This document shows positions 1 to 56,986 of a stretch of DNA of 56,986 bases, in pieces (the stretch's first letter is position 1; every line of letters begins with the position of its first letter). The DNA is taken from the NCBI GenBank assembly GCA_027886905.1, contig JAPCJO010000007.1, positions 1 through 56,986 on the forward strand, given 5' to 3'. Under the pieces are notes generated by a model, which did no database searches, was not told where the DNA came from, and worked only from the letters and a program-made list of their open reading frames with translations. The stretch comes from Nitrososphaerota archaeon. Lineage in GTDB: Archaea > Thermoproteota > Nitrososphaeria > Nitrososphaerales > Gagatemarchaeaceae. The position numbers and the translations under genes are program-made.

Positions 1-642
1 CAGGACATGGTGGTCGAGTCCAAGCAGCTCCTCGACGCCATGGGGATACCCTGGGTGGACGCGCCCTCCGAGGGGGAGGCTCAGGCGGCCGTCATGGCGA
101 GCGAGGGGACGGTGGACGCCGTGGGCTCGCAGGACCACGACTCTCTCCTCTTCGGCGCCCCCTTGCTCGTGAGGAACATCACAATCTCGGGGAGGAGGAG
201 GCTCCCGAGCAAGAACGTCTTCATCGACGTGGAGCCGGAGACGATCAGCCTCCAGGAGACCCTGAAGGCGCTTGACCTGACGAGGGAGCAGCTCATCGAC
301 TTTGGCATCCTAATGGGGACTGACTTCGACCCCGACGGGTTCAAGGGGATAGGCCCAGTGAAGGGGATGAAGCTGCTCAAGACCTACCACTCGATCGACA
401 AGATAGAGCCCCTGAAAGAGGAAGTCGCGAAGATCGAGTACCAGGCGATTCGAGACCTCTTCATGCACCCGCCAGCGAAGGCCGGCGTGAGGCCCACTTG
501 GGGAGAGCTCAAGCCCGACGCGCTCAAGGCGTTCCTCGTCGACGAGCACTCCTTCTCCGCTGAGCGCGTCGACGCGGCGATCAAGAGGGTCGTCGGGCTG
601 GAGAGCTCAAAGTCCGAGACGCTAGAGAAGTGGTTCGGGTAG
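1..642 (+). CDS. fen: Flap endonuclease 1 (FEN1), 5'-truncated by the window edge
   Basis: The C-terminal 213 codons of the structure-specific 5' nuclease that removes 5' flaps during lagging-strand maturation and long-patch base excision repair. The frame is open from base 1, so the true start lies upstream. Visible family features are the acidic motif SEGEAQAA, then DHDSLLFG, and the helix-hairpin-helix/metal-ligand segment LMGTDFDPDGFKGIGP. The extreme C-terminus, ETLEKWFG, resembles a PCNA-interacting (PIP) box, which is known to tether archaeal FEN1 to the sliding clamp. The gene ends convergently against the MBL-fold gene with only one base between. Identification is very secure; only the N-terminal nuclease half is missing from view. 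Confidence 0.97.
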   Translation, partial: QDMVVESKQLLDAMGIPWVDAPSEGEAQAAVMASEGTVDAVGSQDHDSLLFGAPLLVRNITISGRRRLPSKNVFIDVEPETISLQETLKALDLTREQLIDFGILMGTDFDPDGFKGIGPVKGMKLLKTYHSIDKIEPLKEEVAKIEYQAIRDLFMHPPAKAGVRPTWGELKPDALKAFLVDEHSFSAERVDAAIKRVVGLESSKSETLEKWFG

Positions 643-643
643 C

Positions 644-1255
644 CTAGTCCTGCGTGAGGCGCCGGAACTCGGCCAGGGTCTTCGCGCGCAGCGCCGGGTT
701 CTTCCGCACCTCCTCCCCGAGCGTCCTGAACGGGACGCTACCGTAGTCGTGACCCGGGTAGACGACCGTGTCTCCGGGCAGGGCCATGATGACCTCGTGC
801 AGGCTCGAGTACAGCACCGCGTCCGAGCCGCCAGGCAGGTCGGTGCGCCCCCAGGCCTCGATGAACAGCGTGTCCCCGGTGAAGAGGTGGCTCCCGTCGT
901 AGTAGCAGACGCTGTCCTCGGTGTGCCCCGGGGTGTGGATCACCCTGACCGCGCCCTCGCCCAGCCTCAGGACGTCGCCGTCTCGCACGCCCACCTTCGG
1001 GCGGACGTCCGACCCGATGAAGGCCACGGTCGCGGCGCCCAGCTCCGAGGCCAGCTTGTCCACCGTGTTGACGTGGTCGAAGTGCCCGTGGGTCGCGCAG
1101 ACATACTTCACTCGCATCCCTTCGCGCCTAGCGACCTTCAAGATCGGCGCGGTCTCCCATCCTGAGTCGATAGCCATGGCTTCCTTACTCTTCTCGTCTT
1201 CTACCAGGTACACGAAGTTCTGCATGTTCCCGACCGGAATCTGGAAGACCTTCAA
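644..1255 (-). CDS. MBL-fold metallo-hydrolase (glyoxalase II-like)
   Basis: A 203-residue metallo-beta-lactamase-fold hydrolase. The binuclear metal site is complete: THGHFDHV (HxHxDH), HTPGH, the bridging Asp in FTGDTLF, and the final His in YPGHDYG. The size and the GDTLF/PGH pattern resemble glyoxalase II and persulfide dioxygenase-like proteins, which hydrolyse thioesters or oxidise persulfides, but the substrate cannot be read from the sequence. It is cytosolic, with no signal peptide. Its ATG overlaps the end of the upstream NAD(P)HX epimerase gene by four bases, so the two are probably co-transcribed and translationally coupled. Both might serve metabolite repair. Confidence 0.9.
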   Translation of the reverse strand: MKVFQIPVGNMQNFVYLVEDEKSKEAMAIDSGWETAPILKVARREGMRVKYVCATHGHFDHVNTVDKLASELGAATVAFIGSDVRPKVGVRDGDVLRLGEGAVRVIHTPGHTEDSVCYYDGSHLFTGDTLFIEAWGRTDLPGGSDAVLYSSLHEVIMALPGDTVVYPGHDYGSVPFRTLGEEVRKNPALRAKTLAEFRRLTQD

Positions 1256-1920
1256 GGCGTCTCTCCGCTCATCTTCGCTCCCGACCTTATGCCTATCGGC
1301 ACAACGACGACCTCGCCGGTGTACTCCTCCCGTCCCCTGAGCCCCGCCTTGGGAAGGTGGAGCGCGAGCGTGATGTCTGCCCTCACCGTCGGCCGGCTCA
1401 CCGCGCCCGTCGCCGGGTCTATCCCCGAGGGGAGGTCTACCGCCAACCTGACCCCCTTCGAGGCGTTCACCATCGAGATTGCGGTCGCGTAGGGCTCGCC
1501 TATCTCCCCGCCCTTCACCCCCGTCCCGAAGATAGCCACGACTATCACCTCCGCCTCCGCTATCGCGGTCGAGAGCCCGACCAGGTCAGAGGTCTCGCGG
1601 GCGACGTGGACCTCCGCCCTCGTGCTTGCGAGGGTCTCCCAGTTCTCGCGAGCCTCCTCGGTCCTTATCCTGTCCGGCGAGGTTAGGAGGATAACCACCA
1701 CTCGTCGGGTGGCCGAGAGGTATCTCGCCGCCACGAACCCATCCCCGCCGTTGTTGCCCCCTCCGCAGACCACGCAGACCCGGCTCGCCGAGCCATAACT
1801 CGAGAGGACGAACTCCGCGACCCCCTGTCCCGCATTCTCCATCAGCTGCTTCACGCCGAACCCGTACTCGGACGCCCCTCTCTCGAGCTCCCTCATGGCC
1901 TCGGGCGTGATGTACTCCAA
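1252..1920 (-). CDS. nnrE: NAD(P)H-hydrate epimerase (YjeF_N domain)
   Basis: A 222-residue protein matching the YjeF N-terminal domain, which epimerises R- and S-forms of hydrated NADH/NADPH so that they can be repaired by the cognate dehydratase. Seen: the nucleotide-binding glycine cluster CGGGNNGGDGFVAARYL, the FGTGVKG loop, and the DLPSGIDPATG motif typical of the family. The companion dehydratase domain (NnrD), often fused in prokaryotes, is absent, so this is the stand-alone form. It is first of a two-gene unit with the MBL-fold hydrolase. The ATG lies about 75 bases from the divergent thioesterase start, so the promoters must face each other there. Confidence 0.88.
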   Translation of the reverse strand: MEYITPEAMRELERGASEYGFGVKQLMENAGQGVAEFVLSSYGSASRVCVVCGGGNNGGDGFVAARYLSATRRVVVILLTSPDRIRTEEARENWETLASTRAEVHVARETSDLVGLSTAIAEAEVIVVAIFGTGVKGGEIGEPYATAISMVNASKGVRLAVDLPSGIDPATGAVSRPTVRADITLALHLPKAGLRGREEYTGEVVVVPIGIRSGAKMSGETP

Positions 1921-1993
1921 CCGGGCGTGCCTCTGGACGGACGCGCCGAATCAGCTTTATCAACCATCACTCCTCCTCCCGTCCGAAGCCCGG

Positions 1994-2482
1994 ATGAGTC
2001 GCAAAGCAGGCGGGAAGCACGTCTCGGTCTCGCAGATGACGACCGTCAGGCTGATGATGCCGACTGACGGAAACGTCTTGGGGAACGTCTTCGGAGGGGC
2101 GATAATGAGATACATGGACGAGGTCGCCGGGATCGTCGCCTTCCATCACGCAAGGAAGAACGTGGTCACCGCCTCAATCGACAGGATGGACTTCTACGCC
2201 CCCGTTTACGTCGGCAACCTCTTGATCCTGAAGGCCGCCGTCAACTACGTCGGGAAGACGTCCATGGAGGTCGGGGTCCGCATCGAGGCCGAGGACCCGC
2301 TGACGGGGACGACCGCGCACACGGGCTCTTGCTACCTTACTTTCGTTGCCCTCGACGGAAATGGGAGGCCGAGCCCAGTCGAGCCCGTGATCCCCGTCAC
2401 CGCCGACGAGAAGAGGAGGTTCCGCGAGGCCCTCACAAGGAGGAGGATGAGGGAGGCGACGCTCGGGAGGAAGAAGGAATGA
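1994..2482 (+). CDS. Acyl-CoA thioesterase, hotdog fold (ACOT/YciA type)
   Basis: A 162-residue single hotdog-domain acyl-CoA thioesterase that hydrolyses acyl-CoA to free acid and CoA. Family marks: MMPTDGNVLGNVFGG near the N-terminus (the NxxGxxFGG signature with the catalytic Asn/Asp region), MRYMDEVAGIVAF, and ASIDRMDFYAPVYVGN. I place the start at ATG 1994, because the upstream in-frame extension is not homologous in feel and overlaps the divergent promoter; a TTTATC box near 1955 would be its TATA element. The C-terminal 35 residues are Arg/Glu-rich. The protein is cytosolic. No operon partner is visible on this strand. Confidence 0.9.
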   Translation: MSRKAGGKHVSVSQMTTVRLMMPTDGNVLGNVFGGAIMRYMDEVAGIVAFHHARKNVVTASIDRMDFYAPVYVGNLLILKAAVNYVGKTSMEVGVRIEAEDPLTGTTAHTGSCYLTFVALDGNGRPSPVEPVIPVTADEKRRFREALTRRRMREATLGRKKE

Positions 2483-2550
2483 GTTTTGATAAACAGTTCA
2501 AACAATATAGAGTTCCTATGAGTTAACGCTGCCGTGGGAACCAACCACAG

Positions 2551-2904
2551 ATGAGTTTCTCCGACGCCCTGCAGATGGCCACCATAGGGAAGAGGGATGT
2601 GGCCGCGACTCTCTTGAAGGAGGAGTTCGGCAAGCTCCAGTCCCCGGAGCAAAGGGTCAACCTCTGCAAGTGGATAGCCGCGTGCTTCGAGGGCCTCGGC
2701 GACTACGGCAGCGCCGCCGAATGGTGCGAGATGAGCGGGTTGCTCTCCCTAGGGGAGACCAGCAGCGACGTGGCCAACGCCATCCGTGCCCTTCCCGAGT
2801 ACGAGAAGGCTCGCGCGTTCTACACCCTGTGCGAGGACGACGAGAAGGTCGAGCTCTGCTCGTCCGTGATAGAGCAGCTGAACAAGTGCTTCGTCGCCTC
2901 CTAG
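2551..2904 (+). CDS. Conserved-looking 117-aa hypothetical protein
   Basis: I do not recognise this family. The 117-residue product is predicted helical, mildly acidic and cytosolic, with five Cys residues spread through the chain (LCKWIAACF, EWCEMSG, LCEDDEKVELC, KCFVAS). The repeated helix pairs (AATLLKEEFGKL and YEKARAFYTLCEDDEKVEL) look a little like tetratricopeptide-type helical repeats. An A/T-rich stretch around 2485-2515 (TTTTGATAAAC, CAATATAG) provides a promoter, and codon use matches the neighbours. It ends nine bases before the stop codon of the opposite-strand zinc-ribbon gene. Confidence 0.6.
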   Translation: MSFSDALQMATIGKRDVAATLLKEEFGKLQSPEQRVNLCKWIAACFEGLGDYGSAAEWCEMSGLLSLGETSSDVANAIRALPEYEKARAFYTLCEDDEKVELCSSVIEQLNKCFVAS

Positions 2905-2913
2905 GTTGCCGGG

Positions 2914-3063
2914 TTACCCGGACTTTTCCCTGTCTAGGGCCGCGCGCCTGTTAACGGTCTTTGTGAAGCACGACACGCAGATGAACTCCTCCTTGGTGCC
3001 GATCTTGAAGGGCTTGGCATCCGTCTTCAGTTCGGCGTCGCACAGGTAGCACTTCAGTTCCAA
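2914..3063 (-). CDS. Small zinc-ribbon protein, 49 aa
   Basis: A short gene with a TTG start at 3063 and a TAA stop at 2914-2916. The product begins LELKCYLCDAELKTDA and continues with FICVSCFTKTVNRRAA. The two CxxC pairs (CYLC and CVSC), about 24 residues apart, make a treble-clef or zinc-ribbon fold likely. It lies 10 bases downstream of the Hjc-like gene on the same strand, so it is probably the second gene of that unit. The Lys/Arg-rich tail is compatible with nucleic-acid binding, but no function can be assigned. It is easily missed because of its size and TTG start. Confidence 0.65.
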   Translation of the reverse strand: MELKCYLCDAELKTDAKPFKIGTKEEFICVSCFTKTVNRRAALDREKSG

Positions 3064-3073
3064 GACTCTCGAC

Positions 3074-3367
3074 TCACTTCCGCGCGCGCAGGCGCCTCTT
3101 CTCCAGGTGACCCCGACCCTTGAAGTGCCAAATCTCTGCGTCGGCGTTGAATGCTTCTGCCCATTTAACCAATTCTTTGGCCTCGTCAGCCTTGACCCTC
3201 GCCTTGCCGTTCTTAACCTGCACCAGCAGCGTCGCCCCGAGCTTGGCCGCGATGACGTCCACCGGGCTGTGGGACCCGGCGCTCCTGGCTACCACCCATC
3301 CGTCGGTCCTAAGGAGCTCCATGGCCTTGTACTCCTTAGCCCTGCCCCTCTCATACTGAGTAACCAA
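3074..3367 (-). CDS. hjc: Holliday junction resolvase Hjc-like nuclease
   Basis: A 97-residue PD-(D/E)XK nuclease resembling archaeal Hjc, which cleaves four-way junctions. The order of conserved elements fits: YERGRAKEYKAMELL (N-terminal helix with the active-site Glu), WVVARSAGSHSPVDVIAA (the metal-binding Asp after the GS loop), and LLVQVKNGK (the QxK catalytic strand). At 97 residues it is shorter than typical Hjc (about 120-140), missing part of the C-terminal region. The TTG start at 3367 lies about 28 bases below a TCTATAAC box (about 3391-3399), consistent with leaderless transcription. The zinc-ribbon gene follows. A related endonuclease of the same fold is an alternative. Confidence 0.8.
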   Translation of the reverse strand: MVTQYERGRAKEYKAMELLRTDGWVVARSAGSHSPVDVIAAKLGATLLVQVKNGKARVKADEAKELVKWAEAFNADAEIWHFKGRGHLEKRRLRARK

Positions 3368-3462
3368 TCGAGGGCACCTTCGACGAGCGAGTTATAGAGA
3401 CATCGCTTCCAAATCAGGCACAGACTTATGTCTCCCTCGCACGCCCTTCGGCCGACAGTCAA

Positions 3463-4131
3463 TTGGAACCCGGAGTAGAGGAATCGCTGAAGGAGATCGA
3501 GGCGAGCATGCAGGAGGTCCTCGCGAGGAGGGAGAAGATCCTCAAGACCTCGAGAGACTGCATCTCGTTCTGCTCCAAGGCCATCGTGCACATCCACACC
3601 GGCAAGCACGAGGAGGCGCACCACGAGATAAAGGAAGCCGAGAAAATCCTGAAGGGCATGAGGAAGGAGGCGACCATAGGGGCCTTGTCGAGGTACCTCC
3701 CCTCACCCGAGGCGGAGTTCGTCGAGGCGTCCTCGGTCGAGGCGATTGTCCTGGGCAAGCCGATTCCGAGCGCGAAGGAGCTCGGCGTCTCCGGGGAGGG
3801 CTACATCATGGGCCTGCTCGACACGGTCGGAGAGGTGAAGAGGCTCCTGCTCGACGCGGTGATGCGCTCCGAGATAGAGAAGGCCCGGAAATACTTCGAG
3901 CTCATGGAGGGGTTGTACTCCACGCTCTCCCCCTTCGCGGTCTACGACCACGTCGCGAACGGGGTCAGGAGGAAGATAGACGTCGGCAGGATGCTGACCG
4001 AGGACGTCCGCGGAGTCATGGCGGAGGAGGCCAGGAGGACGGTCATGGTCTCGTCGATCCAAGGTCTTCAGGCCTCGCTTGAGCGCAAGGGCGCGAGGTC
4101 GAGGTCCAAGGCAGCCCGCAGGCCGACCTGA
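3463..4131 (+). CDS. Translin-family protein
   Basis: A 222-residue, almost entirely helical protein of the translin family (RNA- and single-stranded-DNA-binding, ring-forming in eukaryotes; some archaeal members have RNase activity). Characteristic patches are SRDCISFCSKAIVHIHTG, the central YIMGLLDTVGEVKRLLLDA motif, and the later YFELMEGLYSTLSPF. The eukaryotic TRAX-type catalytic Glu residues cannot be assigned by eye. The TTG start at 3463 follows an ACTTATG box (about 3424) at the expected leaderless distance. The C-terminal tail is Arg/Lys/Ser-rich, as if for nucleic-acid contact. It stands alone, convergent with the next gene. Confidence 0.85.
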   Translation: MEPGVEESLKEIEASMQEVLARREKILKTSRDCISFCSKAIVHIHTGKHEEAHHEIKEAEKILKGMRKEATIGALSRYLPSPEAEFVEASSVEAIVLGKPIPSAKELGVSGEGYIMGLLDTVGEVKRLLLDAVMRSEIEKARKYFELMEGLYSTLSPFAVYDHVANGVRRKIDVGRMLTEDVRGVMAEEARRTVMVSSIQGLQASLERKGARSRSKAARRPT

Positions 4132-4146
4132 TTGGGACGGTTCGCG

Positions 4147-4878
4147 CTACGCGCTGAGGTCGTCGGCCCCGAGCGGGGATGCCTTCCTGTAGAACACGTC
4201 CTCGTATCGGGCGTCGCCCTTGACGAGGAGACCAGCGGCGACGAGCTTCTCGCAAGCGGCCTCGACGACGTCGGGGTCTAGGTCCACCTTGTATCGCTCC
4301 TCCACCTCGTTCTCGACGGTGAGCAATCCCTTCTCCTGCATGTCTCCGAGGACGCCCATTATCCGTCCCTCGAGGGTGTCACTTTCCGGAGTGGGCGGGG
4401 GTGGTGTGATTTTGAGCTGATTCGCCCTCAGCTTATCGATTACCTTCGCCCAGTCGTTCAAGTTCCTCCGCCTCGAGGCGCCCGAGATCTGCTGCACAAA
4501 CTCCGTGGCCCGGTTGGACCCTCCCTCAGTCCAGGTGACCTCGAGCTTGGGGGCGATGGCCTCTCCGTGGTGGCCCGCCACCTTCGCTATCACTGAAATC
4601 TGAATCTCAAGGCTCGCGGAGTCCATGGGCATCGAATCCAGACTCTCCACGTCGGAGAAGAAGAGGCGCTTCGCGCTGAAGCCCCCGATCCTCAGGCTCT
4701 CCTCCTTCTCGCTGCCGTGGACGTAGACCAGGCGCCTGTCCGTGAGGACCAGCGTCCCCTCGGTCTCTCCGCCCATCCCGAACGCTGCCTCGACTCCCTT
4801 GCGGATCCCCGGCCCGCGACGAATCACGGCCTGCTCCTGCGCAAGCATGACCTCTGGTGCCGAGTCGTCCTGCCCCAA
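4147..4878 (-). CDS. PH-like domain plus winged-helix protein of unknown function
   Basis: A 243-residue cytosolic protein with two recognisable parts. Residues about 10-135 contain GTLVLTDRRLVYVHG, the signature of bacterial/archaeal PH-like (GRAM-type) domains, with a phosphate-binding-like strand pair. After a Pro-rich linker (PPPPTPES), residues about 165-235 form a small winged-helix-like unit (LEGRIMGVLGDMQEKGLL, EAACEKLVAAGLLV). The start is TTG at 4878. Its promoter region (TATTAAAAG near 4912) is shared head-to-head with riboflavin kinase. Function is not known; a sensor-regulator role is only a guess. Confidence 0.6.
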   Translation of the reverse strand: MGQDDSAPEVMLAQEQAVIRRGPGIRKGVEAAFGMGGETEGTLVLTDRRLVYVHGSEKEESLRIGGFSAKRLFFSDVESLDSMPMDSASLEIQISVIAKVAGHHGEAIAPKLEVTWTEGGSNRATEFVQQISGASRRRNLNDWAKVIDKLRANQLKITPPPPTPESDTLEGRIMGVLGDMQEKGLLTVENEVEERYKVDLDPDVVEAACEKLVAAGLLVKGDARYEDVFYRKASPLGADDLSA

Positions 4879-4990
4879 GTTAGGTGACCTGGGCCAGTCG
4901 CGGACCTAGGCTATTAAAAGAGATGCGACGCCAAACCACCCCGCGGACTTATATCCCGGCCGCGAGGGCTCGCCGGCTCGTCCGCGGAAA

Positions 4991-5677
4991 TTGGATAAGA
5001 TCAAGCCCGTCCTCATCCCCACTCTCGTGGAACTGGCCAAGCTAAGGGCCCACGTCGGGTTCGTCCCCCTCTCGACCGAGGAGCTCGCGGAGAAGCTTGG
5101 CCAGAGCCAACAGTCTGCGTCCAAGCATTTGCAGCAGTTGGAGTCCCTCGGCTACGTAGAGAGGAGGCGCTCGGGGCCGAAGTTCACGGTGATGCTCACC
5201 GAAGCTGGGCAGGACATCGTCCGGACCTACTACTCGAGCCTCAAGGTCGCCCTGGAAGGCGTGCGGAAGGAGGAGATCGCCTTCGTCGGAAAGGTGTTCC
5301 AGGGGCTCGGGGAGGGCGCATACTACATCGGACTAGAGGGCTACAAGACGCAGTTCGCGAAGGCCCTAGGGTTCGACCCGTACCCGGGCACGCTCAACGT
5401 GAAGCTGGAGAGCGCGATTCAGATCGAGCAGAAGCGGGAGCTGAGGGGGTTCGACGGCCTCCGGATCGAGGGGTTCCAACGCGACGGCAGGACATACGGC
5501 GGCGCGAGGTGCTACCGGGCCAGGGTCGGCAAGGATGACCTGCTCGGCGCCGTCCTCGTGATAGACCGCACCCACTACGACGACAGCGTCCTCGAGATAA
5601 TCTCACCCGACTTCCTGCGAGGGGCCCTGGGCCTCGAGAACGGCGACCCCCTAGAAGTCAGCGTCTCCGTCATCTGA
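4991..5677 (+). CDS. ribK: CTP-dependent riboflavin kinase with N-terminal winged helix
   Basis: A 228-residue archaeal riboflavin kinase that makes FMN using CTP instead of ATP. Residues 1-90 are a MarR/ArsR-like winged helix (STEELAEKLGQSQQSASKHL, LGYVERRRSG). The kinase domain follows, with GLGEGAYYIG, the FDPYPGTLNVKL motif that binds CTP and riboflavin, and the GARCYRARV strand. The fused DNA-binding domain is known in many archaeal RibK proteins and suggests an autoregulatory role. The TTG start at 4991 lies below a TTATAT box at about 4946. It converges on ribL seven bases downstream, so the two genes for consecutive flavin steps sit tail-to-tail. Confidence 0.93.
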   Translation: MDKIKPVLIPTLVELAKLRAHVGFVPLSTEELAEKLGQSQQSASKHLQQLESLGYVERRRSGPKFTVMLTEAGQDIVRTYYSSLKVALEGVRKEEIAFVGKVFQGLGEGAYYIGLEGYKTQFAKALGFDPYPGTLNVKLESAIQIEQKRELRGFDGLRIEGFQRDGRTYGGARCYRARVGKDDLLGAVLVIDRTHYDDSVLEIISPDFLRGALGLENGDPLEVSVSVI

Positions 5678-5683
5678 AGGCGC

Positions 5684-6316
5684 TCAGAGCGACATCAGGA
5701 TCTTCGAGGTCTTGACGTCTGGGATGGGCGACCCAAGCCTCGCCGTCGATATGGCGACGCCCCTCTTCGCCGCCTCTCGGACGATCTCCTCGCCGCTATG
5801 ACGCTGGTCGTACCCGAGCGCCACGACGTCGGGCCTTATCCTCACCAGTATGTCGTAGATGCTCCCCTTGTTCCCCGGGAGGGCGAGGTCGACCTGCCTG
5901 AGGGAAGAGACGAGCGCCATCCTCAGGGCCTGGTTCGTCGCGGGCGGCCTCCCCTTGTTACGCTTCACGCTCTCGTCGGTCGCGACCACGACGACCAGCG
6001 TGTTCCCGAGGCTCCTCGCCTCCGAGAGCGCGAGGACGTGCCCGGGGTGGATGATCTCGAACGCCCCGCCCAGCATGACGACCTTCAGGAGGCGCCTGCC
6101 TGCCGGTGTGAGCTCGGGCGAGCCCTTCGTTACTTTGACTAGTCTCCTCGCGGAAGCGTCCAGGAGCGCGGAGCGCACCGAAGGGGCCGGTTCGCGGAGC
6201 GCCTTGGCAATGGCCCCTGGCCTCGCCCTCCCGTCCCTAAGGCTGGCGACGTACACCTCCCTCAGGAGGTCCAAGGTGGCGAGAGGGCGCCCGCTATGAG
6301 CGTCGGGCCGGGTCAC
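5684..6316 (-). CDS. ribL: FAD synthase (RibL-type nucleotidyltransferase) with N-terminal helical extension
   Basis: A 210-residue protein. Residues about 75-210 form a cytidylyltransferase-like domain with the HxGH site (FEIIHPGHVLALSEA), followed by VVVVATDESVKRNKGRPP and a VALGYDQ strand; this matches archaeal RibL, which adenylates FMN to FAD. The ISSTMTR-type motif is not preserved as such. The first 70 residues are an extra helix-turn-helix-like segment (GAIAKALREPAPSVRSALLDA, ELTPAGRRLL), giving an unexpected winged-helix front end that parallels the one in RibK. The GTG start overlaps the stop of dphB by four bases (GTGA), indicating coupling with the upstream gene. Confidence 0.87.
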   Translation of the reverse strand: MTRPDAHSGRPLATLDLLREVYVASLRDGRARPGAIAKALREPAPSVRSALLDASARRLVKVTKGSPELTPAGRRLLKVVMLGGAFEIIHPGHVLALSEARSLGNTLVVVVATDESVKRNKGRPPATNQALRMALVSSLRQVDLALPGNKGSIYDILVRIRPDVVALGYDQRHSGEEIVREAAKRGVAISTARLGSPIPDVKTSKILMSL

Positions 6317-7353
6317 CAGGTCAACTTCACCTCGCCCGTGTACGAGAGCGCGTCGATGAGCCCCTCGGCGTAACCCACGCTCAACATCGCGAGCTCGTCC
6401 TGGTCGTTCGCCAGGAAGTTCTCCGAGTCCTTGAGGTAGAGCTCGGCGTTCTCGAGCAGGTCCTTGTGCTTCCCCTTCAAGCCCTCCCTCGCCTGCTCTA
6501 GCGCCCTTTTCGCTTTTTCAACGTAGCGCGGTATCAGCACCTGCGCGGTGCGCTTCACCCCCGCGGAGTTGTCGACTATCTCCTTCTTGTCTAGCCTCAG
6601 GATGGCCGAAAGCGCCTCCTCCTCGGTGAAGTGCAGCCGCCCCGGGACTATCACGCAATGGGGCGGAGGCCCGAAAGAACGCTCGCGGAGCGAGCCCATC
6701 AGGCCGCCGACGACCGCCTCGTCCCTCATCCCGACCCTCCCGAGCACGAGCGCGAGCGTCCCCTCCGATAGGACCCCGCGCTTGAAGTTCTTCTCAGCGT
6801 CGAGGAGCCTCTCGAACACGAACCCCGGCTCGACGCCTTCCCCCTTCTCCACGTCGTACTCGAGCAGGAGCAGGGTGTGCTGGCCCTCGAGCAGGTTGCG
6901 GTGGACGCGCTGGTAGACGTCGTGGTGGTGCGACGCGCTCTCACGCGTGAACGTGATCGTCCCGCCGAACTTGTAGTAGTGGAGCCCGCTCTCGCTCGCC
7001 GCGGCCGCCGGGATAGTGGCGCCGTGTATCACGCTGGTACGAATCCCGCGAGAGGCCGCCCGCACCCGCAGATCGTTGTGGGTCGTAGCTATCATCGGGT
7101 CGCCCTGGACGGCCAGCACCACCTTCGACGCGCTCGCCATCTCGAGTATCGCCTTCCCGTCCTCGACATACTCCCTCGCGACGACCGAGACGGCCTTCCC
7201 AGAGGCGGCCTCGAGGTCCCTAACCAACGTCGGGGACGGCGGAGAGGTGTATCGCTCGAAGAACGTCGTATCCGACGCCTTGATCGCGTCGAGCCCGGCC
7301 AGGCTAATCCCTCTGTCTCCCAATCCCAGACCGACAAAGACCAGTTCGCCCAA
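6313..7353 (-). CDS. dphB: Diphthine synthase fused to a C-terminal DUF357-like domain
   Basis: A 346-residue SAM-dependent methyltransferase that builds diphthine on EF-2 histidine. The N-terminal MGELVFVGLGLGDRGISL, FERYTSPP, VLAVQGDPMIATTHNDL, and SASHHHDVYQR are classic DphB motifs. Stand-alone DphB is about 250-270 residues. Here residues about 275-346 add a helical hairpin (VEKAKRALEQAREGLK, DLLENAELYLKDSENFL, GYAEGLIDAL) that resembles the archaeal DUF357 domain. The start is TTG, about 29 bases below an ATTATTAAGG box (about 7381). It leads the dphB-ribL pair. Whether the fusion is usual in this lineage cannot be told from one sequence. Confidence 0.93.
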   Translation of the reverse strand: MGELVFVGLGLGDRGISLAGLDAIKASDTTFFERYTSPPSPTLVRDLEAASGKAVSVVAREYVEDGKAILEMASASKVVLAVQGDPMIATTHNDLRVRAASRGIRTSVIHGATIPAAAASESGLHYYKFGGTITFTRESASHHHDVYQRVHRNLLEGQHTLLLLEYDVEKGEGVEPGFVFERLLDAEKNFKRGVLSEGTLALVLGRVGMRDEAVVGGLMGSLRERSFGPPPHCVIVPGRLHFTEEEALSAILRLDKKEIVDNSAGVKRTAQVLIPRYVEKAKRALEQAREGLKGKHKDLLENAELYLKDSENFLANDQDELAMLSVGYAEGLIDALSYTGEVKLTW

Positions 7354-7442
7354 ATTCTCACCCGGCCGCGCTCCCGCTCCTTAATAATGCTCGGCGTTCG
7401 GAGTGCAACCTAAATATCCCACACCTGGCCCGCCATGCTCGC

Positions 7443-7556
7443 GGGCCCGTGGCTCAGCCAGGTCAGAGCGGCTGGCTCTTAGCTAGCTCTTGGGAGTGAC
7501 CAGCATGTCGTGGGAGGCGCCGAAAGCGCCCACGAATTCAAATCCCACCGGGCCCG
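7443..7556 (+). tRNA. trnK: tRNA-Lys(CTT) with two introns
   Basis: The cloverleaf closes after two insertions are removed. The acceptor GGGCCCG (7443-7449) pairs with CGGGCCC (7549-7555), followed by discriminator G and no encoded CCA. The D stem GCTC/GAGC and anticodon stem GCTGG (7471-7475)/CCAGC (7500-7504) present anticodon CTT (7478-7480). Intron 1, 7482-7498 (17 nt), is at canonical 37/38; CTCT (7476-7479) pairs with GGAG (7493-7496) as the central helix. Intron 2, 7515-7536 (22 nt), lies between positions 53 and 54; CGTG (7509-7512) pairs with CACG (7531-7534), flanked by three-base bulges and a GGCGC/GCGCC hairpin, a full bulge-helix-bulge. The spliced RNA is 75 nt. Confidence 0.93.
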
Positions 7557-7652
7557 CTCAAATTACTCCCACCGAAATCGATTCGAACTTCTTGAGCATG
7601 GCGCAGGAAATTGAACATGATTCATATTCATGCCCTATCGGACGTTTGAGAG

Positions 7653-8360
7653 TTGGAACCTGAGAAGCCCGCCGAAGAGACCCCTTACGGAGACCGACTG
7701 ATTGGCGCTATCAAATCCATGGAGTGCGATAGGATTGGAGTCATCCTCAGACATTCCGTCAGGGAACAAGGTCGAAGAGGCGAGGTCGCCAATCCGAACA
7801 TGGTCGCGGGGTTGACCCCTCACGGGCACAGCGAATCGCAAAGGTTCGGCCACTCGCTCCCTGGAGGTCTCAATCTCGTTGTGGGCTATAGCCCCGTCCC
7901 TCGCTGCGTAGAGACGGCGACCGGCATCATGAACGGCTACTCGCATGCGAGCTCTGGTAGCATATCAGACGTCGGAATAGACGAATCCTTGGCAGTGACC
8001 CACTTTTTCGCGAAGGACACAAATGCGATGGAGTCGCACAGGGGAAAGGTGGGAGGACTGCCGTTCCTGAGAGAATGGCTGGACGGGAGTCTTCCCGTCG
8101 GGATGATGAAGTCCCCTTCGGAGGTAAAGCAGTTCGTCGTGAGCAGCGTTAGCAAGGACTTGAAGGCCGGTCGAGCCCCGCTCCTGCGGTTGTGGGTGGG
8201 GCACGACTACGGGCTGATAATCCTGATAGAGACGATTTTTGGCGGACGATTCAAGGAGAGCACGTGGATACCGTACCTGGACGGCATAGTGTTTTGTTTG
8301 AGCCGGGAGGGATTGCTCACCGCGGCTTGGGACGGCGAGATTGCAAAGCTAGACGCTTGA
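7653..8360 (+). CDS. Histidine phosphatase superfamily protein
   Basis: A 235-residue protein with the core of the histidine phosphatase (phosphoglycerate mutase-like) fold. ILRHSVRE carries the phospho-accepting RH, YSPVPRCVETATGIM supplies the second Arg and the ETA signature, and RLWVGHDYGLIILIE supplies the second catalytic His. Family members dephosphorylate sugars, phytate or proteins, and the substrate here is unknown. The start is TTG 7653. The gene lies between the tRNA-Lys and a decayed copy of its 3' end at 8419-8442, and its codon use is less GC-biased than that of neighbours (more A/T third positions), both hinting at acquisition by tRNA-targeted integration. Confidence 0.75.
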   Translation: MEPEKPAEETPYGDRLIGAIKSMECDRIGVILRHSVREQGRRGEVANPNMVAGLTPHGHSESQRFGHSLPGGLNLVVGYSPVPRCVETATGIMNGYSHASSGSISDVGIDESLAVTHFFAKDTNAMESHRGKVGGLPFLREWLDGSLPVGMMKSPSEVKQFVVSSVSKDLKAGRAPLLRLWVGHDYGLIILIETIFGGRFKESTWIPYLDGIVFCLSREGLLTAAWDGEIAKLDA

Positions 8361-8418
8361 ATGCGACTCGGATTTGCTGTGCACAGGTCTAGAACCTACG
8401 TGCGATGACTGGCCGGGG

Positions 8419-8442
8419 TCCAAATCCTACCAGGCTCGCTCA
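8419..8442 (+). repeat. Degenerate direct repeat of the tRNA-Lys 3' end (possible attachment-site relic)
   Basis: These 24 bases match 20 of 24 with tRNA positions 7537-7560 (T-loop, 3' T-stem, 3' acceptor strand and four following bases). The shared parts include CAAATCC and CGCTCA, and all four differences are transitions. The sequence upstream does not complete a tRNA: there is no matching 5' acceptor strand and the T stem is broken. It therefore looks like a relic of a duplicated tRNA 3' end, the usual scar of an element that integrated at a tRNA gene. No integrase is present between the copies. Confidence 0.45.
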
Positions 8443-8508
8443 TATCGCTTCCAGCCGGGCCCTTTGACTGCAATCTCGTCGGGACGCGAATTATTAACGA
8501 GAACATAA

Positions 8509-8517
8509 GTTAAATAT
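8509..8517 (+). promoter_or_regulatory. Putative TATA box of the nikR-like gene
   Basis: GTTAAATAT is centred about 27 bases before the expected transcript start at about 8540, and the TTG start codon follows at 8546. This spacing recurs before many genes in the window and implies a very short or absent leader. Confidence 0.5.
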
Positions 8518-8545
8518 CTCTTTCAAATCGACAACTCGATTCGTT

Positions 8546-8929
8546 TTGACCGTGGTCAGCCTGTCGTTTCCTGAGAGCATGCTAAAAGAGATGGACGAGG
8601 TGCAGAAGGGATCTGGCTTCACAGGGAGGTCCGAGCTGGTGCGCGCAGCCATCCGGATGATGCTCGAGGACTCGAGGGAGAGGGCGACGGCTGTCGGTGA
8701 CATGAACGGGCTGCTTATAGTCACGCACGACGAGGAGCAGGAGGCGCCGGTGACGAAACTCAACCACCAGTACGAGGACATCATCACGACCCACGTCCAC
8801 AACAAGACGAAGACGTCCATGTGCATCGAGGTCTTCGTGCTTCAGGGGGACGCGAAGAAGATCAACGCGATGACCAAGTCCTTCCAGGCCGAGGACAAGA
8901 TGAAGAGCACGAAGCTCATACCAATCTGA
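8546..8929 (+). CDS. nikR: NikR-like ribbon-helix-helix metal-responsive regulator
   Basis: A 127-residue CopG/NikR-type repressor. Residues 1-45 form the ribbon-helix-helix DNA-binding domain (VVSLSFPESMLKEMDEV, TGRSELVRAAIRMMLED). Residues 50-127 form the ACT-like metal-sensing domain with potential Ni ligands H74, H83, H85 and C93 (the HVH pair and the C-I-E strand match the E. coli His/His/Cys site, with the spacing before Cys two residues longer). In NikR, Ni(II) binding promotes DNA binding and repression of uptake genes. It lies just upstream of an Mn/Zn-type ABC importer on the same strand, so it may control that importer; the metal actually sensed is uncertain. Confidence 0.87.
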   Translation: MTVVSLSFPESMLKEMDEVQKGSGFTGRSELVRAAIRMMLEDSRERATAVGDMNGLLIVTHDEEQEAPVTKLNHQYEDIITTHVHNKTKTSMCIEVFVLQGDAKKINAMTKSFQAEDKMKSTKLIPI

Positions 8930-9037
8930 CGAGAACAACCCAACGTAGCCAGCGCTCTGCTCACCTATTGGCTCGCGTCGGTATTCTGCGATTCTTCCAA
9001 CTTTTACGGTCCTCGCAAGTCGTAGTTATGACAGTCT

Positions 9038-9051
9038 CTAACTAAAGTTAG
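9038..9051. promoter_or_regulatory. Palindrome upstream of the metal ABC operon (candidate operator)
   Basis: CTAACTAAAGTTAG is a perfect inverted repeat (arms CTAACT and AGTTAG, spacer AA). A looser outer pair TAGTT (9023-9027) and AACTA (9056-9060) surrounds it. It lies about 60 bases upstream of the operon TATA box. The half-site TAACTAA also occurs in the palindrome over the sufC promoter. DtxR/MntR-family operators (TTAGG-type) and NikR operators are both palindromic, so either regulator class could fit. Confidence 0.4.
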
Positions 9052-9107
9052 TAACAACTATGAGTAGCTACCCCTCCTAGCCAGCCAGATTATTACATTT
9101 TGAAAAA

Positions 9108-9119
9108 GACTTATTAAGA
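9108..9119 (+). promoter_or_regulatory. Putative TATA box of the metal ABC operon
   Basis: GACTTATTAAGA is centred about 27 bases before ATG 9140, the standard archaeal TATA-to-start spacing for a leaderless transcript. Confidence 0.5.
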
Positions 9120-9139
9120 GTATAATCCTAGCTGAAGAC

Positions 9140-10120
9140 ATGTCTGGCAGCACCCCGAAAGCTGGCAACAGGTTCATAGTCCCTGCAGCAATAATCGTCG
9201 TTCTTCTGGTAGTGGGAGTGGCCGCGGGCGTATATCTCACAAGAGGTTCTTCGAGTTCTTCGTCGACGTCCTCAACAGGTTCAGACTCGAACGCGTTGAT
9301 AAACGTCGTAGCCGGAGAAAACTTCTGGGGCAGTTTGGTGTCGCAACTCGGCGGAGTTCACGTCAATGTTACGAGCGTGGTCTCGGACCCCAACACCGAC
9401 CCTCACGACTACCAGAGCAACCCAGCAAATGCCGAAGCGATTTCAAACGCCAAGTTCGTGATTGTCAACGGGGCCGACTATGACACGTGGGCTCTCGCCC
9501 TCATGGCATCGGCAAACGTTCCAAATCAGGTGGTCCTCAACGTGCAAGAGCTCCTCAACCAGTCAGTCGACGCCAACCCTCACTTCTGGTACAGCCCGTA
9601 CTACGTCAACTACACGGTGGCGGTGATGTACAAGGATCTGGTCAAGATTGACCCAACCGACAAGGCATACTTCACTACCCAATACGCCACTCTGAACTCG
9701 TCGCTCTGGACATCATACATGAAGCAGGAGACCGTGATCAAGCAGATGTTCGGAGGCGCACCAGTGGCTTCCACAGAGAGCATATTCGTGTACATGGCGA
9801 ACGCCACAGGCCTTGACGTCGTGTCTCCTCCGGGTTTCATGCAGGCTGTCGCCGAAGGAAACGACCCGTCGGCGCAGGATGTGGCTACCATGCAGAACCT
9901 GATGATGGAGGGGAACACCTCGGTGCGCGTGCTGGTCTACAACCAGCAGACTGTGACGCCGCTCACGCAGACCATCAAGGCCCTCGCCTCCCAATACCAG
10001 ATTCCTGTAATCGGCGTGACCGAAACAATACAGCCACCCAACTACAGTTTCCAGGCTTGGATGCAAGGAGAGGTGGCGTCGCTCCAGAACGCCCTCAATT
10101 CGGAAGCACTAGGTCAGTAA
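9140..10120 (+). CDS. Mn/Zn-type ABC transporter substrate-binding protein (ZnuA/TroA family)
   Basis: A 326-residue extracytoplasmic metal-binding protein. A signal anchor spans residues 12-34, followed by a Ser/Thr linker (about 36-50) that places the binding domain outside the membrane. Four metal-ligand positions of cluster A-I proteins can be read: H89 in DPHDYQ, H148 in ANPHFWYSP, E213 in STESIFVYM, and E295 in VTETIQP. A third-ligand Glu (instead of His) is known from manganese binders such as PsaA/MntC, while zinc binders have a third His. This favours Mn over Zn, by analogy only. It is first in a tight three-gene operon; the ATPase ATG follows three bases after its stop. Confidence 0.9.
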   Translation: MSGSTPKAGNRFIVPAAIIVVLLVVGVAAGVYLTRGSSSSSSTSSTGSDSNALINVVAGENFWGSLVSQLGGVHVNVTSVVSDPNTDPHDYQSNPANAEAISNAKFVIVNGADYDTWALALMASANVPNQVVLNVQELLNQSVDANPHFWYSPYYVNYTVAVMYKDLVKIDPTDKAYFTTQYATLNSSLWTSYMKQETVIKQMFGGAPVASTESIFVYMANATGLDVVSPPGFMQAVAEGNDPSAQDVATMQNLMMEGNTSVRVLVYNQQTVTPLTQTIKALASQYQIPVIGVTETIQPPNYSFQAWMQGEVASLQNALNSEALGQ

Positions 10121-10123
10121 CGA

Positions 10124-10948
10124 ATGAATATAACAGTCTCAAAGTCCCGCACCGTCGGCGTGCAGTCCGACCTCATCACGGCCGAGAATCTCACGGCCGG
10201 ATACCCGCGCAAGACGGTCTGGCAGAACGCCAACTTTGCGTTTGGGCGCGGAGAGTTCGTGGCGGTGATAGGGCCCAACGGGGCGGGCAAGACCACCCTC
10301 TTTCGCCTGCTCCTCGGCCTGCAGCAGCCCATCAGCGGGTCGATCAAGATCTTCGGCAGTCCGCCCAAACGCGGAAACCCTCAGATTGGGTACGTGCCGC
10401 AACGCCACATAGTGGACAGCGAGACGAACATCGAGTCCCTCGAGCTGGTGAGGCTGGGGCTCTCGGGAAAGAAGTGGGGCTTCAACCCGTTTGTCCACAG
10501 GGACCGGGAAGCCGCCTTCGCTGCGCTCGAGTCCGTCGGCGCGACGGAGCTGGCTCACCGCCCTCTCGGCGTATTGTCCGGAGGAGAGCTCCAGAGGATA
10601 TTCCTTGCGGAGGCGCTTGTCAGCAAGCCGGACATATTGCTGCTCGACGAGCCCCTCTCGAACCTCGATCTGAGGCGCGAGACGGACATGCTGCACCTGG
10701 TCAACGACGTAGTCCGCACTCAAGGCGTGACGGCCCTGCTCATAGCTCATAACATCAACCCGCTCTTGCCGCACCTCGACGAGGTGGTCTACGTCGCGAA
10801 CGGGAAGATAGCGACGGGGAAGCCGAGCGAGGTCCTGACTTCGGAGAGTCTTACGGCGCTCTACGGAGTACAGGTCGAGGTGTTGCGCGACCCCCACGGC
10901 AACGTCGCCATCATAGGCATCGAAGAGCACCACGGTGCCTTGGCATGA
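10124..10948 (+). CDS. Metal ABC transporter ATP-binding protein (ZnuC/MntB type)
   Basis: A 274-residue ABC ATPase that powers the metal importer. It has Walker A GPNGAGKTT (about residue 50), Q-loop region IGYVPQRH, signature LSGGELQRIF, Walker B LLLDEPLSNLD, and the switch His in LLIAHNINPLL. The length and the VGATELAHRPLG insert match the Zn/Mn importer subclass. ATG 10124 was chosen because it follows the binding-protein stop by three bases. Its own stop overlaps the permease start in ATGA (10945-10948). Confidence 0.93.
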   Translation: MNITVSKSRTVGVQSDLITAENLTAGYPRKTVWQNANFAFGRGEFVAVIGPNGAGKTTLFRLLLGLQQPISGSIKIFGSPPKRGNPQIGYVPQRHIVDSETNIESLELVRLGLSGKKWGFNPFVHRDREAAFAALESVGATELAHRPLGVLSGGELQRIFLAEALVSKPDILLLDEPLSNLDLRRETDMLHLVNDVVRTQGVTALLIAHNINPLLPHLDEVVYVANGKIATGKPSEVLTSESLTALYGVQVEVLRDPHGNVAIIGIEEHHGALA

Positions 10949-11802
10949 CCTTCAGCCTCAACATTCTGTCCGACCTGATGCAGATGCTGCACTACCAGTT
11001 CATGGTGAACGCCTTTGAGGCTGGGACGATCGTCTCGATCATCGCAGGAGTCACCGGCTACTTTGTGGTCTTGCGCCGGTCGGCCTTTACGGCGCACGCC
11101 TTCTCGGAGATCGGGTTCGCCGGGGCGGCAGCGGCGGTGCTCCTGAACGTCGCACCCATCGCCGGTCTTCTAGGCGGCTCGATCATGGGTGGATTGGCGA
11201 TAGCCGCGCTCGGTCGCCGGGCCACAAACCGAGACACCCAGATCGGCATCGTCCTCGCGTTCTCCCTCGGGATGGGCTTGTTGTTCATCAGCCTCTACAC
11301 CGGATATGCGACTGAGGCCTATTCGATCCTGTTCGGAGAGATACTGGGTGTCAGCCGCGGCCAGGTCCTTCTGACGCTTGCTGCCAGTGCGGTGATCTTG
11401 GGCGGGATAGCGTTCGTCTATCGGCCGCTGCTCTTCTCGTCGCTTGACGAGGACGTCGCGGAGGCCAAGGGGATACCAATGCTCTTCATAGGCACGGTCT
11501 TCATGCTCCTCGTGGCCGTCGCGGTCTCCTTCGCAGTGCAGGTAACCGGAGTCCTTCTCATCTTCTCCTTGATGGTCACCCCAGCCGCGACCGCGCAATA
11601 TGTGTCGAGACGACCGCAGACGGGAATAATAATCTCAGTAGCAATCGCCCTGATGGCGACTTGGGTGGGGCTATTCGTCGCGTTCTACACGGTCTATCCG
11701 GTCAGCTTCTTCATCACGGCGATAGCATTCGGCCTCTACTTGGGGGTCAGGCTCGTGCGCGCGGCAATCAAGCCGAAGATAGTTCCTGCCGCAAACCTCT
11801 GA
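10945..11802 (+). CDS. Metal ABC transporter permease (ABC-3 family)
   Basis: A 285-residue integral membrane protein with about eight hydrophobic segments, of the ABC-3 family that imports Zn, Mn or Fe ions. Typical sequences include YFVVLRRSAFTAHAFSEIGFAGAA near the start (the coupling region, with conserved HAFSEIGFAG), and FAVQVTGVLLIFSLMVTPAATA, where membrane His/Asp positions of ZnuB-type channels lie. It is third and last of the operon and translationally coupled to the ATPase by a four-base overlap. About 200 bases without a convincing gene separate it from the ECF-type gene. Confidence 0.92.
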   Translation: MTFSLNILSDLMQMLHYQFMVNAFEAGTIVSIIAGVTGYFVVLRRSAFTAHAFSEIGFAGAAAAVLLNVAPIAGLLGGSIMGGLAIAALGRRATNRDTQIGIVLAFSLGMGLLFISLYTGYATEAYSILFGEILGVSRGQVLLTLAASAVILGGIAFVYRPLLFSSLDEDVAEAKGIPMLFIGTVFMLLVAVAVSFAVQVTGVLLIFSLMVTPAATAQYVSRRPQTGIIISVAIALMATWVGLFVAFYTVYPVSFFITAIAFGLYLGVRLVRAAIKPKIVPAANL

Positions 11803-12007
11803 GCACGCCCGGGCGCTGCTGGTGCTCGGGAAAAGTGGCGTACCGCGGGGGGCTGAAGTCCGTCCGGTTGTCGTTGACGTTATATTCGGGGCCACTTTGC
11901 CTCCCGTGTGCCCAAGACCTTCCGATCGCGTATGACTGAGGAAGAGTCCGCACTCGAGCGGGGCGGGCCCAGATGAAGCCGCAAGACGACTAGGAGCGCT
12001 CAGACAG

Positions 12008-12895
12008 TTGGGGAACGTCCTCTTCTTCTCCAGAAAGGAGCTGGCGGTCATCATCGCCGTGGGGCTCGTGACCGGGCTGTTGGACGACAAGGTCGAGGCT
12101 GTGGAATTTGCGCTTGTCGCCCGCACTCACGCCCTTGTCCTTCTCAACGACTACCTGGCGTTCAAGACCGGCGGTCCCATTTTCGGGGACCTGCTGGAGA
12201 CCTGGCTCGAGTACGGGGCGGTCGTCGCGGCCTGTCTGGTGAGGAAGCCGGCCGCCGGGACGATAGCGCTGACGATTAACGGCATCTGCCAGGTCTTTGT
12301 CAACGGCACGCACGACCCGCACCTTCTCTACGGTGTCCCCGGCCTCGGCGCGGACTTGGTTTTCGCCTACTTCCGTTACAGGAGGTATGACCTTCCAACG
12401 ATCGGCTTGGCCGGAATCGCCTGCGCGATGTTCTGGTATCCGATAGTCTGGTTCACGCACGGTATCTACTTGTATCCCGTCTCCTTCATCCTATCTGACC
12501 TTGCGCTCCGCATATTGGGCAGCGCCTTCGGAGATGGGCTCTTGGGAGGAGCGGTGGCACTGTTGCTCCTCGGACTAGTCGGCCGGAAGTGGAACGAGCC
12601 ACCCGCGCGAGCTTTCGGGAGCGGACGCGTCGATGCGAGGGAGGCGAACTCCGTGGGGCTCCTGGTAGTCTCCTTCGGAGTCCTTCTCATAGCGGTGACC
12701 CACGCATTCTCCTCGGTCTCGAACTTCTTCCTCAGCATAGGCCCAAACATCCAGCCCGGAATTCCCCAGCTGGAAGAATACAACCCGGGATATGTCATCG
12801 GGATCCTCGTGATCTTCCTCGTCGTGACCGTCCTGGCGTTCTGGAACCTCAGGTCGGCGTACTCGGACGAGGCGGAAGCCGTCCCAGGCGGATAG
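12008..12895 (+). CDS. YkoE-like ECF transporter S component (thiamine/HMP or metal)
   Basis: A 295-residue membrane protein whose first 200 residues line up with bacterial YkoE: LEYGAVVAACLVRKPAAG (IAAYMIRKPGA in YkoE), VPGLGADLVFAYFRYRRYDL (QGLGAE-VF in YkoE), then paired helices. YkoE is the substrate-binding (S) component of an ECF vitamin transporter for hydroxymethylpyrimidine/thiamine; the Pfam family was once labelled a cobalt permease. The protein has an extra C-terminal pair of helices (residues about 215-285) with an extracytoplasmic loop, longer than YkoE at about 200. No ECF T or A components are nearby. The start is TTG 12008. Its location beside a metal importer leaves the substrate open. 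Confidence 0.72.
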   Translation: MGNVLFFSRKELAVIIAVGLVTGLLDDKVEAVEFALVARTHALVLLNDYLAFKTGGPIFGDLLETWLEYGAVVAACLVRKPAAGTIALTINGICQVFVNGTHDPHLLYGVPGLGADLVFAYFRYRRYDLPTIGLAGIACAMFWYPIVWFTHGIYLYPVSFILSDLALRILGSAFGDGLLGGAVALLLLGLVGRKWNEPPARAFGSGRVDAREANSVGLLVVSFGVLLIAVTHAFSSVSNFFLSIGPNIQPGIPQLEEYNPGYVIGILVIFLVVTVLAFWNLRSAYSDEAEAVPGG

Positions 12896-12965
12896 AGCGC
12901 CCGAATCCTCTCGGCGCGTGTTGTTCGGGAAAGAGATAAATTCTCGAAAGCGGGGGTGCTTCTGT

Positions 12966-13766
12966 TTGAAGCAGTCACGGTGGGGCGTCAGCTCCTTGCT
13001 AGCTCTTCTTGTCGTCGTCGTCATAATCGCGGCAGCCTTCTATGTCGAGATTCCGATGGTTGCCTCGTCTTCCACCACATCGTCTGTCGCGTCGACCTCA
13101 AGCACCACGAGCGCGACGACCACGTCCTCCGTCGGAGGTTCAACGGGGACCCTCACGTTCAAGATCGCCCAGCCCCTCATCGTGGCCCCCGGGCAGGATG
13201 AGAGCGTCTCTGTGGCGTTCTCTGCTCTGGGGAACGTCTCTGGAAACTACACCCTCGCGGCGGCAGCGCTCCCGAGCGGGGTTACGGCCACCTTCCAGCC
13301 CAGCACCGTGGACTTTCCGTCAGCGCTCTCCAGCTCGGTCACAATGACCCTCAGCGCGGCCAGCGGGGCTGCGGTCGCGAACGCTACGTTGGACATCGAA
13401 GCGATTCTGGGTCATCCGCAAGGAAATGTCCTTCCACCGCTGACGCCTACGAACGGGTACTCGCAGCCCTTCCCGGTGATGAGCGTCCAGGCCTTGGTCT
13501 TGATCCAGGGTAACGCCTTCCTCCCGAACTCCTTGACGGTTGCCGCCGGAACCAAAGTCTACTGGCTCGACCTAGATGCGACGGGAGGAGAGGTCGGAGT
13601 AAACGGCGGGCACGACGTCACGGCCGTGGATGGGTCCTTCTCGTCAGGCACGGGCAACCTCGTGCAATACAGCATCTATGGCCACACGTTTGCCACCGCG
13701 GGGACGGCCCAGTACAAGAGCGCCGCACAGCCCTCGATAACCGGCCAGATTATAGTGACTGGCTGA
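12966..13766 (+). CDS. Secreted, membrane-anchored cupredoxin-like protein lacking the Cys ligand
   Basis: A 266-residue surface protein starting at TTG 12966, about 27 bases below a GATAAATTC box. A signal anchor (residues about 9-30) precedes a Ser/Thr-rich stalk and an Ig-like domain (TGTLTFKIAQPLIVAPGQ onward). The last 90 residues have a plastocyanin-like layout: GNAFLPNSLTVAAGTKVYW, then GGHDVTAV (the first copper-ligand His). The usual Cys-x-x-His-x-x-Met loop is replaced by AQYKSAAQPS, so the standard type 1 copper site cannot form. It may be a structural or substrate-binding relative. An upstream in-frame ATG exists at 12918 but would put 16 non-signal-like residues first. Confidence 0.72.
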   Translation: MKQSRWGVSSLLALLVVVVIIAAAFYVEIPMVASSSTTSSVASTSSTTSATTTSSVGGSTGTLTFKIAQPLIVAPGQDESVSVAFSALGNVSGNYTLAAAALPSGVTATFQPSTVDFPSALSSSVTMTLSAASGAAVANATLDIEAILGHPQGNVLPPLTPTNGYSQPFPVMSVQALVLIQGNAFLPNSLTVAAGTKVYWLDLDATGGEVGVNGGHDVTAVDGSFSSGTGNLVQYSIYGHTFATAGTAQYKSAAQPSITGQIIVTG

Positions 13767-13816
13767 TTCACTCTTCGCCTCCATGCGAGGCGTCGCCCGC
13801 GCTCTAGACCTTGCCC

Positions 13817-14038
13817 TTATCGTCGTCTGCGTCTGGCAAAGAAGACCCAAGTTCCGGCGATCGTGCTCAGCGCCCATACGTTCAGCAGCACTACGCCAGG
13901 AAGGTAGATCGCCCCCCAAAAGAAGGGGGCCTTGATGGACAGGTAGACGCAGCTCGCTCCCGAAAGCAGAGTCGCTACCGCGACAGCCCAGTAAATGGCT
14001 GGATTTCGCAGAAGCGACTCGGAAGGCACGCTCAACAA
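13817..14038 (-). CDS. Small two-helix membrane protein, 73 aa
   Basis: Starts at TTG 14038 (or TTG 14035) and ends in a run of five Arg. Two hydrophobic segments are visible, IYWAVAVATLLSGASCVYL and IYLPGVVLLNVWALSTIAG, with a short loop between them. The start fits a TCCTAAAAAAGG box near 14052-14060, which overlaps the stop of the next upstream gene on the same strand, so it may be a downstream partner of that membrane protein. I recognise no family. It is not the long reading frame in another phase, which lacks hydrophobic character upstream. Confidence 0.55.
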   Translation of the reverse strand: MLSVPSESLLRNPAIYWAVAVATLLSGASCVYLSIKAPFFWGAIYLPGVVLLNVWALSTIAGTWVFFARRRRR

Positions 14039-14055
14039 TTCAGGCCGGACCTTTT

Positions 14056-14595
14056 TTAGGATTCTGGCGCGAGAAGGGACGCAGCCGCCTCTGGAGACCG
14101 CGCTCTGTCGCCAAAGATGAAGACGACGTTCATCAGGCCGAGAAGGGTCCCTATGCAATAGATGAAGATGGACACCCCGATCGGGATGACGAGGGGGCCT
14201 ATGATGTATGTGATCAACGACGACCCGACCTGCGTCGCGAACGCGTAGGTCCCGCCAATGTAGCCGGCAGTGAACATGAGGCTGGTCTGCGTGTAGACCG
14301 GGACTTCGATGAGGACTATGCTCGTGATGGCGAGGAACTTGTCGCAAGACTGGACGCCTGTAATCCGCCTTATCAGGTCCAAGAGGACCGCCCACCCTAG
14401 GGTTCCGAGAACGCCCACGATGAGGAAGACGAAGTAAGCGATGAACATCCACGTCCCCGGCCAGACGGTCAGCTTCAGGGGGAAGGCGAGCTGGGGGATG
14501 ATGACCGGGGTCGTGAAGGCTATGGCTGCGAAGACGTTGAATATCGTTAGGTACACGAAGTACCTGACGAGCTTGTCTATGCTCAGAGAAGCCAC
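14056..14595 (-). CDS. Four-helix membrane protein, W-P-G paralogue family (copy 1)
   Basis: A 179-residue integral membrane protein with four or five hydrophobic segments. The diagnostic stretch is LTVWPGTWMFIAYFVF followed by LIVGVLGTLGWAVLL, and the later TAGYIGGTYA; these recur in the genes at 14834 and 44058. A conserved N-terminal NVFAAIAFTTPVIIP also recurs. No conserved His is present, so a haem-copper oxidase subunit role is unlikely. The start ATG 14595 lies about 26 bases below GTTAAATAC (about 14616-14624), giving a leaderless promoter. The family is not recognised. Confidence 0.7.
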   Translation of the reverse strand: MASLSIDKLVRYFVYLTIFNVFAAIAFTTPVIIPQLAFPLKLTVWPGTWMFIAYFVFLIVGVLGTLGWAVLLDLIRRITGVQSCDKFLAITSIVLIEVPVYTQTSLMFTAGYIGGTYAFATQVGSSLITYIIGPLVIPIGVSIFIYCIGTLLGLMNVVFIFGDRARSPEAAASLLAPES

Positions 14596-14821
14596 ATCTT
14601 TCGCCGAAGTGCGGCCGTATTTAACGGCATACTCGTTTTGTCGAAATGAGGCGTCGTCGGAGCCAAATTGGCGGAGTCCGACCCACAGAGCGCGGCTTTC
14701 CGCCAGCCGAAGCCGCGTGACCTCTCTCGTCCGCGGCGGGAGGTAATGCTTTAATAATTTGATATGGGAAGCGTAGCTCCAAGCAATTGGAAAGAAGCTT
14801 TCCTTTGAGCGGTTTTGGACG

Positions 14822-15421
14822 GTGCGCCGAACGATGAATCTGTTCTCTCAAACTACGAAGACGATGGACTTGGCCAAGAAGTTCTTGGCTCTCGGGACTT
14901 TCAACGTGATTCTCTCGGTGGTCTTTACCGCGGTGGTCCTGGACCCGTTCCTCTGCGTCTCCGTCTCGCCCGGGCAGTTCGGATGCCACGACAACATGGT
15001 CACCAGCTGGCCCGGAACGTGGCTCTTCATAGGATACTTCACGTGGCTGATAGTCGGCGTCCTCGGCTCCTTCGGATGGGCCGGGCTCTTCTATCTCGGC
15101 GACACGTTGCGTGGTAAGACCGAGGTCAACGCCTTCTTCTCACGCGTCCATGTCATAGCGTTCGAGGTCGGAGTCCTTGGCGCGACGGCCTGCATGGCGG
15201 CCGTCGGATACGTGGGGGGAGGAGTCGTGGCGACCGGAGGGGGCGCTGCCGTGGCTGCGGAGGCGATATCCGTCGACATCTTCCCGCCGCTCTCGAACAA
15301 CACGTCGTCGATTCTCAACGACATGCCGGTGATCATCGAAGCGGCCTTCATCGTCGTGGCACTGCTCGGGATCTTCCTAGGAATCCTGAACTACGTCAGC
15401 GCTAAGTCCTCGAGTGCATAG
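14822..15421 (+). CDS. Four-helix membrane protein, W-P-G paralogue family (copy 2)
   Basis: About 199 residues (GTG 14822) or 195 (ATG 14834); the ATG form starts MNLFSQTTKTMDLAKKF. It shares with the 14056 and 44058 genes the helix FNVILSVVFTAVVLDPF, TSWPGTWLFIGYFTW, LIVGVLGSFGWAGLF, and the Gly-rich VGYVGGGVV segment. It differs by a Cys-containing extracytoplasmic loop (residues about 45-58, LCVSVSPGQFGCHD). Upstream A/T-rich CTTTAATAATTTGATATGG (14749-14767) provides a promoter, divergent from copy 1. Two adjacent head-to-head paralogues suggest duplication, perhaps into a hetero-oligomer. Function unknown. Confidence 0.68.
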   Translation: MRRTMNLFSQTTKTMDLAKKFLALGTFNVILSVVFTAVVLDPFLCVSVSPGQFGCHDNMVTSWPGTWLFIGYFTWLIVGVLGSFGWAGLFYLGDTLRGKTEVNAFFSRVHVIAFEVGVLGATACMAAVGYVGGGVVATGGGAAVAAEAISVDIFPPLSNNTSSILNDMPVIIEAAFIVVALLGIFLGILNYVSAKSSSA

Positions 15422-15497
15422 TCATGACTAGCCTCAGCCGCGAGGGCCAAGGGTTAATATCGACCTCGACGCAATGCTGCACGAGGACTGAGAGATT

Positions 15498-16283
15498 ATG
15501 ACAAGCTTCACGCGCTCGATGCAGAGCCCCCGGGGTCGCCTTGCGATATCGGCGCTCGCTGTCGCGGTCGTCGTCTTCGTGGCCCTCGGAATCGCCGTGG
15601 AGCTCGTCTTCCTTCCAAAGGCTTCCACTTCGTCTACCCCGACGACCAGCACTACGTCTTCGGCTCCGTACAACTGCCCAGGCTGCCCTCCACCTGCGAC
15701 CACCGTAAAGGCGTCCGTCACACAATGGGTCGCGGACTTCAACGACCGTGACGTGACTGGTATCGGCAACTTCTACTCGCAAGACACGGTCGTAGTCTGG
15801 ACTGGGACCGCCCCAGGCCTCACCGGGACCTACGACGGCGTTGGAAACGTCCGCATCCTTCTAGGCTCCTCGATCGGCAAGACCACCACGCTGACCGCGA
15901 GCATAGCTAACTACAACGAGAAGGACACAAACCCCTTCAACGCCAACGTGACGTTTACGCTCACGCAGAGCGGGAACAGCAGCGTCGTCGGGGCGCTGGG
16001 CATCACGATAGACGCAAACCAGCAGTGGAACTACGTCGGAGGACAGTGGCAGATTGTGAAGGAGACCTGGAACTACGTGACGTTCACCGAGCAGTTCCCC
16101 GTTTCCGCAACGACCTTCCCGCAGTGGACCGCCATGAAGGAAGGGCAAAACCCGAACTTGGTCTCCGAGAAGAGCTTCGAGTGGCACGCTGGGCCATACG
16201 TGGCCGCATCGATCTACGCGTTCCTCTTCGGCGTTCTAGCGCTCGGCGTGCTGAGGTACCGGCGCAGGCCCGGTCTTAGCTAG
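15498..16283 (+). CDS. Membrane-tethered NTF2/SnoaL-like extracytoplasmic protein
   Basis: A 261-residue protein with an N-terminal membrane helix (residues about 15-40), a Ser/Thr/Pro linker with CPGC (APYNCPGCPPPATT), and a body resembling the NTF2-like SnoaL fold: VKASVTQWVADFNDRDV, FYSQDTVVVWTG, FTLTQSGNSS, and WQIVKETWNY. A second hydrophobic helix (about 232-252) ends in RYRRRPG, so both ends appear anchored with the domain outside. NTF2-like pockets bind small hydrophobic ligands, and no catalytic residues can be named. A GTTAATATC box lies near 15450. It is located between the paralogous membrane proteins and the first PQQ dehydrogenase. Confidence 0.65.
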   Translation: MTSFTRSMQSPRGRLAISALAVAVVVFVALGIAVELVFLPKASTSSTPTTSTTSSAPYNCPGCPPPATTVKASVTQWVADFNDRDVTGIGNFYSQDTVVVWTGTAPGLTGTYDGVGNVRILLGSSIGKTTTLTASIANYNEKDTNPFNANVTFTLTQSGNSSVVGALGITIDANQQWNYVGGQWQIVKETWNYVTFTEQFPVSATTFPQWTAMKEGQNPNLVSEKSFEWHAGPYVAASIYAFLFGVLALGVLRYRRRPGLS

Positions 16284-16438
16284 GTCGTCCGAAGAGCATC
16301 CCCTCTCGGCGTGGCGTGCTGCGAACACCTAGGCTTAACGGGTGCGACAGTCTAGGAACAACGCTCCCCCAGACGACCACGCGTGCTTCCCCGACGACAG
16401 AGGCGCGCGCTGAGATTGTCGCGGCGCTGCATCTCGAA

Positions 16439-16455
16439 ACTAAAAGGGATTTAGT
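16439..16455. promoter_or_regulatory. Inverted repeat over the promoter of the first PQQ dehydrogenase gene
   Basis: ACTAAA (16439-16444) and TTTAGT (16450-16455) form a perfect six-base palindrome with spacer AGGGA, overlapping the likely TATA element AACTAAAAGG, whose centre is about 31 bases before ATG 16474. A regulator bound here would block the pre-initiation complex. Confidence 0.35.
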
Positions 16456-16473
16456 CCCGGAAGAAACTATATA

Positions 16474-18792
16474 ATGTCGAAAAATCCCATCGACGAAGCG
16501 ATGGTTCGTTATCGCGCAATCGCGGTATTACTGCTGTCGTTGTTGGTGGTTTCAGGAATCCTTGGAATTTTCGCGCTCCCCAATCCGGCCAGCGCGGCCG
16601 CATCGGTCGACACGGGGGCGAACTGGGAAAACATCAACTACAACATGAATGGGACTAACGATTCCCCCCAGACCGCCATCGGTCCGAGCAATGTGGGCAA
16701 CCTAGTGATGAACTGGACTGTCCCAATGCCGTCTACCGACCCAACGTGGGCGCAGGTCAACGGTGCTAACTGCTACCCCAACTGCGCGACTTGGGCAGTC
16801 GAGCCGGGAGCAGATTCGCCTCCCTTGATCGTGCAGGGAATCGCATACTTTGTCACTAACCAGGGCGTTGTCTACGCTCTCAACGCCGAGAACGGAGTCC
16901 AGGTCTGGAGCAAGGCGATCACCGCGAACTTCCAGACGGCATTGAAGACAGTGCCGCTCATCGAGAGTCAAGTCGGGGCAGGGGACCTCTCGGTATGCAG
17001 CTCCACGACTTGCGGTTACAACGACACATTCTGGTGCAGCAGCACGGTGAATCCGGCCATCAACTGTGCCTCGCCAGTGGAGCACAAGCACGGGATCAAC
17101 TACCTGACGATAACTTACAACGGCACCCCTGAAGGCATCATAAGCGTCACGGGCTTCGACTGCGAGGTCTGGGGCTTCAACGCCATCACCGGCGACGTCG
17201 CGTACCACATCACCAACATCTGCGCAAACGTGCCAGGAGACGGCGCAGGCGCCTATCCTGCCACCTACACCTCCGACCCACCTGAGTACTACGGTGGGAT
17301 GCTCGTTTACGTAATGGGCGGCTACACCGACATGGGCGGCAGGACGTTCCTGGTGGCGTACAACGCGACCAGCGTCCTGGCAGCGGGGGCAGCCGGGTTC
17401 AACGGAGAGTGCGCGGCGGGAAGCGGGACCTATTCCCCCGGCGGCACTCTGTACGCGACTTGCGCTCCCGCCACAGCCGGGCAGGGGCCAATGTGGCAGC
17501 TCTTCCTTCAGCCGCCAAGCACGGGCGACGCCAACTGGGACAACGAAGCCTGCCAACAGGGGTGGGTCTTCGACTATTCAGCCTTCGAGGCCAACGGCAC
17601 AACGGGAATTCCGTGCACCAGCATCCCCAATAGCGTGAAGACCGATCAGGGTGGCGACTGGGGAGTCCCGAAGGCCGCAGCGTCGGGTGTCTCGACTTCA
17701 TGGGGACAATACGCCATCGACAACAAGACGGGAATCATGTACTTTGGCACTGGCGAAGCAGGCCCATTCGAGTACTGCTACGGGCCGACGTGTCCGGCCA
17801 ACGCCAACGAAAGGCCCGGGCTCAACCTCTACTCCTCAAGCGTAATGGCAGTGGACCTCCAGAGCGGAAAGATACTCTGGTGGTACCAGATGCTGCCGCA
17901 CGGCCTGAACGACCAGGACGCGTCGTGGAACACCATAATCGGGTCCACAAATGGCACTGGGGCAATCTTCAAAGGCGACAAGGAAGGGATTCTCTTCTCC
18001 CTGAACGCCCAGACGGGCAAGGCAAACTGGGTGTACGTCAGCCCAACCGTGAAGTACGAGCCTGGCTCACTGCCCTATGACCCGACGAACGCGACACAAA
18101 TGTTGACTCCGTGGCCCGACTACCCCAACGCGACTTGGATACAGTCGCCTGGGCTGGGAGGCTCGCTCGAGAGCGACCTAGCGTACGACGGGCAGAACAT
18201 CTACGGCGCGTGGTTCAACAGCGCTCCAATTGTATACAAGATGGACAACAGCACCCAGTACGCCGACACGGTGAGGACTCTCAACTGGCCAGACAACACC
18301 ACCGTGACCGCCATCAACGCGAACACGGGCAAGGAGGTCTGGAGCCGCTTCTTCAACAACTTCGTCTTCAGGGGAGGCATGACCGTGACCAACGGCATGC
18401 TGATAATCCCAACAGGGAACGGGACAATCTACTTCCTGAACACGAAGGACGGGAGCACGATCAGCAAGCTCTACGACGGCTCCCCGATGTTCTCCGACCC
18501 GACCATCGGGCAAGCGGCGAACGGCCAGTGGGTGATGCTGCAGATACTCGGAGGCGGAAGGTGGCTTTCAGTGGGAGATGTGGGAGCGACGCAGACCCAG
18601 CCGGGAGCGCTGATGGCGTTCACCGTCGGGACGGGTACCGGAGTAGGCACCACGAGCGTATCGACCACGGCGATTGCTGTGGCGAGCAACCTGCCACTGA
18701 ACTACATATCCTATGCCGCGGTCACGTTCGCGATAGTGGTCACAGTGGCCAACGTCGTGATCCGCGGTCGTGGCCGCAAGTCCGGCGGATAA
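16474..18792 (+). CDS. PQQ-type beta-propeller dehydrogenase 1, secreted and membrane-anchored
   Basis: A 772-residue quinoprotein of the alcohol dehydrogenase type. A signal anchor spans residues 13-40, and a C-terminal helix (about 742-764) ends in RGRGRKSGG. Propeller repeats recur as GVVYALNAENGVQVWS and IMYFGTG-type blades. The segment around the catalytic loop reads ERPGLNLYSSSVMAVDL then QMLPHGLNDQD, where D480 and D482 match the Asp-x-Asp that in XoxF-type enzymes is the catalytic base plus an extra lanthanide ligand. The Asn expected in the GTGN loop is Glu (YFGTGEAGP). Adjacent-Cys disulfide is absent, but Cys-rich loops (NCYPNC) occur. Predicted to oxidise alcohols or sugars outside the cell. 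Confidence 0.85.
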   Translation: MSKNPIDEAMVRYRAIAVLLLSLLVVSGILGIFALPNPASAAASVDTGANWENINYNMNGTNDSPQTAIGPSNVGNLVMNWTVPMPSTDPTWAQVNGANCYPNCATWAVEPGADSPPLIVQGIAYFVTNQGVVYALNAENGVQVWSKAITANFQTALKTVPLIESQVGAGDLSVCSSTTCGYNDTFWCSSTVNPAINCASPVEHKHGINYLTITYNGTPEGIISVTGFDCEVWGFNAITGDVAYHITNICANVPGDGAGAYPATYTSDPPEYYGGMLVYVMGGYTDMGGRTFLVAYNATSVLAAGAAGFNGECAAGSGTYSPGGTLYATCAPATAGQGPMWQLFLQPPSTGDANWDNEACQQGWVFDYSAFEANGTTGIPCTSIPNSVKTDQGGDWGVPKAAASGVSTSWGQYAIDNKTGIMYFGTGEAGPFEYCYGPTCPANANERPGLNLYSSSVMAVDLQSGKILWWYQMLPHGLNDQDASWNTIIGSTNGTGAIFKGDKEGILFSLNAQTGKANWVYVSPTVKYEPGSLPYDPTNATQMLTPWPDYPNATWIQSPGLGGSLESDLAYDGQNIYGAWFNSAPIVYKMDNSTQYADTVRTLNWPDNTTVTAINANTGKEVWSRFFNNFVFRGGMTVTNGMLIIPTGNGTIYFLNTKDGSTISKLYDGSPMFSDPTIGQAANGQWVMLQILGGGRWLSVGDVGATQTQPGALMAFTVGTGTGVGTTSVSTTAIAVASNLPLNYISYAAVTFAIVVTVANVVIRGRGRKSGG

Positions 18793-18887
18793 CTAGCGGG
18801 GTCCGCACTCTGTGCGCCCCCTCTCCCCAATGTCTGTCGCCGTCCTCCAGGGCGGTAGCGAGCCGCCTAGTCGTCCGCTCTCGGCGT

Positions 18888-19733
18888 CTAGGAAGGGGGA
18901 TTTTCGAGGGGGAACTCCTTCTCGAGTTCCGCAACGTCATCCGCGCTCAATCTCCAGCCGCTCCCGCCCAAGTCTTCCACTACGTGTTGGGCACGCGAGG
19001 CGCGGGGGATCGCAAAGACTCCGGCCTTTGAGACCAGCCAGTTCAGCGCGACTTGGGCCGGCGTCTTGGAGTTCCGGCGACAGACAGCCTCCATCCTGGA
19101 GTCTGGCTTGGCGAGCAGCCCGTGACCAAGTGGATAGTAGGCCAGGACCGCGATGCCGTTCTGCTGGCAGTAAGGGATGATGTCCTTCTCGACCTTCCTG
19201 TGGACTAGGCTGTAGTTCACCTGGCTGGCGGCTATCTCGGACCTCGCAAGGACCGAGTTCGCCTCTATCGTCTGGTCCACGGAGAAGTTGCTCACGCCTA
19301 TCGCCCGTATCTTGCCCTTGTCCATCATCTCCTCCATGGCTCTCATCGTCTCCTTGATGGGTATGCTCGCGTTGGGGAAGTGAATCTGGTAGAGGTCGAC
19401 GTAAGAGAGCTGCAGCGCCCTGAGGCTCCTCTCGAGTGCCGCTATCAGGTCGTCGTGATGGAGGTTGGTGAGCCACACCTTCGTCGCGATGAAGAGTTCG
19501 TCTCTCTTCCTTCCGCGGATCGCCTTCGCGACGAACGGCTCAGAGTAGTAGGCCTCCGCGGTGTCTATGAGGTTTATCCCTCCGTCGAGGCCGGCACGGA
19601 TCGATTTGATCTTCCTCGAGGCTCCGATCGATATCCCGTGCTTCGCGATCCTGATCCAGGGCTTGTCGTAGTAGGTCCCCATGCCGATCTCAGTCACGGT
19701 CCTGCCCGTCTTTCCGAACTGCTTGGTCATCAA
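18888..19733 (-). CDS. Aldo/keto reductase
   Basis: A 281-residue NADPH-dependent oxidoreductase. The catalytic tetrad is present: Asp in NLIDTAEAYYSE, Tyr in the same helix, Lys in FIATKVWLT, and His in LYQIHFPNA. Further signature pieces are RAIGVSNFSV and the cofactor-binding FAIPRASRAQHV. The family reduces aldehydes and ketones or oxidises sugar alcohols, and the substrate cannot be set from the sequence. It is cytosolic. It converges tail-to-tail with PQQ dehydrogenase 1 and could use products of extracellular oxidation, but that is inference. Confidence 0.92.
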   Translation of the reverse strand: MMTKQFGKTGRTVTEIGMGTYYDKPWIRIAKHGISIGASRKIKSIRAGLDGGINLIDTAEAYYSEPFVAKAIRGRKRDELFIATKVWLTNLHHDDLIAALERSLRALQLSYVDLYQIHFPNASIPIKETMRAMEEMMDKGKIRAIGVSNFSVDQTIEANSVLARSEIAASQVNYSLVHRKVEKDIIPYCQQNGIAVLAYYPLGHGLLAKPDSRMEAVCRRNSKTPAQVALNWLVSKAGVFAIPRASRAQHVVEDLGGSGWRLSADDVAELEKEFPLENPPS

Positions 19734-19787
19734 TCTTGACGACCGGACTCCGGGGCAGGGCTGGGCTCACGCGGCTTGAGGCTCATT

Positions 19788-20729
19788 TCAACTCTTCACG
19801 GCGATTACAGCGTCTTGGCTAGCCCTGCTGCTCGGGCTTCCTCCAAGGTGGTACTTTTCCAGCGGCATCGACTCTGGGGTGGTCTCCGCCCAGGTCCCCC
19901 TTGCGATGGGCTCGACGATCTTCAGCCCCGCGTCCTCGTAGAGCTTCCTGACCCACTCCTCCGGGTGCGCGATGAAGTGGGCGGGGTCCTTCGGGGTCCT
20001 GACCCTGCAGTCTCCGTACTTGTAGATCAGACGCGGCATGCTCTTTCCCGCATCGACTATGGGGAGGGTCCTCTCGTTGAGCAGACAGTAGGTGGCGACC
20101 GTGGTCCCGCCCGGCTTCAGGACGCGCTTCGTCTCCCGGACGAAGTTGGTGACCTCCTCCGGGACCATGTGCGTATAGAGCGACCCCGCGAAGGCGAAAT
20201 CGAAAGTGTTGTCTTCGTAGGAGAAGATGAGCTCGGACGCGCCCATCTTGCCCAGCGGGTTGTACCTCTTGTTGAAGGTGTCGGCGGTCCGAAAGTGGAA
20301 GTTCGGGAACTTCGGGGTGATAACGCTCTGGGCCCACTCCACGGGCTTTTTCGCCGCGTCGAACCCCTCGTATTTCGCGCTGGCGTCGAGGTACTTGGTG
20401 AGGGCTCGCGCGACTCTCCCACATCCGCAGGCAATGTCGAGGAAGGCGGCGTTCGGCTTGAGCCCGGCGAGGTCTTTGAACCCCTCGACGTTCATGTCGC
20501 CGGCCAGCCTATAGAGCCTCGGGTCGGCAAAAGGCCCTATGTGGATCCTGATTCTCAAGGGCGGAGTCAGCTCCTCCCTCCAGCCCAGGGCGCTCTCGAC
20601 CGCGTTCGTCGTCTTGTCGAAGAGCCTGTTGGCGCCGGGCTGGGCGGATGGGGGAATTACCCTCTTGACTGCCCCGATGACGTAGCCGGTGATCTTGGAC
20701 GTCGTCTCCGCCGTGTGGGTCCCCGACAT
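19788..20729 (-). CDS. Class I SAM-dependent methyltransferase
   Basis: A 313-residue methyltransferase. SAM-binding motif I is FLDIACGCGRVARALT (around residue 95), the acidic motif II region is KYEGFDAAKK, and motif IV-like FAFAGSLYTHM is followed by ETKRVLKPGGTTVATY, as in type 11/12 methyltransferases. The N-terminal 75 residues precede the Rossmann core and contain conserved-looking hydrophobic helices. The substrate is unknown. The gene lies on the minus strand with the aldo/keto reductase downstream, 54 bases apart, so co-transcription is possible. Confidence 0.85.
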   Translation of the reverse strand: MSGTHTAETTSKITGYVIGAVKRVIPPSAQPGANRLFDKTTNAVESALGWREELTPPLRIRIHIGPFADPRLYRLAGDMNVEGFKDLAGLKPNAAFLDIACGCGRVARALTKYLDASAKYEGFDAAKKPVEWAQSVITPKFPNFHFRTADTFNKRYNPLGKMGASELIFSYEDNTFDFAFAGSLYTHMVPEEVTNFVRETKRVLKPGGTTVATYCLLNERTLPIVDAGKSMPRLIYKYGDCRVRTPKDPAHFIAHPEEWVRKLYEDAGLKIVEPIARGTWAETTPESMPLEKYHLGGSPSSRASQDAVIAVKS

Positions 20730-20837
20730 CTCAGGACCGGACCTCCGCCAGCTTCCTCATGAATCCCGACCAAGGACGACTTCAGCGGTCTACTATACTT
20801 GTTGATGCGGGACGCCGTCTTCTCGGCCGAATCGGGA

Positions 20838-22322
20838 CTAGAAGGTGTAGGTGTTGGCCTCGAGCTGGGCCTGGGCAGCGTCCAAGGCGGCCTGGGCTGT
20901 GGATGCTCCCGTGTAGGCTTTGAAAACCTGAGCCGCTATGGTCCCAGCCGCGTCCGTAGAGCCCTTGAACGTTGGGACGTGGCCTATGTTTCCGGACGCG
21001 AGTATCTGCTGGGAGAGGCGTACGGGCTCGTATAGGGACGTCGCGAGTATCTCCTGGACGAAGGAGGAGTTCGCGGCCGACATCCTGCTGGGGACGTACC
21101 GCGTCAGGTTGTCAGCCACGAGCATCATCTGGGTGCCCGTCGCCGTGGCCCACTGGAGCCAGAGCCACGCGGCCTCCGGGTTCTTGGAGTACTTCGAGAC
21201 GCCTATCCCGTCGCCGATGTAAGTCGAGTAGGCGCCGCTGGGACCCGCGGGGTTTATCGAGTACGCCATGTTGTTCTGCTCGATCGACCTGAGGGGGTCG
21301 CTTATGATGGCCGAATCGTCCTCGAAAGTGATGGCGTTAGCCGCTTGGCCGTGAGCCATGGTCTCGACGCAGTCGTCCCAGGTGAACGTGATGGAGGAGG
21401 GAAAGGTGTAGGGATAGAACCTGGAGAAATTCTCCAGTGCCGCCACATTGGCGGGCGAGTTGATTGTCGGGATGATGCTCTCTCCGTTGATGTCCCAGAA
21501 CTGACCTCCGAAGCTGTAGAGGTGGTTGGTGAACTCGTGGAAGATTGGGGTGGTCGTCGAGGCTTGGCTAACGCAGCCGTAGACGTTGGTGGTTCCCCCG
21601 ATCTTCTGGACCTGGTCGAAGTAGTCGTCCCAGGTAACGGGTTGGGGAAGCTGAAGAGCGCTGTAAATGTCCGTCCGATAGAACCTTATCATCACGGGAG
21701 TGTTGTAGGGTAGGCAGAACACCTCGCCCGCCGGAGTCGCCACCCCCGGAAGGACGGGCGGGTAGGTCGCGATCAGGTCGATTGGCGTCTGCAGGAAGTC
21801 GTCCAGGTCCAATCCTGGGTAGGTGATGGCGGGATACGTGTCGGCGAGGACCTTCGGAGGAATGAGGTTCTGCTCGAATGTGGGGATGTCGATGGCGTCG
21901 AAATCGATGATGTCGATTGCGGGCGAGGCGGTCTGGACGGCAAGCCTGGTCTTCTCCAGGTTGATGATGTAGGGCTCTAGGTCATACTGCGAGTTTATCC
22001 CGGACGCGGAGAAGAAGTCGACGTCGAGGTTCTGCAAAGCCCTGTAGTCAGGCTCGTCCTGGAGGTTCACCTCGACCTTCGTCCCCCGGTAGGGTCCTGA
22101 GACCGATTGAAGCCATGTCAGGAACTCCTTGTACTCGCTTGGGACGGCCGGGTCCCCCAGCCGGCTCTGCAGCGCGGAATTGACGCTGGAACTGGATACC
22201 GTCGTGCTCGAGAGGCTGCCCGCGCCGTTCCTCGGCGGCGTCAGCGTCGCGTAGGCGGCGGCCGCAGCCGCAGCGCCGACACCCAGGATTGCGCCGGCCT
22301 TGAGGAAGTCGCGCCTGTTCAT
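20838..22322 (-). CDS. Tat-exported ABC sugar-type solute-binding protein
   Basis: A 494-residue extracytoplasmic binding protein. The N-terminus NRRDFLKAGAILGVGAAAA is a textbook twin-arginine signal, followed by a Ser/Thr-rich linker. The mature domain has the type 1 extracellular-solute-binding (MalE-like) pattern, with VFCLPYNTPVMIRFYRTDI and EAAWLWLQWATATGT. Such proteins feed MalF/MalG-type permeases, and two such permeases are encoded about 1.6 kb away on the opposite strand (23917-25679). Use of Tat rather than Sec suggests folding before export. The ligand is not determinable; oligosaccharides or polyols fit the family. Confidence 0.88.
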   Translation of the reverse strand: MNRRDFLKAGAILGVGAAAAAAAYATLTPPRNGAGSLSSTTVSSSSVNSALQSRLGDPAVPSEYKEFLTWLQSVSGPYRGTKVEVNLQDEPDYRALQNLDVDFFSASGINSQYDLEPYIINLEKTRLAVQTASPAIDIIDFDAIDIPTFEQNLIPPKVLADTYPAITYPGLDLDDFLQTPIDLIATYPPVLPGVATPAGEVFCLPYNTPVMIRFYRTDIYSALQLPQPVTWDDYFDQVQKIGGTTNVYGCVSQASTTTPIFHEFTNHLYSFGGQFWDINGESIIPTINSPANVAALENFSRFYPYTFPSSITFTWDDCVETMAHGQAANAITFEDDSAIISDPLRSIEQNNMAYSINPAGPSGAYSTYIGDGIGVSKYSKNPEAAWLWLQWATATGTQMMLVADNLTRYVPSRMSAANSSFVQEILATSLYEPVRLSQQILASGNIGHVPTFKGSTDAAGTIAAQVFKAYTGASTAQAALDAAQAQLEANTYTF

Positions 22323-22572
22323 GCGCCCACCAGGGATGGGGAGGCCATGGAGAAATTCATCCGCGGTGAAAAGCTCCGGCGCACCGAGCCCGATTTAAGA
22401 CCTCCGAAGGGCGCGGGCAGCTCGCTCGCGACCCCAAACGTTTCTGCGCGGAACGGTGAGGCCTCCAGACAATTCTGGTCGTCCGCCAGGCGAGGACATC
22501 GACCGAGAAGACGCCGCTCCGGAACAAGGTTCTAATACGGGTCGCCAGGCAAACTACCCGAGGCTTCCCAGC

Positions 22573-23034
22573 TTGAAGAGAAGCGCGGCGCTTGTCAAAG
22601 TAACAATCCTAGCGGTGGCGCTGGGCTCGATCGCCCTCGGCAGTGTCGCCGTCTATTTTTACACGCTTCCCCCCGCCTCGGCGAGTGCTGGCGGAAGCCA
22701 AGCAGCCTCAAGCCAGGTCATCACCAACCAGGTCTCGTCAGGGAAGTACGTCGCCGTCGAGTACAACGGGACGAGCTATCAGGTGCCAGCCAAGGGGGCG
22801 AACGCTCCCAACTTCGCGTGTCCTCAGGGGACAGATCCTTCTCTATGCACCCTCTTGCAGGAGACCTGCGGTAACGGTGTCGGCTCGACGCAAGAGCCCT
22901 GGAAGACCTGCTACAACTGCGTCTTCGACGCGGGCTGCAGTGGGGACAACAGCTGCGACCCCTTCACCCACGAATGCTCCTCTCCGGCGTCGGCGTGCAT
23001 GGTCATCGCCGGGGGCTACAACCAGGCCGGCTAG
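22573..23034 (+). CDS. Secreted cysteine-rich protein
   Basis: Starts at TTG 22573 (LKRSAALVKVTILAV), giving 153 residues with a signal anchor (residues about 8-30) and a short Ala/Ser linker. The body holds nine Cys: FACPQG, SLCTLL, ETCGNG, KTCYNCVFDAGCSG, NSCDPFTHECSS, SACMV. Regular spacing suggests disulfides or a metal site outside the cell, and no known family is recognised. A longer in-frame ATG at 22456 adds 39 hydrophilic residues ahead of the signal; the TTG fits the TTCTAATAC box (about 22530). It is located between the divergent binding protein and the permease genes. Confidence 0.6.
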   Translation: MKRSAALVKVTILAVALGSIALGSVAVYFYTLPPASASAGGSQAASSQVITNQVSSGKYVAVEYNGTSYQVPAKGANAPNFACPQGTDPSLCTLLQETCGNGVGSTQEPWKTCYNCVFDAGCSGDNSCDPFTHECSSPASACMVIAGGYNQAG

Positions 23035-23096
23035 CCTCGCCGCACGACTGCCCGTCACATCGCGGTTTCCTGCCGCATTCTATTGGGTGAACGGGC

Positions 23097-23786
23097 TCAT
23101 GGCCCGCCCGTCTTCCTGCGGGTTGCCACGCCGACCCCCGCAAGTACTGCGACGACCGCCGCTCCGACTGCCAAGGACGCGAACAAGCGCCCGGCCGCTG
23201 CCTCCGAGCTGTCGCTCCCCGCGGCGATTTCCACCGTAGAGAGCTTCAGTGTCGTGCCGGAGTCCTGGACGAAAGGAGCAGCGGGGTTGTCGTACGCCTC
23301 GTAGACGACCAAGCTCGCGAAAATAGTCGCGTTGGTGACCTGGCCGGCGGAGAGGCCGGCCTGCGAGTCGTTGAGATCAAGAGTCATGTTGAAAGGCCCC
23401 CACCTCCCTCCTTGATAGAGGGTGACGTTGTTCTGGGCATGAAGAGTCGTCACTTGCTTGCTGGGGGTGTCGACGATTATCTGCAGAATCTGCGTCTGAC
23501 TCTGTATCTTCCATCCCGAGAGCAGCGTGAGATAGACGTAGAACGTCATGTTCGTCTTGACTCCCGCGTGGATGACCTGAGGTATGGAGTAGTATATCGT
23601 GTAGTTGCTCTCGTCCTGGGCGACGATAGAGCCGAAGGTGTAGAGCGTGCTGCCAGAGACAGTCCCTGGTTGACCCATGGCCCTTGATGCCGTCGCCGAG
23701 AGCACGAGCCCGGCGAGGATGAGTCCGGCTAGAGCTCCGACTCGCACATCCGGTGAAGCCAGCCTGCGGAATCGTTCTCTTCTCAT
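23097..23786 (-). CDS. Secreted membrane-anchored protein, paralogue of the gene at 54981
   Basis: About 229 residues from ATG 23786. A signal peptide (GALAGLILAGLVLSATASRA) leads to a beta-rich body, and a C-terminal membrane helix (LAVGAAVVAVLAGVGVA) ends with RRKTGG. The region GGRWGPFNMTLDLND-SQAGLSAGQVTNATI parallels the protein at 54981 (GAFWGPLNFSIPL-EEDTGLSPGDTANASV), so the two form a small paralogous family. No catalytic motif is seen; an Ig-like surface domain is the best description. The gene is divergent from the permease operon. Confidence 0.6.
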   Translation of the reverse strand: MRRERFRRLASPDVRVGALAGLILAGLVLSATASRAMGQPGTVSGSTLYTFGSIVAQDESNYTIYYSIPQVIHAGVKTNMTFYVYLTLLSGWKIQSQTQILQIIVDTPSKQVTTLHAQNNVTLYQGGRWGPFNMTLDLNDSQAGLSAGQVTNATIFASLVVYEAYDNPAAPFVQDSGTTLKLSTVEIAAGSDSSEAAAGRLFASLAVGAAVVAVLAGVGVATRRKTGGP

Positions 23787-23916
23787 CGTCCTCTCACATC
23801 CCGCCGCTCTTGGACGGCGAGCAGTCAGTGGCATTTAAGGCGCTTTCAGGGGCTCTCCCGCCTTGCACGCAAAGGGGTTTTAACTGCGCCGAGGCGCTCA
23901 GGCGTCCCGTCGCCCT

Positions 23917-24789
23917 TTGGATAGGACCGCCTACTTCCTTGTCGTGCCCCTGATCGCGGTGCTCGCTGTCGTCGAGGCCTACCCCCTGGCCTACAGCGTC
24001 TACCTCAGCGTCACCAGTTACGGCGTCGGGGGCGCCTTCGTCGGCCTGACCAACTACGCCCAGCTCTTCTCGCAGCCGGACTTCTGGGCAGCGCTCTCGA
24101 CCTCCGTCGTCTTCTCAAGCGGGAGCACAGTCGTCTCGATCGCCCTCGGCGTGTCGTTCGCCTACCTCTTGACCCTCGTGAGGAGAGGGAGGGGCGTCTT
24201 CGAGGCCGTCTTCCTGATGCCCCTCGCCGCCGCGCCGATAGTCGCGGGCGTGGCCTTCGCCCCTAGCGGGTTCTGGGACGACATCAACACCTTCTGGCAC
24301 TACGTCCTGGGGCAGCCATACTTCAACGTGGCCGGCAACCACCTCTACCTCTTCATCATGGTCCTCTCGGATTCGTGGGAGTGGGGCCCTATGATGATGC
24401 TCGTCGCCTTGAGCGTCCTCGCTTCCGTCCCCAGGCCTGTCTACGAGGCCTCGGAGTCATTCGGCGCCTCCAGGTGGAGCACCTTCCGCACCGTGGGCCT
24501 CCCGGCGATTCTGAACTCGCCAGTCTTCCACTTCATGATAATCATCCGCTTCGTCGACGCGATGCGGGCGTTCGAGATTCCCTTCGCGTGGGCCGGATGG
24601 CTCAACTACCTCTACCCGGGTGCCCCCACCGACACGCTGAGCCTCTACCTGTTCAAGCTCCTCCTCGTGCCGCCGAACGGGGTGATACCGATATCGCTCA
24701 TCTCCGCGGCCGCGCTCGTCCTCCTCGTCGTCACGCTTCTCGGCACCACCCTGCTCTACCGCCTGATGAGGGGGCTGCGGAAGATTTGA
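23917..24789 (+). CDS. ABC sugar transporter permease (MalF type)
   Basis: A 290-residue inner-membrane permease with six hydrophobic helices. The EAA coupling motif is YEASESFGASRWSTFRTVGLP (residues about 177-197, slightly altered from EAAxxxGA), and the family-typical LTNYAQLFSQPDFW and FRFVDAMRAFE-like segments are present. It forms a heterodimer with the next gene product to import substrate delivered by a binding protein, probably the Tat-exported one at 20838. The start is TTG 23917, below GGTTTTAACTG (about 23876). No ATPase gene is in the window, so a shared MsmK/UgpC-type ATPase elsewhere is needed. Confidence 0.88.
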   Translation: MDRTAYFLVVPLIAVLAVVEAYPLAYSVYLSVTSYGVGGAFVGLTNYAQLFSQPDFWAALSTSVVFSSGSTVVSIALGVSFAYLLTLVRRGRGVFEAVFLMPLAAAPIVAGVAFAPSGFWDDINTFWHYVLGQPYFNVAGNHLYLFIMVLSDSWEWGPMMMLVALSVLASVPRPVYEASESFGASRWSTFRTVGLPAILNSPVFHFMIIIRFVDAMRAFEIPFAWAGWLNYLYPGAPTDTLSLYLFKLLLVPPNGVIPISLISAAALVLLVVTLLGTTLLYRLMRGLRKI

Positions 24790-25679
24790 CTCAAGCCTCG
24801 AACCCCAAGCCCAGGCCTTGGGTCTTTCGTCGTCTCCCGGTGTTCCTCGGGCTACTTCTCGCGACCCTCTTCTCGTTCTGGCCGATTATGACGATGTTCT
24901 TCGAGGGCGCCGACATAGACCTTGGGCCGCTCTGGTCCGGGAAGGGCTTCTCCTTCGTCTCCGGCGTCCCTTACTACAGCGGCGGCTTCTTCCCCTCCTG
25001 GGCCAACTTCCGCGACGCCCTTCTCTGGGGGAACTTCCCGAAGCTGGTCCTCAACTCGACCACCATCGCGCTCCTGAGCATCGTGATCGCCCTGGCCGCG
25101 GGGATACCTGCAGGATACGCGCTCGCCAGGTCGAAGCTCAGGGGCATGGGAGCGATTGGCTTCCTGCTCCTCGCGCTCCGCACGGTCTCCCCGTTCGCGA
25201 TCGTCCTCCCGCTCTACTTGACGTACATCAGGGTCGGACTCTTCGACACCTACCTAGGGATGAGCCTCGCATATCTGGTGATAGACGTGCCGGTCGTCGT
25301 CTGGATGCTCAGCGGCTTCTTCAGGGAGGTTCCGGGCAGCATGTACGAGGCGGCCGAGTCCTCCGGCGCGTCCGAGGCGCAGATCTTCTGGAGGATCGCC
25401 CTCCCCTCCGTCGCCGTGGGGGTCGCTGCCACAATGATATTCGCATTCGTCCTGATCTGGAACGAGTTCCTGATGGCGAGCCTTCTCACGGGCGCGGCCA
25501 CCAAGACCGTCAGCCTGGGAGTGTGGTCGGGGGTCGGAGAGGCCTTCGGAGGGCTCCAATCTGCGGACTGGGACGCTATCAACGCCGCGGGGACGCTTGC
25601 GTTCGTCCCTGCTTTCGCCCTGATCCTAATCGTGAGGCAATACCTCGCGAAGGGGTTCAGCCTGGCCACCGCTGAGTGA
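24786..25679 (+). CDS. ABC sugar transporter permease (MalG type)
   Basis: A 297-residue permease partner of the upstream MalF-type protein. It starts at TTG 24786, whose second base begins the upstream TGA stop (TTGA overlap), giving translational coupling. The EAA motif EAAESSGASEAQIFWRIALP is well kept, with VLNSTTIALLSIVIALAAGI and VLPLYLTYIRVGLFDTY as further family marks. About 20 extra bases of the reading frame lie upstream in other phases, but the signal-like hydrophobic first helix (VFLGLLLATLFSFWPIMT) argues for this start. Confidence 0.88.
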   Translation: MTQASNPKPRPWVFRRLPVFLGLLLATLFSFWPIMTMFFEGADIDLGPLWSGKGFSFVSGVPYYSGGFFPSWANFRDALLWGNFPKLVLNSTTIALLSIVIALAAGIPAGYALARSKLRGMGAIGFLLLALRTVSPFAIVLPLYLTYIRVGLFDTYLGMSLAYLVIDVPVVVWMLSGFFREVPGSMYEAAESSGASEAQIFWRIALPSVAVGVAATMIFAFVLIWNEFLMASLLTGAATKTVSLGVWSGVGEAFGGLQSADWDAINAAGTLAFVPAFALILIVRQYLAKGFSLATAE

Positions 25680-25699
25680 TTTGCGCGACCGGGGCCGCC

Positions 25700-26227
25700 T
25701 TACGAAGCCGTGGCAGGCCGCGCCCTGTCGCCGGAGGGGCTAGACGGGCCGAGGAGGAACGCAGACACACAGGCCCCATAGTGCCCCTTCAGTTCGTCGG
25801 GCAGGAACGCGTAGCTCCTTACGACCTTTCGGCACCCCTTCGTGCCGCATTCGCACCTCATCGAGTAGCCTTCCCAGCCGACGTTAGTCGAGTAGTCGAA
25901 GGTCACCTCCTCCCCCGCCTCGATTCGGCGGAGCGCGACTATCCTCGTCCTCCCCATTATCACGCAGTTGGGCTCGCACGAGTGGTTCATGAACCACCCC
26001 GTCGACCCCTTCTCCGGCACCACATACTTGTCGTAGTCGACCTGGAAGCAATAGCGCCATAGCCTCTTCGGGATACCCTTGATCCACTTCTCCTCGCCGG
26101 CGTAGTCCCAGACGAGGTCCCCGAGCTCGATTCGCCTCGCGGCGAAGACCCCCCGCCCCTTCGCGCCCGCCGCGCCGACGCGCAGGGCAGACCCCTCGCC
26201 CTCCTCCTTGATGGTGCGCCGGGTCAA
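25700..26227 (-). CDS. SET-domain protein methyltransferase
   Basis: A 175-residue single SET domain with post-SET motif. Seen: GAKGRGVFAARRIELGD (SAM-binding N-terminal strand), FMNHSCEPNC (NHS motif with structural Cys), EEVTFDYSTN (catalytic Tyr), and the post-SET zinc cluster MRCECGTKGCRK. These are the key residues of lysine methyltransferases, including histone methylases in eukaryotes and a Methanosarcina SET protein that methylates a chromatin protein. A bacterial or archaeal non-histone substrate is equally possible. The TTG start 26227 is leaderless below a CTCTATAAAAGG box (about 26252-26263). It shares its promoter region with the divergent regulator at 26295. Confidence 0.88.
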   Translation of the reverse strand: MTRRTIKEEGEGSALRVGAAGAKGRGVFAARRIELGDLVWDYAGEEKWIKGIPKRLWRYCFQVDYDKYVVPEKGSTGWFMNHSCEPNCVIMGRTRIVALRRIEAGEEVTFDYSTNVGWEGYSMRCECGTKGCRKVVRSYAFLPDELKGHYGACVSAFLLGPSSPSGDRARPATAS

Positions 26228-26294
26228 GTCTACGACGCCCCCCCCGTCCAGCCTTTTATAGAGGGTTTCCAGTTAGAATTATCTGAACCGGAGA

Positions 26295-27068
26295 TTGAGC
26301 CATCAGCTTCTCACGGACGACACCGCGTCGCCGTCGAAGGGCTGGGTCAGGGACGGCGTCCTCTCGTACCTGGCCAGGCGCCCTGGGACTGCCACGGAGA
26401 TCGCCAGAGCGCTCGGGGTGTCCAAAGCGACCATCTCCTACCACACGAAGGCCTTGATCAGGAGGGACATGATAGAGATTGCCGACATCAAGAGCATCCG
26501 GGGCGGGGTCTACAGCAAGACCTACTCGCTGAAGGAGGGCTCGCTCGCACTCGCCAGGCGGAAGGAAGATCAGACCGGCTCCTTGACTAAGCTCGATGAG
26601 AGGTTCGAGAGGCTCCTGATGAGCATGCGCCTGGGACCGGGCCGAAAGCCCGCCGACGAGATGGAGATATTCCTGTATCACCTCTTCAGGCTGCTTGCGG
26701 AGTCCGACTCCCTCGACGAACGCATCTTCGAGGACTATGGCCGCCGAGTCGGAAACGGGCTCGTCTCTCCCTCGCTGAGGTTCTCCAGCTTGAGGAGCGG
26801 TTTGAAGGAGCTGGCGGAGTACCTCGCCGCCGAGGGGTTTGCCGAGGTCACCGCCTCCCTGAGGAAGGGGCAGGAGCCGAGGCTCGTTTGCTCGGGGTGT
26901 TTTGAAAACAAGGAGCACGGAAGCTTGGTCTGCTCGTTCACGAAGGGGATGCTCACGGGGGCCATCAGGGCGAGGGACGGCGGGACGCTGCGCCTAGAAA
27001 GGGCGAGGCAAGAGGCGGGGACGCCCGGCTGCGCCTTCGCAGTGAAGAGGAGGAGCTTCAAGTCCTGA
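26295..27068 (+). CDS. ArsR-like winged-helix regulator with C-terminal V4R-like domain
   Basis: A 257-residue regulator. Residues about 15-75 form a winged helix (GTATEIARALGVSKATISYH, KALIRRDMIEIADI). After a helical linker, the C-terminal ~110 residues have the pattern CSFTKGMLTGAIRA-then-GCAFAVKR, similar to V4R/4-vinyl-reductase-like small-molecule or zinc-binding domains found in archaeal regulators. Cys residues (VCSGC, VCSFT, GCAF) could bind metal. It precedes the PqqC-family gene in the same direction with the two frames touching, so it may control it. The start is TTG 26295. Confidence 0.75.
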   Translation: MSHQLLTDDTASPSKGWVRDGVLSYLARRPGTATEIARALGVSKATISYHTKALIRRDMIEIADIKSIRGGVYSKTYSLKEGSLALARRKEDQTGSLTKLDERFERLLMSMRLGPGRKPADEMEIFLYHLFRLLAESDSLDERIFEDYGRRVGNGLVSPSLRFSSLRSGLKELAEYLAAEGFAEVTASLRKGQEPRLVCSGCFENKEHGSLVCSFTKGMLTGAIRARDGGTLRLERARQEAGTPGCAFAVKRRSFKS

Positions 27069-27169
27069 GCAAGAGAGCGAAAAGGTCGAGAAGGGGACCG
27101 CCTTCTGGGGAAGCCAGGGGCGGCGGAAGCTCGCCTGGGCAAGCCGACAGGGGGGCGAACGCGCGACCT

Positions 27170-27880
27170 CTGACGAGGGACGAGTTCCTAGATCTCCTTG
27201 GAGACAAGCTCAGGGAGAAGGACCAGGACAAGCACCCGCTGATGCTCATGCTCTATCAGGGAAAGCTCACCCCGAAGCAGGTCAGGGCGTGGGTCATCAA
27301 CAGGTTCTACCTGCAGAAGAATATACCGATCAAGGACGCCGCAATCCTCTCCAATTGTCCCGAGACTGACGTGAGGCGGCTCTGGATCGGGAGGATCATG
27401 AGGCGGGAGGGCCTGGGTGGGAGCATCGGGGACGTGGAGGGTTGGGTCGGCTTCGCAGAGTCGGCGGGCGTGGCGAGGGACGACATCCTGCGGGCGAAGT
27501 GCCTCCCCGGGGTGAGGTTCGCGGTGGACGGATACGTCAACTTCGCGAGGAGGGCCGACTGGACCGAGGGCGTCGCCGCCTCCCTCATCGAGTACTTCGC
27601 GAAGGGAGAGCTGATCAAGAGGATAGAGGCCTTCAAGCGACACTACCCCTGGATAGAGCCAGAGGGCTACAAGTTCTTCATGTCGAGGCTCGGGCAGCTC
27701 GACGAAGCCAACGAGACGACCCTTCGCATAGTGCTCCGATACTGCCAGACGAGGGAGATGCAGCTGCGCGCGATCGACGCCGCCGAATCGATGGCGGACA
27801 TCTACTGGAGCCTCCACGACGCGATATTCGTCGCATACGTAATCCAGAACAGGCCGCTCGCCGACTCGCTCTCTGGCTAG
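27170..27880 (+). CDS. PqqC-family protein (pyrroloquinoline-quinone synthase homologue)
   Basis: About 236 residues if read from the CTG at 27170, or 271 from the CTG at 27065 that overlaps the upstream stop (CTGA). No ATG, GTG or TTG exists upstream of 27242, but homology clearly begins earlier: LTRDEFLDLLGDKLREK. The match to PqqC is strong: VRAWVINRFYLQKNIPIKD, AAILSNCPETDVRRLW, LPGVRFAVDGYVNFARR, HYPWIEPEGYKFF. PqqC performs the last oxidation and ring closure in PQQ synthesis. By eye, the active-site His of the N-terminal YHxxHP and the His of the DHDG loop are replaced (Gln and Arg), while the HYPW His is kept. Activity may differ. Confidence 0.75.
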   Translation: MTRDEFLDLLGDKLREKDQDKHPLMLMLYQGKLTPKQVRAWVINRFYLQKNIPIKDAAILSNCPETDVRRLWIGRIMRREGLGGSIGDVEGWVGFAESAGVARDDILRAKCLPGVRFAVDGYVNFARRADWTEGVAASLIEYFAKGELIKRIEAFKRHYPWIEPEGYKFFMSRLGQLDEANETTLRIVLRYCQTREMQLRAIDAAESMADIYWSLHDAIFVAYVIQNRPLADSLSG

Positions 27881-29799
27881 GCGCGCCTGGCGGCATTCCT
27901 CAGCGACCTGTTCTCGACCAGGAGGACCACCACGACGGCGGCAAGGAGCCCGACCGCCGCCGCTGGGACGTAGGTCTCCCAGGAGGGCGGGAGCGACGAG
28001 GATGGGAGCAGCGTGTACGCCATGAGGTCGCCTGGGACCCCGCCGCCGAACGCGCCGTACGACGCGGCGCTGGTCAGCTGATAGAGGAAAACCCGCCCGT
28101 CGATCCCTGACCCCAGCGTCGGGCTCTCGTAGAGCGACGGCCCGACGTAGAGGTCGTCGACCTGCTTCCCAGTCTTCGCGTCCAGGATGTGGATGCTCCC
28201 GTCCAACGTCCCGGCGAAGATGAGCCCGTTGCTCGCCGTGAGCCAACCTCGAAATGGGATCGTCGCGAGAGAGTAGCTCCACGCCACCGTGCCGTTCGAG
28301 GCGTGGACGGCGTAGATCGTCGTGTTGGCCTGGAGATAGTCCGGCGTGAGGTCTGTCACGCCCCAGACCTGCCCGCCCTCGACGTTCACGGGAGCCACCT
28401 GCCCGAAGGTGCAGAAGTTCATGGTCGCGACGTATATCGTCGAGTAGGCGAAGGCGATGTCCGACTCGATGGCCCCGTTCTCCCCCGGGCACTGCTCGAA
28501 TTGCTGCGCGGAAGGGTAGTTAATCCACGGGAGGCTGCCAGAGTAGTTGTCCGTCACGACGTAGTTCGCGTTCCCCGTGAGGTGCCTCGTCACGGTTGGC
28601 GGATTGAAGTACCAGATGAGATTCCCGGTGAGGGCGTTGAGCGCGTAGAGGTATCCGTTCTTGCACGCCTTGAAGACCGCCTCCTGCGTCCTCCCGCCCT
28701 GAGTGACGTTGCCCAAGACCGTGCTCCACCCGCAGTCAAAGTCGAAGAGGTCGTGGGGCGTGGTCTGGTAGAACCAGATCATGTGGCCGTTCGTCGCGTT
28801 CAGCGCTATGACCGAATCCGCGTAGAGGTCGGGTCCGGGCCTGTAGGTCCCGTTCCAGCCGGGGGACGGCTGGGACGTGGAGACGTAGACTATCCCGTGC
28901 CTGGCGTCCACCACCGGGTCGCCGAAGCTCGGCCCGGCCCCCGCGAGCGGCCCGGCCGCCCCTGGGCCATTAAGGCTCATGGTCCCCCAGTCGCCGGTCA
29001 CGGGGGCGACGTTCCCATGGCAAGGGGGCGGGCAAGACTGCGCGTCCCAGCTCGCGTTTCCGCCAGCCGCCGGCGCCACGTACCACCTCCACAGGAGGTC
29101 CCCGCTCGCGATGTCGTACGCGGCCACGAAGCCCCGCCCCACGTCGGTTCCGACGGAGACCGAGCTCGTCCATATCATCGTGTCCCCGTAGAAGACCGGA
29201 GGGACCTGCGTCGCGGCGTAGAAGCCGGCATTCCCCGGGACGTCCTTGCAGATGTCGGAGATCTTCATGACAAGGTCGCCCGTGGCCGCGTTGAGCGCGT
29301 CCACCGAGCAGTCGGGCATGCTCACCCAGACGTCTCCCCGGTAGTAGTTGATCCCGTGCACGTGACCAGTGAGCGGCCCGAGGGGCAGGCCGGTGGTGTT
29401 TAGGGTAGGCACGTAGGACCAGAGCTCAGCGCCCGTCTCGCCGTTTATGGCGTAGACGGTGAGGTAGTTGGTCACGACATACACCGTGCCGTTCACCACG
29501 AGGGGCGGAGAGATCGACCCCTGCCCGGTTACGTTAAGGCCCGGGACGTTCGGCGCCGCGGGGAACGGGAAGCTCCAACCCAGCTGGAGGTCCTGGGCGT
29601 TGGACGCGCTGATCTGGTCCTGGGCAACATAGTTGGTGTGGTTCGCGTCCGAGTTCATCGTGGTCCAGTCGACAGCCGACGCGGCAGAGGGGTCGGACTT
29701 CGACTCTGCAGGGGTCGGTGGGACGGTAAGCGAGATGAAGAGCAGCAAGAGCAGCGCCGCCACGATCGGACCCCGCCCTCTTGCCGCGTTCACAGTCAT
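27877..29799 (-). CDS. PQQ-type beta-propeller dehydrogenase 2, secreted and membrane-anchored
   Basis: About 640 residues from ATG 29799, chosen because a CCTTAAAGT box (29830-29838) puts transcript start near 29806; a longer in-frame start at 29868 lies upstream of that. It has a signal peptide, propeller repeats (VYVVTNYLTVYAINGETGAE, GRGFVAAYDIASGDLLWRW), the RPGPDLYADSVIALNATNG segment, and TPHDLFDFDCGW, where D353 and D355 match the catalytic Asp plus the extra lanthanide Asp of XoxF. A C-terminal helix (VPAAAVGLLAAVVVVLLV) anchors it outside. It overlaps the PqqC-family gene by four bases tail-to-tail. Predicted to oxidise alcohols or similar at the cell surface. Confidence 0.87.
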   Translation of the reverse strand: MTVNAARGRGPIVAALLLLLFISLTVPPTPAESKSDPSAASAVDWTTMNSDANHTNYVAQDQISASNAQDLQLGWSFPFPAAPNVPGLNVTGQGSISPPLVVNGTVYVVTNYLTVYAINGETGAELWSYVPTLNTTGLPLGPLTGHVHGINYYRGDVWVSMPDCSVDALNAATGDLVMKISDICKDVPGNAGFYAATQVPPVFYGDTMIWTSSVSVGTDVGRGFVAAYDIASGDLLWRWYVAPAAGGNASWDAQSCPPPCHGNVAPVTGDWGTMSLNGPGAAGPLAGAGPSFGDPVVDARHGIVYVSTSQPSPGWNGTYRPGPDLYADSVIALNATNGHMIWFYQTTPHDLFDFDCGWSTVLGNVTQGGRTQEAVFKACKNGYLYALNALTGNLIWYFNPPTVTRHLTGNANYVVTDNYSGSLPWINYPSAQQFEQCPGENGAIESDIAFAYSTIYVATMNFCTFGQVAPVNVEGGQVWGVTDLTPDYLQANTTIYAVHASNGTVAWSYSLATIPFRGWLTASNGLIFAGTLDGSIHILDAKTGKQVDDLYVGPSLYESPTLGSGIDGRVFLYQLTSAASYGAFGGGVPGDLMAYTLLPSSSLPPSWETYVPAAAVGLLAAVVVVLLVENRSLRNAARRA

Positions 29800-29929
29800 T
29801 CCTCGCCCGAGGACGTCGCGCGTGCGCACTTTAAGGTTGGAGAGGGGCGGCCTCCCTTGAGACGACAAGCGGTCCGGGTCGAGTCGCGCTCGGAACGGTC
29901 ATAAAGGGCGTTATATTGCGCCAAGTGAC

Positions 29930-31432
29930 GTGGAAGCGCTCGCGAAGCGGCGCAAGTGGTTCTCTCTCGCGGCCGTGAACATCGGCAACTTCGTCCCGCC
30001 GCTCGACACGGGGATAATGTCGCTGATACTCCCCACGATCTCCATCAACCTCAAGGCACCGATCTCGCTGGTGCTCTGGGTCCCCCTCGAGTCCCTCATA
30101 ATCACCGCGGCCTTCATGCCAATTTTCGGGAGGTTCTCAGACGCGCACGGGAGGAAGCGCTACTTCATCCTCGGCCTCGCCCTCTTCTCGATTGGCGCTT
30201 ATCTCTCTGGGAACTCGCTGACGATCTATGACCTGCTGATCTACAGGTTCGTCCAGTCGTTGGGCGGGGCGTTCATCCTCTCCAACGGCAGGGCCCTCAT
30301 CGTCGACGCCTTCGAGCCCAATCAAAGGGGTTTCGCGCTCGGAACTCACATCTCGACAATCTACATCGGGATGACAGTCGGCGTCGCGCTCACAGGGACG
30401 ATAGTCGACGTGACCCAGACACTTGGATGGAGGTACGTCTTCTACGCGGGCTCGGCGATTGCCGCGCTGGCCATCCCGATATCCATCGTCGCGCTCAAGG
30501 AGAGCCCCCGGAACCTCAAGATGAAGACGGACTGGCTGGGTGCCCTCTTCTTCGCGGGGGGGCTTGGGGCCGCACTGGTGGGGCTGACTTCTTACTCGTC
30601 TAACGGAACGACGCCCATTAGCATCTACATACAGAGCATCTACATCCCGTTTCTGCACTATTTCCTCTATCCCAACGTGGCGATAACGATACCCCTAGAC
30701 TACATCGCCATAGTAGGGGTCGTGTCCACCGTCCTCTTCGTGGCGAGGGAGATGACCACGCCTCAGCCCGTCATCAACTTTCACACCTTCAGGACCAACT
30801 CTATGTTCGCGTCGACGAACTTCTCCGCCCTCTTCGTCTACATGGCTCACTATGGCACCTTGATACTGCTGTCGTTCTACCTCGAGCTCATTCAGCAGGT
30901 CAGTCCGCTCACCGCGGGGCTCCTCCTGACAGTCGAGCCGCTCTCCGTCACGATCTTCGCGCTCTTCGGAGGGTGGATCGCAAGCAGGACGTCCAGCCGG
31001 GACCCCTCGATGGCGGGCTTGGTGATCGTGACCGCCTCGCTCCTCCTCTTCAGCACCCTGACTGAAACGACGTCGACCACGACAATCGCCTTCCTCCTGG
31101 CCATGCTCGGCGCCGGCGTTGGGATATTCGCCCCCACCAACACGAACGCCAACCTCGCGTCGGTCCCTCCCGGCGACCGCGCCTCCGCCAACGGGATCCT
31201 GGGGATGATGAGGTCGACCGGGCAGAGCGTGAGCCTCGCGATAGGGAGCATCCTCCTTGGGCTCCTGCTATTCGGGAAGAACCTCGCGAAGAACGGCGGG
31301 ACTTTCACTCCTGAAAAGTACGTCGCTGCGATTCACCTGTACTTCCTCTTCGGCGCCGCCCTCGCGGCCCTCGCTGTGTACTTCGCCTACAGGGGCCGCG
31401 AGCCTACGGGCCCGTCCCGCGAGCTTGTGTAG
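29930..31432 (+). CDS. MFS transporter, DHA2-like, 14-helix type
   Basis: A 500-residue major facilitator transporter with about 14 hydrophobic segments, the drug:H+ antiporter-2 layout. The conserved loop after helix 2 reads GRFSDAHGRKRYF (motif A), and GVGIFAPTNTNANLA plus GDRASANGILGMMRSTGQSV resemble the EmrB/QacA central motifs. Substrate unknown; export of organics or acids is typical. The start is GTG 29930, about 29 bases below a CATAAAGGG box (29900), so leaderless. It overlaps convergently with PQQ dehydrogenase 3 by 29 bases, placing an efflux pump inside the quinoprotein region. Confidence 0.92.
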   Translation: MEALAKRRKWFSLAAVNIGNFVPPLDTGIMSLILPTISINLKAPISLVLWVPLESLIITAAFMPIFGRFSDAHGRKRYFILGLALFSIGAYLSGNSLTIYDLLIYRFVQSLGGAFILSNGRALIVDAFEPNQRGFALGTHISTIYIGMTVGVALTGTIVDVTQTLGWRYVFYAGSAIAALAIPISIVALKESPRNLKMKTDWLGALFFAGGLGAALVGLTSYSSNGTTPISIYIQSIYIPFLHYFLYPNVAITIPLDYIAIVGVVSTVLFVAREMTTPQPVINFHTFRTNSMFASTNFSALFVYMAHYGTLILLSFYLELIQQVSPLTAGLLLTVEPLSVTIFALFGGWIASRTSSRDPSMAGLVIVTASLLLFSTLTETTSTTTIAFLLAMLGAGVGIFAPTNTNANLASVPPGDRASANGILGMMRSTGQSVSLAIGSILLGLLLFGKNLAKNGGTFTPEKYVAAIHLYFLFGAALAALAVYFAYRGREPTGPSRELV

Positions 31433-33407
31433 GGGTCCGTCTCTTCAGCAGCACGTACATGGCAAGCACGACCACCACGACTCCTAGGACGATGATTATC
31501 GGTTGCTCGAGTCCTGCAATCGGTTGCCCCGTCGATGAGCTAGTGCTCGTGCTCGATGTGGAACCTGTGCCGGTCGTTGACAAGCCTCCAGGAAGCGAGT
31601 AGGCGACCAGTATTCCGGGGGTCGCGCCGCCCAGTTCACCGCCTCCCGCGGGCGCGAAGACCTCCATGTTCCCGTTGCTATCCTCTCCGATGGACACTCC
31701 TGAAGCCCCAGTGCCTCCTAAGTTCTTGGTCTTGAGGAGGGTTCCCGTCTGCTGGTTGAACTCATAAAGTATCCCCGCCCTGTCGACGACATACAACACC
31801 CCTCCGCTCACCACCGCCGAGGACCCCTGATACCTGTTCGGCAGATTGGAGTGCCAGACCGTCTGTCCTGTCGAGAGGTCTATCGAGTAGACGGTCGCGT
31901 TCTGAGAAGCGGAAGGGTCGCCGGTGTAGAGATACCCGCTTATCGTCACGCCCTTGTAGTAATACGGCGCCGGTGACATTTCGCCACACGCGTTCTGAGT
32001 CACCGCGTAGAGCATGTTCCCGGATATTGCGGGAGCCATCTCGATTCCCCCGTCCGTGCCGGGGCATATTTCCTGGTTGTTGCCAAAGAGCGACTGGGAT
32101 GCAGTGAGGTTTGCCGCCGGGGTCGAGTTGCTTGTGAGACCATCGTTCCAGTTGTTGATTCCGGGCGGGCCTACTACAATCGGCTTGTAGACCGGCTTTC
32201 CTGTGGCCGAGTTGAGGACGTAGATCTCGTTGTTCTTTGACGCCTGGGTGACCACCTGGACTGCCGTGCCGTTGATCGTCACCGTCGAGAGGCCCACGCT
32301 CCAACCCCCTTCGTGCTCCGTGATGTCGTGGGAAGTCATCTGGTAATACCACAACATCTTCCCATCGGTCGTGTTCAGCGCCACGATACAATCGGTGTAG
32401 AGGTTCGGGCCCGGCCTCAGGGACGCGTCATAAGGGTCAGATGGGTGACCGGTCGAGAAGTAGATCACCCCCGTCTTGTTGTCGACCGCTATCAACCCCC
32501 AGGCGGCTCCCCCTCCGGCCAGGTTCTGTTCTTGAGCTGTCGTCCCCCAATCGCCGGGGTAAGGCGTGATGTTCCCGGAGGGCTGTCCGTAGTTCACTGT
32601 CGTCCCGTTGGCGAGGGTCACCATGTCTTGCGAGTCCCAGTTCGTGTCTATGGGTCCGCTCGAGGGAGGAGTGGAGTACCAAATCCACGACATGTTCTTG
32701 GTGTTGATGTTGTAGGCCGCCACAAACCCCCTCCCGCCGTAGTCTGTCGTGGAGGCGCGGACTATCAGGTTGTCACCGATAAGGATCGGCGCCTTCTCCC
32801 CGTAGTATGTTCCCGTGTTGCCGAGGATGTTGGCGGCGACGGGAGGGATCGTCCAAAGCACCGTCCCGTCTAGTGCATTGAGGGCGTAGACGGTGGTGTC
32901 CGAAGCCATAACGAAGATTGTCGCGTTGTTGTACTGCGTGGAACCGTACTCGGAGATGCCGCTTATCACATAAGCCCCTGCCCACCACTTCTCCCCGATG
33001 AACTTGGTCATGTTCACCTGAAATGGGCTGGACCAGGCCAGATTGCCAGTCGCAGCATTCAGTGCAACGACGCTGTTGTAAGGCGTGGCGATGTAGACGA
33101 TGCCGTTGCTGACCAGCGGCTGGGCCTCTATCCCGAGGGCGGGCGGGGCACCTGGGATGCTGAAGGGGTTGACAGGAATCTGGTAGATCCAGTTGACCCC
33201 GAGGTCCTGGACGTTGTTTATGTTTATCACATTCTGGGGGTCGTTGTTCGTGTTCTGGTAGTCGAAAGACGAGGCAGGCCAGTTTGCGTTCGTTGCCGGG
33301 GTGGTCGCCTGTGCGCGGACCGTCGCGTTAGAAAAGCCGCCGAACCCGAGCAGGAACATGACGGCGATAAGTGTAAGCCTTGCTAAATTTCCTCTAAAAG
33401 ACCCCAT
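31404..33407 (-). CDS. PQQ-type beta-propeller dehydrogenase 3, secreted and membrane-anchored
   Basis: A 667-residue quinoprotein. It has a signal peptide (LTLIAVMFLLGFGGFSNATV), propeller blades such as GIVYIATPYNSVVALNAATG and GGRGFVAAYNINTKN, the RPGPNLYTDCIVALNTTDG segment, a Ser/Thr linker (STGTGSTSSTSTSSSTG) and a C-terminal anchor helix ending KRRTPTQARG. In this copy the Asp-x-Asp is replaced: TSHDITEHEGGW gives E364 and E366 at the positions of the catalytic Asp and extra lanthanide Asp, so its metal use or activity may differ. The GTGN Asn is His (YFSTGHPSD). A CTTATAAAGTC box (33429-33438) makes the ATG at 33407 leaderless. Confidence 0.85.
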   Translation of the reverse strand: MGSFRGNLARLTLIAVMFLLGFGGFSNATVRAQATTPATNANWPASSFDYQNTNNDPQNVININNVQDLGVNWIYQIPVNPFSIPGAPPALGIEAQPLVSNGIVYIATPYNSVVALNAATGNLAWSSPFQVNMTKFIGEKWWAGAYVISGISEYGSTQYNNATIFVMASDTTVYALNALDGTVLWTIPPVAANILGNTGTYYGEKAPILIGDNLIVRASTTDYGGRGFVAAYNINTKNMSWIWYSTPPSSGPIDTNWDSQDMVTLANGTTVNYGQPSGNITPYPGDWGTTAQEQNLAGGGAAWGLIAVDNKTGVIYFSTGHPSDPYDASLRPGPNLYTDCIVALNTTDGKMLWYYQMTSHDITEHEGGWSVGLSTVTINGTAVQVVTQASKNNEIYVLNSATGKPVYKPIVVGPPGINNWNDGLTSNSTPAANLTASQSLFGNNQEICPGTDGGIEMAPAISGNMLYAVTQNACGEMSPAPYYYKGVTISGYLYTGDPSASQNATVYSIDLSTGQTVWHSNLPNRYQGSSAVVSGGVLYVVDRAGILYEFNQQTGTLLKTKNLGGTGASGVSIGEDSNGNMEVFAPAGGGELGGATPGILVAYSLPGGLSTTGTGSTSSTSTSSSTGQPIAGLEQPIIIVLGVVVVVLAMYVLLKRRTPTQARGTGP

Positions 33408-33501
33408 CAGGAACGAGTCGATAGTTGTCGACTTTATAAGAGATTCTCATATTCGTCTGAAAAGTCTGACTCTATCAAGCTCAATAAGAAACCGCCCGCC
33501 G

Positions 33502-35550
33502 TTAATATCGCCTTTTCGCCGACCGGGCCCACGCCAACGAGATGATGATTGCAGACGCGACCGCCACGACCGCAACCGCCCGCGTCTCTAGCAGTGTCTC
33601 GCCGGCGTGGGCGGCCGGGGGCACGGCTGGAAGGGTCAGCGCCTGGATGAAGCCAGGGAACGGCGGACCCCAGCGGGTCGACCCCATGTCGGTCAGGACG
33701 AGCGTCATCTCGCCGTTCGCGTCCTCGCCGAGGGACGGCTGTATGATGAGCGAGCCTCCGACGTTCATGGTCGAGAGGAGCTTCCCCGTGTCCTCGTCGA
33801 GCATGCGCATCGTGCCGTCGAGCGTGGAGACGTAGACAACCCCTCCGCTCACGGTCAGGCCTCCGCGGTAGGGGATGTACGGTATCTCGTAGCTCCACTT
33901 CACCTGACCGTTGGCCGCGTCTACCGCGTAGATCGTGGCGTTGTCAGTCCCCACCGGCCTTATCGTCAGGATCTGAACCCCCCAAGTGAACTCCCACTGC
34001 GTGACGTTCTCGGGAGTCTTGGGAGGGCCTACGTCGCTGTAGTTGAATAGTTTGGGCTCGTTGTAGGTGGCTGCGAAGACCAGGTTCTTCGCCGGGTCAA
34101 AGGCGAGGTCGGCCTCCAGGGCGCCCGTGTCGGAGGGGCTCTGCACTATGGGCTTGGTCAACGGATAGCCGTCCCAGTTGTACTTGTCCATCTGCGTCGC
34201 GTTCAGGGGATTGAGCGGGATGACGTTCTCATAGTCGATTGATGGCGGCTTGAGGAACCAGAGCATCGATCCCGTGTTGCCGTTGAGCGCGAAGATGTAT
34301 CCGTCCTTGCAGCCCTTGAACACGACCGGTGTGCTCTGGCCGTTGATGGTCTCGTTGGCCAGCATCACGTTCCACGAGCAGTCAAAGTCCCCGAGGGCAT
34401 GTGGGATCGCCTGGAAGCCCCAGAGCATCCTCCCGGTGGTCATGTTGATGGCGAGCACGGACGCCGACCAAAGGTTCGGGCCGGGGCGGTAGGTCGCGTT
34501 CCAGTCAGGCCCCGGGACGTTCGTCCCGACATACGCCACGCCCGTCTCCTCGTCGATGGCCCATGCGCCTCCCCAGGCAGTGCTCGCTCCTGCGAAGCTC
34601 GTCGTCCCGTTGAACCCGAAGGTCCCCCAGTCCCCGACGAGCATCTGGCTGAGTTGGCTCTGAGGGAGTGCCTTCAGGTCGACCTCGCCCGTCCCGTTGA
34701 AGATGTAGGCGTGGGTCATATTCAAGACCGTGTCGAGCGACCAGTTCGGGTCGCTCCCGTCTTGGGGCGGAATCACGTACGTCCTCCACATGAACCTGGG
34801 AGTGGTCGTGGTTACGTTCCAGGCCTCCAGGAAGCCCCTTCCTGCGCTGTCGCCCTCGGTGACCGAGGGCGAGAACATCAGGACGCCTCGCTGCTGGTCG
34901 ACGAGGATGCTGGGCGTGTCGACGTCGTAGAGGCCGTAGCTCCCAACTATCTTGTTGGTCTGGCGGTCCGAGACGAAGGGGTTGAAGTCCAGGACGATGT
35001 CGCCCGTCGTCGCCTTTATCGCGAAGACTTGGTACGTGTTGGACACCGCCCAGATCAGGGGCTCGTTCCAGATGTCGGTCGTCAGGAAGATAGCGTGGTA
35101 GTGCCCAAGCGGTATGCCCAACGTACCTGGGACCGACGGCTGCAGGTATCGCGAGTAGTTGGCCATTATCGGAAGGTCATCGTACCAGACGACCTCCCCG
35201 TTCTCGGCGTTCAGGGCGTAGAGACGGCTCCAGTTCGTCATCCCGTAGATTATCCCCTCGTATATCAGGGGCGTCTGCATGACCCCCTCTGCTTCCTGGA
35301 TCTGTCCTGCGGGCGCCGCCGGAACGGGGAACGTCCACTTCACCTGCAGCTGGTTGACGTTCTGGCTGTTGATCACCGTCTGGTTGTCGTAACTCCAGTT
35401 GAGCGGGAAGTTGTTGTCGGGGCCGCTCCAGTTCACGTTCGTCGGAGTGCTGGCGCCCTGAGCGGAGGCCCCCGAACTCACGAGAAGGACGAAGAGCATC
35501 GCGAGGGCTCCAAGGATGGCTGGTGCTGACATTGGCCTTGGAATCCTCAA
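33502..35550 (-). CDS. PQQ-type beta-propeller dehydrogenase 4, secreted and membrane-anchored
   Basis: About 682 residues from TTG 35550. The longer GTG 35574 lies only about 14 bases below the CTAAATCC box (35584-35592), too close to be transcribed, so the TTG is preferred; ATG 35532 is also possible. Signal peptide: ILGALAMLFVLLVSSGASAQ. Blades include IYGMTNWSRLYALNAENGEV and AGRGFLEAWNVTTTTPRF; the RPGPNLWSASVLAINMTTG segment precedes IPHALGDFDCSWN with D388 and D390 (Asp-x-Asp). A C-terminal anchor (AVAVVAVASAIIISLAWA) ends ARSAKRRY. Same strand as copy 3; the two stand apart by about 95 bases with separate promoters. Confidence 0.87.
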   Translation of the reverse strand: MRIPRPMSAPAILGALAMLFVLLVSSGASAQGASTPTNVNWSGPDNNFPLNWSYDNQTVINSQNVNQLQVKWTFPVPAAPAGQIQEAEGVMQTPLIYEGIIYGMTNWSRLYALNAENGEVVWYDDLPIMANYSRYLQPSVPGTLGIPLGHYHAIFLTTDIWNEPLIWAVSNTYQVFAIKATTGDIVLDFNPFVSDRQTNKIVGSYGLYDVDTPSILVDQQRGVLMFSPSVTEGDSAGRGFLEAWNVTTTTPRFMWRTYVIPPQDGSDPNWSLDTVLNMTHAYIFNGTGEVDLKALPQSQLSQMLVGDWGTFGFNGTTSFAGASTAWGGAWAIDEETGVAYVGTNVPGPDWNATYRPGPNLWSASVLAINMTTGRMLWGFQAIPHALGDFDCSWNVMLANETINGQSTPVVFKGCKDGYIFALNGNTGSMLWFLKPPSIDYENVIPLNPLNATQMDKYNWDGYPLTKPIVQSPSDTGALEADLAFDPAKNLVFAATYNEPKLFNYSDVGPPKTPENVTQWEFTWGVQILTIRPVGTDNATIYAVDAANGQVKWSYEIPYIPYRGGLTVSGGVVYVSTLDGTMRMLDEDTGKLLSTMNVGGSLIIQPSLGEDANGEMTLVLTDMGSTRWGPPFPGFIQALTLPAVPPAAHAGETLLETRAVAVVAVASAIIISLAWARSAKRRY

Positions 35551-35625
35551 GACAAGCGCGCCTCGCGGTCCCACGCGACTTTCCGGATTTAGACCCTTCC
35601 TTCAAGCGGCCGGGGTGACCTTCAT

Positions 35626-36252
35626 ATGACCGGGCGTGGCGGACGAGAGATGCCGATGTCCAGGAACTTGTCGCAGGGGAGAGGCTCGCACGAGCCAGGG
35701 TTCTTGCGCGTCTTCGTGACCCTCTACTCGTCTTGGAAGACCATTCTGGCCAACGCGGTCTTCTTCGCCGCGTACTACCTGCTCTTCTACGAGCTGATAG
35801 TCCGATCTAACGCCGGCTACTTCCTCCTCACGATACCCTACTCCCTCCTCGTGCTGATAGTCCTCGCATCGTCGATGCAGGCGACGGTCGCGGTCTTCTA
35901 TCTCAGGCTAGCGCTGAGGCGACGCTCGCTCGCGGGAGTCGCGCAGAGCCCCGTCGGGGTCGCGCTCGGCGCGTTCGTCGCTACCTGCTCCTGCAACCTT
36001 CCCCTTATCGGGCCTCTGCTCTACTTCATCGGACTAAACTCGCTCGAAGTGAGCGGAGTCCTCTCCTTCCTTGCGGCGTACCAGCAGGCCATCGTCTGGG
36101 CGATAGTGGTAGTCGACACGCTCTCAATCGTGTACTACCTGCGGCAGATCTCGCGTTCCGGCTTCGGAATGACGCGCCTTGCTGACTCGGGGCGACCTTC
36201 GGCTGAAGGGGCCGTCACCGCCGTTAATAACACTGTTAACCCAAACCATTAA
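35626..36252 (+). CDS. Five-helix membrane protein with Cys-x-Cys motif
   Basis: About 208 residues from ATG 35626, with alternative starts ATG 35650 or 35656 nearer the first helix. Hydrophobic segments run from residue about 35 to 180, and the central motif is FVATCSCNLPLIGPLLYFIG, a CxC on a membrane face followed by a conserved-looking GLNSLEVSGVLSF loop. The soluble ends are charged. I cannot name the family; the CxC and Pro could suggest metal handling or a thiol relay for the neighbouring quinoproteins, but this is inference. A divergent promoter region is shared with PQQ dehydrogenase 4. Confidence 0.6.
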   Translation: MTGRGGREMPMSRNLSQGRGSHEPGFLRVFVTLYSSWKTILANAVFFAAYYLLFYELIVRSNAGYFLLTIPYSLLVLIVLASSMQATVAVFYLRLALRRRSLAGVAQSPVGVALGAFVATCSCNLPLIGPLLYFIGLNSLEVSGVLSFLAAYQQAIVWAIVVVDTLSIVYYLRQISRSGFGMTRLADSGRPSAEGAVTAVNNTVNPNH

Positions 36253-36292
36253 CACCGTATGCGTTAAAAGCCCGGGGCAGGGCGGGAATCTT

Positions 36293-37039
36293 ATGGACTT
36301 CGCGGAGACCCTGGTACTCTCGTCGGTCATGGGGCTCTCCATATTCGTCTCCCTTCCGATAGTGCTCCACAAGGGGACCGGCCAGCGGAGGACCACCCTC
36401 CTGACGGCGGTCGCCGTGGGGATACTCATCTTCCTCATGGGCGACGTCTTCACGGACGCGGCGGCCTCGCTATACAACGGGTCGCTGTATGGCTACGGCT
36501 CGTCCGTCTCAAACGACATTCTGTTCGCGATCGCCCTCGCGGCCGGGTTCCTCGTGCTTTTCCTCGCGGAGAGCAGGTCGAAGAAAGGGCTGACCCCCAC
36601 CCAGCTCGCCCTCGTGATAGCCATAGGGATGGGGTTCCAGAACCTTACAGAGGGTCTTGTCTTCGGCTCCCTGGGCGTCGCCGTCGGCCTCTCCGGAGCC
36701 GCCCTCGTAGTGCTGGTTGGCTTCATATTCCAAAACATAACCGAGGGCTTCCCCATCGCGTCCCCGTTCCTTGGCAAGGCGCAAGGAAAGGTGCGCTTGC
36801 TTCTCGTCTTTTTCCTGATAGGAGGCCTACCGACCATCCTTGGAGGCGCGGTCGGCTTCTTCTACAATTCGGTGACGTTCGACCTGATATTCGACGGAGT
36901 CGCGATAGGGGCGATTCTCTACGCAGTGCTTCCCATGCTCAAGGCAATCTTCAGGGAGTCCACGCTGGAGATGCAGAGGCTGAGCTACCTCGGGGTGTTC
37001 GTGGGCTTCCTGCTCGGCTTCTTGGTGAACCTCGTCTAG
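36293..37039 (+). CDS. ZIP-family metal transporter with Gln in the metal motif
   Basis: 248 residues from ATG 36293, 26-28 bases below GTTAAAAG (36263-36270). It has eight hydrophobic segments. The two metal-site helices are recognisable, but both His are replaced by Gln: MGFQNLTEGLVFG (canonical HNxPEG) and FIFQNITEGFPIASP (canonical HxxxE with FQNITEG). ZIP proteins carry Zn, Fe or Mn into the cytosol; the His-to-Gln change alters the binding site, so specificity may be shifted or the site weakened. It follows the CxC membrane protein in the same direction by 40 bases. Confidence 0.82.
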   Translation: MDFAETLVLSSVMGLSIFVSLPIVLHKGTGQRRTTLLTAVAVGILIFLMGDVFTDAAASLYNGSLYGYGSSVSNDILFAIALAAGFLVLFLAESRSKKGLTPTQLALVIAIGMGFQNLTEGLVFGSLGVAVGLSGAALVVLVGFIFQNITEGFPIASPFLGKAQGKVRLLLVFFLIGGLPTILGGAVGFFYNSVTFDLIFDGVAIGAILYAVLPMLKAIFRESTLEMQRLSYLGVFVGFLLGFLVNLV

Positions 37040-37060
37040 GCCTCAGGCTTACCAGGCCTA
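37037..37060. terminator. Inverted repeat between convergent genes (possible bidirectional terminator)
   Basis: TAGGCCT (37037-37043) and AGGCCTA (37054-37060) are perfect inverted repeats with a 10-base loop, between the ZIP stop and the stop of the convergent Ig-like gene. There is no poly-T tract on either side, so the role as a terminator is uncertain. Confidence 0.3.
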
Positions 37061-38830
37061 ACCGGAGGTTACCAAGAACGTGAAGTGGAACGAGGGCATG
37101 GACTCTGGGTGGTCAAGAGGGGTCATCATCGGCTGCGCATAGTTCACCAGTTGCCCGTTGCCGGGCAGCGTTTGGTAGTTGCTAGAGGTGACTGGTCCCC
37201 ACCATATCGACGGGTAGACGTCGATATCGTGTATCCCTGGGGCCCCGGTGGCGGTGATAATCATGGTCACGTTCCCTTGGCTGTTGAACCCGCAGGCATA
37301 ACCGAGGTAGTTGTTGTCATAGTCCAGGGCGACTATGTTGGTGTTGTAGTCCCACCCCACCCCATACATCTGTATCACGATCCGGGTGCCAGCGGGGCCC
37401 GAGGTCGCGCTGATGGTCGCGGTCCTCTGGATGAAGAGGGTGCCGTTGGAGTGCTCGGTCAGGTTTCCGGCGGCGATATAGTGGATCCCTCCCAAGGTGA
37501 GAGGCGCCTTTGTCGTCAAGGAGAACGAGCCGTCTGCCCCTGCGGTCACGTTCGCGAAGGGCAGACTCTCCAGCTTGAAGCCCAGTAGGTTGCTCCCCAC
37601 CCTGTCGGTCATGACGAGGGGGAGCTGCTGGTTGGGGGCGAAGCCCGCACCGCTGACGGTGATCGTGCCGCCTACGCTCGAGATGGTCGGGGTGACCTCG
37701 ATGCGCGGGCCTGTGGTCACGTTGCTCACGGGCAACGTGATCTGCGGCCGGAACGATGTAGCGAGCGGGGTGAACACCACTTCCGGTCCGGTGGATGTCT
37801 GGGTTGTAGAACTGGTGCTGCCGTGTGACTGCATCGTCGCGTAGAGCCCTACCCCTCCGATTACGATGATCGCTATGATTGCTACCGCGATGACGCCTTT
37901 CGATATGGCCTTGCGCTCCTCGCGGTCCTTCCTCGCGTAGACGAAGAGCCCCGTCGCGGCGAAAAGGGAAACTACCACGAGCGCGAGGGACGACGCTCCG
38001 GTCCCGCCGTGAGTGGTGAACGCGTCGTTCGTCGTGGAGGAAGCCGACTGCGGCACGACGTTCTCAGGCGTCACGGTGTAGTTGGTGTAGAACGGTATGT
38101 AGGGAGGGTCGGAGTCGGAGACGGATATCGGACCCTGAGCCGGGTTGAAGTACCCTGGGCCTGTGTTGCAGTGGAAGATCGAGATGTAGTGAGTCCCGGG
38201 CGTGCCCGAGGCGTAGAAGGTGAAGTTGGCCACACCGCCCGTGGAGACTGCGGACATGTACCCAGCGACGTTGTTGTCCCAGTGCAGGCAATAGGTGGTG
38301 GAGTATACGCCGATGCCGAGGCCAGTCGCCACGATGTTGATCGGACTCCCCGCAGGCCCGCTCAAAGGCGAGACGCTAAAGTCGGGCGCCACACTGAATG
38401 AAGCCACGGGGCTGATTGCCGTCCCGTTCGTCGCGTATGCTTGGATCGCGTGGCTCCCCCCGTAGTCCACGGGTGCCTTGACCTGGAGCGAGAAGCCGCC
38501 CGAGGAGTTGCTCGTCGTCGTCGCAAGCTTGTACACCAAGGGCGTGGAGTTTATCCCTGCCACCTGCGGCACGGGGATGGCCTTCACGTTCCAGCTCGCG
38601 TTCTCGGAGACCCATCCCAGGTAGATGGGTGTGTTGACTGGGAAGCCGGTCCCGCTGATGGTGATGACGGTGCCGGTAGGGCCGTTAGGCGGAAAGAGCG
38701 ATATTGCGGGCGACGCGGCGGCCGCGCTCGTCGGGCTGAGCACGATGAGGAAGCACAAAAGACCGGAAACCACAGACAACGAGACTGCCAAGGTCCTCGG
38801 CCGCGTTCCAACCGGCTTCAAAGCTTCCAT
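37058..38830 (-). CDS. Large membrane protein with tandem IPT/TIG-like domains
   Basis: A 590-residue surface protein. Residues 1-38 are the signal (LAVSLSVVSGLLCFLIVL). The outer halves each carry an IPT/TIG-like fold: FPPNGPTGTVITISGTGFP with FSVSPLSGPAGSPINIVATG in the first, and ISSVGGTITVSGAGFAPNQ with ISATSGPAGTRIVIQMYG in the second. Two membrane helices in the middle (ALVVVSLFAATGLFVYAR, VIAVAIIAIIVIGGVGLYA) flank a short cytoplasmic segment, so both tandem halves face outside. The halves look like an internal duplication. Likely an adhesin or scaffold. The ATG at 38830 is leaderless below CCTAATTAG. Confidence 0.72.
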   Translation of the reverse strand: MEALKPVGTRPRTLAVSLSVVSGLLCFLIVLSPTSAAAASPAISLFPPNGPTGTVITISGTGFPVNTPIYLGWVSENASWNVKAIPVPQVAGINSTPLVYKLATTTSNSSGGFSLQVKAPVDYGGSHAIQAYATNGTAISPVASFSVAPDFSVSPLSGPAGSPINIVATGLGIGVYSTTYCLHWDNNVAGYMSAVSTGGVANFTFYASGTPGTHYISIFHCNTGPGYFNPAQGPISVSDSDPPYIPFYTNYTVTPENVVPQSASSTTNDAFTTHGGTGASSLALVVVSLFAATGLFVYARKDREERKAISKGVIAVAIIAIIVIGGVGLYATMQSHGSTSSTTQTSTGPEVVFTPLATSFRPQITLPVSNVTTGPRIEVTPTISSVGGTITVSGAGFAPNQQLPLVMTDRVGSNLLGFKLESLPFANVTAGADGSFSLTTKAPLTLGGIHYIAAGNLTEHSNGTLFIQRTATISATSGPAGTRIVIQMYGVGWDYNTNIVALDYDNNYLGYACGFNSQGNVTMIITATGAPGIHDIDVYPSIWWGPVTSSNYQTLPGNGQLVNYAQPMMTPLDHPESMPSFHFTFLVTSG

Positions 38831-38939
38831 GCTCTCGCCGGAGTCGGCGTTCTAATTAGGCCTTGCCCCTCGCCGCGTATTGCGCTACCGGTGCGAAGTC
38901 ATATAAGCATCCGAAAAACGAGGACACCTTGAAGAGAAG

Positions 38940-40373
38940 TTGGGTCGGAGGAGTCGCTTTACTGGACGGAGGCCGGCGTTCGCTCGGGGCGGGCGTAGTG
39001 CGGTCAGCACCACGGTCATTGGCGTCGTCGTCGTAGTAATCATAGTCGCCGCGGTAGGAGGGTACGTGGCTCTCGGATCGCTCTCTGCAAAGAGCACGAC
39101 CAGCCAGTCGCAGACGGTGACGACAAGCCAGACGACCTCCTCCACGCCATCGACCAGCACGGCTAGCTCCTCGACCCCTTCGACGAGCATTGCGTCTTCG
39201 TCAACCTCGTCGAGCACTGCGTCGAGCACTTCGTCGTCAACCTCGTCGAGCACTGCGTCTTCGTCGTCTTCCTCCAGCTCGTCTTCTAGTTCGTCATCCT
39301 CCTCCTCATCCTCGTCTTCTTCCTCGTCGTCGACAACGACGAACTCGACGTCTACAACGACTACGTCTACAACGACAAACTCGTCGTCGTCTTCCGGGGT
39401 ATCCTTCGCGTTCTACTTTGCGATATACTACGGTTCGGATGCGTTCATCTCTCCGGGAGGTTACACGGAGGTTGTCATCCTGGCAATCAGCAACTCGCTG
39501 CAAACCAACGGTGAAGCTGTGACGCTCAATAGCACCGCTCCGGCAGGGCTCACCGTGAGCTACAGCCCCACCAGCCCGGTGCAGCTCTCCGGCGAAAAGG
39601 GCGTGAACGTTACCTTGATCGTATCGGCGAGTTCGACGCTGGCTGTCGGCAACTACACAGTCTCTGTCAAGGGTGTTTCAGGGACGAATTCCCAGTCCGC
39701 CAGCTTCAAAGTGATGATAGTGCCATACCACATTGTCATGTCACAGGACCAGTTCTTCCCACCCGTGTTGAACGTCACGGTTGGAAGCACTGTCATGTGG
39801 CAAAATCTCGACGGCCCGTCGGGCGCGTGCGGCGCGTCGACGGGAAGCGGTCAACACAACGTCATCTTCACCACCCTTACAGCCGCGAGCTCTCCCACCA
39901 TCAATCAGTTCCAGACCTACAGCTACACTTTCACCACGGCCGGTAGCTACTTCTACTATTCGTCCCTCGACACCGACCACCTGATGAACGGGACGATCAA
40001 CGTCGTGAGCTTGGGAGGCGGAGGTGGGATGTCGATCAACATGCCCGTCTTTTCCTTCTTCAAGGACGGCGGCGCCCCCACGATCCCGCCCACCGCGATA
40101 GCCGCAACGGCAGCGACGGCATTAGCCAAGACCGCCGGCAGCGGGGCGGCGACTTCGCCGACCTTGGCTCGCGGCCTTGGATTCGCGGACCTGGTCTTCC
40201 CCAACGCGCACTCTTCGGCGTTCTCGGGTCTTGGGTCCGGGGCGGTGATGGGCGTGCTCCTCGGCGTTGCTGCGCTGGGCGCGGCATTGGCGATATCGAC
40301 CGCGGGCAAGAGGCTCACCACGGTCGGCGTGGGCATCTCGTCGCATCCTCCCCCGTCAGCCTCTTCGCGGTAA
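38940..40373 (+). CDS. Ser/Thr-rich pilin-like surface protein with cupredoxin-like domain (Cys replaced by Ser)
   Basis: A 477-residue protein from TTG 38940. The N-terminus GGRSAVSTTVIGVVVVVIIV looks like an archaeal type IV pilin/archaellin leader-plus-helix. A long tract of Ser/Thr (residues about 55-150) is encoded by near-repetitive TCG/TCC/TCT codons. An Ig-like domain and then a cupredoxin-like domain follow: FFPPVLNVTVGSTVMWQNLD, GSGQHNVIFTT (first His ligand), YYSSLDTDHLMNGTINVV, in which the usual Cys is Ser while His and Met are kept. A C-terminal helix (GAVMGVLLGVAALGAALAI) anchors the end. Classic blue-copper colour and electron transfer are unlikely without Cys. Confidence 0.72.
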   Translation: MGRRSRFTGRRPAFARGGRSAVSTTVIGVVVVVIIVAAVGGYVALGSLSAKSTTSQSQTVTTSQTTSSTPSTSTASSSTPSTSIASSSTSSSTASSTSSSTSSSTASSSSSSSSSSSSSSSSSSSSSSSSSTTTNSTSTTTTSTTTNSSSSSGVSFAFYFAIYYGSDAFISPGGYTEVVILAISNSLQTNGEAVTLNSTAPAGLTVSYSPTSPVQLSGEKGVNVTLIVSASSTLAVGNYTVSVKGVSGTNSQSASFKVMIVPYHIVMSQDQFFPPVLNVTVGSTVMWQNLDGPSGACGASTGSGQHNVIFTTLTAASSPTINQFQTYSYTFTTAGSYFYYSSLDTDHLMNGTINVVSLGGGGGMSINMPVFSFFKDGGAPTIPPTAIAATAATALAKTAGSGAATSPTLARGLGFADLVFPNAHSSAFSGLGSGAVMGVLLGVAALGAALAISTAGKRLTTVGVGISSHPPPSASSR

Positions 40374-40525
40374 GTCAACTCGGCTGGCCGGGCGGGTCGA
40401 GTTCAACGCAGGACGTTCTCTTGAACCTAGGGCTGTGAGGTCGTCCCGTCGGTGGCGTTGGCCGAGCGCCTCATCGACTCCGCCCTCGAATCGTTTATCA
40501 GATAGGCGCTGACTTTCGATGGCAG

Positions 40526-41674
40526 TTGCAGTTCGGGAACCTCAACGCATCTCAGAACCCCTACAAGAGGCTCAAGCTCATGGCGTACACCGGGATGGCG
40601 CTCAGCATTGTCGCCTTGGTCTTGGTGGCAGCGCTCTCGGTCGAGCTCTCCCACGGGGTCGTCCAGAGGAGCAGCTCCACTTCGAACCTTGCGCCGATAT
40701 TCGTCACCGGCCCGCTGATAACTCCGCCGCTCTCGCTTCCCGACGCCCCGCCCATCACCACGCAGGAGGCGTTCGGACAGAGGCTCACCGACATCAACGT
40801 CCCCATGAACTCCAGCCAGCTTGCCGTGATCAACGACGAGCCCAACTCCTACTTTGACACCGCGGCGCGGATGTGGCTCAACGGGAGCCTCACGAGCCTC
40901 GTCGGCCAGCAGGTCGCCGCCGCTCCGCTCCTCACGGTCAACGGCAAGCCGACGGTGGTCTACCTGGGTGCGATTTCCTGCGTCTACTGCGGCGAGAACC
41001 GCTGGGCGATGGCGCTGGCGCTGAGCCGGTTCGGAGTCTTCCAGAACCTCTTCTTGGGCTACAGCTCCTTCGGAGACCAGGATGTCCCGACCGTCTACTG
41101 GGCGCCGGCCCACTACAACGCGACGTCGGCTGTGGACTTCGGCAACTTCTTTTCCGGGACCTACGTCAATTTCCTCTCGATAGACTACGCCTCGCCGATA
41201 ACCGCGGGATTCGAGATGCAGACCCTGCCTTACTTCCAGCAGCAGGCGACCGCAGTCAACAACACGGTCTACGAGAGGGCGACGAGCCTCCTGGTCGCCC
41301 TGAACAACTTTGCGGGGACGCCCTACACTATCTGGGGCCGATACAGCGTCCTGGGCGCTGACGCGACCGACTTTGGGGACGTAACCTCCACGTCCACGTC
41401 GACAACATCGAGCGCGTCGGCGTCCTCGACGACGTCGACCACCTCGACCGGGACGCTGCTCCCCCTCGCGTCGATGACGCACGAGCAGGTCTTGGCGAGC
41501 CTGGCCAATCCCGACACGCCGTTCGCGTGGACGGAGTACGCCGCCGCAGACTACTACGTCGCCCTGATCTGCTCTAGCCTGGGCGTCATCTCCACCTCGT
41601 CCACCACAGCGCCTCCGGTGTGCTCGGAACCGAACATCTCGAGCATGACCACCACGTTCCTAGAGGCAGGCTAG
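40526..41674 (+). CDS. DUF929 family protein with thioredoxin-like CxxC
   Basis: A 382-residue membrane-anchored protein. A single helix (residues about 18-42, YTGMALSIVALVLVAALSV) precedes an outward domain with VYLGAISCVYCGENRWAMAL, the DUF929 hallmark resembling a thioredoxin CxxC (CVYC). YVNFLSIDYASP and NNFAGTPYTIWGRY (a cis-Pro-like loop) continue the family pattern. A Ser/Thr linker (TSTSTTSSASASSTTS) splits off the C-terminal part. Function is unknown, though extracellular disulfide chemistry is plausible from the CxxC. The TTG start 40526 is below a TTTATCAG box. Neighbouring cupredoxins and quinoproteins would need oxidative folding. Confidence 0.8.
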   Translation: MQFGNLNASQNPYKRLKLMAYTGMALSIVALVLVAALSVELSHGVVQRSSSTSNLAPIFVTGPLITPPLSLPDAPPITTQEAFGQRLTDINVPMNSSQLAVINDEPNSYFDTAARMWLNGSLTSLVGQQVAAAPLLTVNGKPTVVYLGAISCVYCGENRWAMALALSRFGVFQNLFLGYSSFGDQDVPTVYWAPAHYNATSAVDFGNFFSGTYVNFLSIDYASPITAGFEMQTLPYFQQQATAVNNTVYERATSLLVALNNFAGTPYTIWGRYSVLGADATDFGDVTSTSTSTTSSASASSTTSTTSTGTLLPLASMTHEQVLASLANPDTPFAWTEYAAADYYVALICSSLGVISTSSTTAPPVCSEPNISSMTTTFLEAG

Positions 41675-41801
41675 CTTCCGCGGGTTTTTCTGCGTGCGGC
41701 CGCCTTAACAATTATCGGGCTTCGTCTAGGCCTCTGCTGGGCAAACTTGACCGCTTTCATCACAGCACACTTATTTAGTCTGCTGACGAATATCTGCGAA
41801 T

Positions 41802-42422
41802 ATGTCGTCGCTGGACACGAAGTTCGGCAAGCGGAAGACCGTCAACATGAACGAGGACATCGCTCAGGAGCTGAACAAGCTGGCCAACCTGTCTGGAAAG
41901 ACCCTCTACAGCCTGATAAACGAAATCGGGATTTACGCGCTGGAGGCGAACAGGCAGGGTTTCAGCCTCGAGGATGCGCTCGCCGCTAAGAAGATGGTGC
42001 AGAGGGCAAGGCGGTCGAGGATGGTTCTCGTCAATCAAGACCTGTGGTATTTCGCGAGCTCGCAGGCGATGAAGGCGTCGCAGAGCAAGTGGCTCAAGCT
42101 GATCCGCGATAGCGCCCAATGGCAGGCTAACGTCTTCTTGACTTCGTCGACCGAGAAGGAGTTCATCGAGTCGGTGAGAAAGCTCCTGACCGACTTTTTC
42201 TGGGAGTGCGGCGACGTCAAGCTCGAGCCTCAGGGCGCCGACGGCCTGGCCATGAGGCTTGCCTTCGTCCCCGAGATGCCGCTGGAGCACACCCAAGGGC
42301 TCTTCAAGGCGTTCGAGGGCATGTTCAACGCGCACGGATACGTCGTGACCGAATCGATGGTAAAGCCGGGCTTTCTGACGATCACATTCAAGAAGGTTAA
42401 CGGCTCGCTCAAGCAGTCCTAG
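41802..42422 (+). CDS. Ribbon-helix-helix-like regulator, 206 aa
   Basis: A cytosolic protein. Residues 10-50 (KRKTVNMNEDIAQELNKLAN, SGKTLYSLINEIGIYALEAN) fit a ribbon-helix-helix or CopG-like DNA-binding unit: a beta strand followed by two helices. Residues 60-206 form an unassigned domain with conserved-looking aromatic residues (NQDLWYFASSQ, LLTDFFWECGDVKLE, FEGMFNAHGYVVTES). The ATG 41802 lies about 30 bases below ACTTATTTAG (41769-41778). I do not recognise the C-terminal family. It is convergent with the next membrane-protein gene. Confidence 0.6.
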   Translation: MSSLDTKFGKRKTVNMNEDIAQELNKLANLSGKTLYSLINEIGIYALEANRQGFSLEDALAAKKMVQRARRSRMVLVNQDLWYFASSQAMKASQSKWLKLIRDSAQWQANVFLTSSTEKEFIESVRKLLTDFFWECGDVKLEPQGADGLAMRLAFVPEMPLEHTQGLFKAFEGMFNAHGYVVTESMVKPGFLTITFKKVNGSLKQS

Positions 42423-42433
42423 GCGCGGCTGGC

Positions 42434-42901
42434 CTACGCCGCCGCCCCGACCTTCTCGGTCTCCCATATCTCCTCATGTGAGGGTACGGGCTTTTTCGCC
42501 TTGGAGTTCCTGATGTAGACGACGTACATTTCCCTGAGTCCGAGCGCTATGAAGAGTCCCGCGAGCGCCGCGGGCGGGTCGTTGAACGTGACCGTCCATT
42601 GATAGCCAAAGTACCAGGAGAGCGGAATGGTCAAGAGGTCGAAAATCCTGTCCAGCTCCAGGAAGATCATGCCCAGGACTATGTAGTATGGGGCGCGGCC
42701 GCCTTTCAGGGCCACGTAATCGAACTTGTCCGAAAGGCGGATGATTTTTACCGCATAGTATATCGCGACCGCGACCACGACGATGCTGATGGAGTTCGTT
42801 ATGTCGTCCGGGACTAGTTGGTACCCGAGCCTCGGAGTGAACCATATTGTTGGTAGGCCGAACGATGCGACCGGGAGATTCGAGTTAGAACGACCTTCCA
42901 C
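42434..42901 (-). CDS. Four-helix membrane protein of unknown family
   Basis: About 155 residues from GTG 42901; the first 30 residues (NLPVASFGLPTIWFTPRLG) are not convincingly conserved, so the true start could lie further in. Hydrophobic segments are SISIVVVAVAIYYAVKII, YYIVLGMIFLELDRIFDLL and PPAALAGLFIALGLREMYVV. The acidic residue in LELDRIFDLL lies within the second helix. The C-terminal tail is charged and cytosolic-looking. No known motif is apparent. It ends 11 bases past the RHH-like regulator's stop, convergent with it. Confidence 0.55.
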   Translation of the reverse strand: MEGRSNSNLPVASFGLPTIWFTPRLGYQLVPDDITNSISIVVVAVAIYYAVKIIRLSDKFDYVALKGGRAPYYIVLGMIFLELDRIFDLLTIPLSWYFGYQWTVTFNDPPAALAGLFIALGLREMYVVYIRNSKAKKPVPSHEEIWETEKVGAAA

Positions 42902-43381
42902 TGAAGGAGCCGCCGTGGCGCATTTTCCTCACTGCCCACCAACTCTCAAGGAGGAAGACCTGGAGTTAGATAAACATCGCGAGTTCACGCGAGACTCTCG
43001 ACACGACGAGGGGTCGCTCTCGAGGACACGCGAAGTCTCAGACGCACGAAACTTCAGGGTTCGCCAGGGTCGTCCCGAAAGCCCAACTGCATGCAAATGG
43101 ACCCATTTGGGTCCATCTGGACTCATGCGATTGATGTAGTACGCGGCAATAGCGATGGCGTGATGGACGGAAGACGGACGGTCTGCAGCACGAAAAGGCT
43201 GGCCGTAGCGATTGTCAATTCTCGCGCGGGGTTGCCTTGGGAGGGCATGTGCCCTTCCGGGCATCCAGCGCCGGTCAACCGTGACCTTGACGGACACTAC
43301 TGCGTTTTTCGTGGTCGGCCACGATCGCGGGACAATCAGGGGCTTGTCGTCCCTATGAATATGGTCAGCATTCTCGCAGGG
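42902..43381. other. 480-base stretch without a convincing gene
   Basis: Reading frames here have no hydrophobic, domain-like or codon-biased features. The region holds the perfect palindrome at 43097-43116 and little else recognisable; no TATA-start pair stands out. It may be a decayed gene, an untranslated leader region, or a small RNA locus, which I cannot decide from sequence alone. Confidence 0.4.
43097..43116. repeat. Perfect 9-base inverted repeat in an intergenic region
   Basis: ATGGACCCA (43097-43105) and TGGGTCCAT (43108-43116) with a two-base TT centre make a perfect 9-bp palindrome, far from both flanking gene starts. It could be an operator, a stem-loop in an RNA, or the remains of a mobile-element end. 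No direct repeats are seen next to it. Confidence 0.45.
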
Positions 43382-43816
43382 TCAGGATCCAGCGACTACG
43401 GTGATGAATCCCCACATGTGCTGCACGCTGTTGCAGACGCCACCGTAGCCTCCCTTGCAGTCTCCCGGAGGCTCCGTGTATTCGAAGGTCCCCGTCTTGT
43501 TGGCGACAAACGATACGCGCGCGGTGGCGCCGGGAAGGATGAGGGTGTTGTTGACGCCGAACTGGGGGATCGATATGCCGTGGCTGTTGTCGTCCGTGTT
43601 CGAGATTGCCAGCGTGACGTTCTTCCCATAGGTGACGGTGAAGTTGTCGGGGACGTAGGTGTCGACGGTCCCGACTCCCACGCCGCCCACGATTTGCATG
43701 TCAACCGTCTCGGAGGTAGAGGATGACTTGGAGTTGAACGCCCCGGAGATATAGGCGCCGCTCGCGACCACGGCAACCAACAATACCGCAATGAGCACCA
43801 ATGATTTCGATTTCAA
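43382..43816 (-). CDS. Membrane-anchored cupredoxin (single domain)
   Basis: 144 residues from TTG 43816 (LKSKSLVLIAVLLVAV): signal anchor, Ser/Thr linker (FNSKSSSTSE), then a cupredoxin domain. Visible ligands: His in DNSHGISIPQFG, and the loop YTEPPGDCKGGYGGVCNSVQ with HMWGFITVV, giving Cys, Cys, His and Met. The C-x7-C-x4-H-M spacing is not the plain blue-copper pattern (C-x2-4-H-x2-4-M) nor exact CuA (C-x3-C-x3-H-x2-M), so it may be a variant of either. An electron-carrier role near the membrane is likely. A longer frame to 44011 exists upstream but overlaps the divergent RHH gene and lacks signal character. Confidence 0.78.
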   Translation of the reverse strand: MKSKSLVLIAVLLVAVVASGAYISGAFNSKSSSTSETVDMQIVGGVGVGTVDTYVPDNFTVTYGKNVTLAISNTDDNSHGISIPQFGVNNTLILPGATARVSFVANKTGTFEYTEPPGDCKGGYGGVCNSVQHMWGFITVVAGS

Positions 43817-43886
43817 TCGGGGTTGACGATGAGGTGGTTGGCGACAAATCCATGATAAATCCTTTTTGCTATTGGTAGATAATGGT

Positions 43887-44030
43887 ATGATGAAGAAAAT
43901 AATGGTCAGCATGAGCGACGATATGGTGAAGGCCCTCGAGCGAGAGAGGAAGGCGAGGAAGCTGGAATCAGTCCCGGAGACCGTCAGGGCGGTCTTGGGG
44001 GAATACTTCAAGGCGCGGGCTGAGGGTTAG
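43887..44030 (+). CDS. Very short ribbon-helix-helix (CopG-like) protein, 47 aa
   Basis: Starts at ATG 43887 (or 43890) and ends with TAG 44028-44030. It reads MMKKIMVSMSDDMVKALERE then KARKLESVPETVRAVLGEYF, a strand-helix-helix pattern of a minimal RHH/CopG DNA-binding domain. A TGATAAATCC box (about 43852-43861) lies about 30 bases upstream. The divergent cupredoxin gene starts 70 bases away, so it is a strong candidate regulator of the cupredoxin or of itself. It is too small for many gene finders, but coding features are clear. Confidence 0.62.
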   Translation: MMKKIMVSMSDDMVKALERERKARKLESVPETVRAVLGEYFKARAEG

Positions 44031-44057
44031 GGGCAAGCCCGCCACGTGCCTCGCCGG

Positions 44058-44738
44058 TCAGGATCCGCGCTTCGCGAAAAGGACGTTGGCCACGCCGATC
44101 ATCGTCCCCAACGCCACCAGGAATATTCCTAGCGCCGAAGGGATCACGGCCACCTCCATCTGCGCGCCGACGATGAAGTCCCCCGCCCCTGAGTAGTTGA
44201 GTGACGCCCCGATGTACCCTCCCAGGAACATGAATATCGCTAGGGCATACACCCCCACCTCAGTCACCGCGACCTGGGCGAGCAGCCAGAAGCGCCTGAC
44301 CGAGGCCTTGTCGAACATGCTCGGGAGCAGGTGGAAGAAGACACCCCAGCACAGCGTTCCCACAATCCCCACCAGGACGAAGAACGTGTAGGCCACGACC
44401 ATATATATCCCGGGCCAGCGCGTTATCAGTATCGGGAACTTGAGCTGCGGGTCGAGCAGTGGCGCGGCGAAAAGCGCCGCGGCGATGGTGTTGACCAGCG
44501 CCAGCCGGAAGTAGAACCGCGCCACCCCCTCGGTGTCGATGGTCCGAAGAGGCGTGTCCCGCGCCACCACCCCGACCACCACGGTCCCGGCGCCTATGAC
44601 AGAGACCACGAGCGCGGAATATTGGTAGATCAATATCGCCGCGCGGTAGGTCTCGGAGTGGAGAAGGCCGACCAGGAAGAACATCGCGAACCCGGACGCG
44701 CAGACCAGCGCGCCCGTTATCGTGACGACCTTGTTCAT
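44058..44738 (-). CDS. Seven-helix membrane protein, W-P-G paralogue family (copy 3)
   Basis: 226 residues from ATG 44738, leaderless below a CTTATACGAC box (44759-44768); a longer frame to 44897 runs into the divergent DUF4443 gene. The C-terminal portion matches copies 1 and 2: ALVNTIAAALFAAPLLDPQL, ITRWPGIYMVVAYTFF, VLVGIVGTLCWGVFFHLL, and FLGGYIGASL. It carries three extra N-terminal helices (VVTITGALVCASGFAMFFLV, AALVV-type), making it longer than copies 1 and 2. One His (FFHLL) lies in a helix. Function unknown; the recurrence near cupredoxins and quinoproteins is suggestive only. Confidence 0.7.
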   Translation of the reverse strand: MNKVVTITGALVCASGFAMFFLVGLLHSETYRAAILIYQYSALVVSVIGAGTVVVGVVARDTPLRTIDTEGVARFYFRLALVNTIAAALFAAPLLDPQLKFPILITRWPGIYMVVAYTFFVLVGIVGTLCWGVFFHLLPSMFDKASVRRFWLLAQVAVTEVGVYALAIFMFLGGYIGASLNYSGAGDFIVGAQMEVAVIPSALGIFLVALGTMIGVANVLFAKRGS

Positions 44739-44853
44739 TTCTGGGACGCCTCGCCCTCTGGTCGTATAAGAATAATCATCCGTCGACGAGAGCCATAACG
44801 GCCGCGGCCGAAAAAAGGAGAAATACAACGGACGCCCGGCGCCCTCGTCGCCC

Positions 44854-45468
44854 ATGACCCTGGAAGCTCTCCGCGATGTCCTCTCTTCAGAATACAAGGG
44901 GCCAAGGGCGGTCTTCTCCGAAGTTCACGTCCTGAAGGCCATACTCGCGATCGGCGCGGCGGGGGCTGTCGGGAGGGGGAAGCTGGGAAGCCTCGTAGGC
45001 CTCGGCCAGGGAGAGGTGAGGACCCTCATCAAGCGGCTCAAAGAGAACGACCTCATCCTGATTCAGCCCGACGGCTGCAGGCTGAGCAGGAAGGGGGAGC
45101 GGGAGTTCCAGAGGCTAAGAGAGAAGATACCATGGTCTTCCAGCGTGGAGGCAAGGTCGCTGGGGATCGGCGCAAAGTGCGCCGCGGTCCTCGTCAGAGG
45201 GGCGGGACGCAGCGTGAGGAAGGGGATCGAGCAACGAGACGCGGCAGTCAGGGTGGGCGCGATAGGGGCCTTCACCGCGCTCTTCGCCGGTGGCCGCTTC
45301 ACCATCCCGGGGGAGGGTGCCGACTGCGAGAAGGACGGCCCTCGCGGGCTGTGGTCGGCGGCCAGGGAGGCGGGACCTAGGGAAGGGGACGTCCTGATAG
45401 TCGTGGGGGCCGATTCCGAAGAGGTTGCACAGCTCGGAACGCTCTCGGCCGCCTTGACCCTCTTCTAG
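44854..45468 (+). CDS. DUF4443-like winged-helix protein
   Basis: A 204-residue cytosolic protein. Residues about 20-90 form a winged helix (VFSEVHVLKAILAIGAAGAV, KLGSLVGLGQGEVRTLIKRL, ENDLILIQPDGCRLSRKGE). The remaining domain, with VEARSLGIGAKCAAVLVRGA, GIEQRDAAVRVGAIGAFTAL and DVLIVVGADSEEVAQLGTLS, fits the archaeal DUF4443 arrangement. Its role is unknown; a ligand-controlled transcription factor is likely. The start is ATG 44854, below AGAAATAC (about 44818). It faces the membrane-protein gene at 44058 across a 115-base intergenic region. Confidence 0.7.
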   Translation: MTLEALRDVLSSEYKGPRAVFSEVHVLKAILAIGAAGAVGRGKLGSLVGLGQGEVRTLIKRLKENDLILIQPDGCRLSRKGEREFQRLREKIPWSSSVEARSLGIGAKCAAVLVRGAGRSVRKGIEQRDAAVRVGAIGAFTALFAGGRFTIPGEGADCEKDGPRGLWSAAREAGPREGDVLIVVGADSEEVAQLGTLSAALTLF

Positions 45469-45518
45469 AGCTTCTCGCTCCTGTTATTAGATTCGTCTTC
45501 AGGGGGTGTGCGCTAATC

Positions 45519-46031
45519 ATGAAGTACACGACCGTCGTCGTCGACGACAAGCCGCACTGTCTCGAGGTGATGAGGCACATGGAAGAGGAGTTCCGGAAAG
45601 GGAACGAGAGCTTCTTCATCAAGGTCATGCAGGAGGAGCCCAGCCTTGTCCTCAGGGTGCACGCTGTGACGATCCTGGCCGACCTGGGCAGCGAGGCCGC
45701 GATCCCGACGCTCACCAGCGTATTGCTGCACGACCCTGACCCGCTCGTCCGCCACGAAGCCGCATTCACGATGGGCCAGATAGGGCTGACCTCCGGCGTC
45801 CGGGGGCTGGAAGAAGCGACGCTGAAGGACAAGGACCCGATAGTCCGGCACGAGTCGGCAGCGGCGCTCGGCTCGATTGGGAGTCAGACGGCGAAGGCGA
45901 CCCTCCAGGCAGCCCTGAAGGACTCCGATGAGCTCGTGAGGAACTCCGCTGCGGCCTCGCTATTCAACCTCGAGTTCCTTGAGACGTTCGAGATCGGCGG
46001 GACCGCGAGAGACAGGGCCCCGAGGCCCTGA
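45519..46031 (+). CDS. HEAT-like repeat protein (PBS-lyase/DOHH-like repeats)
   Basis: A 170-residue protein of tandem HEAT-like helix pairs. Repeats: VLRVHAVTILADLGSEAAIP, LVRHEAAFTMGQIG and IVRHESAAALGSIG followed by ALKDSDELVRNSAAASLFN. The two RHE(A/S) motifs (residues about 78 and 109) recall the His-Glu iron-binding pairs of deoxyhypusine hydroxylase, which has four; here only two are seen. Archaea are generally thought to stop at deoxyhypusine, so a scaffold protein is the safer call. A GTTATTAG box near 45483 and ATG 45519 fit leaderless expression. Confidence 0.72.
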   Translation: MKYTTVVVDDKPHCLEVMRHMEEEFRKGNESFFIKVMQEEPSLVLRVHAVTILADLGSEAAIPTLTSVLLHDPDPLVRHEAAFTMGQIGLTSGVRGLEEATLKDKDPIVRHESAAALGSIGSQTAKATLQAALKDSDELVRNSAAASLFNLEFLETFEIGGTARDRAPRP

Positions 46032-46038
46032 GGGCCTG

Positions 46039-46569
46039 TCACTGCCTGGCCTTCGCGACCAGGTACCCCGAACCTACCTCGAACTCGGCGTCGGGAAATT
46101 GCCGGGAGATTGCCGTCCTGAACTCCTCCTCGCGACTTCCGTGCTTGAAGAGCCTCCCCGCCCTGATGTCCCTGACGTAGACCAGCCCGCCAGGCCTCAC
46201 GATCCTTCTCAGCTCGAGGAGCGCGGCCTGCGCGTCCGCAAAATGATGGAAAGAGGACATGGAGATGGCGACGTCCACCTCCCCAGAGGGAATGCCTGCG
46301 ACGTCTTCCGCTCTAGCGACGAGCACCTCTATGTTCTTGAGGCCACTCTCCTCCGCCCTCTTCGAGATCTCCTCGGCCCTCTTCGGGTTGGGCTCGACGG
46401 CGTAGACCCTGCCCTTCTCGCCCACCATCTCTGCGGCGGGGAAGGCGTAGTACCCGTATCCCGCGCCGATGTCAGCTACCTTCATCCCCTCCACGAGCCC
46501 TACCTCAGCAAGACGCGCCTCGGGAGGCGCGCGCCTCCTGCGGAGAGCCTCGAGCAGGGACGCCCACAT
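46039..46569 (-). CDS. Type 11 SAM-dependent methyltransferase
   Basis: A 176-residue class I methyltransferase. Motif I: MKVADIGAGYGYYAFPAAEM; motif II acidic end: VYAVEPNPKRAEEI; the later ISMSSFHHFADAQAALLELR and RRIVRPGGLVYVRDI are typical of the ubiE/type 11 group. The substrate is unknown. The C-terminus is short, with no extra domain. It starts at ATG 46569 and shares an intergenic region with the divergent SDR gene. Confidence 0.87.
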   Translation of the reverse strand: MWASLLEALRRRRAPPEARLAEVGLVEGMKVADIGAGYGYYAFPAAEMVGEKGRVYAVEPNPKRAEEISKRAEESGLKNIEVLVARAEDVAGIPSGEVDVAISMSSFHHFADAQAALLELRRIVRPGGLVYVRDIRAGRLFKHGSREEEFRTAISRQFPDAEFEVGSGYLVAKARQ

Positions 46570-46593
46570 TCCGGGACTCTCTTCGTGCCGTCG

Positions 46594-46608
46594 CTCAAAT
46601 ACTTAAGT
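46594..46608. promoter_or_regulatory. Shared bidirectional promoter of the methyltransferase and SDR genes
   Basis: The A/T-rich, near-palindromic AAATACTTAAGT centre (46597-46608) stands about 30 bases from both the minus-strand ATG (46569) and the plus-strand TTG (46635). One TATA-like element may thus serve both directions. Confidence 0.45.
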
Positions 46609-46634
46609 CCGGGCGGGCGCGCTCTCGCGAGCAG

Positions 46635-47384
46635 TTGAGGCTCAAGGGCAAGGTCGCGGTTGTAACCGGCTCGAGCACCGGAAACGGAGCCTCAATCGCG
46701 AAGGCCTTCGCGAAGGAGGGGGCCGACGTGGTGGTCCACTACCGTAGCTCGGCTGTCGAGGCAGGGAAGGTGGTCGCCGCGATCAAGAAGATGGGCCGAG
46801 AGGCGATATCGGTGAAGGCGGACATCGCGGTCCCCGAGGAGAACAAGGCCTTGTTCAAGCAGGTCGAACGGAAGTTCGGCAGGTTGGACGTGCTCGTCAA
46901 CAACGCCGGGCTGGCCGACGGCAGCATCTGGAACGCGAAGGTGGAGGACATCACCCGGGAGATGTGGCTCCGCGTCTTTTCCGTGGACGTCTTCGGGGCC
47001 TTCGACTGCGCGCAGAACGCCCTACCGCTGATGCCGGACGGCGGCGCCATAGTCAACGTCTCGTCGACGCCGGTCCTCGTCGGGGACACGCAGGGGCTGG
47101 TCTACGCTTGCGGGAAGGGCGCCGTCCTGACCCTGACCAAGATGCTGGCCAAGTCGCTCGTCCCAAGGATAAGGGTGAACTGCATGATACTCGGATCGAT
47201 CAAGACCGGGTGGTTGCAGTGGTTCGACGAGGCCGCCGCGGCGGCACTCCGCTCTTCCATACCGATGGGCCGGTTCGGCGAGCCCTCGGACGTGGCCAAC
47301 CTGGCGGTTTTCCTCGCGAGCGACGAGTCCAGCTACATGACCGGCCAGGGCATCGTATTGGATGGCGGGGAAGTAACCCACTGA
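46635..47384 (+). CDS. Short-chain dehydrogenase/reductase (3-oxoacyl reductase-like)
   Basis: A 249-residue SDR. The cofactor loop TGSSTGNGASIAKAFAKEG (TGxxxGxG), the VNNAG structural motif, the catalytic Ser in VNVSSTPVLV, and the YACGKGA segment with Tyr and Lys (YxxxK) are all present. C-terminal LASDESSYMTGQGIVLDGG is a standard ending. It most likely reduces 3-oxoacyl or sugar-ketone substrates with NADPH or NADH. TTG 46635 was chosen from the LKGKVAVVTG pattern and the promoter spacing; the first residues read LRLKGK. Confidence 0.93.
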   Translation: MRLKGKVAVVTGSSTGNGASIAKAFAKEGADVVVHYRSSAVEAGKVVAAIKKMGREAISVKADIAVPEENKALFKQVERKFGRLDVLVNNAGLADGSIWNAKVEDITREMWLRVFSVDVFGAFDCAQNALPLMPDGGAIVNVSSTPVLVGDTQGLVYACGKGAVLTLTKMLAKSLVPRIRVNCMILGSIKTGWLQWFDEAAAAALRSSIPMGRFGEPSDVANLAVFLASDESSYMTGQGIVLDGGEVTH

Positions 47385-47405
47385 AGCTCCTCACGGCGAG
47401 CGCCC

Positions 47406-47621
47406 TCACTCTGCTGCTTCGTAGAGGCCGCCCGCCTTGTCTATCTTAGAGAGGGCGAGGGCAACCTCGTCGTCCTCGGAGACCGTGCCGTTCTTGATCA
47501 CTTTGTCCCACATCTCCAGGTAGATGTCGAGGGCGTCCCTTATCTGCGGAGGCTTCCCCTTCTTGGTATCCTTGAGTTGGTCGAGGTACTGCCTCACGAC
47601 CATGTTGGGCTTCCCAGGCAT
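47406..47621 (-). CDS. Hypothetical small protein, 71 aa
   Basis: A short, mixed-charge, helical-looking protein: MPGKPNMVVRQYLDQLKDTK, PPQIRDALDIYLEMWDKVIK, EDDEVALALSKIDKAGGLY. There are no Cys, no membrane helix and no recognised motif. It is separated by 33 bases from the stop of the upstream minus-strand GHMP gene, so may be part of that unit. It is a plausible conserved archaeal gene, but homology cannot be shown here. Confidence 0.5.
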   Translation of the reverse strand: MPGKPNMVVRQYLDQLKDTKKGKPPQIRDALDIYLEMWDKVIKNGTVSEDDEVALALSKIDKAGGLYEAAE

Positions 47622-47654
47622 GACGTATTCTTGGAAGATAGCTCGGGGGAGTAA

Positions 47655-48632
47655 TTAATCGCTGCTGGTGCCTGCCTGGCCTATCCTCGCACCCTCACCC
47701 ACGCCTGAGAGGATGGTCTTGTAGCCCAGTCGCGCGATGGCCCTCCTCACCCTCGCCTCGTCCTTCTCGCTCGTGTTGACGAAGACCGAAGGGCCCGTCT
47801 GCATCGAGAAGTAGGCCTCGACGCCGTCAGACCGCAGTTCCCTTACCTTCGTGATTATCCTGATGGTGTCGGGGCTCATTATCACGAGCCTGTTGGCCCC
47901 CGTCATAGTTACGGCGTGGAGCTCGAGGGTGTCCTGCTCAGCGAGCTCCCCCACCTTGCGGAGGTCGCCGCCCTTTATCGCCCTCTCCATCTCCTCGCAC
48001 CTCCTCGCGGCGGACTCCACCCGCGACCTGAAGAACGGTGAGCTCTCTACCTCCCTGTGGGCATCCTCCGTCCTGACCGGCGACGTGAGCGGGACTATCA
48101 CCATCCTCAGGGGGAAGTCCTTTTCGTCGGCGAACTTCTCGGCGTACGTGTCTTCGTATCCCTTGCCCGCGTAGAGCCTCGAGAACCCTCCAACGACCGT
48201 CCTCGATGCGGAGCCGGCGAAGAGGCGCGCGACCCTCGAGAGCTCGGTGTAGTCCGGCTCCTCTTTGCTCACTGCGTGGAAGAGCGCGAGAGTGAGCGCA
48301 GCCCCGGCCGAGGACGAAAACCCAAGACCCTTCGCGTCGAGGCGGGGGAAGTTCCCCGAGTCGAGGCGCAGCCCAAGCTCCTCGAAGCTCTTCCCGGTCA
48401 GCCTGTCGGAGACGTTCTGGAGGCGCCTGAGCGCGTCCTCGTTCTTCTTCCCTTCCACGAACAGCTCCCCATCCCTCCCTCCCTTCTCCTCGCGGACCAC
48501 GACCTTGCTCCCGAGCGAGGTGGTGTTCACAGATATGCTGTCGTGGTAGGGGATCCTGAGCTTCCAATCCTTCAGTCCGTGATACTTCACGAGCGCCTGC
48601 ATCGTGTTCGCGGTCGACTTGAAGGGGGTCAA
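47655..48632 (-). CDS. Mevalonate (di)phosphate decarboxylase-family GHMP protein with altered active site
   Basis: 325 residues from TTG 48632, whose TTG overlaps the TGA of the upstream DUF371 gene (TTGA). The family outline is clear: ALVKYHGLKDWKLRIPYHDS (compare KYHG of the haloarchaeal phosphomevalonate decarboxylase), ATP loop LGFSSSAGAALTLALF, and SASRTVVGGFSRLYAG. However, the decarboxylase signature with catalytic Asp (xDAGPN or xDTG) reads FSMQTGPSVF, with Gln at residue 278. That would impair decarboxylation and resembles the kinase-type relatives in Thermoplasma. Whether this is a decarboxylase or a kinase of the mevalonate pathway is open. Some longer frame upstream exists but lies within the DUF371 gene. 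Confidence 0.8.
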   Translation of the reverse strand: MTPFKSTANTMQALVKYHGLKDWKLRIPYHDSISVNTTSLGSKVVVREEKGGRDGELFVEGKKNEDALRRLQNVSDRLTGKSFEELGLRLDSGNFPRLDAKGLGFSSSAGAALTLALFHAVSKEEPDYTELSRVARLFAGSASRTVVGGFSRLYAGKGYEDTYAEKFADEKDFPLRMVIVPLTSPVRTEDAHREVESSPFFRSRVESAARRCEEMERAIKGGDLRKVGELAEQDTLELHAVTMTGANRLVIMSPDTIRIITKVRELRSDGVEAYFSMQTGPSVFVNTSEKDEARVRRAIARLGYKTILSGVGEGARIGQAGTSSD

Positions 48633-49102
48633 GCGGAGACTTCTATCCTGAGCAGGCCAGCCGCCCCCGGGGATTTCAAAGTTCCCACGAGGCTGCGCGG
48701 TACCTCGCTCGCGGAGGACTCGGCCCGGATGGCCAGCGTCCTTCCGCACACGAAGGTGCTCTTCCTGATGACCATGTCGGTGGGGCTCTCGAACGAGAGG
48801 TCCTTGCTCCCCCTCGCGACGAACGAGAACTCGCCCCCTGGAGCGACGATGGTGAACCTCACTCTCGCCTCGTCCGACCTCAGCGCCTTCTTCATCGCGG
48901 GCGAGAGCTCCGAGATCCCCTTGGAGGCGCCGACCCCGATTATGCAGTCGCCCCTCGGGGTGAGGTGCTCCTCGGTGGTGATCTCGATCGTCCTCCCGTG
49001 AGTGGCCTTGACCATAGCATGGCCGACGAACGTGACCTCCTCGGTCACGCAGGCCTGTTCGGACGTCTTCATGCTACCGGACAACTCCGCCATGGGCTCC
49101 AC
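48629..49102 (-). CDS. DUF371 family protein
   Basis: 157 residues from ATG 49102 (ATG 49072 is an alternative). The block TFVGHAMVKATHGRTIEITT, HLTPRGDCIIGVGASKGISE, DMVIRKSTFVCGRTLAIRAE and PRSLVGTLK follow the DUF371 consensus well. Conserved His in the GHA and ATH positions and Cys in GDCIIG and FVCGR suggest a buried active or metal site, but the function is unknown. It is immediately upstream of, and translationally coupled to, the GHMP gene by the TTGA overlap, tying it to isoprenoid metabolism by context only. Confidence 0.85.
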   Translation of the reverse strand: MEPMAELSGSMKTSEQACVTEEVTFVGHAMVKATHGRTIEITTEEHLTPRGDCIIGVGASKGISELSPAMKKALRSDEARVRFTIVAPGGEFSFVARGSKDLSFESPTDMVIRKSTFVCGRTLAIRAESSASEVPRSLVGTLKSPGAAGLLRIEVSA

Positions 49103-49111
49103 GGTCTATGG

Positions 49112-49405
49112 TTAACGGTTTGGCTGAGACGCCGCCGGCCTGGACTGGGTCACCCAATCCTGGAGGCCGTTGCAATGACCGCACCTTTCGTCTTCCTCGG
49201 CTACGAGCGTCGAGCAGAAGGGGCAAAAGTGCTGCCCCGGTGGAGCCTCGACCCGGTCTGTCATCTCTTCGAGCACCAGCCCGGCGACAAGCGCGACCCC
49301 GCCCCCGGCGATCAGCGCCAGCCACGCTTCGCCGTCGAGCGCCACGTAGAGCACCACGCCGGTCAGGATAATCATCCCGCCGGCGACGACCAAGCTCGAC
49401 CGCAT
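49112..49405 (-). CDS. Two-helix membrane protein with zinc-ribbon tail
   Basis: A 97-residue protein. Two hydrophobic helices (SLVVAGGMIILTGVVLYVAL and LALIAGGGVALVAGLVLEEM) lead to a cytosolic C-terminus with two CxxC knuckles (HFCPFCSTLVAEEDERCGHC), a likely zinc ribbon. The tail is hydrophilic. No specific family recognised. It is nine bases upstream of DUF371 and in the same direction, so the three genes (this one, DUF371, GHMP) probably form one operon. Confidence 0.65.
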   Translation of the reverse strand: MRSSLVVAGGMIILTGVVLYVALDGEAWLALIAGGGVALVAGLVLEEMTDRVEAPPGQHFCPFCSTLVAEEDERCGHCNGLQDWVTQSRPAASQPNR

Positions 49406-49464
49406 GGGTTCCTCGGAAGGGTCGATGGGTTTATAGATTTTGATAGCGTGGCGGACTTTCGTCC

Positions 49465-49713
49465 TTGGTCACAGAGTACGAGCAGCTCCTAACGACCATG
49501 CTCAAAGAGAGAAGAGAGAAGCTCGAAGCCCTGAAGGCGGGAGGGGGCAAGAGCAAGAAGAGGATCGACGCCCTCCTCTCAGAGATCGGATACGTTCAGG
49601 TCGAGCTCGAGCGCTACCAGCGAGGCATGGCCCTGTTCAGGTCCAAGGACCTCCCCAAGGTGGGGCGGTGGGGCAAGCCGGAGACCTCCCCGCAGGGCGA
49701 GCCTCTGCCGTGA
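49465..49713 (+). CDS. Small Lys/Glu-rich helical protein, 82 aa
   Basis: Starts at TTG 49465 (LVTEYEQLLTTMLKERREKL). It is charged, helical and contains coiled-coil-like heptads; the C-terminus is Pro/Gly-rich (PKVGRWGKPETSPQGEP). A TTTATAGATTTTGATAG stretch (about 49429-49445) serves as the promoter, divergent from the zinc-ribbon membrane protein. No motif identifies a family. It precedes the aquaporin gene by 44 bases. Confidence 0.5.
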   Translation: MVTEYEQLLTTMLKERREKLEALKAGGGKSKKRIDALLSEIGYVQVELERYQRGMALFRSKDLPKVGRWGKPETSPQGEPLP

Positions 49714-49757
49714 CCCTCAATGGCCTTAAATAACGAAAACTAATCGGGACCCAAAGA

Positions 49758-50471
49758 ATGGAACGCCAGCTCTCCAGCCTCTTCATCGCGGAGGCGTACG
49801 GCACCTTTCTCCTCACTTTCGTAGGCATAAGCGCGATAACCGTCGCCAGCGACTCGAGCCTGTTCCCGCTCGGCCCGTCTCTCGGGCTGGGCTTCATAGG
49901 CCTCGCGTTCGGCATCGCCCTCGTCGCAGGAATAGCGACGGTCGGGAGCGTCTCGGGCGCCTTCTTCAACCCCGCGATCACCATCGCAGCCTTCGCTGCA
50001 GGCAGGCTCTCGAAGAACAGGGTCGTCCCATACATCGTGGCGCAGTTCGTGGGAGCCACTCTCGCTGCGGTGGTGGAATACGCGCTCGTGGGGAAAGGCG
50101 CCGCGGTCGCCGGTAACCTCGGCAGCTCCCTGCCCAACCTCTCCCTCTCAATGCCTGTCTTCTCCGCGGTCCTGGCGGAGATCGTCGGCACGACCTTCCT
50201 GACGATGGCCGTGCTGGGGTCTACCGACCCGGACTCTTCGAGCATCTCGTGGGGCTCCTTGGGAATAGGCTTGACCTTGGCCGGGAGCATCTGGGCGCTC
50301 GGGGCTGTATCGGGCGCCTCCCTCAACCCCGCGCGGAGTTTCGGCCCGGCCATCGTCTCCCTGCTCTTCAGCAACACCCCAATACTCGACTATTGGATCT
50401 ATGTAGTAGGCCCCGTTTTGGGAGGGTTGCTCGCCGCGATGCTCTACAGGATGATCTACAAGCGCGTGTAG
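49758..50471 (+). CDS. Aquaporin/glycerol facilitator (MIP family)
   Basis: A 237-residue channel with six membrane helices and both pore loops: SGAFFNPAITIAAFAAG and SGASLNPARSFGPAIVS. The second NPAR loop is canonical, and the first has Phe-Asn-Pro-Ala. At the selectivity filter the conserved Arg follows the second NPA, with LNPARS. Whether it conducts water or glycerol cannot be told by eye. The ATG 49758 is 26-30 bases below CCTTAAATAACG. A glycerol-permeable pore would fit uptake of polyols in this region. Confidence 0.92.
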   Translation: MERQLSSLFIAEAYGTFLLTFVGISAITVASDSSLFPLGPSLGLGFIGLAFGIALVAGIATVGSVSGAFFNPAITIAAFAAGRLSKNRVVPYIVAQFVGATLAAVVEYALVGKGAAVAGNLGSSLPNLSLSMPVFSAVLAEIVGTTFLTMAVLGSTDPDSSSISWGSLGIGLTLAGSIWALGAVSGASLNPARSFGPAIVSLLFSNTPILDYWIYVVGPVLGGLLAAMLYRMIYKRV

Positions 50472-50475
50472 TTCG

Positions 50476-50952
50476 ATGAAATCCCAGCCGAGGCTCAACC
50501 GCGAGCGGGCAAAGGAGCTCCTCGCCGAAGTCGACTTGCTCGTCTCGCGGGCGCAGCAGCCCGCAGCGCTCAGGAAGAGCGTCGTCCAGCTCCTGAACAT
50601 GGAACCTACCTACAACTGGGTGGGGCTCTACCTCCTGAAGGGCGGAGAGCTGCGCCTCGACTCTTGGAAAGGACCTGCCCCCACGACCCACACCTCGATT
50701 CCCCTGGGGAAGGGCATCTGCGGTTTCGCGGCCAAGTCAGGGCGCACTGAGATAGTCTCCGACGTCTCGAAGGACCCGCGGTACCTGCAATGCTTCGCGA
50801 GCACCCGCTCGGAGATCACCGTCCCCATCACCCACGAAGGGAAGGTTGTCGCGGAGATTGACATCGACGGGGACGTGTCCAACGCCCACTCGTCCGTGGA
50901 CAGGGAGTTCCTCGAGGCCTTGGCGGCGAAGATTTCGAAGTTCTGCATCTAG
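50476..50952 (+). CDS. GAF-domain protein, free methionine-R-sulfoxide reductase-like
   Basis: A 158-residue cytosolic GAF domain. The motifs SIPLGKGICGFAAKSGRTEI, DVSKDPRYLQCFASTRSEIT and VAEIDIDGDV closely follow fRMsr (YebR), with Cys in GICG and in YLQCF at the positions of two of the three redox Cys of that enzyme. fRMsr reduces the R form of free methionine sulfoxide. The third Cys is not obvious, so the resolving step might differ. The start ATG 50476 is four bases after the aquaporin stop, implying one transcript. Confidence 0.82.
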   Translation: MKSQPRLNRERAKELLAEVDLLVSRAQQPAALRKSVVQLLNMEPTYNWVGLYLLKGGELRLDSWKGPAPTTHTSIPLGKGICGFAAKSGRTEIVSDVSKDPRYLQCFASTRSEITVPITHEGKVVAEIDIDGDVSNAHSSVDREFLEALAAKISKFCI

Positions 50953-50992
50953 GCGACGCAGTTCCGACCACGCCTCCCTTCCCGAAGACTCG

Positions 50993-52366
50993 CTACTTGA
51001 CCTTCGCCCATCTCGCGTAGATTAGGAATGCCAAGCCCGCGACGACCAGGATGAGAGAGAGGATGCGGAAGGCGTTTACGAACCCGCCCAAGGCGCCCGG
51101 CAGCGCGATGAGGGTGCCGATCAAGACCGCCGCCAGGCCGTATCCAACGTGCTCCAAGGCGTGGTTGGTCCCCATTATCGCGGCGCGATTCGTGGGATGG
51201 CTCGCCTCCGCGAGGATCACGAGTTGGCTGACGCGGACCGCGCCAATGGAGAGGCCGTAGGCCACTGCGGCGATGAGGAACGAGGGGAGCGAGGGAGGGA
51301 AGAAGAACACAATGGACAGCGAGCACGCGGCCCCGATCAGCCCGGCGACGAGGTACGGCATCCGCCTCTCCGTCCTGTCCTCGTAGTGGCCGAGGGGCAC
51401 CATGAAGAGGACGCCCGTGATGGCCATGATCGACGCGAAGTACCCGAAGAGGTACTTGAACTGGGGGACCAAGCCCTCAAGCCTTTGGGCGTAGAGGGGT
51501 ACAAAGGAGAAGAAGGCGGAGAAGCCGATGGCCCCGACCAGCGTGGTCAGCAGGGCTACGCCAACTAGCGGAGTCCTGAACGCGTTGACGTAGTCTGCCC
51601 AGGTGGCGCTGTGACTGTGCGCCCCCGCGTGAATCCCCTCTTCGTGGTCGTGATGGTCGTCGTCGTGGTCGTCGTGGCTCGCGCCCATGATCATAGGGGC
51701 AGCGAGGACCGCGGACGCCGGTCGTATCTCCGGCATGAACACGACCGCAAGCCCAGCCGAGATCAGCAGCATCACGGTTGACATCTCGAAGACAGCCGTC
51801 GTGCTATCCGCCAGAAAAGCGACCGTCGTCCCAAGGGCGGGCCCGAACGCATATCCCGCGAATTCGGCGCCGTCGACGAGGCCGTAGGCCTTCCCCATGC
51901 TCCGGTGCTTCTCTGCGAGGTCGCCGCCGTACGCGAGCGTGGCGGCCGTGTAGGTGCCGTGGGCTATCCCTAGCGTGGTGAGCGACGCAGCGGTCGCGAT
52001 GGCGAAGGGCGCGAGCTGGGTGAGGCTGTTCGCCAATATCAGGGATAGCAGGGCTGCGGAGCCCACAATGCAGCCGATGATCATCATCCTCCTTCTCCCG
52101 TATATGTCGCAAAGGTGCCCCATGTAGATCGCGACCAGTCCCGAGGCGATTAGGAACGCCCCTGAGATGGTGCCTACGAAGGCATATCCGAAATCGCCCA
52201 AGCCGAAGTTCTCTACGAACTTGTTCGAAAGGAACACGAGGACGATGATGAAAGAAGCGTACTCGCCCATGTAAGTGAGAAAGCTCATGGCCCCCAGGCC
52301 GCCGAAAACTCTGACGAAGCTCTGGTTCTCTTTGGGCTCCGAAGGCGCGCTGGTCTTCTCTTCCAA
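50993..52366 (-). CDS. MFS transporter with His-rich cytosolic loop
   Basis: A 457-residue 12-helix major facilitator protein. The loop between helices 2 and 3 (YMGHLCDIYGRRRMMII) carries motif A. The loop between helices 6 and 7 is exceptional: SHDDHDDDHHDHEEGIHAG followed by AHSHS, an Asp/His cluster likely to bind divalent metal. This could make the carrier a metal exporter or metal-regulated; related metal carriers have His-rich central loops. Start ATG 52366. Substrate not known. No gene is linked on the same strand downstream. Confidence 0.88.
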   Translation of the reverse strand: MEEKTSAPSEPKENQSFVRVFGGLGAMSFLTYMGEYASFIIVLVFLSNKFVENFGLGDFGYAFVGTISGAFLIASGLVAIYMGHLCDIYGRRRMMIIGCIVGSAALLSLILANSLTQLAPFAIATAASLTTLGIAHGTYTAATLAYGGDLAEKHRSMGKAYGLVDGAEFAGYAFGPALGTTVAFLADSTTAVFEMSTVMLLISAGLAVVFMPEIRPASAVLAAPMIMGASHDDHDDDHHDHEEGIHAGAHSHSATWADYVNAFRTPLVGVALLTTLVGAIGFSAFFSFVPLYAQRLEGLVPQFKYLFGYFASIMAITGVLFMVPLGHYEDRTERRMPYLVAGLIGAACSLSIVFFFPPSLPSFLIAAVAYGLSIGAVRVSQLVILAEASHPTNRAAIMGTNHALEHVGYGLAAVLIGTLIALPGALGGFVNAFRILSLILVVAGLAFLIYARWAKVK

Positions 52367-52559
52367 GCAGTCCCACGCTCTCAGGAGGCGCTCGGGCTAG
52401 AGGTCGCGCCGCATCCGGGACAGACCAGGGGTTGCATCAGCTTCACCGATGAAAAGATGTGCGCAAGGACGGCCCTTTCCCCGACCTCAGCGACGGACCA
52501 GCGATATTAAGGATTCCTCAAAATTCGGCAGTTGCCGCAGCGAGGGCGGCCCGGTCGCC

Positions 52560-52910
52560 CTACTTGCCGTCTGGGAGCTTGTTGACGAGCTTCATCATCT
52601 CGTCGTAGTGCTCCCTGATGATGGATGCGCCCTTTTCGCCCATCATCGCCTCGGCGTTCGCCTTGCACTGGCCTATGGCGGTCACTATCCCCTCTTTCGT
52701 GGGCTGGTCGAAGCTCGCGCCACAGCTCTGGAATGTGCCCGTGACGAACTGCCTGACTTGGACCTTGAGCGCCTGGTCGTTGGTCGGTTGGTTGAGTACG
52801 TTCATGAACTCCTTGTTCGCGTCCTCGAAGCACTTTAGCAGCTCATCCCTCACGAGAACGGGGGTGACCTTCGCTCTCGGGATGTCCGGCGCCTTGTAGT
52901 GGCCTGCCAT
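52560..52910 (-). CDS. Conserved-looking 116-aa hypothetical protein
   Basis: A soluble, helical protein: TPVLVRDELLKCFEDANKEF, NDQALKVQVRQFVTGTFQSC, GIVTAIGQCKANAEAMMGEK. It has three Cys, no signal, no membrane helix and no recognised motif. The promoter GGATATTATATACC (52929-52942) gives a leaderless-type start at ATG 52910 and suggests robust expression. It may represent an archaeal family without assigned function. Confidence 0.6.
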   Translation of the reverse strand: MAGHYKAPDIPRAKVTPVLVRDELLKCFEDANKEFMNVLNQPTNDQALKVQVRQFVTGTFQSCGASFDQPTKEGIVTAIGQCKANAEAMMGEKGASIIREHYDEMMKLVNKLPDGK

Positions 52911-53010
52911 GAGTGACCGTCATCAGAGGAGGTATATAATATCCTGCCGAATTATTCCGAAACTACTGAAACCCCGGGAGAACGCCCCCGCCCGACTCCA
53001 GCCGATATAA

Positions 53011-53038
53011 CCTAAGTTATAGATTTATATAACTAAGG
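53011..53038. promoter_or_regulatory. Imperfect palindrome over the sufC TATA box (candidate operator)
   Basis: The arms CCTAAGTTATA (53011-53021) and TATAACTAAGG (53028-53038) are inverted repeats with one mismatch in eleven, separated by six bases. The right arm and spacer overlap TTTATATAA, the probable TATA element about 30 bases before ATG 53061. A dimeric repressor here would block transcription initiation. The half-site TAACTAA is shared with the palindrome upstream of the metal ABC operon, hinting at a common metal- or iron-responsive regulator. Confidence 0.55.
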
Positions 53039-53060
53039 GGGACCGCGCGGTCTGGACACG

Positions 53061-53825
53061 ATGGCAAAGCTCGAGATTCGCGACCTCCACGCTTCGGTGG
53101 AAGGAACCGAGATACTCAAAGGGGTGAACCTGACGATAAACCAAGGCGAGATACACGCGCTGATGGGCCCGAACGGGTCGGGAAAGAGCACCCTGGCCAA
53201 CACCCTCCTTGGGCACCCAAAGTACAAAGTGATACAGGGCGACGTCCTCATCGACGGGGAGAGCATAATCAACCTCACTCCAGACAAGAGGGCGAAGAAG
53301 GGGCTCTTTCTCGCCTTCCAGTACCCGGTCGCTGTCCCCGGGGTGACGATGTTCTCCTTCCTCCGCGCGGCATACAACGCGGTCCACACCGACGCGAACA
53401 ACCAGGCCCCGACCATCTTCGACTTCAAGGAGACGCTCGCCGAGAGGATGAAGCTCCTCGGCATGGACGAGTCCTTCATGAACCGCTACCTCAACGAGGG
53501 CTTCTCTGGAGGGGAGAAGAAGCGGGCAGAGATACTCCAACTCGCGATGCTCAAGCCCAAGTTCGCGGTCCTGGACGAGACCGACTCTGGCCTGGACATC
53601 GACGCGCTCCGGGTCGTCGCGGAAGGAGTGAGCAAGATAGCGAGCAACGACCTCGGAATCCTCGTGATCACCCACTATCAGAGGATCCTGAAATACATCC
53701 AGCCGACCTTCGTGCACGTCATGTACGAGGGTAGGATCACTGCCTCCGGAGGGCAGGAACTCTCGCTGAAGCTCGAGGAGAAGGGCTACGGCTGGCTCAA
53801 GGAGACAGCTGGAGTCGTCGCCTAA
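53061..53825 (+). CDS. sufC: Fe-S cluster assembly ATPase SufC
   Basis: A 254-residue ABC-type ATPase of the SUF system that drives Fe-S cluster assembly with the SufB/SufD scaffold. Walker A GPNGSGKSTLANTLLG, the Suf-specific FLAFQYPVAVPGVTMFSFLR, signature GFSGGEKKRAEILQL, Walker B FAVLDETDSGLDIDAL and switch VITHYQRIL are all present. ATG 53061 follows the palindromic promoter. sufB and sufD are not adjacent: the next gene is on the other strand, so sufC stands alone in this window. Confidence 0.96.
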   Translation: MAKLEIRDLHASVEGTEILKGVNLTINQGEIHALMGPNGSGKSTLANTLLGHPKYKVIQGDVLIDGESIINLTPDKRAKKGLFLAFQYPVAVPGVTMFSFLRAAYNAVHTDANNQAPTIFDFKETLAERMKLLGMDESFMNRYLNEGFSGGEKKRAEILQLAMLKPKFAVLDETDSGLDIDALRVVAEGVSKIASNDLGILVITHYQRILKYIQPTFVHVMYEGRITASGGQELSLKLEEKGYGWLKETAGVVA

Positions 53826-53830
53826 GGATC

Positions 53831-54832
53831 TCAAATGTATTCCGAAGGGTCGACTACATTCTGTGGCGGCTCGCCGCCAAGATAGCGTAGCAGGTTCTCG
53901 GCAGCTATCTTTCCCGGCTCGCCCGTCGAGGCGGCGCTCCCCCCGGCCACGTGGGGAGTGCCGATGAAATTCGGAAGTTTCACTAGCGGAAACTTGGAGG
54001 CGTAGGTCTCTCTCCCCCTCTTGATCTGCCACACGTCGGTCGCGTAGGTGAACTGACCGTTCTTGGACAGGTGCTCGAAGAGGGCCTCTTCGTCAACTAT
54101 CTCGGCGCGCGCGACGTTCACGAGTATCGCATCCCTCTTCATCGCGCCGAGCTCCGTCGCTCCGATGAGCCCTACAGTGAGCTTCGAGAGCGGGAGGGCG
54201 ATTACCACCGCGTCGCTCTTTCCCAAGACCCGGAGTAGCCCTTCCTCTCCATGGGAGACCTGAACGCCGCCCCCCGGGCTCGGGTGCCTCGAAAAGGCCA
54301 TCACGTTCATCCCAAGGGCCAGCCCCATCGACCCCACCGAGCGCCCTATCCCCCCGTACCCGAGGATGCCCAGCGTCCTCCCTCTCAGGATCATGACCTC
54401 CCTGAAGAGGTTCGGCCATTGCGAGGGGTCGAACTCCTCCGTCCTCAGGGCGAGGTCGAGCTTGACCACCCTCTTCGCGGCGGCGAGTAGCAACGCAAGC
54501 GCGAACTCGGCGACACCGGTCGAGAACCCTCCAGCGTTGCTGCTCACCATGACCCGCCTGCCGAGGTGCTTGAACGGGATGTGGTTGACTCCTGCCATCC
54601 CCGACTGGATGAAGCGCAGCCGGACCATCCTAGAGATCCGCTCGGGGTTGAGCGAGTCCGGCCACCAGGCCTGGACGAGCATGCAGTCTATCGAGGGAAG
54701 GAGGTGGTCTAGCTCCTTTTCGTCGAGGTCGTTGAGCCAATAGACCTTGGCGTAGGGGGACAGCTCTTCGAGCCGGCTCCCGACGGGAGAGCTCGTCACA
54801 AGCAGATTGGGCTTCTCTGCCAACTCGCGCAA
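53831..54832 (-). CDS. D-isomer-specific 2-hydroxyacid dehydrogenase
   Basis: A 333-residue NAD(P)-dependent dehydrogenase. The Rossmann motif GRTLGILGYGGIGRSVGSMG is followed by the catalytic region: VNVARAEIVDEEALFEHL carries the Arg-x-Glu pair and TPHVAGGSA carries the His. This is typical of glyoxylate/hydroxypyruvate or phosphoglycerate-like dehydrogenases, but the exact 2-hydroxy acid is open. Start TTG 54832, below a GACTAATTATC box (54855-54865). It converges with sufC five bases apart. Confidence 0.92.
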   Translation of the reverse strand: MRELAEKPNLLVTSSPVGSRLEELSPYAKVYWLNDLDEKELDHLLPSIDCMLVQAWWPDSLNPERISRMVRLRFIQSGMAGVNHIPFKHLGRRVMVSSNAGGFSTGVAEFALALLLAAAKRVVKLDLALRTEEFDPSQWPNLFREVMILRGRTLGILGYGGIGRSVGSMGLALGMNVMAFSRHPSPGGGVQVSHGEEGLLRVLGKSDAVVIALPLSKLTVGLIGATELGAMKRDAILVNVARAEIVDEEALFEHLSKNGQFTYATDVWQIKRGRETYASKFPLVKLPNFIGTPHVAGGSAASTGEPGKIAAENLLRYLGGEPPQNVVDPSEYI

Positions 54833-54980
54833 GACCGCACGACCGGAGACTGAGCGATAATTAGTCTTTGACCAGGCGCTTCAATTCTTAAATCCGCGGC
54901 ATCCCTCCCGAAAAAAGCAGAGGTGCCTCGAGTCGAAAACGCGCATCACATGCGTAGCCCTGGCGGCGCTCCTCGTCGCC

Positions 54981-55610
54981 ATGGCCCTGGCGCAGCCCGC
55001 TAGGGGCGAGACCTACGCTAGGCAGTTCGAGGTCACCTCCCAGAGCTATCTCGGCTACGCCCAATTCACGGTGTCATATAACACCCCCGCGTCGGCGGTG
55101 GTGGGTGCGAACCTCACCTTGAGTGCGGTGGTGACAGTCAACGACCTGACGGGAGCCGAGAACGACGTGCGGGACTACGTCCTTCTTGTGATACTCTTCT
55201 GCGACAATCACTCTGTGAACAGCTCGCAGGGTTCTCCCACGCCAACGCAGAGATACCTGTATCCGGGCGCCTTTTGGGGACCTCTCAACTTTTCGATCCC
55301 GCTCACCGAGGAGGACACCGGCCTTTCTCCGGGAGATACCGCCAACGCTTCGGTCACCCTGCGCCTGATAACCGACGTCTCCTATGACTCGCCCGGCTAC
55401 AGGCTGAGCGGCTACGCTCCGGTCTTCGGCGACGGGAGCACGTTCGTCCTGATCCGGGACCCTGGAACCCAGCAAGCCGCCTCAATGGGCGCAATTGCTC
55501 ATGGCGTCCCGCTGATGCCATCCCTGCTGGTCGCGTGCGGCGTCGTGCTCCTGGCGTTGTCTAACAAGATGCCCAGGTCGCGGGTCAAGAGCAGGGGCGA
55601 AATCGCTTAG
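54981..55610 (+). CDS. Secreted Ig-like protein, paralogue of the gene at 23097; start unclear
   Basis: At least 209 residues. The frame upstream of ATG 54981 encodes a clear signal peptide (KTRITCVALAALLVAMALAQ) back to about 54936, with no usable in-frame ATG, GTG or TTG. A GTG at 54923, correctly spaced below TTCTTAAAT (54885-54893), is out of frame by one base; skipping one base near 54935 would join them. Hence either an unusual start or a frameshift exists. The body FWGPLNFSIPLTEEDTGLSP aligns with the 23097 gene. A C-terminal membrane helix (SLLVACGVVLLALSN) ends with basic residues. Confidence 0.6.
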   Translation: MALAQPARGETYARQFEVTSQSYLGYAQFTVSYNTPASAVVGANLTLSAVVTVNDLTGAENDVRDYVLLVILFCDNHSVNSSQGSPTPTQRYLYPGAFWGPLNFSIPLTEEDTGLSPGDTANASVTLRLITDVSYDSPGYRLSGYAPVFGDGSTFVLIRDPGTQQAASMGAIAHGVPLMPSLLVACGVVLLALSNKMPRSRVKSRGEIA

Positions 55611-55748
55611 GGGCTTCGGACCCCTGGCCTATAGAGACTACTGTGCCTCTATAGAGCGCCGTTTGAGAATAACCACGAAGGCGAGGACAGGTCCCTATGC
55701 GGTTTCCATCGGCAAGGAAGAAAAGCTCTGGTTCATCCCTCTATATCG

Positions 55749-56986
55749 ATGAAACTACGGACCAAGGTATCAATCGCAATTCCTTTCGTACTGTTCGCTG
55801 TGATGTTGACGGCAAACGTTGCCGCATATCCATCGAACGACGCACAATCCGCCACGACTACGCCCATACAGCACGTAGTCGTGATATTCCAGGAGAACGT
55901 TTCAACCGACCACTATTTCGCGACGTATCCCAACGCAGCCAACCTGCCCAACGAACCGCAGTTCACCGCAGCACCGGGCACTCCAGACGCCAACGGCTTG
56001 AACGGGCCGCTCCTCACGAGCAACCCCAACGAGCTGGTCACGGGGAATCCATCGGACAACCCCGCCAGGCTGGACCGGACGCAGCCGGTGACTTGCGACA
56101 ACGACCACGACTACACGGCTGAGCAGGCGGCCATGAACGGCGGTCTGATGAACATGTTCCCAGAGCAGACGAGCTGCAGCGACGGCATAGTCATGGACTA
56201 CTACGATGGCAACACCGTGACGGCCCTCTGGAACTACGCACAGAACTTCGCCCTCAACGACAACTCCTTCGGGACGACCTTCGGCCCATCCACTCCGGGA
56301 GCCCTCAACGTGGTGTCCGGCCTAGGCGGCCCAGCGCTAGCGTATCTCGGCCCCCAGGGCACGACAACCACGACCACGAACGTGCCAGGCGTCCTCGCCA
56401 ACGGCGAGATAATAGGCGATTCCGACCCGGTCTACGACGACTGCTCCTACACGAGCGACGGGTCAACGACAACGCTGGGCATGACGACCGGAGCCGGAGC
56501 ACCCCAGAACGTCGGGAACCTCCTCAATGCCGCAGGCGTGACTTGGGGCTGGTTCCAGGGCGGATTCACCCCTACCGTCCCCTACAACCCGGTCACGGGC
56601 TCATCGGCGGTCTGCGGCTCCTCTGAGGCGCAAGTCGGAGGGACCATAGAGGCGGCCTACAGCCCTCACCATGAGCCGTTCCAGTACTTCGCTTCTACTG
56701 CAAACCCACACCACCTCCCACCAAGCTCTCCATCCATGATCGGCCACACCGACCAGGCGAACCACCAATACGACCTCTCGTCCTTCTGGATCGCGGCCGA
56801 CTCCGGCAACCTGCCGGCGGTCAGCTACCTGAAGGCTCCGAGATATCAGGATGGCCATCCTGGCAACTCTGACCCGCTCGACGAGCAGGCATGGTTGGTC
56901 AACACCATCAACCAGCTCATGAGCCTCCCCACGTGGAGCAGCACCGCGATCATCATCAACTGGGACGACTCCGACGGGTGGTATGA
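55749..56986 (+). CDS. Secreted phosphoesterase (phospholipase C/acid phosphatase-like), 3'-truncated by the window edge
   Basis: A reading frame open from ATG 55749 to the window end (412 codons seen). The signal peptide MKLRTKVSIAIPFVLFAVML leads to HVVVIFQENVSTDHYFATYP, the metal- and substrate-binding motif of the phospholipase C/acid phosphatase (PF04185) family, usually written EN-x-S/F-D-xYF. Later family segments include NFALNDNSFGTTFGPSTPGALN, AVSYLKAPRYQDGHPGNSD and WSSTAIIINWDDSDGWY near the window end. In this copy the nucleophile position after Glu-Asn-Val is Ser-Thr, as read by eye. It hydrolyses phosphomono- or diesters outside the cell; the C-terminal part is missing. Confidence 0.88.
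   Translation, partial: MKLRTKVSIAIPFVLFAVMLTANVAAYPSNDAQSATTTPIQHVVVIFQENVSTDHYFATYPNAANLPNEPQFTAAPGTPDANGLNGPLLTSNPNELVTGNPSDNPARLDRTQPVTCDNDHDYTAEQAAMNGGLMNMFPEQTSCSDGIVMDYYDGNTVTALWNYAQNFALNDNSFGTTFGPSTPGALNVVSGLGGPALAYLGPQGTTTTTTNVPGVLANGEIIGDSDPVYDDCSYTSDGSTTTLGMTTGAGAPQNVGNLLNAAGVTWGWFQGGFTPTVPYNPVTGSSAVCGSSEAQVGGTIEAAYSPHHEPFQYFASTANPHHLPPSSPSMIGHTDQANHQYDLSSFWIAADSGNLPAVSYLKAPRYQDGHPGNSDPLDEQAWLVNTINQLMSLPTWSSTAIIINWDDSDGWY

Follow-up and report, generated by a model that had tools for sequence, protein, structure and literature searches.

A gene that resembles pqqC, lying beside quinoprotein genes in an archaeal genome, raises a simple question: is PQQ made here, or does the gene product do something else? 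Published interpretations already lean on genes of this kind. In the Gagatemarchaeaceae, a gain of pqqC has been inferred in the ancestor of the mesophilic clade and linked to the abundance of quinoprotein enzymes (PMC10640624), and another published paper took the annotation of a PQQ synthase to indicate a capacity for making the cofactor. Here we analyse such a gene in a 56,986-nucleotide stretch of contig JAPCJO010000007.1 from a Nitrososphaerota archaeon (the window, meaning this whole stretch), together with relatives in its family (f1, inferred to be Gagatemarchaeaceae/UBA183), order and phylum. Genomes, contigs, loci and families are denoted by G, C, L and f numbers. The gene and its 5' region comprise:

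27065-27880, plus strand: PqqC-like gene, 271 codons and a stop, with its probable CTG start at 27065; residues 1-34 form a basic low-complexity tail and residues 37-264 the PqqC domain
27065-27068, plus strand: CTGA overlap, in which the CTG lies over the TGA stop (27066-27068) of the upstream regulator gene
27047-27055, plus strand: Shine-Dalgarno-like GAGGAGGAG, read from the sequence, 9 bases 5' of the CTG at 27065
27170-27172, plus strand: second in-frame CTG, an alternative start, which is ATG in G004 and has no start counterpart in G007

The first-pass annotation matched the protein to PqqC over nearly its whole length, and the family models agree. The TIGR02111 (PqqC) model aligns from residue 37 with 224.7 bits (E=1.1e-66), below its curated cut-off of 240 bits, and a phmmer comparison with Klebsiella PqqC gives E=1e-59. 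The same model yields 220.6-230.4 bits in full-length f1 relatives (G004, G007, G014 and G016) and 209.9 bits in G117. Among family models, matches are limited to PqqC, CADD and the broad Pfam family TENA_THI-4, of which PqqC is a member, and in a search against solved structures the CADD/4-aminobenzoate synthase entries reach only E values of 1e-6 to 1e-7. An AlphaFold2 model built on a 22-sequence alignment (pLDDT 89, with the basic N-terminal tail disordered) has exclusively PqqC structures as its best Foldseek matches. The PQQ-bound Klebsiella entries 3hlx (a Y175F variant) and 1otw come first (TM 0.81, E=1e-15), and apo PqqC (1otv) lies below them (TM 0.76). The predicted fold is that of PqqC (the heme-oxygenase fold).

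Where the gene begins takes more argument. The open frame runs from 26906 to 27880 on the plus strand and, as had been seen at the outset, holds no ATG, GTG or TTG 5' of 27242; the only in-frame NTG codons before the ATG at 27242 are CTG, at 26930, 27029, 27065 and 27170, plus one adjoining 27242. The homology does begin near 27170, as first proposed, with the TIGR02111 match entering at about 27173. An NTGA overlap with the upstream gene is common to the closest relatives, and the proposal of a non-standard start holds. G004 (86% identity) has GTG at the equivalent start, in a GTGA overlap with the stop of the upstream HTH gene, and G007 (80% identity) has TTG there, in a TTGA overlap with the same stop. 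Because these codons sit at the same spot, each in an NTGA overlap, the CTG at 27065 is likely the initiation codon, to judge from the aligned sequences; a true GTG or TTG misread at one base is also conceivable. The regulator and PqqC-like genes of G014 and G016 share TTGACTGA as their overlap; G117 has a TTG directly after the stop of the upstream gene. Given a conserved overlapping NTG start, no 5' frameshift (an alternative raised in the first-pass annotation) is needed. A start at the ATG at 27242 was rejected, since the conserved first helix (RDEFL...QDKHP) common to the relatives would be lost, and a start at CTG 27170 is possible but weaker, as G007 has no start counterpart there. The PqqC-like frame of G314 (L099, about 10188-10230, minus strand) also has no ATG, GTG or TTG before the Met of HPFM, and it carries an in-frame TGA in its N-terminal region. 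With the G314 frame alike, departures from a standard 5' end may be a recurrent feature of the REG clade, to which we now turn.

Residues were mapped by alignment to Klebsiella PqqC numbering. The altered positions are:

27221-27226, plus strand: D53-Q54, replacing Klebsiella Y23-H24
27404-27409, plus strand: R114-E115, replacing Klebsiella H84-D85; RE is invariant in the archaeal clade
27611-27613, plus strand: L183, replacing Klebsiella H154 of the O2 pocket
27674-27676, plus strand: F204, replacing Klebsiella Y175, the change engineered in Y175F PqqC (3hlx) here occurring naturally
27791-27793, plus strand: M243, replacing Klebsiella K214

In Klebsiella numbering (used from here on), the changes are Y23 to D, H24 to Q, H84 to R, D85 to E, H154 to L, Y175 to F and K214 to M, and the kept residues are R50, Q54, K60, R80, Y128, E147, R157 and R179. 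Among the residues of the base/O2-pocket set (H24, H84, H154, Y175, R179 and K214), R179 alone is kept. The replacement of the N-terminal YH by D-Q and of the DHDG His by Arg, both described from the window alone, is borne out by the alignment (Y23/H24 and H84), and the losses of His154, Tyr175 and Lys214 lengthen that list. The HYPW His, previously taken as the remaining active-site histidine, has to be given up: it is Klebsiella H164, which is not catalytic and varies among bacterial PqqCs (Asn in Pseudoduganella, Ile in Methylococcaceae). Ligand binding to PqqC brings H154 and R157 into the active site and shifts Y175 to the molecule centre (PMC2294125). H154 by itself is not diagnostic, as the PqqC encoded in a complete pqqBCDE operon (G233:C36) has Met there.

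The same replacements recur in what we call the REG class (nine sequences; families f1, f30 and f45). Here R84, E85, L154 and F175 are invariant; R50, K60, R80, E147, R157 and R179 are present in 9/9 and Q54 in 8/9, and H24, H84, H154, Y175 and K214 are each found in 0/9. The REG sequences form one clade with moderate support (87/86). The dN/dS ratio is 0.05-0.13 for the closest pairs within f1, which, together with the clade-wide fixed replacements, argues that the altered site is maintained by selection and is not decaying. Judged by these substitution patterns, the PqqC-like gene is real and under selection. What has been retained, namely R50, Q54, K60, R80, E147 and R157, we take to be ligand contacts placed around the PQQ carboxylates in 1otw. 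Going by the titles of their PDB entries, Y175F and H154S PqqC were crystallised with PQQ bound, so losing those two residues does not abolish binding.

Gene content bears on the question in a second way. We searched for pqqB, pqqD and pqqE; pqqA is too short for reliable detection. The search of the genome that the first-pass annotation had called for could be made in a 77%-complete draft, and neither the window genome nor G004, G007 or G014 contains pqqB, pqqD or a pqqE over the cut-off. No pqqB or true pqqE was found in G314 (99% complete, a single contig, with a REG-class gene), G384 or G498, and pqqB and pqqE over the cut-off are absent from 17 genomes and from another 4, G314 included. 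A canonical pqq set elsewhere, which the first-pass annotation had also raised, was not found in the genomes searched, bar one probable contaminant. This is G233, whose complete pqqB-C-D-E operon (L092, G233:C36:1230-4253) was recovered by the same searches, so that their sensitivity is adequate. G233 is a draft from the order and has 8% contamination. Its operon lies on a short contig (4.6 kb) and is probably a contaminant because the encoded PqqC groups with bacteria. A hidden pqqE was rejected: radical-SAM matches stay below 90 bits (cut-off 381), and the same model matches all 14 control genomes. In G016 and G008 a PqqD-domain protein adjoins a radical SAM protein. The G016 copy of the latter falls short of both the PqqE model (79 bits, cut-off 381) and the mycofactocin maturase model (103 bits, cut-off 265); the pair was rejected as PqqE, being closer to mycofactocin-type or heme-type enzymes. 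In its own right this cluster of a PqqD-domain chaperone, a radical SAM protein and a membrane protein gene (L093:1394-2639, G016:C163; also G008:C249) is a possible archaeal peptide-modification system. As far as gene content can tell, and leaving aside the probable contaminant operon of G233, none of the genomes tested gives support to PQQ being made by the established pathway.

How does the gene track quinoproteins? It had been called an unusual find in archaea, and it is not a one-off: PqqC-family genes occur in 16/300 genomes of the order (a count that leaves out weak, CADD-like matches and includes the probable contaminant contig of G233) and in 3 others in the phylum. The proposed link to quinoproteins holds, both in position, as the gene adjoins a quinoprotein gene, and in co-occurrence. 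Within f1 (46 genomes) the gene is present in 7/10 genomes with quinoproteins vs 0/36 without (Fisher P=2e-6), and within the order (300 genomes) in 16/54 vs 0/246 (P=2e-13), P values that ignore shared ancestry; conversely, quinoproteins occur in 16/16 order genomes with a PqqC-family gene vs 38/284 of the rest. Co-transfer of a gene cluster could be the cause. Since 38 of the 54 quinoprotein-bearing genomes of the order are without the gene, general quinoprotein use does not depend on it. One genome of family f4 (G027, 95% complete) has about 60 candidate quinoprotein stretches and no PqqC-family gene in the order-wide search. The relevant neighbours in the window are:

16474-18792, plus strand: a further quinoprotein, PF01011 84.8 bits
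26295-27068, plus strand: winged-HTH regulator overlapping the PqqC-like gene, with cysteine pairs in its C-terminal domain (Pfam HTH_20/HTH_5)
27877-29868, minus strand: quinoprotein (PQQ-type beta-propeller), convergent with the PqqC-like gene and overlapping it by 4 bases; PF01011 191.7 bits
29930-31432, plus strand: MFS transporter, beside quinoproteins also in G004, G007, G014, G037 and G050
31404-33407, minus strand: second quinoprotein, with Glu at the catalytic Asp position (EHE)
33502-35574, minus strand: third quinoprotein of the cluster, from the same sequence cluster, with a PF01011 match

The quinoprotein at 27877-29868 scores 221.8 bits with TIGR03075, below the cut-off of 480, and PDB alignments give it a DFD motif like that of lanthanide XoxF enzymes. 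In alignments of 31404-33407 to MDH/XoxF we observe EHE, a Glu to Asp and an Asn to Ala change. PQQ binding by these proteins is uncertain because their metal/PQQ ligands are altered; they may be lanthanide-dependent, or may depart from the usual way of binding PQQ. Secretion is predicted for the quinoproteins, which could thus pick up PQQ straight from their surroundings; the need for a cytosolic carrier is then not obvious.

The other neighbours are conserved to varying degrees. The regulator gives a weak full-length match to MsvR (NF053755, 55.8 bits over 12-234/236, cut-off 220), and a homologue stands beside the PqqC-like gene in several families. Recurring with it are an SBP_bac_6 substrate-binding protein, a two-domain permease, an ABC ATPase, an NMT1/THI5-like protein (no evident signal peptide), MFS transporters and quinoproteins. 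This set is nearly full in G314, and most of it is found in G014, G498 and G384. The window retains the HTH gene, the three adjacent quinoproteins and the MFS gene; the importer and NMT1 genes of the set are not adjacent. The NMT1/THI5-like family (L077:16046-16969, L099:4902-5843, L101:8421-9311) has conserved W..PE and D.YH..E motifs, lies repeatedly near PqqC-like genes across the phylum and has no solved relative by sequence. A SET-domain gene, unusual for archaea, lies divergently 5' of the HTH regulator in a position conserved between the window (25700-26227, minus strand) and G007 (L076:8354-8854).

Because the catalytic residues are swapped and no other pqq genes were found, the protein probably handles a PQQ-like cofactor rather than making PQQ, and there is a strong case that it is not a canonical PQQ synthase. 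Of the first-pass proposal, a divergent PQQ synthase or an oxidase with another product, the PqqC kinship, the start and the quinoprotein link stand, and the synthase is disfavoured. Our preferred reading, held tentatively, is that the protein binds or salvages PQQ or a related quinone/precursor, as a carrier, scavenger or sensor. Another activity is possible; ligand binding or salvage is the better fit, since only residues for binding survive in the active site. If these still bind PQQ or a close relative, the protein would carry, scavenge or sense it, without performing the eight-electron oxidation. It would then form the carrier, scavenging or sensing part of a cofactor-salvage module, whose other parts would be the ABC importer, the cytosolic NMT1/THI5-like protein and the HTH regulator, and which would supply the secreted quinoproteins.

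Possible too, if somewhat doubtful, is that the protein is an enzyme for another (poly)carboxylate, for example an ABC-imported compound, working without a cofactor or by a different kind of catalysis, with R84-E85 as a new catalytic element. The invariance of R84, E85, L154 and F175 across three families is what a new function would lead one to expect, the importer and NMT1-like genes are conserved neighbours, and marine paralogues with a CADD-like HxxxDxxH signature adjoin the same importer. Yet the kept residues presumably surround the PQQ carboxylates in 1otw, the presence of the gene tracks that of quinoprotein genes, and the REG class is without the metal-ligand set.

That the protein is a PQQ synthase after all is unlikely. 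The 224.7-bit match, the association with quinoproteins and the nearly canonical marine copies over the TIGR02111 cut-off (G037a and G050a) speak for it. However, five catalytic/O2-pocket positions (H24, H84, H154, Y175 and K214) are changed clade-wide, pqqB and true pqqE are absent from the REG genomes searched, and variants of Klebsiella PqqC at H154, Y175 or R179 reportedly cannot complete PQQ formation (mutant work from Klinman). A broader and rather improbable reading is that the extracellular quinoproteins of these archaea use a cofactor other than pqqABCDE-made PQQ, obtained through a precursor-importing module that converts or loads a related quinone. The module would consist of the ABC importer, the cytosolic NMT1/THI5-like protein, the MsvR-like regulator and the remodelled PqqC-like proteins, and that cofactor would account for the changed metal/cofactor ligands in the quinoproteins.

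We consider it very unlikely that the protein works with the overlapping HTH (MsvR-like) regulator as its ligand sensor, reporting quinone/redox status without delivering cofactor. The two genes overlap in f1, and in the marine family a homologue of the regulator is still next to the gene despite a different orientation, but no such regulator adjoins the gene at the marine G037a/G050a loci or in G384, and sequence cannot separate sensing from carrying. A decayed or mis-assembled canonical pqqC (a frameshift or lost start) is barely credible: it could appeal to the missing ATG, GTG or TTG start and to the draft state of the window genome, but independent genomes repeat the residue changes and have a corresponding overlapping start, dN/dS is well below 1 and codon GC3 is 0.88, which rules out a frameshift or pseudogene and leaves the one-base error at the CTG as the residual case.

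The preferred reading of a binding/salvage protein puts published claims of PQQ synthesis by these archaea in question. With window-family copies lacking the PqqC catalytic residues, and their genomes lacking pqqB and a genuine pqqE, the cofactor may have another source, or another identity, than PQQ made in the cell, and the conserved neighbourhood names other candidate parts.

Several known systems help to place the protein. TenA thiaminase II salvage modules offer an analogy only, in that a heme-oxygenase-fold protein lies beside an ABC importer and an NMT1-like protein; TenA itself was rejected, as the protein matches no TenA family model and has about 14% identity to TenA structures. CADD/4-aminobenzoate synthase (TIGR04305; 1rcw, 8va9) shares the fold superfamily (TM 0.71, 18% identity), but the protein scores 57.8 bits against a cut-off of 200 and has no diiron/manganese ligands. 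The Glu/His/Asp ligand set of CADD/HDO, including HxxxDxxH, is absent, the corresponding stretch being FFMSRLGQLDEANE, and a metal-dependent HDO or CADD function was rejected on this ground. The window genome has, moreover, a separate CADD-like gene (L106:9896-10573, G000:C34:25895-26572; TIGR04305 158.6 bits, cut-off 200). This gene adjoins folB, with folP (dihydropteroate synthase) nearby, and by its setting in the folate cluster is likely a 4-aminobenzoate synthase. Many ammonia-oxidiser matches to the PqqC model are weak (<50 bits); CADD-like genes may explain such matches across ammonia-oxidising archaea and may have inflated earlier pqqC counts.

Closer at hand are the PqqC-like proteins of family f14 (G037, G050 and others), probably heterotrophic marine thaumarchaea, which belong to the same gene family as the window protein. 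Most copies likewise adjoin quinoproteins or substrate-binding proteins, some with an HTH regulator, but they fall into several paralogue classes and lack the REG residue set. One class is nearly canonical (H24, H84, Y175, R179), the G037a/G050a copies also keeping K214 and exceeding the TIGR02111 cut-off; another has W50/L179; a third has CADD-like diiron ligands. HxxxDxxH occurs only in the class-c paralogues (G037c and relatives), together with H54, E83/E84 and E147 (L082:9590-10294, L085:9525-10238, L102:10864-11559, L103:2837-3541). These proteins, otherwise PqqC-like with a CADD-like metal site, are encoded directly after substrate-binding protein and permease genes; since one marine class carries this site, the archaeal gene family has indeed diversified in its chemistry.

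The nearest system remains PqqC itself (TIGR02111; PDB 1otv, 1otw, 3hlx). The archaeal protein differs in having H24, H84, H154, Y175 and K214 replaced, in coming from genomes without pqqB or pqqE, in belonging to a separate archaeal clade and in scoring below the curated cut-off, whereas about 40% identity over the full length, the seven-helix fold and the ring R50/Q54/K60/R80/E147/R157/R179 are common to both.
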